Source of the DNA: an uncultured SAR324 cluster bacterium
GTDB taxonomy: Bacteria > SAR324 > NAC60-12
DNA: 40,063 bases
Direction: 5' to 3'
NCBI GenBank assembly: GCA_902590435.1
Contig: CACIWU010000008.1
Span: forward strand, 1 to 40,063
Part shown: one piece after another, positions 1 to 40,063 of the stretch
How positions within the stretch are numbered: position 1 is the stretch's first letter
Layout: each line of letters begins with the position of its first letter
Made by a program: the position numbers and the translations under genes
Notes under the pieces: generated by a model
Database searches by the model: none
What the model was told of the DNA's origin: nothing
The model's input: only the letters and a program-made list of their open reading frames with translations

Positions 1-71
1 AGGGAAATATCTGAAAGATGAGAATATTCATCTAACAAAAATTAAATATCATTGCAAAATTTCATAACAAC

Positions 72-121
72 CTTCTATAAGCAAATTTAAAAAGATTTTT
101 ATTTATGACTTCTATAAGCAA
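72..121 (+). repeat. 13-bp direct repeat pair spanning a start codon
   Basis: The 13-mer CTTCTATAAGCAA occurs at 72-84 and again at 109-121, 37 bp apart. The second copy lies in codons 2-6 of the downstream methyltransferase gene, and both copies are followed by similar A/T-rich sequence. This looks like a small local duplication around the translation start. It could be chance in such AT-rich DNA, and no function can be assigned. Confidence 0.4.
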
Positions 122-1031
122 TCTTTTAAAAAATAATAAGATTATCTTGATGGATGGAGGAGTTTCCACTGAAATACAAAAACGCGGTGTAGATATGAAT
201 TCCAAAGTATGGAGCGGAATTGCTCACATAGTTAATCCAAACATTGTATGTCAAGTCCATGAAGACTACATTCATGCAGGAGCACAGGTAATAACTACAA
301 ATACTTTCGCTAGTGCGCGTCATGTCTTAGAAAGTATAAATTTAGGAGAGGAAACAAAGAAAATAAATAATGAAGCTGTCTTAATAGCAAAAAAAGCCAG
401 AGACAGGTCCGCAAAAGAAGAAGTTTGGATTGCTGGGTCAATGTCAAGTATGGCTCCTTTTAATAGCTCTAAAGAAGTCGCTGAAGGAAAAACAGTTGCA
501 TCTAACTACAAGGAACTCGCTGAAACTCTAGCAGAATCAGGGGTGGATTTGATTATTGCCGAGATGATGAGGGATGTTGCTAATGCAAAACTTGTTATCA
601 AAGCTGCTCTATCCACAGGATTACCAGTATGGATAGGTTATAGTGCTATGCAAACAAAATCTAAAAAAAACGTATTAAGTTGGAGATGGAAAAATTCTCT
701 CCCGCCAATTGACTTTGTTGAATTGGTTAAGGCTATATCTCCTTTAGGAGGTAATGCCGCTGGAGTTATGCACAGCCAAGTAAGAGATACCGGTCCTGCC
801 CTAGAAATTTTATCTAGAAATTGGCATGGTCCAAAACTGGCTTACGCAGAAACAGGAAAACTAGAAAAACCTGACTGGAATTTTAAGGAAATATATGAAC
901 CAAAAAGATATGCTGATGAAGTAAAAACATGGATAAAAAAATTTGGAGTACAGATTATTGGAGGTTGTTGTGGAACCGGACCAAAACATATTCAGGTTCT
1001 TAAAAATCAAATCCACAACCTTAAATTATAA
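105..1031 (+). CDS. Homocysteine S-methyltransferase-like protein
   Basis: The 308-aa protein matches the single-domain homocysteine S-methyltransferase family (MmuM/BHMT-like), which moves a methyl group from a donor such as S-methylmethionine or betaine to homocysteine on a zinc-bound TIM barrel. The N-terminal MDGGVSTEIQ (16-25) and the C-terminal GGCCGTGPKHI (286-296, with C288/C289) are family signatures, and the length is typical. The third zinc ligand is normally a Cys in a G-x-N-C motif; here the aligned segment reads GVMH, placing His223 there. The donor cannot be told from sequence. The gene stands alone on the plus strand, converging on a minus-strand lipoprotein gene. The ATG has no clear Shine-Dalgarno sequence. 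The fold assignment is secure; the reaction is inferred. Confidence 0.85.
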   Translation: MTSISNLLKNNKIILMDGGVSTEIQKRGVDMNSKVWSGIAHIVNPNIVCQVHEDYIHAGAQVITTNTFASARHVLESINLGEETKKINNEAVLIAKKARDRSAKEEVWIAGSMSSMAPFNSSKEVAEGKTVASNYKELAETLAESGVDLIIAEMMRDVANAKLVIKAALSTGLPVWIGYSAMQTKSKKNVLSWRWKNSLPPIDFVELVKAISPLGGNAAGVMHSQVRDTGPALEILSRNWHGPKLAYAETGKLEKPDWNFKEIYEPKRYADEVKTWIKKFGVQIIGGCCGTGPKHIQVLKNQIHNLKL

Positions 1032-1211
1032 ACCTTAGTCAAAATATAAATTGCCTGATTTTTTAAAGTTATAAATTTAATAAATATAAGGGAAAGAGAT
1101 TCTGGAAATACAATCCCTAGAAGCAAAAATTACCTTTTAAATTAATATAAAATACCCTCCTCATAAATGAAAACACAACGGTTTTTTTTAAAATCAAATA
1201 AGTCAATCAAT

Positions 1212-1931
1212 TTAATAATCTTCAGATTCTTCCTTGACAGGTTTTTCCACCATTTCAGATGGAGGACTTATTTTATGTTCAATAATTTTCCATTTTTCAA
1301 AATTTTCTACTTCTTTTAACTCATCCATTAATTTTACTTTAAAAGTATCATCCAATTCTAGCATTTCAACATGACGAAACCCCTCTTTTATTAGCCTCTT
1401 ATTTCTATCTTCTATTTTCTTTTTCCTGTTTTTAATTTCATGTTTTCTTTCACCTCTATTCAAATTTTTTAAATTGTTTCCAGTAATTCTTTCGGGCTGT
1501 TGAATTAATAATTTTTTACCAATAATTGTCGCCTTACCGTTTTCAAGTTGGAATTCAACAGTATCAAAATCCCTTATTCTAAGCTTTTTCTTTTTACCAA
1601 CTCTAAAACCAGGTTTTGCAACTGCATATAGTTTGATAAATTTATATTTACCAGGTTTTAATTGGGATTTATAAGAGAAAAAAATATCAGGATTTGGCTC
1701 TATTCTATGTGGAATTCTTTTACCACTTGAATTTTCAATAGTTAAATTAACTGTATAAATAAATTTTTTTAATGTTTGTATAGTTTCAACTGGAATTATG
1801 AGCAAAGTTTTATTATTTTCATCAGGTTCCGGAACAGACAAAGAACATCCGGAAAAGTTAAAAAATAGAAAAAACGTTATAGTCAGAGCGAAATATTTGG
1901 CAAGTTTAGATAATTTAGAAGTGAAACACAT
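1212..1931 (-). CDS. Putative lipoprotein of unknown function
   Basis: The 239-aa product starts with a basic n-region and a hydrophobic stretch (about residues 12-25) ending in FSGC with Cys29, a plausible but weak lipobox, so a membrane-anchored lipoprotein is likely. The mature part is highly charged: residues about 150-190 are very Lys/Arg/Glu-rich and probably helical, and the C-terminus is acidic. No known domain was recognised. A short decayed copy of its C-terminal segment lies about 100 bp upstream (2023-2079), suggesting the gene was once duplicated in tandem. It converges with the methyltransferase gene. Function unknown. Confidence 0.6.
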   Translation of the reverse strand: MCFTSKLSKLAKYFALTITFFLFFNFSGCSLSVPEPDENNKTLLIIPVETIQTLKKFIYTVNLTIENSSGKRIPHRIEPNPDIFFSYKSQLKPGKYKFIKLYAVAKPGFRVGKKKKLRIRDFDTVEFQLENGKATIIGKKLLIQQPERITGNNLKNLNRGERKHEIKNRKKKIEDRNKRLIKEGFRHVEMLELDDTFKVKLMDELKEVENFEKWKIIEHKISPPSEMVEKPVKEESEDY

Positions 1932-2022
1932 ATTCCTATTTTAGTAATTCAAGGTTTTAATAATTTGAAAAAAATCAATAAAACCATTCTTTTGTTGCAA
2001 TTTCTAATAATTGTTATTAATT

Positions 2023-2079
2023 TCACTTTTCGTAATTTTCTACTTCGTTTAATTTCTCCATTAATTTTTTATGAATTAC
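2023..2079 (-). pseudogene. Decayed copy of the lipoprotein C-terminus
   Basis: On the minus strand this stretch reads KLMEKLNEVENYEK followed by a stop. The intact lipoprotein at 1212-1931 contains KLMDELKEVENFEK near its C-terminus, so 10 of 14 residues are identical. The DNA also aligns (compare about 2031-2069 with 1298-1336). The frame upstream is short and no start or signal peptide is present. It is best read as the remnant of a tandem paralogue whose 5' part has been lost. Confidence 0.55.
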
Positions 2080-2124
2080 AACACAAAAAACTCTTTGGAT
2101 AAAAAATATATTTTCAAAGTTATC

Positions 2125-2388
2125 CTATTCAGGTGGAGCCCCCTTGAATCTTTCCCCGGATTCAAAATTTGGTGAAATACCAATATTTGCTATTTTAAAC
2201 TCACCGCTTGCGGTATTAAGAATAATAGCTTTCCCGTCATTGTTTGGGATAGCAACAACCTGAAACATTCCTATTGGTCGGTTCCCTTTCTTTCCTTTTT
2301 TATTGCTTGCTCCTAAGGAAAAAACTACTGCAATACCTATTACTAGTCCTATCATTAGAGTTTTAGAATCCATCATTTTGTCCCTCAT
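2125..2388 (-). CDS. Small membrane-anchored or secreted protein, unknown
   Basis: The 87-aa product has one hydrophobic segment near the N-terminus (about residues 10-27, TLMIGLVIGIAVVFSLGAS), then a basic KKGKKGNR stretch and a short soluble part ending in GAPPE. It could be a single-pass membrane protein or carry an uncleaved signal. The start may be Met5 or Met6 rather than Met1. An imperfect repeat with AGCAT/ATGCT arms lies about 35-55 bp upstream. No homologue was recognised. It sits between two decayed genes, so it may itself be losing function. Confidence 0.5.
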   Translation of the reverse strand: MRDKMMDSKTLMIGLVIGIAVVFSLGASNKKGKKGNRPIGMFQVVAIPNNDGKAIILNTASGEFKIANIGISPNFESGERFKGAPPE

Positions 2389-2496
2389 TTTTATTAATTA
2401 GTCCAATATTAATTAAATTTTAAATTAGCATAGGCTAACATGCTGCCTAAAAGTTAAACATTACTATCAACGCAACATTGTGTCAATAATATTATT

Positions 2497-2794
2497 TTAG
2501 GACTCCCCCAGTATTTCAGAAAGTCTACCTTGTGCTACGCGAGCCATTATTTCCAACTGAAAAACTCTATCTTGTGCATTAAATTAACCTAAAACTCTAT
2601 ACGCATCAATTTCATTTTTCGCTGAAATGTGAGGAATTGCCCATTTATCAAAAACAACTTTAACTTCATCTTTTAAGACCAGAAAGTTTTTCTTCACCCT
2701 ACCACTAAGGTAATTTAGATCTTAAATAAATATAAATTCCAGTAATAACTACTAAAACTAGAATAAATAATCCGTAAACTATTTTACGAATCAT
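2497..2794 (-). pseudogene. Decayed N-terminus of a penicillin acylase (S45) family protein
   Basis: Reading from an ATG at 2794, the minus strand encodes a hydrophobic N-terminal anchor (MIRKIVYGLFILVLVVITG), then LRSKLP, an in-frame TAG, GEEKLSGLK, a frame change, then DEVKVVFDKWAIPHISA, DAYRVLG, a TAA, then NAQDRVFQLEIMARVAQGRL and SEILGES before another stop. The order of LP, GE..L.GL, V.V..D..G.PHI.A, DAY..LG, AQDR.FQ.E..RR.A.GRLSE and G is the conserved start of the Ntn-hydrolase penicillin/AHL acylase family. Three stops, a frameshift and loss of the rest (including the catalytic Ser of the beta chain) show it is a remnant. It lies 24 bp downstream of the PilZ gene on the same strand. 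Confidence 0.85.
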
Positions 2795-2817
2795 AATCTA
2801 AATAAAAATTAATAAGT

Positions 2818-4035
2818 TTAGGCCGCTTGGATTTTGACTTTTTTACGATGGAGGTATTGGTTGAGTTTAATATGTGTCAACATATCTACGTCTTTGAACT
2901 TCAAATGAATATTACTTTTTCCCTGTAATGCTACAACGTCAACTACTGAAACTGCAAGATTCCCTCTCAAACTTGCATAAGGTAAATGAAAAAGAAAAAC
3001 ATCTTCTTTTTTGATAATTTCTGTAGGAAGTTTTTCTATCTCTACCTTAATCCCTCCAGCACTCATATCCCTTATTTTTCCAAATAGTTTTTTCGGTTTA
3101 GTTTCAAGAGGTTCTCCTTTTTGATGAAGTTCATACTGTATTGCTGTAAAAAAATGAAAGTTCATTCCTATATTAACAGGCAACCTTTCAGAAACTCTTA
3201 TCTTTAGTTTCCTAATATTTTTGGTATGTCTCAGAATAACTGCGTTTAAATCTGTAACGAGTTGCCCTAAAATTTTCAATCTAAATTCATATTCTGCTTC
3301 ATTACCTCTACGAACAATGCAATATAATTCTGAAAACTGCTTTAAATTTGCTGGACGCTTTTTTACTGTAGGCGGTTTAATCAACATCTGTGTCTCATTT
3401 GAATCTAAAATAGGACTCATAAACACTATAATTCTCCCCTTGTGACGAATTTGAAATTCTAAATGTTTTCCAACTTCAAGCATTTGAGTACATATAAAAT
3501 TAAATTTAAGATTCTTGAAGGTAAACTGTAAACTTTTTCTCAACATAGCAATTTTCATTATTTCTGACTTGGAAAATCTATTTGATTTTTTATATTCCTC
3601 AACCACTTTCTCAAAAGTTTCTGATGACGTTAAAACTTGTAATAATATTGAAGGATCATTTGTATTACATAGTTCATTTAAAAAATTTCTATCTTGATCA
3701 TCTACTTGTCTTGATTCTAACTGTGCGTCAACTGCTAACTGTGCTTGATCTTCAGCAATTTTATCTAAACCTTCCTGAATTTTCTTTTTATGAAGATACC
3801 TAATTGTCAAAATACCTCCAACTAAAGAAACGATTAATAAAGATGATATAATATAAAAACTTAAAGGAATCTCAGACATTGGTGGCATCGTCTGGATCAA
3901 ATTGGTTGTCTGCAAATCCTTGAGCGTAAAATTTGATTTTTTTGGAGTTCTATCAATACCACAAAGTAAAAACCAAATTGCAGCAATGAAAAGCAACCTT
4001 CTTAAAATATTTAAAGAGTTTATTAATTGATACAT
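2818..4035 (-). CDS. Membrane-anchored PilZ-domain protein
   Basis: The 405-aa protein has two hydrophobic segments (about residues 11-26 and 58-79), a linker predicted to be helical (80-120), a middle region of unknown type and a C-terminal PilZ domain. The c-di-GMP-binding motifs are intact: RVSER (R280 and R284, RxxxR) and DMSAGG (323-328, D/NxSxxG). The domain arrangement resembles flagellar-brake-like proteins, in which a PilZ domain senses c-di-GMP and changes motility or surface behaviour. It is the last intact gene of the minus-strand series parC, rpmB, pheA, PilZ, 65 bp after pheA, although the functions do not suggest one pathway. c-di-GMP binding is inferred from the motifs. Confidence 0.8.
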   Translation of the reverse strand: MYQLINSLNILRRLLFIAAIWFLLCGIDRTPKKSNFTLKDLQTTNLIQTMPPMSEIPLSFYIISSLLIVSLVGGILTIRYLHKKKIQEGLDKIAEDQAQLAVDAQLESRQVDDQDRNFLNELCNTNDPSILLQVLTSSETFEKVVEEYKKSNRFSKSEIMKIAMLRKSLQFTFKNLKFNFICTQMLEVGKHLEFQIRHKGRIIVFMSPILDSNETQMLIKPPTVKKRPANLKQFSELYCIVRRGNEAEYEFRLKILGQLVTDLNAVILRHTKNIRKLKIRVSERLPVNIGMNFHFFTAIQYELHQKGEPLETKPKKLFGKIRDMSAGGIKVEIEKLPTEIIKKEDVFLFHLPYASLRGNLAVSVVDVVALQGKSNIHLKFKDVDMLTHIKLNQYLHRKKVKIQAA

Positions 4036-4100
4036 TGTAAAAAAAGTGTTTATAAAATTTAATAAAAATTTTTACTACAACATAATATCAGACAAGCAAT

Positions 4101-4940
4101 TCAATCTAATAAATCATAACTTCCGAGTACTTTATATCTAAATTTTGATGAACGGAGAACTTCAAGGCAATTTTCAGTATATTTTGAATTATAAAAATCT
4201 ACAAAAAAAACATATGCCCACGGAGTATCCTTTGCAGGCCTTGACTCTAGGCGGCAAAGATTGATTTGGAAAAGATTAAAAACGCTTAAGAGTTGATATA
4301 ACAAACCAGAGCGATCTTCTTGAAATTCAATTAGTAGAGATGTTTTCTTTCGGGAAAAATCTAGTTTTTCATTTAAATTACGAGACCTAACAACTAAGAA
4401 TCTGGTTGTATTGTTCTTATAATCCTGAATTCCAGAGGAATAAATCCATTTTTTATTATCTTTGGCAAAAGATAGTGGAACTATAGCGGCTACAGATACT
4501 CCCGCATCAACTTCCTTAAGAAACTGTAACCCAGAATCTACATTGCTCATTGTTAATTTACTTTGTGCATGATCTAAATTTTTTGCAAAAAATTTGCTAC
4601 TTTGTTCAAGTGCCTGAGGATGGGTAAAACAAAACTTTACGGATTTTAAATCTGCATTTACAAGTAATGCGTACTCAATAAGTAAATTTAATTCTCCCAA
4701 AATAACCAAATCATTATTTACTAAAGAGTCCTGTACTTGTGAAACAGTGCCGGCAACTGAATTTTCGATAGGAACGACAGCTACTGAATTAACATCCTCA
4801 CTTGCCCTGGAGAGGGTTTCGTGAAATGTTTTAGTATAAGAAATACTTACACCTCTCTTAGCTATTTTTCTTGCAGCTTCATCACTATAGGTGCCTCGTG
4901 GCCCCAAAGCTAAAATTTGGGTGCAATCTTTTAAATACAT
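4101..4940 (-). CDS. pheA: Prephenate dehydratase
   Basis: The 279-aa protein is a monofunctional prephenate dehydratase, converting prephenate to phenylpyruvate in phenylalanine synthesis. Seen in order: LGPRGTYSDEAA near residue 12, VPIENSVAGTV (56-66), the catalytic TTRF motif (178-181) and a C-terminal ACT domain (about 198-275) with the ESRP motif (232-235) used for phenylalanine feedback binding. No chorismate mutase domain precedes it, unlike the E. coli fusion. The length is normal for the stand-alone type. The retained ESRP motif suggests allosteric control by phenylalanine. It lies 73 bp downstream of rpmB on the same strand. Confidence 0.93.
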   Translation of the reverse strand: MYLKDCTQILALGPRGTYSDEAARKIAKRGVSISYTKTFHETLSRASEDVNSVAVVPIENSVAGTVSQVQDSLVNNDLVILGELNLLIEYALLVNADLKSVKFCFTHPQALEQSSKFFAKNLDHAQSKLTMSNVDSGLQFLKEVDAGVSVAAIVPLSFAKDNKKWIYSSGIQDYKNNTTRFLVVRSRNLNEKLDFSRKKTSLLIEFQEDRSGLLYQLLSVFNLFQINLCRLESRPAKDTPWAYVFFVDFYNSKYTENCLEVLRSSKFRYKVLGSYDLLD

Positions 4941-5013
4941 GAATCCTATGATTTATAATGGCAAGCAAACCGACGGAATTTGTACCTATCCGACTGAATG
5001 TAAAACTGGTAGC

Positions 5014-5205
5014 TCAAGCAGCAATTGTTTTTCCGGAACGGATACACTGTGTACAAACTCGTGTTTTTCTACGATTACCACTTGATTGACGAATACGTAC
5101 TACTTGTAAATTAGGGATCCAGCGTCGTTTATTCTTGTTGTTAGCGTGACTCACTCTATTCCCATTCCCAGGAACTTTACCACACAACTCGCATTTTTGT
5201 GACAT
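5014..5205 (-). CDS. rpmB: Large ribosomal subunit protein bL28
   Basis: The 63-aa protein starts MSQKCELCGK and has the L28 core (GNRVSHANNKNKRRWIPNLQ). Four cysteines form two CxxC pairs (C5/C8 and C51/C54), so this is the zinc-binding (C+) form, and the length fits the short bL28 class. It lies between pheA and parC on the minus strand, with about 70 bp on each side. The retained ligands suggest that zinc is available to the cell and that the usual zinc-independent replacement is not the copy here. Confidence 0.95.
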   Translation of the reverse strand: MSQKCELCGKVPGNGNRVSHANNKNKRRWIPNLQVVRIRQSSGNRRKTRVCTQCIRSGKTIAA

Positions 5206-5278
5206 AACAAATTATAATTTTTTTAAAAAGATATATTTTCACACAATACTAATTCTTTTATAACAAATTTGCAATTAA

Positions 5279-7222
5279 TTAATTGTTTTGTTCTTCAAAT
5301 ATGAATGGTTGCGGTTGAATTTTTTCTGAAAAAATTTTTACTCCCTGCACAGACTTACTTGAAACTTTATTGCCTCTAGCCTGAATACCCTTGATCGCTA
5401 AATCATCTAAATTGTATATATCACTGGATTTTCTTATTCTAGGTGTTCTAACAAAAGATATTTCTAACTGAACCCCAGATCCTTCACTAATGTGCAAAAT
5501 TTTAGCTCCTTTTTTCAATGGAAAAAGATTATATTCTCTATCAAGTATAAATTTTTCTAGGCGAAATCTCTTAGCATAGCAAACTTTTGATGTGCCTTCC
5601 CAGTAAACTATGTTATGAATTTTTTCTGAATTCAATTTTTCCACTATAATAGCATTTTTGCCAATAAATTGTTTTTCAGGTACACGTATAACTTGATAAG
5701 AACCATCCTTTCTAATAACAATAATTTTATCGTAGGTAGAGCAATAAAAAGAAGATGAACCAGATTTGACATTCAAACCTAGAAATCCCTCTCTCCGATC
5801 CCAAACTACTTTCTTTTTTTCTGCCAAGTCTTGTACTCTTATTTCGTCAAATCGTTTTAAAATTGTACGTCTTGGATAATTTCTTCCAAATTTTTCCTTA
5901 ATTTTTTCAAGATAATCAATTGTAAAGCTGACTACATCTTTTAATGATTTGTTTAATGAACTAATTGTTACTTTTAGTTTATCAAGTTCTTTTTGGCTTT
6001 CTTTTTGATCATATCGTGAAATACGTTTTATTTGAATGTTTAGTAATTTTTCTATATCTTCCAGATCCACAGAAAAAGGTAAAACAGATTCTATTTGAAG
6101 CATATCTTTTTTTACTATTTCTATGGCTTCTTCGTAAGAATCACATAATTCCAATTTCTGATAAATTCTCTCCCCAATAAAATACATTTCCATTCTTTTA
6201 ATATGCCATTTACGCTTATTTTGCTCCAATGAAAGTAATAATTCACTTTTTAATAAATCTCTTAATCGTAGTGTGTTTTTCTCTAAAACCTCTCTCACAC
6301 TTAGTTGAACAGGATGATTACCTTGAATTAGTAACATGTTCACAGAAATTGAAATTTCACATTGAGTAAATGCATATAGCATTTTTAATAATTTTTCAGA
6401 ATTCGTTCCTCTCGTTGCTCTTAATTCAATTTCAACATTTTCGGCAGTAAAATCATCAATTGATGATAATTTCAGTTTTCCTTTGTTCACTGCATCTTGT
6501 ATAGATTGAATCAAAGATTCAGTTGTCACACCAAATGGTAATTCTTTTATCGTTAGGATTTTTTCATCTGAAATATCAATCTTAGCACGTACACGCACCT
6601 TTCCTAAACCATCTTCATAATTCTCTATATCCAGTAAACCTCCGTTTATAAAATCCGGAAACAACGTAAAAGGTTTATTTTTGAGATAAGCAATTTGTGC
6701 ATCAATAACTTCATTAAAATTATGCGGTAATATCTTTGTAGACATTCCAACAGCAATTCCCTCAGCGCCAAAAAGTAAAGATACTGGAAGTTTAGATGGT
6801 AAAATGACAGGTTCTTTATTTCTTCCATCATAACTGTCTGTATATTCTGTAAGCTCAGAATTAAAAAGTACTTCTTTGGCAAGTGGAGTAAGGCGTGCTT
6901 CTATATATCTTGACGCTGAAGCGGGATCACCAGTAAGTAAATTTCCAAAATTCCCTTGTTTTTCAATAAAATATTCTTTGTTCGCCATAACAATCAAGGC
7001 TGACCCAATTGAAGAGTCACCATGAGGATGCAGCTTCATTGTATCACCTACAATATTTGCCACCTTGCAGAATTTTCCATCATCCATCTCCTTCATAGTG
7101 TGTAAAATTCTTCGTTGAACCGGTTTTAACCCATCCAAAATATCTGGAATTGCCCGATCTTTGATAACATAGGACGCATATTCCAAAAAATTTTGATCCA
7201 TCAATGGTTTGAGATAACGCAT
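5279..7222 (-). CDS. parC: DNA topoisomerase IV subunit A (ParC/GyrA family), short form
   Basis: The 647-aa type IIA topoisomerase A subunit has the N-terminal winged-helix/tower core: YASYVIKDRAIPDILDGLKPVQRRIL (14-40, split by domain), KLHPHGDSSI (63-72) and SASRYIEARL with catalytic Tyr106. It is about 100 residues shorter than typical ParC. The C-terminal part (about 490-647) holds only a reduced set of beta-pinwheel-like strands, and I see no GyrA box. This points to a ParC-like decatenase rather than the gyrase partner of the gyrB at 18.6 kb. Its ParE partner is not in the window. A gyrase A role cannot be excluded because no other A subunit is present here. Confidence 0.85.
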   Translation of the reverse strand: MRYLKPLMDQNFLEYASYVIKDRAIPDILDGLKPVQRRILHTMKEMDDGKFCKVANIVGDTMKLHPHGDSSIGSALIVMANKEYFIEKQGNFGNLLTGDPASASRYIEARLTPLAKEVLFNSELTEYTDSYDGRNKEPVILPSKLPVSLLFGAEGIAVGMSTKILPHNFNEVIDAQIAYLKNKPFTLFPDFINGGLLDIENYEDGLGKVRVRAKIDISDEKILTIKELPFGVTTESLIQSIQDAVNKGKLKLSSIDDFTAENVEIELRATRGTNSEKLLKMLYAFTQCEISISVNMLLIQGNHPVQLSVREVLEKNTLRLRDLLKSELLLSLEQNKRKWHIKRMEMYFIGERIYQKLELCDSYEEAIEIVKKDMLQIESVLPFSVDLEDIEKLLNIQIKRISRYDQKESQKELDKLKVTISSLNKSLKDVVSFTIDYLEKIKEKFGRNYPRRTILKRFDEIRVQDLAEKKKVVWDRREGFLGLNVKSGSSSFYCSTYDKIIVIRKDGSYQVIRVPEKQFIGKNAIIVEKLNSEKIHNIVYWEGTSKVCYAKRFRLEKFILDREYNLFPLKKGAKILHISEGSGVQLEISFVRTPRIRKSSDIYNLDDLAIKGIQARGNKVSSKSVQGVKIFSEKIQPQPFIFEEQNN

Positions 7223-7737
7223 TTAATTTTATTTAATTTTAAGTTTTATTTTCATTGATCTAGCTTTGTATTAGTTAGATCATACATATGTGTAATCCGA
7301 ATCTTTTATTAACTTTTTACAGTCAATAAAATTTATCTGGATTTGATTTGCGGCTATGCAATTCAAAATTTTTTTAAAGCATTTAAAAACTATTACACTC
7401 CAGTCTCAACATGAGTCTAACAAATTTTCATAAAAAATAATCTCTAAATTATTATACTAACAAAGTCTGTTTTTTGTAAAAAAATAATACTAAGTTTTCT
7501 AGAAATACTCACTCTAGGCAAAAAATTTATCTCTTTATCATGAAAAATTATTAGAATCATAAATTATAATTTTTTACGTATTTTGAAAATTAGATTAATG
7601 CAATAATAATTTCATAGAAAGAAAATTTTTTGAACTAGAACAAGAAAAATTTTTTGTTATTTTACAAAATTAAATAAAATAAACTAGGAAAAATTAGAAA
7701 ATAATTTAGAGGATGGAATATAATTCTAGGGAAAAAA
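7223..7737. other. Gene-free AT-rich stretch upstream of parC
   Basis: About 515 bp of strongly A/T-rich sequence separates parC from the small peptide gene. I found no open frame with a start, ribosome site or recognisable protein, and no tRNA-like fold. Apart from the inverted repeat at 7256-7282 it shows only homopolymeric A and T runs. It must hold the parC promoter, but no single candidate stands out. Confidence 0.5.
7256..7282 (-). promoter_or_regulatory. Inverted repeat in the parC upstream region
   Basis: Arms TGATCTA (7256-7262) and TAGATCA (7276-7282) are perfectly complementary. Allowing one G-T pair extends the stem inward by three pairs. It lies 34 bp upstream of the parC start codon, where it could be an operator or an mRNA leader hairpin. 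Function is inferred from position only. Confidence 0.35.
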
Positions 7738-7770
7738 TTAATCGGGAGGTTTTAGATCACTCCCGATTAA
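7738..7770 (-). terminator. Rho-independent terminator after the 35-aa peptide gene
   Basis: A perfect 11-bp stem (TTAATCGGGAG at 7738-7748, CTCCCGATTAA at 7760-7770) encloses an 11-nt loop. On the minus strand it is followed directly by six T residues (7732-7737). It starts 10 bp after the stop codon of the peptide gene at 7781-7888. This is the clearest intrinsic terminator in the window. Confidence 0.88.
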
Positions 7771-7780
7771 CATGAAATAA

Positions 7781-7888
7781 TCAGAATCCTTTTCTAATCA
7801 ACAGTTCTTGAGGATTTAAACGATGCAAACAACGAGTACGTATTGCAATTTGCCGAAAAGGATAAAGATTTTTTTTTGTTGCTTTCAT
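7781..7888 (-). CDS. 35-aa cationic peptide of unknown function
   Basis: A short frame starts at an ATG preceded by AGGAG seven bases upstream and ends at a TGA 10 bp before a strong terminator. The peptide begins MKATKKNLYPF and ends NPQELLIRKGF. It carries about ten Lys/Arg residues, one Cys and no obvious membrane segment. A TATAAT hexamer lies 26-31 bp upstream. Ribosome site, promoter-like hexamer and terminator together make a complete transcription unit, which argues for a real gene despite its size. It diverges from an RHH regulator gene whose start lies 156 bp away. I do not recognise it; a nucleic-acid-binding peptide, toxin or leader peptide are all possible. Confidence 0.6.
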   Translation of the reverse strand: MKATKKNLYPFRQIAIRTRCLHRLNPQELLIRKGF

Positions 7889-7913
7889 TTGGTTTCTCCT
7901 GATTTAAAGAATA

Positions 7914-7919
7914 ATTATA
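7914..7919 (-). promoter_or_regulatory. Promoter -10 element for the 35-aa peptide gene
   Basis: A perfect TATAAT on the minus strand lies 26 bp upstream of the peptide start codon, giving a predicted leader of roughly 15-20 nt that would include the AGGAG ribosome site. The -35 region is A/T-rich without a good TTGACA match. Confidence 0.5.
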
Positions 7920-7955
7920 CTATTTTTTAGCTTTAAAAACTAATTTGTTAAAATC

Positions 7956-7983
7956 TTGCACACATCTTGAAAGATATTATAAG
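7956..7983 (+). promoter_or_regulatory. Promoter with internal palindrome upstream of the RHH gene
   Basis: TTGCAC (7956-7961) and TATAAG (7978-7983) are separated by 16 bp. The spacer contains the palindrome ATCTT-GA-AAGAT (7964-7975). RHH proteins bind short palindromes and often repress their own promoter, so this is a plausible autoregulatory operator. The leader to the start codon would be about 55 nt. The assignment rests on position and symmetry alone. Confidence 0.4.
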
Positions 7984-8044
7984 TAACATCGGCAGAATAA
8001 ATAATTTCTTGAGAATATTTTAAGAAGATACGGAGTAACTACCA

Positions 8045-8224
8045 ATGGCAAGAGGAGGTTACCGAGAAGGTGCGGGTAGAAAAAAAGAATATAATGAACC
8101 CGTTAAAAAAATTTTATTAGGACTCCCTGAATCTGTACTAAAGCAGCTTGACACATACGCATCTGCTAAAAACCTTTCACGGCCAAAAGCCATTGCAAAT
8201 CTAGTAGAACAAGCCTCCGCATAG
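8045..8224 (+). CDS. Small ribbon-helix-helix DNA-binding protein
   Basis: The 59-aa protein opens with ARGGYREGAGRKKEY, a basic Gly/Arg tail often found at the start of small DNA-binding proteins. A ribbon-helix-helix fold follows: strand KKILLGLP, helix ESVLKQLDTYASAK, turn NLS, helix RPKAIANLVEQAS. This is the CopG/Arc-type pattern, so it is most likely a dimeric transcriptional regulator. A GGAG ribosome site lies about 9 bp before the ATG. It diverges from the 35-aa peptide gene and has a palindrome in its predicted promoter. RHH proteins serve as antitoxins, plasmid regulators or metal sensors; which applies here cannot be read from sequence. Confidence 0.75.
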   Translation: MARGGYREGAGRKKEYNEPVKKILLGLPESVLKQLDTYASAKNLSRPKAIANLVEQASA

Positions 8225-8276
8225 TCAATTCAAAAAAAGATCTTACATTTATAATTCATGACTTTAAAATTATATT

Positions 8277-8420
8277 TTAGTCTTTTTCTTTAGTTTCCCT
8301 TGAATCAATTTCCTTAAGTTTCTTAAGGGCATCTAGAAAAAGTTTCTTCGATCTCCGTCGTTGCCAATACCCTAAGATAACCATAGAGCAAATCAACATA
8401 ATAATTAAAACAAGTCCCAT
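8277..8420 (-). CDS. 47-aa single-pass membrane protein
   Basis: The small frame encodes one hydrophobic helix (GLVLIIMLICSMVILGYW, residues 2-19) followed directly by QRRRSKK and a charged, probably helical tail (to residue 47). The basic residues after the helix predict an outside-in N-terminus with the tail in the cytoplasm. It lies 84 bp downstream of another small membrane protein on the same strand and converges with the RHH gene. It is not similar to a family I know. The clean membrane-helix-plus-charged-tail pattern supports a real gene. Confidence 0.5.
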   Translation of the reverse strand: MGLVLIIMLICSMVILGYWQRRRSKKLFLDALKKLKEIDSRETKEKD

Positions 8421-8504
8421 TTCAAATATTAAAATAATTAAAATGACATTTTTTTGAGGAAAATAAAAAAGAGCTCAGCCTCCTTATAGATAGAAATGCC
8501 AAAA

Positions 8505-8669
8505 TTAAAAAATTAGTATAATTAATGATATTCCATAGTAAACTGCAATACCTCCGAGAATCCAATTTATCCATCTTGACTGTTCTCCATTTACCTTCTT
8601 ACGATACTTTCTCCAAAGATAAATAGTACAAACCATTAAAAAAACTAATAATATTCCCTTTGGACCCAT
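8505..8669 (-). CDS. 54-aa membrane protein with two hydrophobic helices
   Basis: The frame has two hydrophobic segments (about residues 4-18 and 35-54) joined by a basic loop containing RKYRKK. This gives a small hairpin membrane protein with the loop probably in the cytoplasm. It begins 12 bp after the end of the DUF4254 gene on the same strand, so it is probably co-transcribed with fliN, the glycosyltransferase and DUF4254. No homologue was recognised. Confidence 0.5.
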   Translation of the reverse strand: MGPKGILLVFLMVCTIYLWRKYRKKVNGEQSRWINWILGGIAVYYGISLIILIF

Positions 8670-8681
8670 ATAACTAATTAG

Positions 8682-9290
8682 CTAATTTTTATTATATAAA
8701 ACGGGATTTAAACTTTCATCATTGTACATTTTCATTTGTCGATAAACTTTAAGGAATTTTTTTCCCTTGTACAAATCATCAAAAAGTTTAAATAGGCACT
8801 TACCCAAATCCTCTCGTTGCTCCCTTAAGATAGAAAGTTTTTCTAAAGTTTTTATACGGTGATTTTCATCTGCTTCTTCGCGTCTCGTTTCCTCTTCCAT
8901 GTGGTAAATTTTTAATGCATTGATAGATAGACGGTCAATTATATTTCCAGGAGTTTCGCTATTCATTTCAGCTCCTGGATTAGTTAATAAATTTTCATTA
9001 TGCATTAGATTTACTAAAAAACTATCCATTTTTTCAATCAAATCATTTCTTCTTTGATTTAAAGAATCAATGGAACGTTTTACAGAGGCAATTTTTGAAT
9101 TGGAAGCATCAGGATCACGCGCTATATCTTCCTCATGCCATAACTCAAAATTTACCCGATGTTGAATAGATACTATTCTAGAAAAATCTAAAGGCAGAGA
9201 CATATCTACATTAACAAAAGATTTATGCCAAATTTCAACTTCTTCAATCTGTTGACTCAACAACTTTTCGGTTTCAAAGGGAAAACTCAT
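8682..9290 (-). CDS. DUF4254 family protein
   Basis: The 202-aa, all-helical, highly charged protein matches DUF4254. The characteristic NFELWHEEDIARDPDAS (47-63) and VKRSIDSLNQRRNDLIEKMD (69-88) are present. The family has no established biochemical role but is commonly encoded beside lipopolysaccharide glycosyltransferases, as here: the GT9 enzyme ends 10 bp upstream. Co-transcription suggests a role in LPS core or another surface glycan. No signal peptide or membrane segment is visible, so it is probably cytoplasmic. Confidence 0.8.
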   Translation of the reverse strand: MSFPFETEKLLSQQIEEVEIWHKSFVNVDMSLPLDFSRIVSIQHRVNFELWHEEDIARDPDASNSKIASVKRSIDSLNQRRNDLIEKMDSFLVNLMHNENLLTNPGAEMNSETPGNIIDRLSINALKIYHMEEETRREEADENHRIKTLEKLSILREQREDLGKCLFKLFDDLYKGKKFLKVYRQMKMYNDESLNPVLYNKN

Positions 9291-9300
9291 TTTAATAGCC

Positions 9301-10305
9301 TCAAATTAAAGTTTTAATTATCTTTTCCAATTTAGTTTGAACTGATTCTACACTTATACTTGTTAAACATTCTAGATTACATTTAGGATAAATACATTTA
9401 CTTTTACATCCTGGATCAAACTCAATAGATTGGTGTCTTATTTGATGAGGAGGGGTCCAATTCGCAGCCCAAGGTCTTCCAAAAATTGCTAATGTAGGAA
9501 TTCCACCTGCAATAGCAAAGTGCATTGGACCATTATCATTTCCAAAATGCAAATTGACTCTATTCAATATTGAGAGTGTTTCAGAAAGTGTAGGAATATC
9601 ATATTCAGGAAGAGCCACCTGTTTCATTGAAAGTCTTACATTATCAACAAAATGTTTCTCTCCAGGTCCATACAAAAATAAAATTTTAGCACTGTAGTTT
9701 TTAACTAACCAATCTGCTACCTTTGCAAACCTTTCAGGAGGCCAAACTTTGTATGTTTGTCGTGAAACTGGTGACAAAGAAATAACAAAATCTTTGTCTT
9801 TTATTCCAAGTTGATAAAAAAGTTTTTTAGCAAAATTTTTATCTTTTTCATTTTCAAAAAAATCCAAACAATAATTATTCGAGAAAATTCCTAGTTCTTC
9901 TAGCAATTTAGTTTTATCCTGAGCAGCATAAGTTAATCCTTCTTTAATACTAACTGGATGAGAATAAGCAATGCTTCTACCTCTAAATCGAAAACCAATC
10001 TTTATAGGTGCTCCTGAAATAGCAGTAATAAGGGAACTCCTTGGATTTCCAAAAAAATCGATTACACAATCAAATCTACGATTACGCACTTTCCGTAAAA
10101 AATAAACCGATTGAAAAATAGATTTGGATTTTTTATATAGAATAATTTCATCCAAAAAAGGATTCTCTCTCAAAACCTGATCAGAAGGAGTTTCCGTAAG
10201 AAAAGTAAGATTCGCCTCAGGGAAAGATTCTCTCAGCAGTCTGATAGCAGGAGTTGTCATCAATACATCACCTATCCTACGTAACTGTATTAAAAGAAAT
10301 TTCAA
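9301..10305 (-). CDS. Glycosyltransferase family 9 (heptosyltransferase-like)
   Basis: The 334-aa protein has the GT9 N-terminus ILIQLRRIGDVLMTTPAIRLL-like start (residues 3-24) and the nucleotide-sugar site GNDNGPMHFAIAGGIPTLAIFG in its C-terminal half. These are hallmarks of ADP-heptose:LPS heptosyltransferases, which add heptose to the inner core on the cytoplasmic face of the inner membrane. HldE at 23.8-25.2 kb could supply the ADP-heptose. A Cys-containing segment near the C-terminus (CKSKCIYPKCNLEC) holds four Cys within 14 residues, as in some WaaF/WaaQ relatives. It lies 14 bp after the fliN-like gene and 10 bp before DUF4254. The acceptor is unknown. Confidence 0.85.
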   Translation of the reverse strand: MKFLLIQLRRIGDVLMTTPAIRLLRESFPEANLTFLTETPSDQVLRENPFLDEIILYKKSKSIFQSVYFLRKVRNRRFDCVIDFFGNPRSSLITAISGAPIKIGFRFRGRSIAYSHPVSIKEGLTYAAQDKTKLLEELGIFSNNYCLDFFENEKDKNFAKKLFYQLGIKDKDFVISLSPVSRQTYKVWPPERFAKVADWLVKNYSAKILFLYGPGEKHFVDNVRLSMKQVALPEYDIPTLSETLSILNRVNLHFGNDNGPMHFAIAGGIPTLAIFGRPWAANWTPPHQIRHQSIEFDPGCKSKCIYPKCNLECLTSISVESVQTKLEKIIKTLI

Positions 10306-10319
10306 TGACGCATTCCCCC

Positions 10320-10634
10320 CTAATCCAAATCAGTCAAATCTTTAAGACGTTTTTCTGTAGAAGAAATCTGTTTTATTTGCGCACCAATTTTGCCTCCCAC
10401 TTTCACAGATTTAGCTTCAGCGATTTCCTCATTGTTAATATAAAGCTTTAAGGTATCCTTAACATTTGTATCCAATTCAAGTATTGAACCTTGCCCCATT
10501 CTAAGTATTTCATCGATTTCCATCTCACACTCACCCAAGACTAACCTTGCTGTAACTGGCATCTCCATCAATTTTTGTACTTGCGGCACTATATCTTTTG
10601 TTGATTTTTTATTTTTTTGTTTTCTGCTGTTCAT
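10320..10634 (-). CDS. fliN: FliN/YscQ-type SpoA-domain protein
   Basis: The 104-aa protein has a basic N-terminal tail, then a SpoA domain from about residue 22: LMEMPVTARLVLGECEMEIDEILRMGQGS, followed by strands ending in GGKIGAQIKQI. This is the C-terminal domain of the flagellar motor switch protein FliN and of type III secretion C-ring proteins. FliN normally sits with fliM and fliL in a flagellar operon; here it leads a GT9/DUF4254 operon with no other flagellar gene in view. It may be the cell's FliN placed elsewhere, or a SpoA protein with another job. Family assignment is good, role less so. Confidence 0.75.
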   Translation of the reverse strand: MNSRKQKNKKSTKDIVPQVQKLMEMPVTARLVLGECEMEIDEILRMGQGSILELDTNVKDTLKLYINNEEIAEAKSVKVGGKIGAQIKQISSTEKRLKDLTDLD

Positions 10635-10758
10635 TTACAATTTGTTCTAAAAATAATAATTTCCATAAAGTGGTTTTTAACTCGCAAGTTTTTTAAATTA
10701 TTGCTAATTTAAAATTTGCACTATTTAAACCATACCTTTTAAATTTGATCATAACAAG

Positions 10759-10773
10759 TTGATTTAAAATCAA
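10759..10773. promoter_or_regulatory. Palindrome between the divergent fliN and exonuclease operons
   Basis: TTGATTT-A-AAATCAA is a perfect 7-1-7 inverted repeat, 17 bp upstream of the 42-aa peptide start. It lies in the 155-bp region from which two operons diverge, so it may be an operator. A chance palindrome is possible given the base composition. Confidence 0.3.
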
Positions 10774-10789
10774 ATAACAACTGAATAAT

Positions 10790-10918
10790 ATGTCTCCTAA
10801 ACAAAAAACAGCGACAAAAAGACACGCAAATAAAAGGCCTAACAAAAGAAATCTGAAAAAACGTCATAAGATCATTCATGAGAATTCAATGCTTCTCCAG
10901 TCTCTTTCTACTGATTAA
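10790..10918 (+). CDS. 42-aa Lys/Arg-rich protein coupled to exonuclease III
   Basis: A short frame starts MSPKQKTATKRHANKRPNK and continues with more Lys/Arg/His before a short neutral C-terminus (LLQSLSTD). About 15 of the first 30 residues are basic, so nucleic-acid or ribosome binding is plausible. Its TAA overlaps the ATG of the next gene (TAATG), a layout that suggests translational coupling with the exonuclease. No strong Shine-Dalgarno sequence is visible. I do not recognise a family. The tight overlap and composition favour a real gene. Confidence 0.55.
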   Translation: MSPKQKTATKRHANKRPNKRNLKKRHKIIHENSMLLQSLSTD

Positions 10919-11964
10919 TGGCCAATCAGGAGATTTTACAATCACTGATTTCAGATCAGGTTAGAAAAAAACTCCAAAAAGATGGAATTTCTTTTTCAGA
11001 AATTCGACAGGCAAGTAATACCCCAGAAAAATTAGTTGAGGACATCTATTGCAATTGGCGCAGTGGTAAAATCAATGTTTTTCGAAACTGGGATGGGATG
11101 CTTGAAAATCAACAAAAAATCGTTTATAGCAATAGTGCTTGTTTATTACCAGGAGACAGACTTTACATTGATACTTCATCCTTAAAGAAAAAATGGAAGG
11201 TTGCAACTTGGAACGTAAATTCCATTAGAGCGCGTTTATCGCTACTTTTGCAATGGCTGGAATTACATAAACCGGACGCAGTTTGTATTCAGGAAACAAA
11301 AGTTGAAGACAAACTCTTCCCAGTTTGGGAACTTAAGCAAGCTGGATATGAATCGGATTATTACGGACAAAAATCATATAACGGTGTTGCAATTTTATCT
11401 AAACATCCTATTAGTGATACCCAATATGGCTTTCTTAATGGCTATGATAGGGAAAATGCTCGTCTAATTAAGGCCACGATTTCTGGTGTTAGACTTATTA
11501 ATGTTTATGTGCCTCAAGGACAAAACACAGAATCAGACAAATTTCAGTATAAGTTAAAATTTTTTGAAGAATTAAAGCAAGAAATACTTCAAGAAAAAAC
11601 TTCCTTAAGAGCTTGCGCAATCATGGGAGATTTCAATGTTGCTCCTGAGGCAAAAGATTTGTCAGATCCAGAATCTATGAAAAACAAGGTCAGCTTTCAT
11701 CCAAAAGAACATGAGTTTTTAGAAACAATTAAAGATTCTGGTTTAATTGATATCTTTCGAAAATTTGATCAAAATAGTGGGCAATTTTCCTGGTGGGATT
11801 TCCGAACAAGAGGATTCGAAAGAGGTGAAGGTATGCGGATTGACTACATACTAGGCAATTCTGTTTTGACATCCTCTTGTCAAACATGCATAATCGATAC
11901 GGAAACAAGAGCAAAAGACCGTCCATCAGATCACGCACCTGTAATAGCTGAGTTTATTTTTTGA
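10918..11964 (+). CDS. xthA: Exodeoxyribonuclease III with N-terminal extension
   Basis: Residues about 93-348 form a complete exonuclease III/AP endonuclease (EEP fold): WKVATWNVNSIRARL (93-107), QETK with the metal ligand Glu126, NVYVPQG (195-201), GDFNVAP (237-243; Asp238, Asn240) and SDHAPV with His339. The enzyme cuts at abasic sites and degrades duplex DNA from 3' ends. The family is usually about 260 aa; here 92 extra residues precede it, a mixed helical segment without a domain I recognise. The start overlaps the stop of a 42-aa basic protein. The nuclease call is firm; the extension's job is unknown. Confidence 0.9.
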   Translation: MANQEILQSLISDQVRKKLQKDGISFSEIRQASNTPEKLVEDIYCNWRSGKINVFRNWDGMLENQQKIVYSNSACLLPGDRLYIDTSSLKKKWKVATWNVNSIRARLSLLLQWLELHKPDAVCIQETKVEDKLFPVWELKQAGYESDYYGQKSYNGVAILSKHPISDTQYGFLNGYDRENARLIKATISGVRLINVYVPQGQNTESDKFQYKLKFFEELKQEILQEKTSLRACAIMGDFNVAPEAKDLSDPESMKNKVSFHPKEHEFLETIKDSGLIDIFRKFDQNSGQFSWWDFRTRGFERGEGMRIDYILGNSVLTSSCQTCIIDTETRAKDRPSDHAPVIAEFIF

Positions 11965-11989
11965 TTTTCATAATTTTGGATACAAAAAC

Positions 11990-12295
11990 ATGAACAGAGC
12001 AAAACCTCTAAGAATAATCATCATAGCTTGCCTGCTTTTTGCATTATTATCATTAAATGTTTCAGCTGCAATACCTCAAGAGAGACCTGGAGCATTTGCA
12101 ATGGTAATTGATGTTCCAATTCGAGTAGTCGGATTAGGTTTAGCGCTAATTGGATCTGCTTTCTTTGTAGTAGCTTTACCCTTTGCACTAACCTCTGGAA
12201 GTACTGGAGATGCCTGGGATGTGCTGGTAGTAGAGCCTTTTGAGTTCACTTTCACCAGACCCCTAGGGAAATTTGAAGAATGGAAGAGCCCATAG
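11990..12295 (+). CDS. Small exported/membrane protein, unknown
   Basis: The 101-aa protein has a signal-peptide-like start (MNRAKPLRIIIIACLLFALL, ending near SAA at residue 27), then a hydrophobic segment (about 41-70, containing GLGLALIGSAFFVVALPFAL) and a tail reading WDVLVVEPFEFTFTRPLG. The ending PFxFTFxRPLG is, from memory, shared by a group of uncharacterised Gram-negative envelope proteins. It lies 25 bp after the exonuclease gene and 50 bp before the first beta-barrel paralogue, so it may be co-transcribed with either. Confidence 0.6.
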   Translation: MNRAKPLRIIIIACLLFALLSLNVSAAIPQERPGAFAMVIDVPIRVVGLGLALIGSAFFVVALPFALTSGSTGDAWDVLVVEPFEFTFTRPLGKFEEWKSP

Positions 12296-12345
12296 AATTT
12301 ACAAAACTCTTCTTGAAAAAATAAACTTCTCAATAGGAGAAAAAT

Positions 12346-12894
12346 ATGAAGAAGATAATTTTTATTGCTATTGCAACAACAAGCTTGCTTCTTTCAAGTA
12401 CTCAGGCGTTTGCATTATTTTCTGTAAGTGTTGGAGTCCCATTAAATCAATCATTTAGTTCAGGAACCGAAATAGAATCTGTTAGTGGTTCTTTAATTGG
12501 TGTCCAATTACCTTTTGCTTTGGGTTTAGGAATGGATAGTTATAAAACAAAAGTTAAAGATTCCGTTTTAGAATTAGAAACTAGCGTGTATAACATATTC
12601 TATCAGCTTCCCGTTCCAATTGTTAATCTAATTCTTGGTGTTGGCACAGGTAATCATAAATTTGTTTGTTCCGATATTGGAGACGGAAGTTCCTGTTCCG
12701 ATTATTTTGAAAAGGGTTCTATTACTCAGTGGTATACAAGTATCGGACTGCCAATCATTCCATTCTTTGACATTCACCTAAGTTATCGCTCAATTACTTC
12801 AAAAAATGTGGAAGTTATTAAAGGGTCTAGTAAAGGATCAAAATCAGACTTAAATTCAACTGTAACAGGAGTAGGTATCGCATTCAATTTCTAA
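12346..12894 (+). CDS. Secreted beta-barrel-like protein, paralogue 1
   Basis: The 182-aa protein has a signal peptide (MKKIIFIAIATTSLLLSSTQ, ending near AFA at residue 23) and a mature part of alternating hydrophobic strands ending in GVGIAFNF, an aromatic C-terminus typical of outer-membrane barrels. It shares with the next two genes SVGVP, FYQLPVP..NL.LGVGTG, a YFEKGSITQWYTS block and FDIHLSYRSITSKN. Two cysteines flank a short insert (CSDIGDGSSC) and may form a disulfide. AGGAG lies 8-9 bp before the ATG. A hairpin terminator follows. Outer-membrane location is inferred; function unknown. Confidence 0.7.
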   Translation: MKKIIFIAIATTSLLLSSTQAFALFSVSVGVPLNQSFSSGTEIESVSGSLIGVQLPFALGLGMDSYKTKVKDSVLELETSVYNIFYQLPVPIVNLILGVGTGNHKFVCSDIGDGSSCSDYFEKGSITQWYTSIGLPIIPFFDIHLSYRSITSKNVEVIKGSSKGSKSDLNSTVTGVGIAFNF

Positions 12895-12929
12895 AAGGAA
12901 AAATTATAAAGCGTATTTTATCTACAATT

Positions 12930-12962
12930 AAGGGTGCATATAAAATTTTAAAAAGCACCCTT
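12930..12962 (+). terminator. Probable Rho-independent terminator after barrel paralogue 1
   Basis: Perfect 8-bp arms AAGGGTGC (12930-12937) and GCACCCTT (12955-12962) enclose a 17-nt A/T loop and are followed by TATATTATTTT. The long loop and imperfect T tract make it moderate in strength. It separates paralogue 1 from paralogue 2. Confidence 0.6.
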
Positions 12963-13083
12963 TATATTATTTTAAGCTTTAACAAAATTTTATATAAAGG
13001 TAACTTTTAGCTTCTTTTTGTAACAGAAGTTTGCATGTCCTTGCAATTTCAACATTATTTTGGAAGTTCCTAAATATCCGATC

Positions 13084-13728
13084 ATGAAAAAAATCCTTTT
13101 AAATATTTTTATATCTTCTATATTTATTTTTTATAGCACATCTATACTGGCAATTTCAATAAGCATTGGGAGTCCATCTAGCCATAGCTCAAGTGGTTTC
13201 GTATATGATGAAGTTGAAGGTATATATGGAAAACAATCTTATGGAAACGCTATAGATAAACCTAGTGGTTATTTTCTAGGCGTACTATCTACCTATGATA
13301 TAGGATTTGGTATAGATCGTTATACAACAAAATTTAAGACTGGAACTTGTACAGGGTGCTGGGCATCACGTTACAATGCAGGCTTGAAAACTAAAATGAC
13401 TAATATTTTCTATCAACTCCCTATACGTGCTTTAAATATAATAGTTGGCATAGGAACGGGTACTACAGAATATGATTGTACAGTTTGTTCTACTTATTAT
13501 GAAAAGGGTTCTGCAACTCAGTGGTATACAAGCTTTGGAATGTCAATAATATCATCCTTAGAAATACACCTTAGCTATCGCTCTGTTACTGCAAAAAATA
13601 TAACAAACAAGTATACTGATATGAAGGATGATAATAGTGGCACTGTAACAGGTATTGGATTATCATTCAATTTCTCTGGGGGTGATGAAGAGGAATATGA
13701 CGATGACGATGATTATGATGAAGAATAA
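13084..13728 (+). CDS. Secreted beta-barrel-like protein, paralogue 2 (Cys-rich, acidic tail)
   Basis: The ATG at 13084 begins a normal signal peptide (MKKILLNIFISSIFIFYS), so I prefer it to the in-frame TTG at 13060. The 214-aa product has the family blocks FYQLPIRALNIIVGIGTG, YYEKGSATQWYTSFG, EIHLSYRSVTAKN and GIGLSFNF. It differs from its neighbours in having two CxxC-type pairs (CTGC and CTVC) inside loop-like regions and a tail of about 16 residues that is almost all Asp/Glu (after SGG), which follows the usual barrel end. The Cys pairs could bind metal or form disulfides; the tail could bind calcium. No Shine-Dalgarno sequence is visible. Confidence 0.65.
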   Translation: MKKILLNIFISSIFIFYSTSILAISISIGSPSSHSSSGFVYDEVEGIYGKQSYGNAIDKPSGYFLGVLSTYDIGFGIDRYTTKFKTGTCTGCWASRYNAGLKTKMTNIFYQLPIRALNIIVGIGTGTTEYDCTVCSTYYEKGSATQWYTSFGMSIISSLEIHLSYRSVTAKNITNKYTDMKDDNSGTVTGIGLSFNFSGGDEEEYDDDDDYDEE

Positions 13729-14185
13729 ATAAGAAACTCTTCAAATCTACTTTCTAACCAATATAATAAGCAGTTTTTTTAAATTAAAAAAGCTAAACCT
13801 CTAGAAAAAAAATTTTCCTCTTTCAATATAAATCTCTGATTTCCTTCACTTAAAAACAAAGCTTGATTCTAGTTCTTGTGCTGAAGATAATACTGATAGA
13901 TAGTGTTACATTGATTATACATGGATGAGAAGTAATTTGCTTTCTTATGCATATCTTTTTCTCTCTTAATTATGAATTAATAAAATTTTTTGGGTTTAAC
14001 AGCATTAAATACTTCAGCAATTTTGTTAAACATATATTAAGTATAGTTAAAAACTTTTACCATACTAGTACTTTTGATGTACTTTAAAAGTAGAATAAAA
14101 ACGCTCCATTGAGTCATGACTTTTAAATATTGAGCATATAGGTTACAATGCAAAATATTTATTCAACTAAAATCTGGAAACAAAA
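13729..14185. other. Intergenic stretch between barrel paralogues 2 and 3
   Basis: This 457-bp A/T-rich region holds no supportable gene. A minus-strand frame from 14118 to about 13979 (MTQWSVFILLLKYIK...) contains a stop and ends quickly; it may be a relic but matches nothing I recognise. An AGC...T-run / A-run...GCT imperfect hairpin near 13770-13794 could be a weak terminator of paralogue 2. The promoter of paralogue 3 must lie near the right end. Confidence 0.4.
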
Positions 14186-14713
14186 ATGAAAAAAAATTAT
14201 CTTATTCTGCTAGTAGTAGGCAACTTATATCTATTTAGTGCGACCCAAGTGTTTGCAGAACTTTTTTCTGCAAGTATTGGAGTACCAATTTCTCACACTA
14301 TTTCAGATGATACCGTCGCTGAATCAGATGGTGTCAGTGGAACATTTTTGCATGCAAAATTACCTCTAATCCCTTTAGGCTTAGGTATTGAAAGTTATAA
14401 AACTAATGTAAAAAACAATGCTCCATTGAAGATTGCTACAACAATGTTTGATTTATTTTACCTACTTCCCATTCCAATCATTAATTTAACTCTTGGTATT
14501 GGTATTGGAAATGTAGAAGTTGAAGGAGGTTCTGGATTCGAAAGAGGGAGTGCTTCACAATGGTATACTAGTGTTGGAATGCCCATATTACCTTTGTTCG
14601 ACATACACCTAAGTTATCGTTCAATTACAGCAAAAAATTCAAAAGATCAAAATGGTGATAAAATGAATTTAAGCGGAAACGTGACTGGAATTGGTATAGC
14701 TTTCACATTTTAA
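14186..14713 (+). CDS. Secreted beta-barrel-like protein, paralogue 3
   Basis: The 175-aa protein has a signal peptide (MKKNYLILLVVGNLYLFSAT, ending near VFA at residue 24) and the same block order as paralogues 1 and 2: SASIGVPIS, FYLLPIPIINLTLGIGIG, FERGSASQWYTSVGMPI, FDIHLSYRSITAKN and GIGIAFTF. It lacks the cysteines of its siblings. It is close to paralogue 1 in length and sequence, consistent with recent tandem duplication. A hydrophobic-alternating pattern and C-terminal Phe suggest an outer-membrane barrel of about eight strands. Function unknown. Confidence 0.7.
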   Translation: MKKNYLILLVVGNLYLFSATQVFAELFSASIGVPISHTISDDTVAESDGVSGTFLHAKLPLIPLGLGIESYKTNVKNNAPLKIATTMFDLFYLLPIPIINLTLGIGIGNVEVEGGSGFERGSASQWYTSVGMPILPLFDIHLSYRSITAKNSKDQNGDKMNLSGNVTGIGIAFTF

Positions 14714-14726
14714 AAATATATTTGCC

Positions 14727-15386
14727 TTGAATAACAAAATATCAAGAATTTTTCAAACAATTTGGTTTTTTTCGTATGCTGTTGTAGGATCTATAATCCT
14801 GCCAAGTAATGCAGATGCTCAATTTATGGGATTTAAAGTTGATGCCGCTATAGCTTATTCTGCTGCTCCTGGAAGTGTTTCCGGAGGCGCAATTGGAATT
14901 ATTCATCCTGTTCCATTTTTCCCAAATATTGGTTATTCAAGTATAAAATTTGAGGACAAACAAGAAGTTACTGATGCAAGTGAAAGTACTTCTTCTGTCA
15001 TTCTTACAACAGACACTACAATTAATACTTTTAATTTTTTTTATTACGTTCCCTTTCCAGTTGTAACAATATCCGTTGGAATTGGGTTAGGTCAAGACAA
15101 TCTTAATACGGGAATGGAAACCAAAACAAAAATAGAAGAAACATTTGAAAACAGTGAACAAACACCTGACAACAGTATTATAAAAACTTCTGTTTCTGAA
15201 ACTTTTATCCATATTGGACTCCCTTTCTGGAATACTATAGAATTCCATCTAGGTTACCATCTCATGTCTGTAAGTAAGATTGATTTAACTAGCAAAAAAA
15301 GTACTTCTTTGCAAGGAAATTACAATATTAGTAAGAAAAACTACACCGGAGGAATGACCACTGTTGGATTTCAAGTTGCTTTTTAA
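14727..15386 (+). CDS. Secreted beta-barrel-like protein, divergent paralogue 4
   Basis: A TTG start gives a 219-aa protein whose first 33 residues form a good signal peptide (ending near ADA). No internal ATG would keep it, so the TTG is preferred despite a poor ribosome site. The family layout is recognisable but worn: FNFFYYVPFPVVTISVGIGLG, HIGLPFWNTIEFHLGYHL and a final TVGFQVAF. It lacks the QWYTS block. It follows paralogue 3 by 13 bp and overlaps the next gene by one base (TAATG), so the two are probably translated from one mRNA. Confidence 0.6.
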   Translation: MNNKISRIFQTIWFFSYAVVGSIILPSNADAQFMGFKVDAAIAYSAAPGSVSGGAIGIIHPVPFFPNIGYSSIKFEDKQEVTDASESTSSVILTTDTTINTFNFFYYVPFPVVTISVGIGLGQDNLNTGMETKTKIEETFENSEQTPDNSIIKTSVSETFIHIGLPFWNTIEFHLGYHLMSVSKIDLTSKKSTSLQGNYNISKKNYTGGMTTVGFQVAF

Positions 15387-16063
15387 TGTTTTCTTCACCT
15401 TTTCCGAATTTCATTAGTTTTATTTGTAAAGATCTTTCTTTTACAAAAAACTATAATTTACTTCCTGAAGAAGAAAAGATAGTAGCATCATTTGATTCTC
15501 CAAAAAGGAAGGCAGAATTTATAATGGGTAGGGCTGTTTCCCATTTAGCACTAAAAAAATTTAAACTTGAATCTATACCTATTCTAAGAAACATTAACAC
15601 TCGTGAACCATGTTGGCCTAAATCTGTTTTCGGAAGTATTACTCATTCTGGGAATTTAGCAGCAGCAGCAGTGGGTTTAAATAGTAAAATTGCAGGTATT
15701 GGTATAGATTTAGAAAAATTATCTAGAAAAATAAATTTTGAAATAAGTCGTCATATTTGTGTAGATAATGAACTAAAATGGCTAAAAACACTTGACCCAG
15801 AACAAGCTAAATTAAATCTTAGAATTATTTTCTCTGCCAAAGAATCTATTTTTAAATGTTTTTTTCCAATATCAAGGAAACACCTTAATTTTAAAGATGC
15901 GTATATAAACATCAATGAAAAAAAGTCAGAATTTACTTATATACTTTCAACTGCTTGTTCCAATATTACTGATGTTGGATTTAGTCACAAAGGTCATTTC
16001 TCGGTAAAAGATGACTTCCTCTTGACATCAACTTACATAAAAAAATATCCGTTTACTGAATAA
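15386..16063 (+). CDS. 4'-Phosphopantetheinyl transferase (EntD type)
   Basis: The 225-aa protein has the phosphopantetheinyl transferase signatures: GSITHSG..AAAA (83-96), GIGIDLE (104-110) with the magnesium-binding Asp/Glu, and FSAKESIFK (149-157). It transfers the phosphopantetheine arm of CoA to a Ser on a carrier protein. The layout is that of the EntD branch, which serves siderophore, polyketide or polyunsaturated-fatty-acid carriers, though in some bacteria it also serves the fatty-acid ACP. No carrier-protein gene is nearby. The ATG shares one base with the preceding barrel gene stop. Confidence 0.85.
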   Translation: MFSSPFPNFISFICKDLSFTKNYNLLPEEEKIVASFDSPKRKAEFIMGRAVSHLALKKFKLESIPILRNINTREPCWPKSVFGSITHSGNLAAAAVGLNSKIAGIGIDLEKLSRKINFEISRHICVDNELKWLKTLDPEQAKLNLRIIFSAKESIFKCFFPISRKHLNFKDAYININEKKSEFTYILSTACSNITDVGFSHKGHFSVKDDFLLTSTYIKKYPFTE

Positions 16064-16346
16064 ATATTTTATATTTATTTGTTACATTAAATTTTTATTA
16101 ACTTAATTACAAAAATCCTAAAACAATTATTTCAATTAAAAAATTATTTTTTATATTAATATTATTTCAATTGTTCACAAACAATTATTATTGGGTTTTA
16201 TGTATAATTTTGGTAAGTTATTGTTTGTTGACATTTTATCAACACTTTATCAACATCACTTAAAAAACATTATTATCAATTAATTCAATCAATTTACTTG
16301 TAATCAACAACTTATCAACATTACTAATACTAATAATAAAAAAAAT
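16064..16346 (+). other. oriC: Candidate replication origin (DnaA-box-like cluster and DnaA-trio-like run)
   Basis: This extremely A/T-rich region lies directly before dnaN. TTATCAACA, one base from the DnaA box TTATCCACA, occurs at 16236-16244, 16247-16255 and 16312-16320. Near matches are TAATCAACA (16301-16309) and TTATCAATT (16273-16281). The boxes form two pairs, each with 11-bp spacing (16236/16247 and 16301/16312), one helical turn. Three bases after the last box, CTA ATA CTA ATA ATA (16324-16338) fits the DnaA-trio pattern, with T in the middle of every triplet. A perfect repeat AATTGTT-CACA-AACAATT lies at 16169-16186. Alternatively it may only be a DnaA-regulated dnaN promoter. Confidence 0.6.
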
Positions 16347-17468
16347 ATGGAAATAATTTTAAATAGAGAATTATTATCAGATGCTCTTCAAAATATTAAT
16401 TCTGTTGTTGATAAAAGTTCAACTAAGCCTATTCTTTCAAATTTTGTTATGAGGACATTGGAAGGAGAAAAAAGTAAAGTTGAGTTTTCTTCGACAGACT
16501 ATGAATTATCTTTAGTAGAGAAAATAGATGCAGAAGTCAAAGAAACAGGTAGTATTTGTGTTAATGCTAAAAAAGTTTTCGATATAGTTAAAGAACTGAG
16601 AGATGATAAAGTTTATATTAGATCAACGGAACAACTTTGGATTCATATTACATGTGGCTCTTCTGAATTGAGACTTCCTTCCGTAGAAGTAGGTTTATAT
16701 CCACAAACGGTTTTAGAAGAACTTCCAGAATCTTTAAAAATTTCAGTTGAGGATTTTAAAAGTTGTATTGACATGACTTTGTTTGCGGCTATGACAAATG
16801 AATCGAGAAGGAATTTAATGGGAGTATGTCTAAGTTTAACAAGTGACCAAAAGACTCGTTGGATTTCAACAGATGGACATCGTTTAGCTCAAGTAGTTAT
16901 GCCCGTTAAAGAACAGGTTTTTAGTGAGGGCAAGGAAGTAATAATACCTAGAAAAGCATTGACGGAAGTAAGAAGAACGGCTGATATTTTTGGAAAGATA
17001 GTAAATATTTCTTTTGATTCACGTGTTATGCAGTTTTCAGGAGGAGATATAACATATAAAACTAGATTGATTGAAGGTAAATTTCCAAATTGTGATCCAA
17101 TTATTCCAAAAGACAATAATCTAGAAATTTCAGTAAATAGAGAAAGTTTTGTAAATTCTTTGAGAATTGTTTCATCAATTAGTATGGAAAAACTTAGACC
17201 GGTGAAAATAATTTTTTCTCATGGATTATTAAGATTAGAAAGCGAAAAAGCTGACTATGGTGAAGTAGTAGATGAAATAGAAGCTGGTTATGAAGGAGAA
17301 AATTTTCAAATAGGTTTTAATTCAAGATATTTGTTAGATGTCTTAGGAGTGATTGAAAGTGATGAGATACTACTTAACTGTAAAAACTCTATGAGTCCAA
17401 CAATCATAAAATCTCCGAGAGATGAGTCATTTATATCTGTAATTATGCCACTAAGAGTCGAATGGTAG
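16347..17468 (+). CDS. dnaN: DNA polymerase III beta subunit (sliding clamp)
   Basis: The 373-aa protein is a full-length beta clamp with three repeated clamp domains. Recognisable segments include NREL...AL..INSVVDKSSTKPIL at the start, WISTDGHRLAQV near residue 172 and a C-terminal SFISVIMPLRVEW, close to the invariant PMRL-type ending. It forms the ring that tethers DNA polymerase III to DNA. It begins the dnaN-recF-gyrB-der series immediately after the candidate origin. The leader is A-rich without a Shine-Dalgarno sequence. No dnaA precedes it. Confidence 0.97.
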   Translation: MEIILNRELLSDALQNINSVVDKSSTKPILSNFVMRTLEGEKSKVEFSSTDYELSLVEKIDAEVKETGSICVNAKKVFDIVKELRDDKVYIRSTEQLWIHITCGSSELRLPSVEVGLYPQTVLEELPESLKISVEDFKSCIDMTLFAAMTNESRRNLMGVCLSLTSDQKTRWISTDGHRLAQVVMPVKEQVFSEGKEVIIPRKALTEVRRTADIFGKIVNISFDSRVMQFSGGDITYKTRLIEGKFPNCDPIIPKDNNLEISVNRESFVNSLRIVSSISMEKLRPVKIIFSHGLLRLESEKADYGEVVDEIEAGYEGENFQIGFNSRYLLDVLGVIESDEILLNCKNSMSPTIIKSPRDESFISVIMPLRVEW

Positions 17469-17536
17469 TTTGACGGTTTTTTCTCAATATAAATGAGATT
17501 TTACTGCCAAAATTACACCGTTCTAGATACGACTTC

Positions 17537-18604
17537 ATGAAAATTATAAATATTGAGCTCATTCAATTTAGAAACTATTTAAAATTTAATACAGAACTCT
17601 CACCAAAATTAAATTGGATATATGGTTCCAATGGACAAGGAAAAACAAACTTAGTTGAATCAATCCACTACCTATGTAACTTGGAATCCTTCCGAACAAG
17701 CAAAACATCTAATTTAATACAGAAAAATAAGTCAGAAACTGTAATTAATGGTCTTATTGAACGTAGTGATTTTAAGCATTCTGTTCGTATAAATGTATCT
17801 AAAAAAGGTAGACAAGTATTATTAGACAATAACCCAGCTTATCATGTTTCTGAATATATTTTTTCCTTTATGTCACTTGCATTTACTCCAGAAAGTGTAG
17901 GTCTATTCAAAAGTACTCCTCAGGAACGTCGTAAATTTTTTAATAAAATTATTTCTTTTCTTAATCCAATTTATTTTAAAGATCTTCAGGAATGTAAAAA
18001 AATAATTATTCAGAAAAATGCTTCTTTACGAAGTGGTAGTATTGAACAAATATCTATTTGGAATAAAATGCTTGCTCGTTATTCTATAAAATTGATGGAA
18101 CAACGAGTAAACTTTGTTGAACAAGTAAATCTTTTTTTACACGATCTTTTCACAGAGCTATCGGGACGATCAGAAAATTTACGTTTGATCTATGAACCAT
18201 CTCTTAATTCAAAAATTTTTGATGAAAAATTTTTTTTTGAACAACTTGAAAAAAATCAGAAAAAAGAATTGCAACAAGGGTATTCTATTCTCGGACCGCA
18301 TAGAGATGAATTTCACTTAATGATGAATGAACAAAAAGATAGAGATTTTTTTTCACAAGGAGAGTTTAGAATAACTAATTTGTCTTTAAAAATGACTATT
18401 AATCATTTATTATATAAAAAGTACAAATTTCACCCCGTTTTGATTTTTGACGACCTTCTTTCAGAGTTGGATGAGGAGGTAGTTAATCACGTTATTAAGG
18501 TATTGATAAAAGTAAATAATCAAATATTTATAACATCTACCTCTAAACCATCATATTCTTTACCTGGAAAATGTATTAAAATTGAACAAGGGATGCATGT
18601 TTGA
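17537..18604 (+). CDS. recF: DNA replication and repair protein RecF
   Basis: The 355-aa SMC-like ATPase has Walker A GSNGQGKT (30-37), a signature-like segment FFSQGEFRITNLSLKM and Walker B/D-loop LIFDDLLSELDEE near residue 300. RecF helps load RecA onto gapped single-stranded DNA with RecO and RecR. The start is ATG 68 bp after dnaN. A small hairpin (CTCA...TGAG) lies in that gap. Its place between dnaN and gyrB is the classical one. recA itself is 17 kb downstream in this window. Confidence 0.96.
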   Translation: MKIINIELIQFRNYLKFNTELSPKLNWIYGSNGQGKTNLVESIHYLCNLESFRTSKTSNLIQKNKSETVINGLIERSDFKHSVRINVSKKGRQVLLDNNPAYHVSEYIFSFMSLAFTPESVGLFKSTPQERRKFFNKIISFLNPIYFKDLQECKKIIIQKNASLRSGSIEQISIWNKMLARYSIKLMEQRVNFVEQVNLFLHDLFTELSGRSENLRLIYEPSLNSKIFDEKFFFEQLEKNQKKELQQGYSILGPHRDEFHLMMNEQKDRDFFSQGEFRITNLSLKMTINHLLYKKYKFHPVLIFDDLLSELDEEVVNHVIKVLIKVNNQIFITSTSKPSYSLPGKCIKIEQGMHV

Positions 18605-18644
18605 ATTAATAAACTTCTAACTTATTTTTGGATACAGCTAATAA

Positions 18645-21053
<2,409 letters not shown>

Positions 21054-21071
21054 GATTTCTTTAAAAATTGC

Positions 21072-22439
21072 ATGTCAAACTCTCATTCCATTGTTGCCAT
21101 TGTAGGGCGACCAAACGTTGGAAAATCCACATTATTTAACCGACTCGTTGGCAATCGTTTAGCGATTGTAGAAAAAACTCCTGGTGTTACTCGGGATCGA
21201 AATTATGGTATATCAAAATATCATGGCTTTGAATTTATGGTTATTGACACCGGTGGCTTTGAATTTATGGGTGAAACAGGACTTATTCAACAAATGGCAA
21301 AACAAGCTATTCTTGCTGTAGAAGAAGCGGATTGTGTTTTGTTTGTTGTCAATGCCCAAGAAGGTTGGACTCCAGATGATGGGCAACTTTATAGAACTTT
21401 ATCAGAGACTAATAAATCACATATATATGTTGTTGTTAATAAAGTAGATAATCGTCGTTTAGAAGAAGAAAGTTTTGATTTATATCGTCTAGGAGTAGAC
21501 AAAATTTTTCCAATTTCATCTGAGCACAATAAAGGTATTTCTGGAATGCTTGAAGAAATTAATAGATTTGTTCCACTAAAAATTAAGAAATTAACTGCTT
21601 TTGGGGAGAATTGTCATGCAGAATCTCCTATTGCGGTTGCTGTTATAGGAAAACCAAATGCAGGAAAGTCTTCAGTCGTTAATGCGCTATTAAGTAATGA
21701 ACGTATGATAGTGGATTCAATTTCTGGTACTACAAGAGATTCTGTAGATATTCCTTGCAATTTTGGTGGTAGAAGATTTTTGTTGGTCGATACAGCTGGA
21801 ATTAGAAGACGGGGGAAAGTTTCTAAAAAAATTGAAGTTTTTAGTATTGTGTCAGCATTAAAATCTATTGAAAGGTCAGATGTAGTGCTTCTAATAATAG
21901 ATTCTAAAGAAGGAGTAACAGATCAGGTTATGAAAATTGCAGGATATGCAAATGAACGTAGGAAGTCAATAATTGTGGTGATGAACAAGTGGGATTTAGT
22001 CAAAAAAAATGGAAAAAGTCTTAAAAAGTTTGAGGAAGATCTTTATTTTCGTTTAAACTTTATTAAATATGCTCCAATTCTTTTTGTAAGCGCAAAAACA
22101 GGTCAAAGAATCCGAGAAATTTTTAAAACAATTAAAATTGTTTTTGAACAATATGTACGTCGTATTCAAACTTCAGATCTAAATGTAATTCTGAATGAAA
22201 TTGTAACCCGACATCCACCTCCATCAAATTCGGGTCGTCCAACAAAAATATATTATGGAAATCAAGTTAGTGTTGCACCACCAACATTTGTTTTAATGAC
22301 TAATAATCCTGATAAAACAAACATTCAATATGAGCGATATTTTTCAAACCAATTCCGTTATCATTTTGGGTTTAAAGGAACACCTATTAATTTTATTTGG
22401 AGAAAGAAAAAAACTTTAAAAAAAAAATTAAATAAATGA
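21072..22439 (+). CDS. der: GTPase Der (EngA)
   Basis: The 455-aa protein has two tandem GTPase domains, with P-loops GRPNVGKS (12-19) and GKPNAGKS (193-200), switch/G3 motifs DTGG and DTAG, G4 NKVD and NKWD, and a C-terminal KH-like domain (about 360-445) ending in a Lys-rich tail. Der acts in assembly of the large ribosomal subunit. It starts 18 bp after gyrB, so it may belong to the same transcript, although der is not usually part of the dnaN-recF-gyrB cluster. It converges on the SHMT-type gene with a gap of 38 bp. Confidence 0.96.
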   Translation: MSNSHSIVAIVGRPNVGKSTLFNRLVGNRLAIVEKTPGVTRDRNYGISKYHGFEFMVIDTGGFEFMGETGLIQQMAKQAILAVEEADCVLFVVNAQEGWTPDDGQLYRTLSETNKSHIYVVVNKVDNRRLEEESFDLYRLGVDKIFPISSEHNKGISGMLEEINRFVPLKIKKLTAFGENCHAESPIAVAVIGKPNAGKSSVVNALLSNERMIVDSISGTTRDSVDIPCNFGGRRFLLVDTAGIRRRGKVSKKIEVFSIVSALKSIERSDVVLLIIDSKEGVTDQVMKIAGYANERRKSIIVVMNKWDLVKKNGKSLKKFEEDLYFRLNFIKYAPILFVSAKTGQRIREIFKTIKIVFEQYVRRIQTSDLNVILNEIVTRHPPPSNSGRPTKIYYGNQVSVAPPTFVLMTNNPDKTNIQYERYFSNQFRYHFGFKGTPINFIWRKKKTLKKKLNK

Positions 22440-22477
22440 ATTTTTATTACTTTAATGTCATAAACTTTATCAAAGTA

Positions 22478-23773
22478 TCAAGCATAGTGTACTTTCGTAT
22501 ATTTGCTTCTTAACTTAATGACCTCATCTTTAACGGATTTACCTATCAGAGCAGCTTTCATAAGTGTAGCAAGTTCTCCCATTTCACCTTCTTTCATTCC
22601 GTAACGTGTCATTTCCTGAACACCTATTCTTAATCCAGATGGATTTTTTGGATCCTTGTCCCCAGGTAGCATATTGTAGTTTGTAATAATGTTATTTTTT
22701 TCAGCTAGAGACCGGGCTATGTTCCTAGCCACTCCAAAATTTGTAACATTAAGAGCCAATTGGTGGCTTTCTGTAAATCCAAATTCTCGAGCTTCTACAT
22801 TTACTCCTTCATCTGTAAGTGCTTGACCAAAAGCTTTAGCATTAGCGATTGTTTGTGATGCATATTTTTCTCCGTGTAATTTCATTTCTCTTATTGCTAC
22901 CAACAATCCAGGCAAAGTGTGCAAATGATGACTACTTGATGAACCTGGCATTACTCCTCTATCAATACTATTCCACCACTTCATTTCTTGTTCACTATTC
23001 ATGTTTCCTAAAATAACCCCTCTCTGAGGTCCTGGAAATGTTTTGTGTGTACTGGCGTTAATGAAGTGAGCTCCTTCAAGAAATGGATTTTGAAATTTAC
23101 CTCCCAAGATCAGACCAAGGACGTGAGCTCCATCGTAAAGAATAGGAATTTTTTTGGATCTACAAACTTCAGCAATTTCTCTAACTGGTTCAGGAAAAAG
23201 AAAAAGGCTTTTTCCCAGTATGACCATGTTAGGAGATATTTGCTCCACTAAGTCAACACATTTTGATTTGTCTAGATGATAACCATCTTCAGTAGTAGGC
23301 CAATAGTTAATATCTATGGATTTTTTTTCTCCAAGTCGTAAAACTTTCCCTCTTACTTGAATTCTTCTTCCAACTACACCAATAGGACTGTGACTGATGT
23401 GACCTCCTACTTCAATAGAATTAGCAATTACCTTATCGTTTCCTCTCAATAACGCTAAAGCTACAGCGGTATTTGCTGCATTTCCACTGATAGGACGAAC
23501 ATCGGCTTGTTTACAATTTGCTAGCATTATAAGTTCCTGAGTGGCCATACTTTCTATTTGATCAATAAATTGTGTACCTTCGTAATAACGGTTGTCTTGA
23601 TAAGAGGTATTTGGATGTCCTTCTGCATAACGTCCCATGAAATCATTAATTTCAATATTTTTTACGGAGTCGGATTGTACATTTTCACTTGCTATTAGAT
23701 TGATAGTTTCTTTACTTCGCCAGTGGTTCTGTTTAGACACAATGTCTAATATATCAGATATTTCTACACTCAT
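22478..23773 (-). CDS. glyA: Serine hydroxymethyltransferase, archaeal-like type
   Basis: The 431-aa PLP enzyme has the SHMT landmarks: INLIASEN (24-31), RYAEGHPN (48-55), RYYEGTQFIDQIE (62-74), DGAHVLGLI (214-222) and the PLP-lysine segment STHKTFPGPQRGVI with Lys244. It interconverts serine and glycine with tetrahydrofolate or, in some archaea, a modified folate. The sequence around the lysine (TFPGPQRG rather than the common bacterial TLRGPRGG) resembles archaeal enzymes, suggesting ancient transfer or a distinct bacterial clade. Specificity for other aldol substrates is possible. It is the last gene of the series beginning with the SPL-like protein. Confidence 0.85.
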   Translation of the reverse strand: MSVEISDILDIVSKQNHWRSKETINLIASENVQSDSVKNIEINDFMGRYAEGHPNTSYQDNRYYEGTQFIDQIESMATQELIMLANCKQADVRPISGNAANTAVALALLRGNDKVIANSIEVGGHISHSPIGVVGRRIQVRGKVLRLGEKKSIDINYWPTTEDGYHLDKSKCVDLVEQISPNMVILGKSLFLFPEPVREIAEVCRSKKIPILYDGAHVLGLILGGKFQNPFLEGAHFINASTHKTFPGPQRGVILGNMNSEQEMKWWNSIDRGVMPGSSSSHHLHTLPGLLVAIREMKLHGEKYASQTIANAKAFGQALTDEGVNVEAREFGFTESHQLALNVTNFGVARNIARSLAEKNNIITNYNMLPGDKDPKNPSGLRIGVQEMTRYGMKEGEMGELATLMKAALIGKSVKDEVIKLRSKYTKVHYA

Positions 23774-23825
23774 AATTATATAACAGTCAAAAAGTTCAAA
23801 ATTTATTTAAAGAAACTAATTAATA

Positions 23826-25223
23826 TTAATATTTTGGAAAATATTGAATTATTGCCCCAATTTCTTCGATAGCTTTTTTTTCGGGAAGTTTAATATTACG
23901 AAAATGTTCACCCTTTACTATAGTTTTAGGACATATTTTACGAATTAGGTTACTAGCATCCTTTTCATTAAAAATAACTACTCTGTCAACTGATTCAATT
24001 GCTGACAGTAGTGTTGCACGTTCTGTTTCATTAAGTAATGGTGGAGCTCCCTTTTGTTCACTTATACTTTTATCACTATTAATAGCTACAATATTGAAAC
24101 CGTTAAGCGTTTTTAATTGATGAAGAAACTTAAGGTGTCCTGCAGATATTTCGTCAAAAAAACCATTTGCAAAAACTATCGGGAGATCCTGTGATAACGA
24201 TCGGTATAGTTGTTCTGGAGTCATAATTTTTGATGAAGTTTCACCATAATCAAAACGTCTAAGCAATTCTATTTTTGAAAAAGAAATAACACCAACATGT
24301 TGTATTACCATACTTGCGGCAATTTGAGCCCAAAAAGCCGCATGTTCAATCTTTGAATTTCCTGCAAGCATAAAAGTTAAAACACTACTTACTGCATCAC
24401 CAGCACCAACAACATCAAATACTTCTTGTGTTTCAACATCAAGAAATAGATAGTTTTTTTTCCCACAATAAAGTAACAATCCATCCTTATCGAGGCTTAT
24501 AATAAGATATTTAAGTTCTGCATTACTTCTGAGTATTTCTGCAGCTTTTAAAATATCTTTTTGATTATTTAGTTTAAATCCAACTGCTTTTTCAGTTTCT
24601 TTACGATTAGGTTTTAGTAAAGTGAAATTATTATATATTTTGTAGTCCGTCGTATTACGAGGATCTCCCACAATTGGAATCAAATGTTTCTTTCCAAAAT
24701 TTTTAATTGCTTTTAAAGTTTTATTGCTTAGTAAACCTTTTCCATAATCAGAAACTAGTACCGCATCAAATTTATTAATAGTTTTTTCTAAGAAATCGAT
24801 TATCTTATTGTGGAAAAAATTGTTTTCCATTTTTGGATCGATATCCATTCTAAGTAAATGGTTTTGTCCTGCGATCATTCTGTGTTTAAGGCATGTTTTA
24901 AAATTATTAGAGATAAAAACAGCTGTATTATCGGTTCCATTTTCTTTTAATAGATTTTTTATTATTTTTCCATTTTCATCTTTTCCAATAGCTCCGCAAA
25001 CGAATACATTTGCCCCTAAATTTACTAGATTAATTGCAACATTACCTGCACCCCCTAGTCTATTTTCTTCACGAATTACGCGCATTACAGGAATAGGAGC
25101 TTCGGGTGAAATACGATCTACTTCTCCCCAAGAATAGTGGTCTAACATCAAGTCTCCTATGACAAGTATGTTGGGAGAATTAATTTTTTCAAAAGATTTA
25201 CGAAGATCAGGGTCATTTCTCAT
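23826..25223 (-). CDS. hldE: Bifunctional heptose-7-P kinase / heptose-1-P adenylyltransferase
   Basis: The 465-aa protein joins a PfkB/ribokinase-like heptose kinase (about 15-320; LGGAGNVAINL at 56-66, DYGKGLL at 159-165, catalytic GAGD at 273-276) to a C-terminal nucleotidyltransferase (about 345-465; VFANGFFD, NSDKS). Together these make ADP-heptose for LPS. In the nucleotidyltransferase the usual H-x-G-H motif (DILHAGH) reads EISAGH: the first His is Ser360 and only His363 remains. The later KGGDY-type motif reads KGEHF. The adenylyltransferase may be impaired or altered. The gene starts with a 4-bp overlap with the upstream DsbA-like gene. Confidence 0.92.
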   Translation of the reverse strand: MRNDPDLRKSFEKINSPNILVIGDLMLDHYSWGEVDRISPEAPIPVMRVIREENRLGGAGNVAINLVNLGANVFVCGAIGKDENGKIIKNLLKENGTDNTAVFISNNFKTCLKHRMIAGQNHLLRMDIDPKMENNFFHNKIIDFLEKTINKFDAVLVSDYGKGLLSNKTLKAIKNFGKKHLIPIVGDPRNTTDYKIYNNFTLLKPNRKETEKAVGFKLNNQKDILKAAEILRSNAELKYLIISLDKDGLLLYCGKKNYLFLDVETQEVFDVVGAGDAVSSVLTFMLAGNSKIEHAAFWAQIAASMVIQHVGVISFSKIELLRRFDYGETSSKIMTPEQLYRSLSQDLPIVFANGFFDEISAGHLKFLHQLKTLNGFNIVAINSDKSISEQKGAPPLLNETERATLLSAIESVDRVVIFNEKDASNLIRKICPKTIVKGEHFRNIKLPEKKAIEEIGAIIQYFPKY

Positions 25224-26257
25224 AATTTGTTATTCAAATATTCATCTATTTTTTTTTGAAATGAATCATATGGTAATGCTCCAGAAAGGATTTCTCCTTG
25301 AATTTTGCCTGAATTATGATCGAAATAACCTAAATAAAATCCAGGAGTTCCTGTAATTCCCAATTTTGATCCATCTTCTATATCTTGATTTACCAACCCA
25401 CGAAATTTCTCTTTTTCAAGACACTCATTAAATTTTTTAGGCGATTTAATTTTTATTTGACGTGCTAATTTTTTTAAATCACTTTTTGTTTTGGTATTCT
25501 GGGTTGTATATAGAATAACATGCATTTCTTCAAATTTACCTTGCTCTCTTGCACATTCAACAGAAATAGCAGCTTCGTCTGCTTCCCTATGAAAAGAAAG
25601 CGGGAAATGTCTATATCCAAATGCTACTCGATCACTATAGCTATCAATAAGATTATTAATTGTTTTCTGTATTTGACGGCAAAAAGGGCAATGATAGTCC
25701 GAAAATTCTATCAGGATTACGGAAGCTTTTTTGTTTCCTCTGATGAATGCAGTTTTTATATTTCCTTTGATCAAATATTTTGATGGTGTTTCCAAATGAG
25801 AAATAATCCATCCTTTTTTTACTGCTAATGAATATTGTTTAAAATAATGTTTTTGTAGAATTTGCTTTTCCAAAAACAGTCTAATCTGAGGTTCTAATTG
25901 CTCAATTGTTCCACGTTCCTTAAGATTATTTTGTTCAAAAAAACTGAGAATTTCTTTTAAAGAAACCTTCTTTTTTGGTTTAAGATTTATATTAGGATAT
26001 TTTTTTTCAATTTTCTTAAGAGAATACTCTATAAACTGAATATTTAATTGCTGGAAGAGATTGAGGCTGAGGTCGTTAATTTTTTTGTTACGAATATCTT
26101 CAAAAGTAACTGGATTACCATCCACGAGACCAATTATAGGATTAGAATGATATTTTACGTTTGATGTTTGGGCTATTGCGGGAGAAAAAATTGATGAAAG
26201 GAAAATAATTTCGATCAAAACAATTTTAATAAAAGACTTCATAAGTGGATATTTCAT
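25220..26257 (-). CDS. DsbA-like thioredoxin-fold protein, exported
   Basis: The 345-aa protein has a signal peptide (about residues 7-30, ending SPAIAQ), a helical region of about 120 residues that starts VDGNPVTFEDI like the N-terminal segment of SurA-type chaperones, then a DsbA/BdbD-type thioredoxin domain (about 165-345). The active site is HCPFC (C190, C193), and the cis-Pro loop is GITGTP. It probably makes, breaks or shuffles disulfides in periplasmic proteins. The cysteine-bearing barrel proteins at 12.3-13.7 kb are possible clients (inference). It overlaps hldE by 4 bp and follows the Lon-domain gene by 8 bp. Confidence 0.85.
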   Translation of the reverse strand: MKYPLMKSFIKIVLIEIIFLSSIFSPAIAQTSNVKYHSNPIIGLVDGNPVTFEDIRNKKINDLSLNLFQQLNIQFIEYSLKKIEKKYPNINLKPKKKVSLKEILSFFEQNNLKERGTIEQLEPQIRLFLEKQILQKHYFKQYSLAVKKGWIISHLETPSKYLIKGNIKTAFIRGNKKASVILIEFSDYHCPFCRQIQKTINNLIDSYSDRVAFGYRHFPLSFHREADEAAISVECAREQGKFEEMHVILYTTQNTKTKSDLKKLARQIKIKSPKKFNECLEKEKFRGLVNQDIEDGSKLGITGTPGFYLGYFDHNSGKIQGEILSGALPYDSFQKKIDEYLNNKL

Positions 26258-26265
26258 TTTTTATA

Positions 26266-26904
26266 TCAATTGAGAAAGTTTGGTAAATAATCTTTTGAAA
26301 TTTCGTTATGGAGTGACATTTCCATTAATGAAATAAGATCTTCAAGTCGAGTGTCAAGATCTGGTGACTCAAGAAGAGTTTGTTTTTCAATTCCTGAAAA
26401 ATCTAAATTCATGCTTAATAAATTTACAAGATAGTTTGCTGGGATATCTTCTATTTTATCCCATTCTATCTTAAGTTTATTTCTTTCAGAGTATTCTTTG
26501 AAATTTTGATACAAACGATCTGAATTTTTTGAAAGTTTTTTCTCTTCCATATCATTTGGAAAAAGAGAATATCCGACCCGTGCCTGTCTGTATGGAGTGT
26601 CTGTTTGCAATTCTTCAACAATTTGGAATCTTGATTCTCCATGAAGTTGGATTAAATAATTTCCTTTAGGTAATTTTTGAGCCTGTTCAATTGTTCCAAC
26701 ACATCCTATTTTACACAATTTTTCAGAGTCTTGCGCTTTTGGTTGAATTATACCAATTAGTAAATCACCATTTTCTGTAACGCTTTCAACCATTTGTAGG
26801 TAACGTGGTTCAAAAATGTGTAGAGGAAGAACTGATCCAGGCAATAAAATAGTTCCGTGAAGAGGAAATAGCGCGATTATTTCTTTAAGTTTTTTTTCCG
26901 ACAT
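26266..26904 (-). CDS. Stand-alone Lon N-terminal (substrate-binding) domain protein
   Basis: The 212-aa protein consists of the LON substrate-binding domain alone: FPLHGTILLPGSVLPLHIFEPRYLQMV (13-39), LLIGIIQP (48-55), CKIGCVGTIEQ (63-73) and QLHGESRFQI. There is no AAA+ or protease part. Such proteins are common in bacteria, may act as adaptors or peptide-binding factors, and have no established role. Its first base is the last base of the SPL-like gene stop, so the two are likely translated together. Confidence 0.9.
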   Translation of the reverse strand: MSEKKLKEIIALFPLHGTILLPGSVLPLHIFEPRYLQMVESVTENGDLLIGIIQPKAQDSEKLCKIGCVGTIEQAQKLPKGNYLIQLHGESRFQIVEELQTDTPYRQARVGYSLFPNDMEEKKLSKNSDRLYQNFKEYSERNKLKIEWDKIEDIPANYLVNLLSMNLDFSGIEKQTLLESPDLDTRLEDLISLMEMSLHNEISKDYLPNFLN

Positions 26905-28025
26905 TAAATATTTTGGAATTTGTTGTATAGTTTAGATGTGATGTGATTTTCTACATCTATCTCATTTTTAGGTTTGTATGGCATCGTATTTTCCCAAACT
27001 GTATTTTTTTCCATACAAAGATAAGTTGGAATTTTTGGTGCTAATTTATTTATTCTATTTTGAACATTTTTATATAGTAGCACTCTAATCTTTTTTAAAT
27101 ATCTCATTTTTCCATCTTTTCCCTTAACAAATTCTTCCAGAAAAATTTTACTTTTTGGGAATCGATTTTCCACAATGGACTTCAGTGAAGAAATATAACG
27201 TAATGTACCAAAACTAATCCATTCAATCCTATCTTGAGGTACGGTATCAAAGATTTGATCAACAAGATCTTGATATTCTTTTTCCCAATTAGAAAAATAA
27301 ATTAAAGGATCTAAATGAAAAGCAATTTTATATCCTGCATCAGAAGCAATTCGAGCGGCCTTGAGTCTTTCGTTTAAACGGGCCGTTTTGTGTTCTTCTT
27401 GTTCAATTATTGTTTCCGGATTTAGAGACCATGAAATTAAAGTTTTCCCTCCATGATGAAGGTCAAGTAGGTGTTCTATGTTTTTAGATTTTGTTTTCAA
27501 CTCGAGTAAAGAATTCTTTAGTTTTGCAAAGAATGGTATGACATATTTATTAATTTTCAAAATGTGATCAAGAGCTAAACTGTCAGAATGTTCACCAGTA
27601 CTTATCCGAAACAAAACATCAGGTTTTTGGGAAGTAAGATCTAATACTTGATTTAGAATTTCTTCTAGATTAGCATGAATTGTTATTACAGGTTTATTGA
27701 GAAATGCTTGCAAAATACAATAAGTACATTCAAATGGACAGTTTTCAACAAGGTCTAAAGAAAGATAGTTACAACAAATTAGTTTGTCAGAAAATCCTGG
27801 ACAACGCTTAATTGACTTTCCCTTAAAATACTTAAGATGCAATATTTTTTTTCCCATTGTAAGTGGATTTAATAAAGGATCCATTTCTTGTTCGTCTTTA
27901 TGCCATTCAAAATTTTCTACGTAAACTTTCGGTACATTAGCAAATTTTTCGCACAATTGTTTTGTCAAAGGCTCTGAAGATACATTTTTATCTATAATTA
28001 TTTTTTCTGGGCGGTAATTGAACAT
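26904..28025 (-). CDS. Spore photoproduct lyase-like radical SAM protein
   Basis: The 373-aa protein has the SPL-family radical SAM cluster motif CPFECTYC (Cys96, 100, 103) preceded by CCNYLSLDLVEN, and the downstream HLDPLIYFSNWEKEY and SFGTLRYISSL. True SPL repairs the spore photoproduct in DNA and has a catalytic Cys (141 in B. subtilis) in a segment like RFEAACTSD. The aligned segment here reads RISTGEHSD, with Glu145 at that place. This organism shows no sign of sporulation, and the missing Cys argues for a related but different substrate. A Cys at 337 (PTYLCMEKNTVW) near the C-terminus is also family-like. It heads a coupled series of five genes. Confidence 0.85.
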   Translation of the reverse strand: MFNYRPEKIIIDKNVSSEPLTKQLCEKFANVPKVYVENFEWHKDEQEMDPLLNPLTMGKKILHLKYFKGKSIKRCPGFSDKLICCNYLSLDLVENCPFECTYCILQAFLNKPVITIHANLEEILNQVLDLTSQKPDVLFRISTGEHSDSLALDHILKINKYVIPFFAKLKNSLLELKTKSKNIEHLLDLHHGGKTLISWSLNPETIIEQEEHKTARLNERLKAARIASDAGYKIAFHLDPLIYFSNWEKEYQDLVDQIFDTVPQDRIEWISFGTLRYISSLKSIVENRFPKSKIFLEEFVKGKDGKMRYLKKIRVLLYKNVQNRINKLAPKIPTYLCMEKNTVWENTMPYKPKNEIDVENHITSKLYNKFQNI

Positions 28026-28295
28026 TAGGTCTATTTTTTCACAGGTTTTTATGAAAAATAATGATTTTTTTTAATAATTCATATTCAAAAGATATTTTAA
28101 TTTAAACATCTTAAAAGTTAATTACTTTTGAAACATTTTAAATATTTATTATTTTTCTCTTAATTTATCTAAGTCTTGATAATATTATAAGTTAATAATT
28201 ACCTCAAGTATTCTTGTATATCATTCTTGCATTCTTTGAATATAGATAAAAAACCTTTCCTTTTTATTTTTAGATATTATTTTGTCTGCATTGAT

Positions 28296-29225
28296 TCAAT
28301 CTAAAAGTTTTTTTAAGTATTTTCGAGCAGTTTGTGTATCCAAATCAATTTGTATTTGTAATTCTTTTAGATTTGAAAATTTTTTTTCAGATCTAATTTT
28401 ATAAAGGGGAAATACCTCTAAATTTTCACCATATATATCTCCTTCAAATTCAAATATCCAAGTTTCTATGTTTACGGAATTTTTTCCGAAAGTTGGTTTT
28501 TTCCCGATATTTGTAACTCCATAATGAATTTTTTCAGCCAATTTTATTTTGCTTACATATACACCGTTTTCTATAGCTAATTGGATTCCTGGAGAAATGT
28601 TTGCTGTTGGGAATCCAAGTTTTTGACCTCTTTTCTCTCCATAGACAACCTTACCGAATATGCTGAACTCTCTTCCAAGATAAGTGGGGATTTTTTTAAT
28701 ATTTAAGTCTTTGATTAGACCTCTTATCAAAGTACTACTTATAATTTGATCATTTTTTTTGATAGGAGCAAATTCTTCAACGATAAAATTATAATCTATG
28801 CTGAGATTTTCTAAAAAATTAAAGTTTCCAGATCTTAATTTCCCAAAACGAAAGTCATAGCCAACAATAAGCTTTATCAAATTAAAACGCTTTATCAAAA
28901 ATTTAAGAGCAAATTCTTTTGGAGACATTCTTGAAAGCTCCTTTGTAAAAGGAATTACATGAACTTCATCCAATCCTAGTTTTTCAAACAAATGAAGCTG
29001 ATGCAATGGAGTACAAATTCGGCTAATAGGTTTTTCGGGATTTATAATTTCTTGCGGGTGTGGTTCGAAAGTTACTAAGGCACTTCTAAAACCTTTATAT
29101 TTTGCTTCGTTTACAACATTATCGATTAATCCACGATGTCCTAAATGAATTCCGTCAAAATTTCCGATGGTTACGATGGAACTAGAATTTGAAGCAGTTT
29201 TTTCTTGATAATTAAAGATCCGCAT
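28296..29225 (-). CDS. ribF: Bifunctional riboflavin kinase / FAD synthetase
   Basis: The 309-aa protein has the nucleotidyltransferase domain GNFDGIHLGHRGL (21-33, HxGH His27 and His30), ISSTLIR (161-167, where the usual ISSTRIR has Arg), and a C-terminal riboflavin kinase domain with GFPTANI (204-210) and VNIETWIFEFEGDIYGE. It phosphorylates riboflavin to FMN and adenylates it to FAD. The length is normal. It is flanked by 270 bp upstream (in its own direction from the U32-like gene, 126 bp) and stands as its own unit or the end of the preceding operon. Confidence 0.95.
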   Translation of the reverse strand: MRIFNYQEKTASNSSSIVTIGNFDGIHLGHRGLIDNVVNEAKYKGFRSALVTFEPHPQEIINPEKPISRICTPLHQLHLFEKLGLDEVHVIPFTKELSRMSPKEFALKFLIKRFNLIKLIVGYDFRFGKLRSGNFNFLENLSIDYNFIVEEFAPIKKNDQIISSTLIRGLIKDLNIKKIPTYLGREFSIFGKVVYGEKRGQKLGFPTANISPGIQLAIENGVYVSKIKLAEKIHYGVTNIGKKPTFGKNSVNIETWIFEFEGDIYGENLEVFPLYKIRSEKKFSNLKELQIQIDLDTQTARKYLKKLLD

Positions 29226-29351
29226 AAAGATCTAAAGATAAATATTTTTAGTTGGAAAGATAAAGAATAATTTTTAGGGTAATACCAAAAAATATTCATA
29301 TGCACCTAAAAGCTAACTTGTTTGTGAAAAACATTCAAGATTCTATGATTA

Positions 29352-30518
29352 TTAAGATCTGTATATCAATGTTTGTGCTGTTACATATTTGACATGTGGA
29401 ACTTGATATATGTTTTCTGGAAGTATTTCAGTGACGGGTAATCCTTTAGAATTTTTGATACTATTTGTTAAGATAATACATTTTCTTCCTTCAGGGGTTA
29501 TCGCAATTAACGATTCCCCGCATTTGAAAGTTTTTCTGGCGAGCAATATTATGTGTTTTTCTTTGACAGATTCCAAGACATATCCTATTAAGTTTTCGCC
29601 ATGATTTTTAAGGTGAGGATTTTTTATACGATCTATTGCTCGATCAGTATGATTAGCTCTAAAAAATCCATGCGTGATCTTGACCGGCCATGAAGATTTT
29701 AGTTCGTCTATTATATTTTTATCGAAATTTTCAGTAATATCACTAAATTTCTTTAGCCATTTCTGGGAAGAATCTAAATGTCTAAAATCGATACGCAAAT
29801 AACTCAAACCGGAATTTTTTAGTTCAGGAAGTAAATCTAACAGAAACAAATCTCTATTCAAAAACATAAAAGTTCCGTGATGATTTTCAATTGTGGGGAA
29901 CTGTTTTTGAGGAAGATTATCAGCTACTAAACTTTTTTCTAAGCTTTTGTTCGATTGTTTTAAATGATAGTAATTGCTTAGTAATTTTCGAGGCGAATAA
30001 AATAATAGTATTCGTCCAACACATAATATTTCACATTCAGTTGATAATGATTGGCTGTACTTAATCAGTTTTGTTTTTGGAAGTTCAGTTGATAAAATAA
30101 AACGTTTTAAATGTTTCCCAAAGTATTCTGACAATCTAAGAAGTCCTGTTAAATTATGGCTCCCAGTTTCTACAATTAAATGTAGTTTTATATCAGGATG
30201 CTCTTGTAGAAGCCATTCTGCTGATCCTAGGTCTTGAACACGTACAGCATTAAAAAGTTTTAATGGTAAGCGATTTAAGATTTTTAGTGATTGTTTAAAA
30301 TTAATCTCAGAACTTAATATGTCCCAATTTAATATAGGAGAAATTCCTAATGAAATAGCTTTTTCAGCTAAAGATATTATAGATTTAGTTCCATTTTTTC
30401 CGGTTCTGCAGAGTAATTTGTGTTCTAATATAACCTCACTAATGGAGGATTTTTTAATTTCTTTTAATTGAAAATGATTTTCAAGATAAGTATTAAATTG
30501 CACTATTCCTCCAGCCAT
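29352..30518 (-). CDS. U32 peptidase family-like protein
   Basis: The 388-aa protein has U32 features: a TIM-barrel N-half with LFNAVRVQDLGSAEWL (88-103), HLIVETGSHNL and FILSTELPKTKLI, the EILCVGRILLFYSPRKLL segment (about 163-180), and a C-terminal beta domain (about 300-370). U32 proteins act mostly in tRNA, rRNA or ubiquinone hydroxylation using a [4Fe-4S] cluster held by four Cys. In this copy the segment after residue 166, where most of those Cys occur, has none, so the usual cluster seems lost. Its start overlaps the ABC ATPase gene by 16 bp. The substrate is unknown. Confidence 0.7.
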   Translation of the reverse strand: MAGGIVQFNTYLENHFQLKEIKKSSISEVILEHKLLCRTGKNGTKSIISLAEKAISLGISPILNWDILSSEINFKQSLKILNRLPLKLFNAVRVQDLGSAEWLLQEHPDIKLHLIVETGSHNLTGLLRLSEYFGKHLKRFILSTELPKTKLIKYSQSLSTECEILCVGRILLFYSPRKLLSNYYHLKQSNKSLEKSLVADNLPQKQFPTIENHHGTFMFLNRDLFLLDLLPELKNSGLSYLRIDFRHLDSSQKWLKKFSDITENFDKNIIDELKSSWPVKITHGFFRANHTDRAIDRIKNPHLKNHGENLIGYVLESVKEKHIILLARKTFKCGESLIAITPEGRKCIILTNSIKNSKGLPVTEILPENIYQVPHVKYVTAQTLIYRS

Positions 30519-31198
30519 GAACTTAGCTGTTCGGAGTGCAAACCCTCAGTCGGAATATTTCTCTGGATTTTTCGATTTTTTAATACCATTACACGGTTTG
30601 CTAATTCAAGTCCCTGTTCAAATTGGTGTGTAACCATAAGCACAGCCCCACCTTTCTGATTGAATTCGTTTAGATATTTTTTTAACCAGTTAAGTGATAT
30701 TTGATCAAGTCCTGAATATGGCTCATCAAGAAGAAGTATTTCAGGTTGATAAAGCATTAATCTTCCAATCATTAAGCGTTTTTTCATACCACTACTTAAT
30801 TTACGAACTGGTATTTTTGAAACATGTGTAAGATCAATTATTGACAAAATATCATTAATTTTTAAATTTAAATCTTCAACTTCATAAAATGTTCCATATA
30901 AACGCAGATTATCAATTGAACTGAGATCACCATATAATTGGGTTTCTTCAGAAACATAGCCCATTTTTTGCAACCAAAACATATATTTTTCTCTTTGGTT
31001 CTTCCCTTTAAAAAAAATATTACCATGCGTCGGCTTCATTAGAGAACTGATAATACGAAGTAAAGTTGACTTTCCAGCTCCATTATTTCCAATGAGTATT
31101 ACAAATTCGCCTGTTTCAATTGAAAAATTTATATTTTCAAGAATTTTAATGTAACCAAAATGCTTACATATACCTTCAACGCATAAAAGGGCAGACAT
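30503..31198 (-). CDS. ABC transporter ATP-binding protein (CcmA-like)
   Basis: The 231-aa ATPase has Walker A GNNGAGKS (37-44), signature LSSGM (134-138), Walker B LLLDEP (155-160) and the switch His191. Length and the LSSGMKKRL form resemble CcmA, the ATPase of the cytochrome c heme-handling exporter. No ccmB or ccmC permease gene adjoins it: the next gene is a U32-like protein overlapping by 16 bp, and the one before is a coiled-coil membrane protein. It may work with a permease encoded elsewhere. ABC ATPase is certain, CcmA uncertain. Confidence 0.85.
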   Translation of the reverse strand: MSALLCVEGICKHFGYIKILENINFSIETGEFVILIGNNGAGKSTLLRIISSLMKPTHGNIFFKGKNQREKYMFWLQKMGYVSEETQLYGDLSSIDNLRLYGTFYEVEDLNLKINDILSIIDLTHVSKIPVRKLSSGMKKRLMIGRLMLYQPEILLLDEPYSGLDQISLNWLKKYLNEFNQKGGAVLMVTHQFEQGLELANRVMVLKNRKIQRNIPTEGLHSEQLSSWLEE

Positions 31199-31224
31199 TT
31201 TTTGTTGGGAGAAATAGGTTTATG

Positions 31225-32163
31225 CTATGATTGAATTGGGTAGGCGTTATCTATGAGTAGTTGTTTTTTATTATTCCATATAAGAATTCTTAAATAGCTG
31301 CCAGACTTAACTTTAGAGAATTTTCTTGAAATTATTCTATATCTTTTAATTTTGTATGGAATGGATGTTTTTAAACGAAATGGAATATCATTTTCTAAAT
31401 TTTTTTTAGATGAAAGATACATACCAGTTCTTCCCAATTGTAGTCTGTTTGTTTTATTGGTTAAATTATAATTTACACTTAAAAATCCATTTTTGTATTT
31501 TATTTTTAATTTTTCAATAGAGACAATCGAATTAGCTGAATATTTTGATTTTCTTTTTTTTACAGCGGTTACCTTGGTTGAAGCTATTTTTTTTCTTTTT
31601 TTCTTTTTTTGTGCTAGTTTTTCTTTTTCATTATTAACTACTTGAAGTTGTGCTTGAATATTTTGATTTTCAGAAATTGATTCTTTAAGCGAATTTTGGG
31701 CGTTTTGAAGTTCTTTTTCTAGGGAGCTAACTTTGAGTTGAAGATTATTTATTTGTTCCTGAGTGGATGTTTTTTCATTTTGAAATTGATAAACTACTTG
31801 TTCACGTTGTGCTAGAATCGAATTTAGTTCAGAAAGCTCCCTTCTTTGTCTTTCAAGAAGAGATGCCTGTTGTTCATTCAATTTTTTTTGCTGAGAAGAC
31901 TGAGACAAAACTTGTTGTTCCCAAATAGCATCTTTTTGTCCGGTTTGTTTTAATTTATTTACAAGACTTTCACTGCGATTTTTTTCATTTTTAATTTTTG
32001 ATATAAACTGTTCTTGATCAAGAAGGTTTTTATAATAGAGGTAGGCAACTGCTACTGACAGTGCCATTATGATAACTAAAAGTGAAATTAAAAAGAATTT
32101 AATATTTCTAAGAAAAAACGCTGTTCGAGGATTTTCTCCGATAACAAAAAAATTAGTTTCCAT
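31225..32163 (-). CDS. Membrane-anchored coiled-coil protein, unknown
   Basis: The 312-aa protein has one membrane segment (about 24-45, FFLISLLVIIMALSVAVAYLY), then a long Gln/Glu/Leu-rich coiled coil (about 50-185), a Lys-rich hinge (KKKKRKK near 186-192) and a C-terminal beta-rich domain (about 215-312). The topology suggests a bitopic inner-membrane protein with a periplasmic rod and globular end, somewhat like cell-envelope or division scaffolds. It lies 26 bp before the ABC ATPase on the same strand. No family was recognised. Confidence 0.6.
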   Translation of the reverse strand: METNFFVIGENPRTAFFLRNIKFFLISLLVIIMALSVAVAYLYYKNLLDQEQFISKIKNEKNRSESLVNKLKQTGQKDAIWEQQVLSQSSQQKKLNEQQASLLERQRRELSELNSILAQREQVVYQFQNEKTSTQEQINNLQLKVSSLEKELQNAQNSLKESISENQNIQAQLQVVNNEKEKLAQKKKKRKKIASTKVTAVKKRKSKYSANSIVSIEKLKIKYKNGFLSVNYNLTNKTNRLQLGRTGMYLSSKKNLENDIPFRLKTSIPYKIKRYRIISRKFSKVKSGSYLRILIWNNKKQLLIDNAYPIQS

Positions 32164-32453
32164 GTTTCTATTGAATGCTATGAACTGCCCTAAAGTAATT
32201 TATTTTAATTTTTAAGTTCCGCATTTCGATCATTTTCATGTACAAGTTGATTTTTTTAAAATGCTTATAATTTAAGGTTAGATCATCTTTAAATGCAAGA
32301 TAGAAATTGTTTTGATATTGCTTTTTATACCTTAACAGTTAATTGAATTTCTGGCAAGTTAGCCGGCAAAAATTAGATTCCTATTTTAGTAAATTACCTT
32401 AAATCGTAATTTTTGAGAGTATGAAAAATATAATTCAATTATTTTAGTAGATA

Positions 32454-32918
32454 TTATTTGCGTTCTTTTAGTACTCTCTCTACTTCTCTTTGTGCCTCCC
32501 TTTTTTTAATGCTAAGTCGTTTATCATGAAGTTTTTTCCCTCGTCCTAGTGCTAACTCCATTTTAATTATTCCTCCTTTTAGATATACCTTTAAAGGTAT
32601 CAAAGTAAGCCCTTTTTCTTTTAACTGTCCATACAGTCGTTTTATTTCAGAGCGATGAAGTAGTAAGAGTCTAGGCCTAATGGGATCATGATTGTGGCGA
32701 TTTCCGAAATTATATTGTGAAATGTGTGCATTCATTAAATATACTTCAAGATTGTCATTTACTCTGCAGAAACTATCTGCAATATTAATATTTCCTGCTC
32801 TAATACTTTTAACTTCTGTTCCATCTAGTACGATTCCAACTTCCATCGTATTTTCTATTTCATATTCATGTCTTGCTCTTCGATTTTTTGCAACGGTTTT
32901 TATTGTCATTTCAATCAA
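32454..32918 (-). CDS. smpB: SsrA-binding protein SmpB
   Basis: The 154-aa protein is SmpB, which brings tmRNA to stalled ribosomes. Visible are KNRRARHEYEIENTMEVGIVLDGTEVKSIRAGNINIADSF (split family core, residues about 11-50), NFGNRHNHDP (70-79) and the basic C-terminal tail KLHDKRLSIKKREAQREVER. The start may be Met1 or Met4; Met4 (MTIKTVAKNRR) fits the family better. I looked for the ssrA RNA gene in the flanking intergenic regions and saw none. It stands between cca and the coiled-coil gene. Confidence 0.95.
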   Translation of the reverse strand: MIEMTIKTVAKNRRARHEYEIENTMEVGIVLDGTEVKSIRAGNINIADSFCRVNDNLEVYLMNAHISQYNFGNRHNHDPIRPRLLLLHRSEIKRLYGQLKEKGLTLIPLKVYLKGGIIKMELALGRGKKLHDKRLSIKKREAQREVERVLKERK

Positions 32919-32985
32919 TCTATTATAATAAAAATAGAAAAAATTTGGTTAAACTATATTTTACAATTTTAATTGTCATGCGTTT

Positions 32986-34362
32986 CTAGATTGAAAGATT
33001 TGATTTTGCCCATAAAATTGCATCTTCTTCTTTTTCCAAATCTCCGTTAAGTTGTTTTTCGAATGCTTTTTTTAAAATTAGTCCTACTTTTGGACTTGGC
33101 TTCATTCCTAGGTCCAAAAGATGTCTTCCCATAAGTAAAGGAGCAGGGCCATCATTCTCGATTTTCATTATCTCTGCTTCCTCTAAAAGCCAATTTCCAG
33201 CTTCAAAACAGGATCGATCAATTTGGGATAAATTTCTCCCAAAATAATCTGCTTTTGCTAATAAAACTAATTCAGTAATATTTACACGCATGGCGAGCCT
33301 CCTTATTGTTCCAGAATTAATTAGCTTTCGTGTATTATAGAGTTGAACTGGTCGGAGATGTTCCTTGACTAAAGTTTTGACTTTTTTGATCAGATTTAAA
33401 TCATCAGTTAATCTTCTCAAAAATTTTTCTGTGGGAGCTACTCCTGCAGAATCGTGAGAAGGACTACGCCATCTTCCATTTATAAATTTTGTAGTCAGAG
33501 GTTTGCCAAAATCATGACAAAGGGCAGCTAACATCAATATTAAATCATGTTTCTGGTTTCCATTTCTCAAACGTGCCGCTTCGTTTATCACTAGTAGGGT
33601 ATGTGTCCAAACATCACCTTCGGGATGCCATTCATGATCCTGCAGTACTCCTATAAGTGCTTTTAATTCTGGAAAATACGTCAATATTCCTAATTCTCTG
33701 GCATACTCTAGACCGATTGAAGGACGTTCTGCTTGAATTAACAGCTTTCGGAATTCCTCAAAAATTCGTTCTTTTGACAATTCTTCAAGGTTTAACTCAT
33801 TACAGATTTTGACGGTTTTGGGGTCTATTTTAAATTCAAGACGAGCTGATAATTGCATTGCTCTCAAGACCCTTAACGGGTCTTCAGAAAAGGAGGGACC
33901 AATATGCCTTAGGGTTTTTTTCTTTATATCTTCTATACCATTGAATGGGTCTAATAATTGATGTTTTATTAAATCATAACCAATACTGTTTACAGAAAAA
34001 TCTCTCCGTGAAGCAGCTTTTTCGAAACTCAATGATGGGTCAGATCTTGTAAGAAAACCTTTGTGGCCTACACCAATTTTGTTTTCGTAACGTGGAAGGC
34101 TAAAATCGTATTCTGCATTTTCAGTTTTCAGTTTTAAAACACCAAAAGTTTTTCCCACGGTATATAATTTCCCAAATTTTTGTAAAATAGATTCCAAAAC
34201 TTTTAGGTTTATGTCAAAAACTTCTATGTCCAAATCTTTGGAAATTTCCTTTTCCATACAGAAGTCTCTTACTGCTCCTCCTACTAGTATACTTCGTCCT
34301 TTGTATTTGGAGAGAGTCTTTGCAATTGTATAAAGTTCTTGGGAACAAGATTCTAGATACAT
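32986..34362 (-). CDS. cca: CCA-adding tRNA nucleotidyltransferase with HD domain
   Basis: The 458-aa class II nucleotidyltransferase has LVGGAVRDFCM (26-35), the metal-binding DLD pair (Asp43, Asp45), RRDFSVNSIGYD (119-130) and EDPLRVLRAMQ (160-170), then an HD phosphohydrolase domain with LCHDFGKPLTT (281-291; His283, Asp284). It completes or repairs the 3' CCA end of tRNAs; the HD part adds phosphatase or phosphodiesterase activity in enzymes like E. coli Cca. An A-adding or poly(A) polymerase role cannot be excluded from sequence, but the HD domain favours the CCA type. Confidence 0.88.
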   Translation of the reverse strand: MYLESCSQELYTIAKTLSKYKGRSILVGGAVRDFCMEKEISKDLDIEVFDINLKVLESILQKFGKLYTVGKTFGVLKLKTENAEYDFSLPRYENKIGVGHKGFLTRSDPSLSFEKAASRRDFSVNSIGYDLIKHQLLDPFNGIEDIKKKTLRHIGPSFSEDPLRVLRAMQLSARLEFKIDPKTVKICNELNLEELSKERIFEEFRKLLIQAERPSIGLEYARELGILTYFPELKALIGVLQDHEWHPEGDVWTHTLLVINEAARLRNGNQKHDLILMLAALCHDFGKPLTTKFINGRWRSPSHDSAGVAPTEKFLRRLTDDLNLIKKVKTLVKEHLRPVQLYNTRKLINSGTIRRLAMRVNITELVLLAKADYFGRNLSQIDRSCFEAGNWLLEEAEIMKIENDGPAPLLMGRHLLDLGMKPSPKVGLILKKAFEKQLNGDLEKEEDAILWAKSNLSI

Positions 34363-34441
34363 GAACGGTTATTAAATTTTTTTACTTTATTAGTTCCTTA
34401 TAAATGGGCAGATTTTGTCGTTTATTTGGAAGGTTTGCATT

Positions 34442-35380
34442 TCAAGAACATTTTAAAAGATTTTCGAAATAATTAATAGTTTTAAGAAGACCATCTTCAA
34501 GTTTTATAAAAGGCTCCCAGCCAAGTTTTTCTTTAGCGAGTGTTATCTCAGGTTTGCGACGTAATGGATCATCATTTCTTGCAGGAGAGTTAATTATCTT
34601 CGACCGTGAGTTTGTCATATCAATTATTTTTTCAGCTAATTCTTTTATAGTAAATTCTTTTGGATTTCCTGCATTAACCGGGCCTATAAAATGCTTTGTT
34701 TTCATCATTTTGTGGAGAGCATCAACCAATTCGGTTACATAACAAAAACATCGGGTTTGGAGTCCATCTCCATGAATTGCAATGGGATTTCCTTTAAGAG
34801 CTGCGACAATAAAATTACTTACGACTCTACCATCATTCAAATTCATTCTTGGTCCATAAGTATTGAAGATTCTTACAATTTTAATGTCAACCTTTTTTTG
34901 CCTATTATAATCATACATTAAAGATTCTGCGATACGCTTGCCTTCATCATAGCAACTTCTCAAACCAATAGGGTTTACATTTCCAAAATAATTTTCATGT
35001 TGTGGGTGTTCTAGAGGATCACCATATACCTCAGATGTCGATGCTTGTAAAAGGCGTGCATTCATCTTTTTAGCTAATTCCAGCATGTTAATTATTCCTA
35101 AAACACTTGTCTTTGTAGTTTTTATAGGATTGGCCTGGTAATGAACAGGAGAAGCAGGACAAGCCAAATTAAAAATCCATTCTACTTCTAATTTAATGGG
35201 TTCTACCACATCGTGATTTATTAATTTAAAATTTGGGTGATCTATTAGTTGACTTAAATTTGATTTATTTCCTGTATAAAAATTATCAATAGCGATAACT
35301 TCGTAACCTTTATCAATTAGTAATTCACAAAGGAAAGAACCTACAAAACCAGCTCCTCCAGTAACAAGTACCTTTTTCAT
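34442..35380 (-). CDS. uxs: UDP-glucuronate decarboxylase (UDP-xylose synthase)
   Basis: The 312-aa short-chain dehydrogenase/reductase has the NAD-binding GGAGFVG (8-14), the UXS-type [10 protein letters not shown] (73-82), [14 protein letters not shown] (114-127, with Glu117) and the catalytic YDEGK (Tyr144, Lys148). It converts UDP-glucuronate to UDP-xylose, a donor for surface polysaccharides. The RCFCYV motif stands where RSFCYV is usual. It is the first gene of a minus-strand run that diverges from recA across 360 bp. No xylosyltransferase is nearby. Confidence 0.92.
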
Positions 35381-35740
35381 ATAAAAAATCTATTGAATAA
35401 ATGTATTAGAATGCGTTTCATTATATTCAAGAAGCCTTTAATATTCAAGCTAGACTCAATCTTAAAGGTACATACAAAAAATTGTCAATATTATCCTTTA
35501 ACTCTAAGCAATCTTTTTGTACTGTCAATATAACATTGCTTCTTATTAATACTAATACTATCATTTGAAAAGATTAGACATATTCTATTTATAAATTCTT
35601 TTTCATAGTGTTATTATATGAAAAATTGTTTTTTAACGAGTACCATAATAATGTTGATGATTAAATGTCCTAACAAATTTAATTCTTGAAAAACATTTAA
35701 AATTTAGACATTACACAAAATTTTTTAAAAAGGAGAGATT
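35381..35740 (+). promoter_or_regulatory. Upstream region of recA with candidate promoter
   Basis: This 360-bp region separates uxs and recA. TTGAAA (35565-35570), 17 bp, then TTTATA (35588-35593) is the best recA promoter candidate. An AGGAG ribosome site lies about 7 bp before the recA ATG. An inverted repeat, AAGCAAT (35506-35512) and ATTGCTT (35535-35541) with a 22-bp spacer, lies upstream. I found no match to the known LexA boxes (CTG-N10-CAG or GAAC-N4-GTTC). No gene is visible. Confidence 0.35.
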
Positions 35741-36778
35741 ATGTTGACAGAAGAAAGACAAAAGGATTTGGAAACAGCTATTTCACAAATTGAACGCCAA
35801 TTTGGAAAAGGTTCAATTATGAAAATGGATGGTTCTTCAGTAAGTCAATTCCCCGCAGTTAGTTCAGGGAACTTAGCTCTTGATATAGCTTTGGGTATAG
35901 GGGGATTTCCACGAGGACGTATAATTGAAATTTACGGACCAGAAGCTTCTGGCAAAACAACTTTAGCTTTATGTGCCATTGCTGAAATTCAAAAAAAAGG
36001 AGGTATAGCAGGATTTATTGATGCAGAGCACGCGTTTGACAGGAATAATGCCAAAAATTTAGGTGTTCAGGTAGAAGATCTTTTATTAGCACAGCCTGAT
36101 TATGGTGAACAAGGTTTAGAAATTGCTGAACAGCTTGTTCGAGTAGGTAAACTAGATGTAGTAGTAGTAGACTCGGTTGCGGCGCTTGTTCCAAAAAATG
36201 AGCTGGATGGAGATATGGGAGATTCTCACATGGGACTGCATGCTCGTTTAATGTCTCAGGCACTTCGGAAACTGTCAGGTGTGACATCTAAATCTAATTC
36301 CATATTAATATTTATCAACCAACTACGTTCCAAAATTGGCGTAGTATTTGGGAATCCTGAAACAACTACTGGTGGAAATGCACTTAAGTTCTACTCTAGC
36401 ATTCGTCTAGATGTTCGTAGAGCAAGCCAGATTAAGAGTGGGGAAGAAGTTAAAGGGCATAGGATGAAAATTAAGGTAGCGAAAAATAAGTTAGCTCCCC
36501 CCTTTCGAATAGCTGAAGTCGATTTAATTTACGGAGAGGGAATTTCAAAAATGGGTATTTTACTGGATTTAGCTTTGAATTACGAAATTGTGCAAAAAAG
36601 TGGAACATGGTTTTCATATGGCAAAGAGCGACTAGGCCAAGGGCGAGAAAATTCTATTAAATTTCTGGAAGAAACTCCGGAAATAGCAGAAGAAATTAAT
36701 AATAAAATAAAAGAGATCAATAGCTTTGATTTAGATGAAGAATCACGTGAAGTTCAAGAATCTATTAAATTGGAATGA
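35741..36778 (+). CDS. recA: Recombinase RecA
   Basis: The 345-aa protein is full-length RecA: Walker A GPEASGKT (66-73), DAEHAFD (94-100), [19 protein letters not shown] near residue 145, and the L2 loop [20 protein letters not shown]. It forms filaments on single-stranded DNA for recombination and repair, helped by RecF at 17.5 kb. A strong AGGAG ribosome site precedes the ATG. The last codons overlap the start of mnmH by 4 bp (ATGA), an uncommon partner, as recX usually follows recA. Confidence 0.97.
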
Positions 36779-37863
36779 GTCACCCAAAATTTTTCTCAGG
36801 ATTAACTAAACCTACTCAAAAAAACATAAAGCTTTTTCTAGATGAAGAAGTTTATGCCATATCTAATGAAGAAGCGATCTCAAGGGAATTGACTATGGTT
36901 GATGTTAGAACTCAAGAAGAATTTAATAATGGAAGAATACCAAATGCACTTAATTATCCTATTTTTGATAATCTTGAACGTTCTGAAATTGGAAAAATAT
37001 ATAAAAATTTAGGGAAGGAAAATGCTATTAATAAAGGACTAGATTTTTTTCAACCTAAACTTAATAAGTTTTTATTGTCGCTATCGAGCATGAAATCGGA
37101 ACATCTAGTTGTTTATTGTGCAAGAGGCGGAATGAGGTCGAAAGCTATTGCGAGTCTTTTGTATAAAAATGGATTTTCTGTTTCCCAAATGAAAGGAGGC
37201 TATAAAGGATTTAGAAGATTTGTTCTCCAACAACTTAAGAAACCAATTCCACCTCTTATTGTGTTACATGGCAAAACGGGCGTTGGTAAGACATTGCTTC
37301 TAAAAAAACTTCCAAATCATTTGGATTTAGAAGGTTTAGCGCAACATCGCAGTTCTTTGTTTGGTGCCATTTATAAAACTCCAAATAATCAAAAAAATTT
37401 TGAAGCATTTTTGGTTCAAAGATTGAAAGAATTAGACAGCAAGTCTCCTGTTTTTATAGAAGGAGAAAGCCGGAAAGTTGGGAATGTTTTTATTCCAGAA
37501 GAGTTAGCAAATGCTATGAAAAAAGGAATATTATTATTGATGAATGCATCAATTGAAACTAGGGTTAGCCGTATAGTAAAAGAATATCAAATTCGTGATG
37601 CAGAAACTTTTTTAAAAATAGAAAAAATTTTAGTGTCACTTAAGCAGTCTATGGGCATATCAAAGACAGAAAAAATGCGTTGTTGGTTAAAAAATGGTGA
37701 TATAGAAAACATTGTTCATATGCTTTTAGTAGATTACTATGATCCACGTTATTACTACTCTATGAAAAAATATAAGTTTGTAATTAAAATTTCTACAGAA
37801 GACTTGGATCAAGCAGCAAATGACTTAATTGATTTTAGAAAAAAGTTAATTCTAAATAAGTAA
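36775..37863 (+). CDS. mnmH: tRNA 2-selenouridine/geranyl-2-thiouridine synthase
   Basis: The 362-aa protein (MnmH/SelU/YbbB) has an N-terminal rhodanese domain ([20 protein letters not shown] at 41-60; active CARGGMRS with Cys115) and a C-terminal P-loop domain (GKTGVGKT, 166-173; [13 protein letters not shown]). It replaces sulfur by selenium, via a geranylated intermediate, in the wobble 2-thiouridine of certain tRNAs. It implies that selenophosphate (SelD) is made elsewhere in the genome. It overlaps recA by 4 bp, suggesting translational coupling. The N-terminus extends nearly 20 residues beyond the E. coli form. Confidence 0.93.
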
Positions 37864-37903
37864 AAATATTTTTTTCCAAAAATTGTGAAAGAATTTTTTC
37901 AAA

Positions 37904-40063
37904 ATGAGAAAATTTCTACTACCCTTTCTTTTTATATTATTTATTTTAGTCTTAAAAGAGGCTAGTGGAAATAAAATAAGTAAAAATGATTTTTTTGAAA
38001 TAAAGACAAAATTTGGCTCATTTTCATTATCCATTTCTAATCTGAGATTACCGGAAATAAAAAAAGTACCACTTGTAACGGTTTCTGAATCTATTTTACC
38101 TCAGCTTCCAGATTGGCTTGATTCTCGTTATATTCCAGAAAAGCCTAGCTGGTTGGATAAAGCAGGGAAATTCTATAAGGAGGGTATTGAAAATTTATTT
38201 CTTGGGGAATTAAATATTTCACTCAAGAGATTTCAAGCAGTATTAGACGAATACCCTGAAAATAAATGGTTTTATGCATCTTGGTTTTGGCATGGACAAG
38301 TTTTGGCTAAGCAGAAAAAATTCTTACAAGCGGAAAAATCTCTTATTATTTTTCTAGAAGTACTTGAATCTGGAAATAGCTTTGAACACTTTTCAGAGTA
38401 TAAGGACTTTAGTATTTATACATTAGTTTGGCTTGCCTTAAAGAATAGAAAATACGAAGAAGCACTTTCGTTGATTGAAAAATTTGAAACTGAAATTAGC
38501 GGGAAGAAATTACAAAATCGACTTCATTATTTAAAATATTTAACTTATCAAAAGTTAAATAAAAAAAGTGATTTTATTTTTACTTTGCTTGAATACGGTA
38601 CTCAAAAGTTTCCATTTAACTTTGAACATATAGTAAGGTTGGCGGAACATTATTATGAGGAAAAAAGATGGCAGGATTTGTCAAAATTAGTGACAGCTCA
38701 ATCTTCTAATTCATCTTTTTACAATGATCCGCAAATGGAATATTTTTTTTGGTTAGGATTTGTGTCTGAAATAAACATGAAAAAATGGTTCAAAGCCAGA
38801 AAAAAACTTAGTCTCTTAGAAAAATTAGGTGTAAGAAATAGGGATACTCTTGCTATAGCATTTTATAAACTCTATATAGAGGAGAAAAACTATTATAGTG
38901 CTTGGATGAAATGGACTGAAATTGAGGATGATATTTTGCGGGAGCAATTATTAAGAGAATTGATGCATATTGCTATAAAAAATGATGATTTTAAATTTTT
39001 ACAAAATAAATTGCCTGAGCTTAAGTCTGTGGTTAAATATTGGAGAAATTGGCAGGGTGAGTTGGAACTAATATATGCCTATCTATTTTTGCACTTGAAT
39101 CAAAGAAAAAAAGCTAAACAATGGCTTCAATGGTCTCTAAATCATTCACTTGGAATGGGAACTGAGAAACAGTATAATGTTGTCCATGAAGAAAGTATTT
39201 TTCTTATGTCAGTGTTACAGTTAATCTCATATGAATACAAGAAATCATTTATGAACTTGAAAAAATTGCTCGAAGACTATCCCAGTTCGGCCAGGCTTTC
39301 AGAGTATTATTTTTGGTACGGTGTTATGCTGTATGAACTAGAAAAAAGACATTTGGATGCAATTATGGCAATTCGTCAAGTAGACCAAGAAGGTGAGCGT
39401 GATGATGACCGTTTGTATCTACTTGGCAAGATAAATCATGATCAAAAGAAATGGCGCTCTGCAATCTTTTCTTTTATATCCTTAAAAAAGAAGTATCCAG
39501 ACTCAAGATTTATTGAAGCGAGTCTTTTTTTGAAATCTGAGGCATATTTTCAACAAAAAAGATATAATTCTGGTTTGGAAACTATAAACGAATTAGAAAC
39601 AAAATTTTCACCATTAAAAAACCCTATAAGAGTTATACATTTGAAGGTGCGAATTCTACTTGCATTAAAGAAATATGAGAAGGCTGACGATGTACTTAGA
39701 CGCAGAATTTCTTTTCAAGCGGATCTTTCTTTAATAAGACTTAGAGTCGAAGTTTTGAAGTACATTAAAGACCCCAAGAGGATCTTATCAGTGACTGGGG
39801 AAGGGTTAGGAATTTCAACTAGTGAAGATGAGGGCTTTCTTTATTTTCATAGAGCAAATGCTCTCTATGAAATGCAAAAATATCAAGAGGCTGATGCTTA
39901 CTATAATTTAGCTTTAAAGAATCCTCCTCAGGATGCAAAACGCTTTATTAGTTATCGAATTTTAAAAATTCAGTATGAGTTAGGAAGAATTTCTGAAATG
40001 TTAAAGAACTTAGAAAAATTTTTAAAACTTAATAATGAGGATGATTATAGTAACGAAATTTTA
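37904..40063 (+). CDS. Large exported TPR-repeat protein, 3' end outside the window
   Basis: From ATG 37904 the frame stays open for 720 codons to the right edge, so the gene is incomplete. The first 22 residues (MRKFLLPFLFILFILVLKE) look like a signal peptide. From about residue 87 there are many degenerate tetratricopeptide-like helical pairs, e.g. AGKFYKEGIENLFLGELNIS, LARWQ-type KWRSAIFSFISLKKKYPDS and LYEMQKYQEADAYYNLALKN. It is thus probably a periplasmic or outer-membrane-linked scaffold that binds other proteins. It starts 40 bp after mnmH. The partner and process are unknown. Confidence 0.8.
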   Translation, partial: MRKFLLPFLFILFILVLKEASGNKISKNDFFEIKTKFGSFSLSISNLRLPEIKKVPLVTVSESILPQLPDWLDSRYIPEKPSWLDKAGKFYKEGIENLFLGELNISLKRFQAVLDEYPENKWFYASWFWHGQVLAKQKKFLQAEKSLIIFLEVLESGNSFEHFSEYKDFSIYTLVWLALKNRKYEEALSLIEKFETEISGKKLQNRLHYLKYLTYQKLNKKSDFIFTLLEYGTQKFPFNFEHIVRLAEHYYEEKRWQDLSKLVTAQSSNSSFYNDPQMEYFFWLGFVSEINMKKWFKARKKLSLLEKLGVRNRDTLAIAFYKLYIEEKNYYSAWMKWTEIEDDILREQLLRELMHIAIKNDDFKFLQNKLPELKSVVKYWRNWQGELELIYAYLFLHLNQRKKAKQWLQWSLNHSLGMGTEKQYNVVHEESIFLMSVLQLISYEYKKSFMNLKKLLEDYPSSARLSEYYFWYGVMLYELEKRHLDAIMAIRQVDQEGERDDDRLYLLGKINHDQKKWRSAIFSFISLKKKYPDSRFIEASLFLKSEAYFQQKRYNSGLETINELETKFSPLKNPIRVIHLKVRILLALKKYEKADDVLRRRISFQADLSLIRLRVEVLKYIKDPKRILSVTGEGLGISTSEDEGFLYFHRANALYEMQKYQEADAYYNLALKNPPQDAKRFISYRILKIQYELGRISEMLKNLEKFLKLNNEDDYSNEIL

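Follow-up and report, generated by a model that had tools for sequence, protein, structure and literature searches.

The window analysed here, a stretch of 40,063 nucleotides, makes up a single contig in the 1.5-Mb genome (54% complete) of a SAR324 cluster bacterium. Four open reading frames encoding predicted barrel proteins lie on its + strand between sec101, a gene for a small hydrophobic protein, and PPT, a 4′-phosphopantetheinyl transferase gene, beyond which follow dnaN, recF, and gyrB. Except for xthA and PPT, the flank genes were named from reading of their translations. The first three barrel genes are referred to as A1, A2, and A3, the fourth as B, and genomes of relatives by G numbers.

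Organization of the barrel locus

The left border of the exchanged block described below is an xthA-like exonuclease III gene (10918–11964, + strand; TIGR00195, E 1e-82), which encodes about 90 additional N-terminal residues having no Pfam or NCBIfam match over cut-off. Gene sec101 (11990–12295, +) keeps its place beside xthA in the genus and is the first gene of the exchanged cassette, with which it travels. Its product has two hydrophobic segments and reaches no Pfam or NCBIfam family over cut-off, giving only a weak match to DUF6163 (E 0.061). A1 (12346–12894, +) is followed by a candidate terminator, composed of a hairpin with an 8-bp stem and a T-rich stretch (12930–12962, +; −11.7 kcal/mol for 12925–12980), at which A1 may end a transcript. 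A2 (13084–13728, +) more likely starts at the ATG at 13084 than at the alternative TTG at 13060. Its acidic tail (13675–13728), rich in D and E, lies behind the usual C-terminal F, and the G005 and G006 copies have no such tail. A possible remnant of a decayed A gene is located at 13853–13897 (+), where a loop-3 motif has 11 of 15 residues identical to a G005 copy. It scores 25.0 bits, a value equalled by none of 300 dinucleotide shuffles (highest, 23.5), and this weak trace would suit gain and loss of A copies. A3 (14186–14713, +) and B (14727–15386, +) complete the series, and PPT (15386–16063, +; 4PPT_N, E 4e-17; ACPS, E 7.3e-14) forms the right border of the block. In SAR324 family f3 (L057–L059, L061–L066), one lone family member is situated close to a homologue of the gene at 8682–9290 of the window, which hints at an older linkage.

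A preliminary description of this DNA had placed the genes beside a candidate replication origin that could raise their dosage. We found little support for this proposal. The GC skew changes sign near 10–11 kb, along with gene direction, and the DnaA-box consensus does not occur between 7.1 and 18.3 kb of the window. The gene dnaA lies on a different contig, both here and in G005, G008, and G016. Positions 16347–21053 hold dnaN, recF, and gyrB together without dnaA.

The four genes are homologous, as had been proposed: a search of their own genome with A1 retrieved A2, A3, and B at 53%, 45%, and 26% identity (E 2.5e-44, 7.4e-31, and 2.5e-4, respectively), and the proposed block order FYxLPxP, GSxxQWYTS, HLSYRSxTxKN, and GxGxxFxF was found in A1–A3. 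The fourth gene had been regarded as a worn relative, and this is where the description has to be revised. B is open, and its product begins with a hydrophobic segment and ends in F. The B orthologues group in a single clade (support 100/100, 21 rows) and lie directly before PPT in 17 of 21 B loci, the contig ending there in two of the other four. This single clade and conserved position rule out a decaying copy. Tandem duplication, also part of that description, is real but not recent in the window genome: A2 clusters with copies from G005 and G006 (99/91) and A3 with a copy from G001 (100/99), that is, with copies of other species, which rules out a recent event. G020 and G021 have no A gene between sec101 and B, and in G018 and G022 no A gene was detected next to B. 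The constant gene of the locus is therefore B, whereas A, with three copies here, varies in number.

Several apparent cases of A decay were rejected. The loss of A in G003, first taken as a remnant, is actually a 100-N gap inside the A gene. The A gene of G014, a genome of 7.3 Mb, is in two pieces, with ambiguous bases at the site. The A copy of G005 contains stops, but the same contig has frame breaks in xthA, PPT, and gyrB, and read errors are as likely as decay. At this locus (L047), the three broken genes each match in two pieces, probably owing to read errors, and stops in G005 as a whole are unsafe as evidence of decay.

Family distribution, predicted fold, and loop variation

None of the four window proteins reaches a curated Pfam or NCBIfam cut-off. 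B matches TIGR04219 (OMP_w_GlyGly, an outer-membrane barrel family) at 19.4 bits (E 5e-4), short of the cut-off of 105 bits. At E up to 1, A1–A3 match neither TIGR04219 nor PF13505 (OMP_b-brl), the latter having no match among all four proteins, and a PDB sequence search likewise gave no match. Weak matches to TIGR04219 occur in six of 17 family members (best E 1.1e-5) and to PF13505 in two of 17 (best 5.4e-6); they stay few also when 20 members are taken. A search with a 17-member profile (E 1e-10), such as the preliminary description had called for, found the family in 43 of 52 SAR324 genomes. With a profile of the four window proteins (E 1e-3), the family was found in 43 of 98 genomes, all 43 in the class of the window, and in none of 46 genomes outside SAR324; none of 201 genomes of one other phylum held it. 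Its absence from G002, G007, G009, and G013 is unsupported, since the contigs of G009 and G013 stop within flanking genes and neither flank was located in G002 or G007. No relative was found among viral contigs, and A3 had no tblastn match in phage records. The literature search listed no paper on the barrel family or on exchange in SAR324.

The proteins had been described as secreted and barrel-like, to be checked by structure prediction. We modelled A1 and B with AF2, using 17 sequences per alignment. The A1 model has eight strands (pLDDT 84, pTM 0.73), and the B model, weaker than that of A1, is a barrel with longer loops and ten strand segments (pLDDT 78, pTM 0.68). The best among the fold matches listed for A1 are NspA (Z 16.1, rmsd 2.8, 148 residues aligned), a Legionella porin (15.2), OmpW (15.1), and OmpX (14.8); for B, the best among those listed are OmpA, NspA, and OmpW, with Z of about 13.3. 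A hydrophobic N-terminal segment is seen by eye in all four proteins. A1, A3, and B end in a C-terminal F, and in A2 the acidic tail follows it. The computed barrel fold and C-terminal aromatic end thus point to four small, OmpX/NspA/OmpW-like predicted outer-membrane β-barrels, with more strength for A1 than for B.

Variation among family members is concentrated in the loops, as had been anticipated. Relative to A1, 33 sequences have 102 insertion events in loops L1–L4, 16 in periplasmic turns, and 10 in strands, adding up to 537, 32, and 40 residues, respectively. The placement of insertions mainly in the predicted outward loops agrees with the A1 model. Cysteines vary as reported: A1 has one pair (C108 and C117, at loop 3), A2 has CTGC and CTVC (at loops 2 and 3) in addition to the acidic tail, and mature A3 has none. 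The family comprises 64 rows, 43 A-type and 21 B. Among the A rows, two mature cysteines occur in 25, four in A2 of the window alone, none in 16, and three in one broken fragment, so that the number is even in 42 of 43; it is zero in all 21 B rows, including B of the window. Cysteine spacing varies between CxC and about Cx9C, and the pairs lie mostly in loop 3, sometimes in loop 2. Judging from these sequences, even counts with variable spacing would be more in keeping with a disulphide in the loop than with metal binding.

Diversifying selection had been proposed, with a comparison of loop and strand rates as its check. In ten pairs with low synonymous divergence, the pooled dN/dS (bootstrap interval) was 0.68 (0.51–0.91) in loops and 0.32 (0.25–0.40) in strands, while the median of flank genes was 0.15 (64 gene pairs, pS below 0.5). 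The loops, having the higher ratio, are not uniformly purified; this part of the proposal holds, but the pooled loops stay below 1. A dN/dS above 1 was reached in neither pooled loops nor pooled strands of the ten pairs, and recombination would mislead codon models. Loops exceed strands below p 0.05 in four of the ten pairs. The excess is clear (p 0.001 or less) in the three B comparisons among G001, G005, and G011, and narrow in three other pairs (p 0.038–0.052); four pairs have no difference (p 0.12–0.48). Loop pN exceeds loop pS in three of the ten, in one of them by 0.01. Two of the three B pairs also have higher pS in loops, suggesting mosaic recombination inside the gene.

The fold matches include AlkL and PagL besides OmpW, and the proteins could accordingly be channels for solutes or barrels that handle lipids, similar to OmpW or PagL, adjusted to local conditions and exchanged for niche adaptation and not for escape. 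We consider this function possible but unlikely, because the variation lies in loop length and loop sequence more than in the strands.

Divergence and history of the cassette and its flanks

Each species is represented by one genome, in most cases assembled from a metagenome. Divergence at synonymous (pS) and replacement (pN) sites was measured gene by gene for 66 pairs drawn from 12 genomes in the genus. The window genome is near saturation at synonymous sites against the other 11, and the evidence for exchange comes from its relatives only. G003 and G014 have flank pS of 0.14–0.25, yet 0.51 in sec101 and 0.44 in B. Their identity is 87–97% over about 20.5 kb but 75–81% over the cassette. At the left border they are 95% identical up to the end of xthA and diverge beyond it; at the right border, identity returns from the last codons of B onward, into PPT. 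Both edges are in ungapped sequence, outside the G003 gap. The pair G010/G014 has no identity dip across the cassette. B of G003 groups with that of G006, and B of G014 with that of G010; the recipient may be either G003 or G014.

The reverse pattern is also found. G001/G011 and G005/G011 have flank median pS of 0.58 and 0.55, yet their B genes differ by 0.16 and 0.13, respectively. B is thus shared across distant flanks but falls short of near-identity, and the sharing is not very recent. G005 and G006 differ at pS 0.57 in the flanks and 0.60 in B, yet at 0.11 in sec101 and 0.17 in each of two A genes. The flanks of G005 resemble those of G001, its sec101-A part that of G006, and its B that of G011. 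Departures of at least 0.15 from the flank median pS occur in B in eight of 18 informative pairs, in sec101 in 15 of 23, and in nine flank genes together in six of 67 (fliN three, xthA two, topoIV_A one), counts that are not independent as the pairs share genomes. Counted by eye, at least three exchanges seem needed.

Gene trees agree with these distances, and sec101 departs from the flanks in both. For 11 taxa, B is incompatible with the PPT+dnaN+recF tree (AU p 2.8e-17) and sec101 with the left-flank tree (p 4.4e-6). A nine-taxon control compared each gene with the tree of the flank genes, leaving out the gene under test. The seven flank genes all proved compatible (AU p 0.058–0.504, at most 0.012 log-likelihood units per site), and the incompatible genes were sec101 (p 2e-4, with 0.13 units per site) and B (p 0.0024, with 0.43). 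Hence, all or part of the sec101-A-B block has been swapped between lineages of the genus, while xthA and PPT-dnaN-recF keep one history, a pattern resembling replacement flexible genomic islands. This exchange between lineages is a stronger signal than the loop dN/dS.

Frequent exchange might arise merely from the conserved housekeeping genes on both sides, as a neutral recombination hotspot without selection for change. The flanks are indeed conserved genes, and pooled dN/dS is below 1 in loops as well as strands. However, the congruence of PPT, dnaN, recF, and xthA suggests that exchange ends at the borders of the cassette, and the loops change faster than the strands; we regard a purely neutral origin as rather unlikely. 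It is improbable, further, that assembly or binning chimeras joined the cassettes of co-sampled strains to wrong flanks. Contigs end at the locus in seven of 15 flank-holding genomes, where 3.1–4.7 are expected (P 0.02–0.14), an excess that would fit chimeras and is too weak as a sign of population variation, and the gap in the A gene of G003 would fit them as well. Against this, the conflicts occur in several genomes, the G003 transitions fall outside its gap, and G005, an assembly of five contigs with the locus on an 863-kb contig and no N in the 37 kb examined, still combines parts that resemble three other genomes.

Proposed mechanism and comparison with known systems

Taken as a whole, the locus is probably best explained as a surface-barrel cassette, with a constant B and a variable A, that is replaced between lineages while the conserved flanks are kept. 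Homologous recombination within the conserved flanks would move the block, as the sharp borders and unchanged flanks suggest. The barrel proteins would be displayed on the cell surface, where paired cysteines may form disulphides that staple the loops. Swaps would be kept since they alter what phages, grazers, or other surface binders recognize; phage or grazer pressure as the selective agent is a guess. That A and B instead make up a polymorphic two-part surface complex, a recognition tag for phage exclusion or kin recognition traded as a cassette with B constant and the disulphide-stapled A loops as its variable face, is very improbable, given that the sec101-A and B parts of G005 resemble different lineages, which speaks against strict A-B co-adaptation.

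Most knowledge of the marine lineage SAR324 comes from metagenomes, and little has been described of its cell surface. The locus is a small, sharp-bordered site at which that surface seems to change fast. Selection on surface change becomes testable here with existing reads, by counting cassette versions per population and their tracking by viruses.

OmpX, NspA, the OmpA transmembrane domain, and OmpW resemble the present proteins in the predicted eight-stranded barrel with a C-terminal F. They differ in sequence, with an identity of about 8–17% in structural alignment, and the present locus has tandem A copies together with B, and paired loop cysteines. The neisserial surface proteins PorA, PorB, and Opa likewise combine a constant barrel scaffold with variable loops, their alleles being shuffled by recombination. 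Here, by comparison, the family is a different one, in an uncultured marine lineage and at a fixed locus beside dnaN.

A similar pattern is that of replacement flexible genomic islands of aquatic prokaryotes, in which clusters for the O-chain, S-layer, and flagellum are exchanged within species, and the authors link the exchange to phage recognition, phages being the usual proposal (PMC4033161). The likeness consists of one site, exposed structures, exchange between clonal frames, and conserved borders (PMC4033161), and the relatives of the window genome hold different versions at one site between conserved flanks. Compared with those islands, the cassette is only about 1.3–3.4 kb of small barrel genes, and it is exchanged between species-level genomes of one genus.

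Follow-up and report, generated by a model that had tools for sequence, protein, structure and literature searches.

The window analysed here is a 40,063-nucleotide stretch of DNA from an uncultured SAR324 cluster bacterium (contig CACIWU010000008.1), whose genome assembly consists of 106 contigs and is 54% complete. Its central part has the gene order phosphopantetheinyl transferase–gap–dnaN–recF–gyrB–der, in which the gap is a 283-bp intergenic region (16064–16346, no strand assigned). The gene upstream of it (15386–16063, plus strand) encodes a 4′-phosphopantetheinyl transferase (PptT-like match, E = 1.7e-28); it lies outside the candidate origin, and its 3′ end precedes the same region in relatives. 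Directly 3′ of the gap, also on the plus strand, are dnaN (16347–17468; DNA polymerase III beta clamp, TIGR00663, 268 bits), recF (17537–18604) and gyrB (18654–21053), replication-gene neighbours of the kind expected of a chromosomal oriC. The dnaN product matched 14 loci at 75–82% identity; the majority of these are labelled SAR324 or Lambdaproteobacteria, and the others bear broad names.

Two other parts of the window were also recorded. Four consecutive same-strand genes at 12346–15386 encode small secreted proteins of 182, 222, 175 and 219 aa, which resemble one another, are probably beta-barrel proteins and are apparently tandem paralogues; among the three scanned for family matches, only the last gave even a weak one. 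A stretch of about 1.4 kb (7223–8681) carries no long gene, and a short ORF within it (about 8042–8224, plus strand, start MARGGYREGAGRKK) has a product that looks like a small DNA-binding protein.

DnaA boxes in the intergenic region

The initial annotation had proposed a chromosomal origin next to dnaN, with three copies of TTATCAACA and two near matches. The three exact copies were present, all on the plus strand: box B (16236–16244), box C (16247–16255) and box E (16312–16320), the last being TTGTCAACA in most relatives, with a mean column identity of 97%. One near match, box D (TAATCAACA, 16301–16309, plus strand), has a single mismatch to TTATCAACA and forms the first box of the putative unwinding pair. 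The second, TTATCAATT at about 16272, has two mismatches, and the strict count is therefore three exact boxes and one near match. A further exact copy of TTATCAACA is located on the minus strand within dnaN (16406–16414).

The two box pairs described earlier were found as well, with a start-to-start spacing of 11 bp in both (16236/16247 and 16301/16312). Box A (16225–16233, plus strand) is degenerate in the window (TTGTTGACA), whereas most relatives have TTATCAACA or TTGTCAACA at this place. Judged from the aligned sequences, the upstream pair B–C belongs to an array of three boxes, A-B-C, phased at 11 bp, and makes up the two thirds of it that are better preserved in the window. An AT-rich spacer (16256–16300) separates the two box groups and is the least conserved of the longer parts of the core (74% mean identity).

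The gap was shuffled 20,000 times with dinucleotide composition preserved. The result showed that neither three exact boxes nor two 11-bp pairs arose in any shuffled sequence (means of 0.03 exact boxes and 0.0008 pairs), while 0.2% had four boxes with at most one mismatch, in agreement with the view that the arrangement goes beyond base composition. In the organism's own assembly (54% complete), TTATCAACA was not enriched genome-wide (40 copies versus 39 for a reversed control), and at least three exact boxes stood together at this site only, as the predicted clustering had it. No better cluster appeared elsewhere: in the 860-kb contig of the relative G005 the densest one lies at dnaN. A box pair with at least three trios was found at no other place in the 40-kb window; on the G005 contig it was confined to the DNA upstream of dnaN. 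Thus, in the own assembly and in the relatives there is a single DnaA-box cluster per genome, as a chromosomal oriC requires.

The DnaA-trio run

Box E is followed by the 3-nt spacer TTA and, as first noticed in the annotation, by the run CTA ATA CTA ATA ATA (spacer and run, 16321–16338, plus strand), the bottom strand of which reads 3′-GAT TAT GAT TAT TAT-5′. With ATA interspersed, the trios of the window are less perfect than the CTACTACTACTA of many relatives. The run ends 8 bp short of the dnaN start codon.

Pelliciari et al. (2021, PMC8287927) defined the basal origin unwinding system (BUS) by three elements: one DnaA box or a pair of them, no more than 16 bp of spacer, and a series of three or more NAN trios. 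Opening needs both boxes and trios, as shown with DnaA from several phyla; a box is accepted with at most two mismatches to TTATCCACA, or as a tandem pair with at most two and at most four, and 3′-GAT-5′ is the commonest trio beside the box (PMC8287927). In the window, box E (TTATCAACA) has one mismatch to TTATCCACA and box D (TAATCAACA) two. The first trio lies 3 bp from box E and 14 bp from box D, and five consecutive 3′-NAN-5′ trios follow the spacer, or six when the spacer is counted. The first trio after the spacer, CTA, is 3′-GAT-5′, and relatives have a GAT run. The region 16064–16346 has every sequence feature by which a BUS-type bacterial oriC is defined.

Conservation of the region in relatives

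Fourteen same-genus intergenic regions, including that of the window, were aligned. The alignment showed three conserved blocks, namely a 20-bp element, the box array, and boxes D and E with the trios; column identity was 90–97% in boxes D and E and the trios versus 74% in the AT-rich spacer. In the same-genus relatives, a box, 2 nt, a second box, 3 nt and CTACTACTA stand directly before dnaN. A search of 41 genomes of the order with the box-2 nt-box-3 nt-trio pattern (up to three mismatches, with an exact version also run) found it in 13, all of the same genus, once each and always just before dnaN; the reversed control pattern had no match in the 41 genomes.

In the second genus, g2 (five genomes, counting G042, in which the contig stops and only the end of one box is present), the boxes are TTTTCGACA pairs and the trio is kept, with CTACTACTACGACTA followed by dnaN. 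In four g2 origins (L026, L027, L145 and L146), TTTTCGACA boxes are numerous; they are spread in both orientations over about 350 bp upstream of dnaN and often stand as 11-bp tandem pairs. CTA-rich trio-like runs were also seen at the dnaN start in the sister families in which dnaA lies beside dnaN. Boxes and trio are thus kept directly before dnaN within the genus, and their place is retained when the box sequence changes in the second genus; both were predicted to recur in relatives if the site is an origin.

The 20-bp element and the inverted repeat

The conserved 20-bp element AACAATTNNTRTTGGGTTTT (16180–16199, plus strand) has a mean column identity of 95% in the genus. Matches to it were found in 14 of the 31 family genomes, all of the same genus and with one oriC copy each, and three of these 14 have one additional looser match elsewhere. 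Its distance to the box array is free of gaps throughout the genus except for one base in one sequence. A role as terminator of the upstream gene was considered and is not favoured: the hairpin with T-run is good in L011 and L019 (−6.8 kcal/mol) and weak in L012 (−3.9) and in the window (−1.0), where terminator prediction called none. Because sequence and spacing are kept, and not pairing, a DNA-binding site appears more likely than a terminator; the element may be a site bound by a protein, or else the remains of a terminator.

The perfect 7-4-7 inverted repeat that had been noted upstream of the boxes, AATTGTT-CACA-AACAATT (16169–16186, no strand assigned; arms 16169–16175 and 16180–16186), does exist, but it was discarded as an origin element, given that relatives keep AACAATT and not the palindrome. 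Inverted repeats are common in this AT-rich gap, with 20 pairs listed.

Location of dnaA

The initial annotation had also suggested an origin separated from dnaA. Consistent with this, the one DnaA match of the own genome sits on another contig (C46). In the family of the window (f1), dnaA and dnaN are found on separate contigs, in many cases far from the ends of long ones (G021, G022 and G005). Families f2 and f3, of the same order and class, have dnaA immediately 5′ of dnaN, and the two genes are roughly 140–400 bp apart in most genomes with both on one contig. It follows from this distribution that dnaA moved away, the origin remaining beside dnaN.

In the relatives examined, the 350 bp preceding dnaA contained no marked box cluster (in the own genome this region is cut by the contig end), and skew did not switch near dnaA in samples from contig C4 of G005. 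In relatives (L072, L077 and L079), dnaA is preceded, at about 350 bp, by a conserved stretch in which no ORF is obvious, GAGGCCAGTCTGG ... CATTCCATGGACAGG, possibly an unknown RNA or control element; Rfam gave no match in the window or in three dnaA loci. One genome, G010, encodes a second, canonical DnaA (500 bits; L055) on a 10.7-kb contig (C69) besides the genus-type DnaA, which is probably assembly contamination.

GC skew around dnaN

Cumulative skew was computed on long contigs of relatives, the own genome being fragmented. A minimum near dnaN, which would be expected of an origin, was observed in three relatives and not in two others. It lies 0.4 kb from the dnaN start in G022 (169-kb contig; skew left/right of dnaN, −0.09/+0.05), 2.2 kb from dnaN in G021 (307-kb contig; −0.03/+0.05) and 3.4 kb in G008 (129-kb contig; −0.03/+0.06). 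It is 69 kb away in G005 (860-kb contig; −0.03/+0.01) and not at dnaN in G016 (+0.02/+0.04). In the window itself the values are −0.07/+0.06. Mean skew was lower to the left of dnaN than to the right in all six sequences, with a sign change at dnaN in most relatives. Skew is weak in the SAR324 clade and, in the window profile, locally tracks gene strand. On balance, GC skew supports the dnaN site without proving it.

The DnaA protein of the genus

The DnaA product of L009 (1444–2925, minus strand) was a single clear homologue (5e-88; 294 bits versus a curated cut-off of 343.9) with Walker A and B present. The sensor-2 site was read from an alignment with B. subtilis DnaA (RELEG) that has no gaps at this point. 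The sensor-2 arginine (E. coli Arg334) is replaced by Gly in 14 of 14 same-genus DnaA proteins, with Arg at the next position (dnaA loci including L069–L083); Cys or Ser occupies the site in g2, g4 and g5, and Arg is kept in g3, g6, g7, f2 and f3. At the arginine finger (E. coli Arg285), the own genome has Ile, and the remaining 13 proteins have either Arg or Lys; g2 carries Lys at this site and g3 carries Gln. E. coli DnaA requires Arg334 to hydrolyse ATP intrinsically and to have this hydrolysis regulated, though not to form a functional initiation complex; Arg285 is required both for intrinsic hydrolysis and for assembly that depends on ATP (PMC5742627). These substitutions provide a lead towards a weakened ATP switch in the DnaA of the genus, although the shifted arginine could partly substitute for the sensor-2 residue. 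No Hda above the cut-off was found in the 41 genomes, a weak result since only 1 of 14 control genomes passed that cut-off.

The box-reading motif of domain IV is G-RNHST in 11 of the 14 same-genus proteins and G-RDHST in the other three (G001, G005 and G008); relative to GGRDHTT, one residue is deleted and the first Thr is changed to Ser. The SAR324 box differs at position 6 from the E. coli consensus TTWTNCACA (PMC5043019). DnaA residue 433 appears to co-vary with this position (N or D with A; S with G in g2), which is only a lead, and the f2 genome G030, with T and TTATCAACA, is a counter-case.

Discussion

Taken together, the boxes, the trio run, the conservation and the shuffles make it very probable that 16064–16346 is the chromosomal oriC of this SAR324-clade bacterium, built as a BUS. 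The proposal of an origin next to dnaN is thereby supported, with boxes and trio kept at this place in the genus and found once per genome. By analogy with characterised origins, DnaA, whose gene lies at another chromosomal site, would bind the phased array A-B-C and the pair D–E. It would then be passed from box E onto one strand of the adjacent trios (3′-GAT/TAT-5′ repeats) and polymerise there, whereupon the AT-rich stretch immediately preceding the start codon of dnaN would open and helicase loading would follow. We infer these steps, from binding through polymerisation on the trio strand to strand opening and helicase loading, from that analogy.

DnaA doubles as a transcription factor, and the region could instead be a DnaA-controlled promoter region for dnaN-recF-gyrB, with replication starting elsewhere. 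The boxes stand directly before dnaN and could also regulate it, and the trios overlap the dnaN 5′ untranslated region. However, such a promoter requires neither a trio nor a single occurrence per genome, whereas the trio is conserved as strongly as the boxes and skew changes at the dnaN site in most relatives; promoter-like matches (9 versus 5.2, sd 2.5) were not clearly above chance. A promoter without origin function is accordingly unlikely. Less likely still is that the true origin moved with dnaA and left a relic at dnaN. Origins frequently adjoin dnaA, which here is on another contig, but the relatives examined showed neither box cluster in the 350 bp before dnaA nor, in the G005 samples, a skew switch near it, and the dnaN site is clearly under constraint. 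A chance cluster, for which the AT-richness of the gap and its many inverted repeat pairs might speak, has a negligible probability, being at odds with the shuffles and already refuted by conservation at genus level.

The candidate oriC was compared with known origins. It shares with the B. subtilis BUS the same-orientation tandem boxes, short spacer and trios whose middle A, on the strand that is bound, is conserved, as well as AT-rich DNA after the trios and dnaN downstream (PMC8287927). It differs in its box (TTATCAACA instead of TTATCCACA), in having only 3 nt, with no GC-rich spacer, from the last box to the first trio, in its non-adjacent dnaA, and in the distance of 8 bp that separates the trios from the start codon of dnaN. 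Cyanobacterial origins (e.g., Cyanothece ATCC 51142) reportedly also lie next to dnaN with dnaA elsewhere; this arrangement is shared, but phylum and boxes are different and the arrangement is independent. In epsilonproteobacteria, a lineage-specific box, with a conserved change to T at position 5, goes with a lineage-specific DnaA domain IV (PMC5043019). SAR324 likewise pairs its own box with its own domain IV, but the change is at position 6, from C to A (G in g2).

No paper on a SAR324 origin was found in the literature searched. This origin is of an ordinary type, new for the SAR324 clade; the lead worth following is that of the DnaA changes. A tentative reading of the sequences, which we consider possible but rather doubtful, is that, in this family, the departure of dnaA from the origin was followed by a re-wiring of the initiator: residues for hydrolysis were lost (the sensor-2 arginine in g1 and some other genera; the arginine finger, which is variable, in the own genome), and the box-reading helix changed together with the box (TTATCAACA, or TTTTCGACA in the other genus). 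If so, replication timing could not rest on the switch from DnaA-ATP to DnaA-ADP known from E. coli, and would be set otherwise, such as by box affinity, DnaA supply or the 20-bp element. With dnaA at or away from dnaN, boxes of the TTATCAACA or TTTTCGACA type, and DnaA with and without the sensor-2 arginine, these genomes form a natural series for testing how initiator and origin co-evolve. An evidence-based origin is now available for the SAR324 clade, which is widespread and uncultured; the position of this origin allows growth rates to be estimated from read depth in ocean metagenomes and genomes to be oriented correctly.
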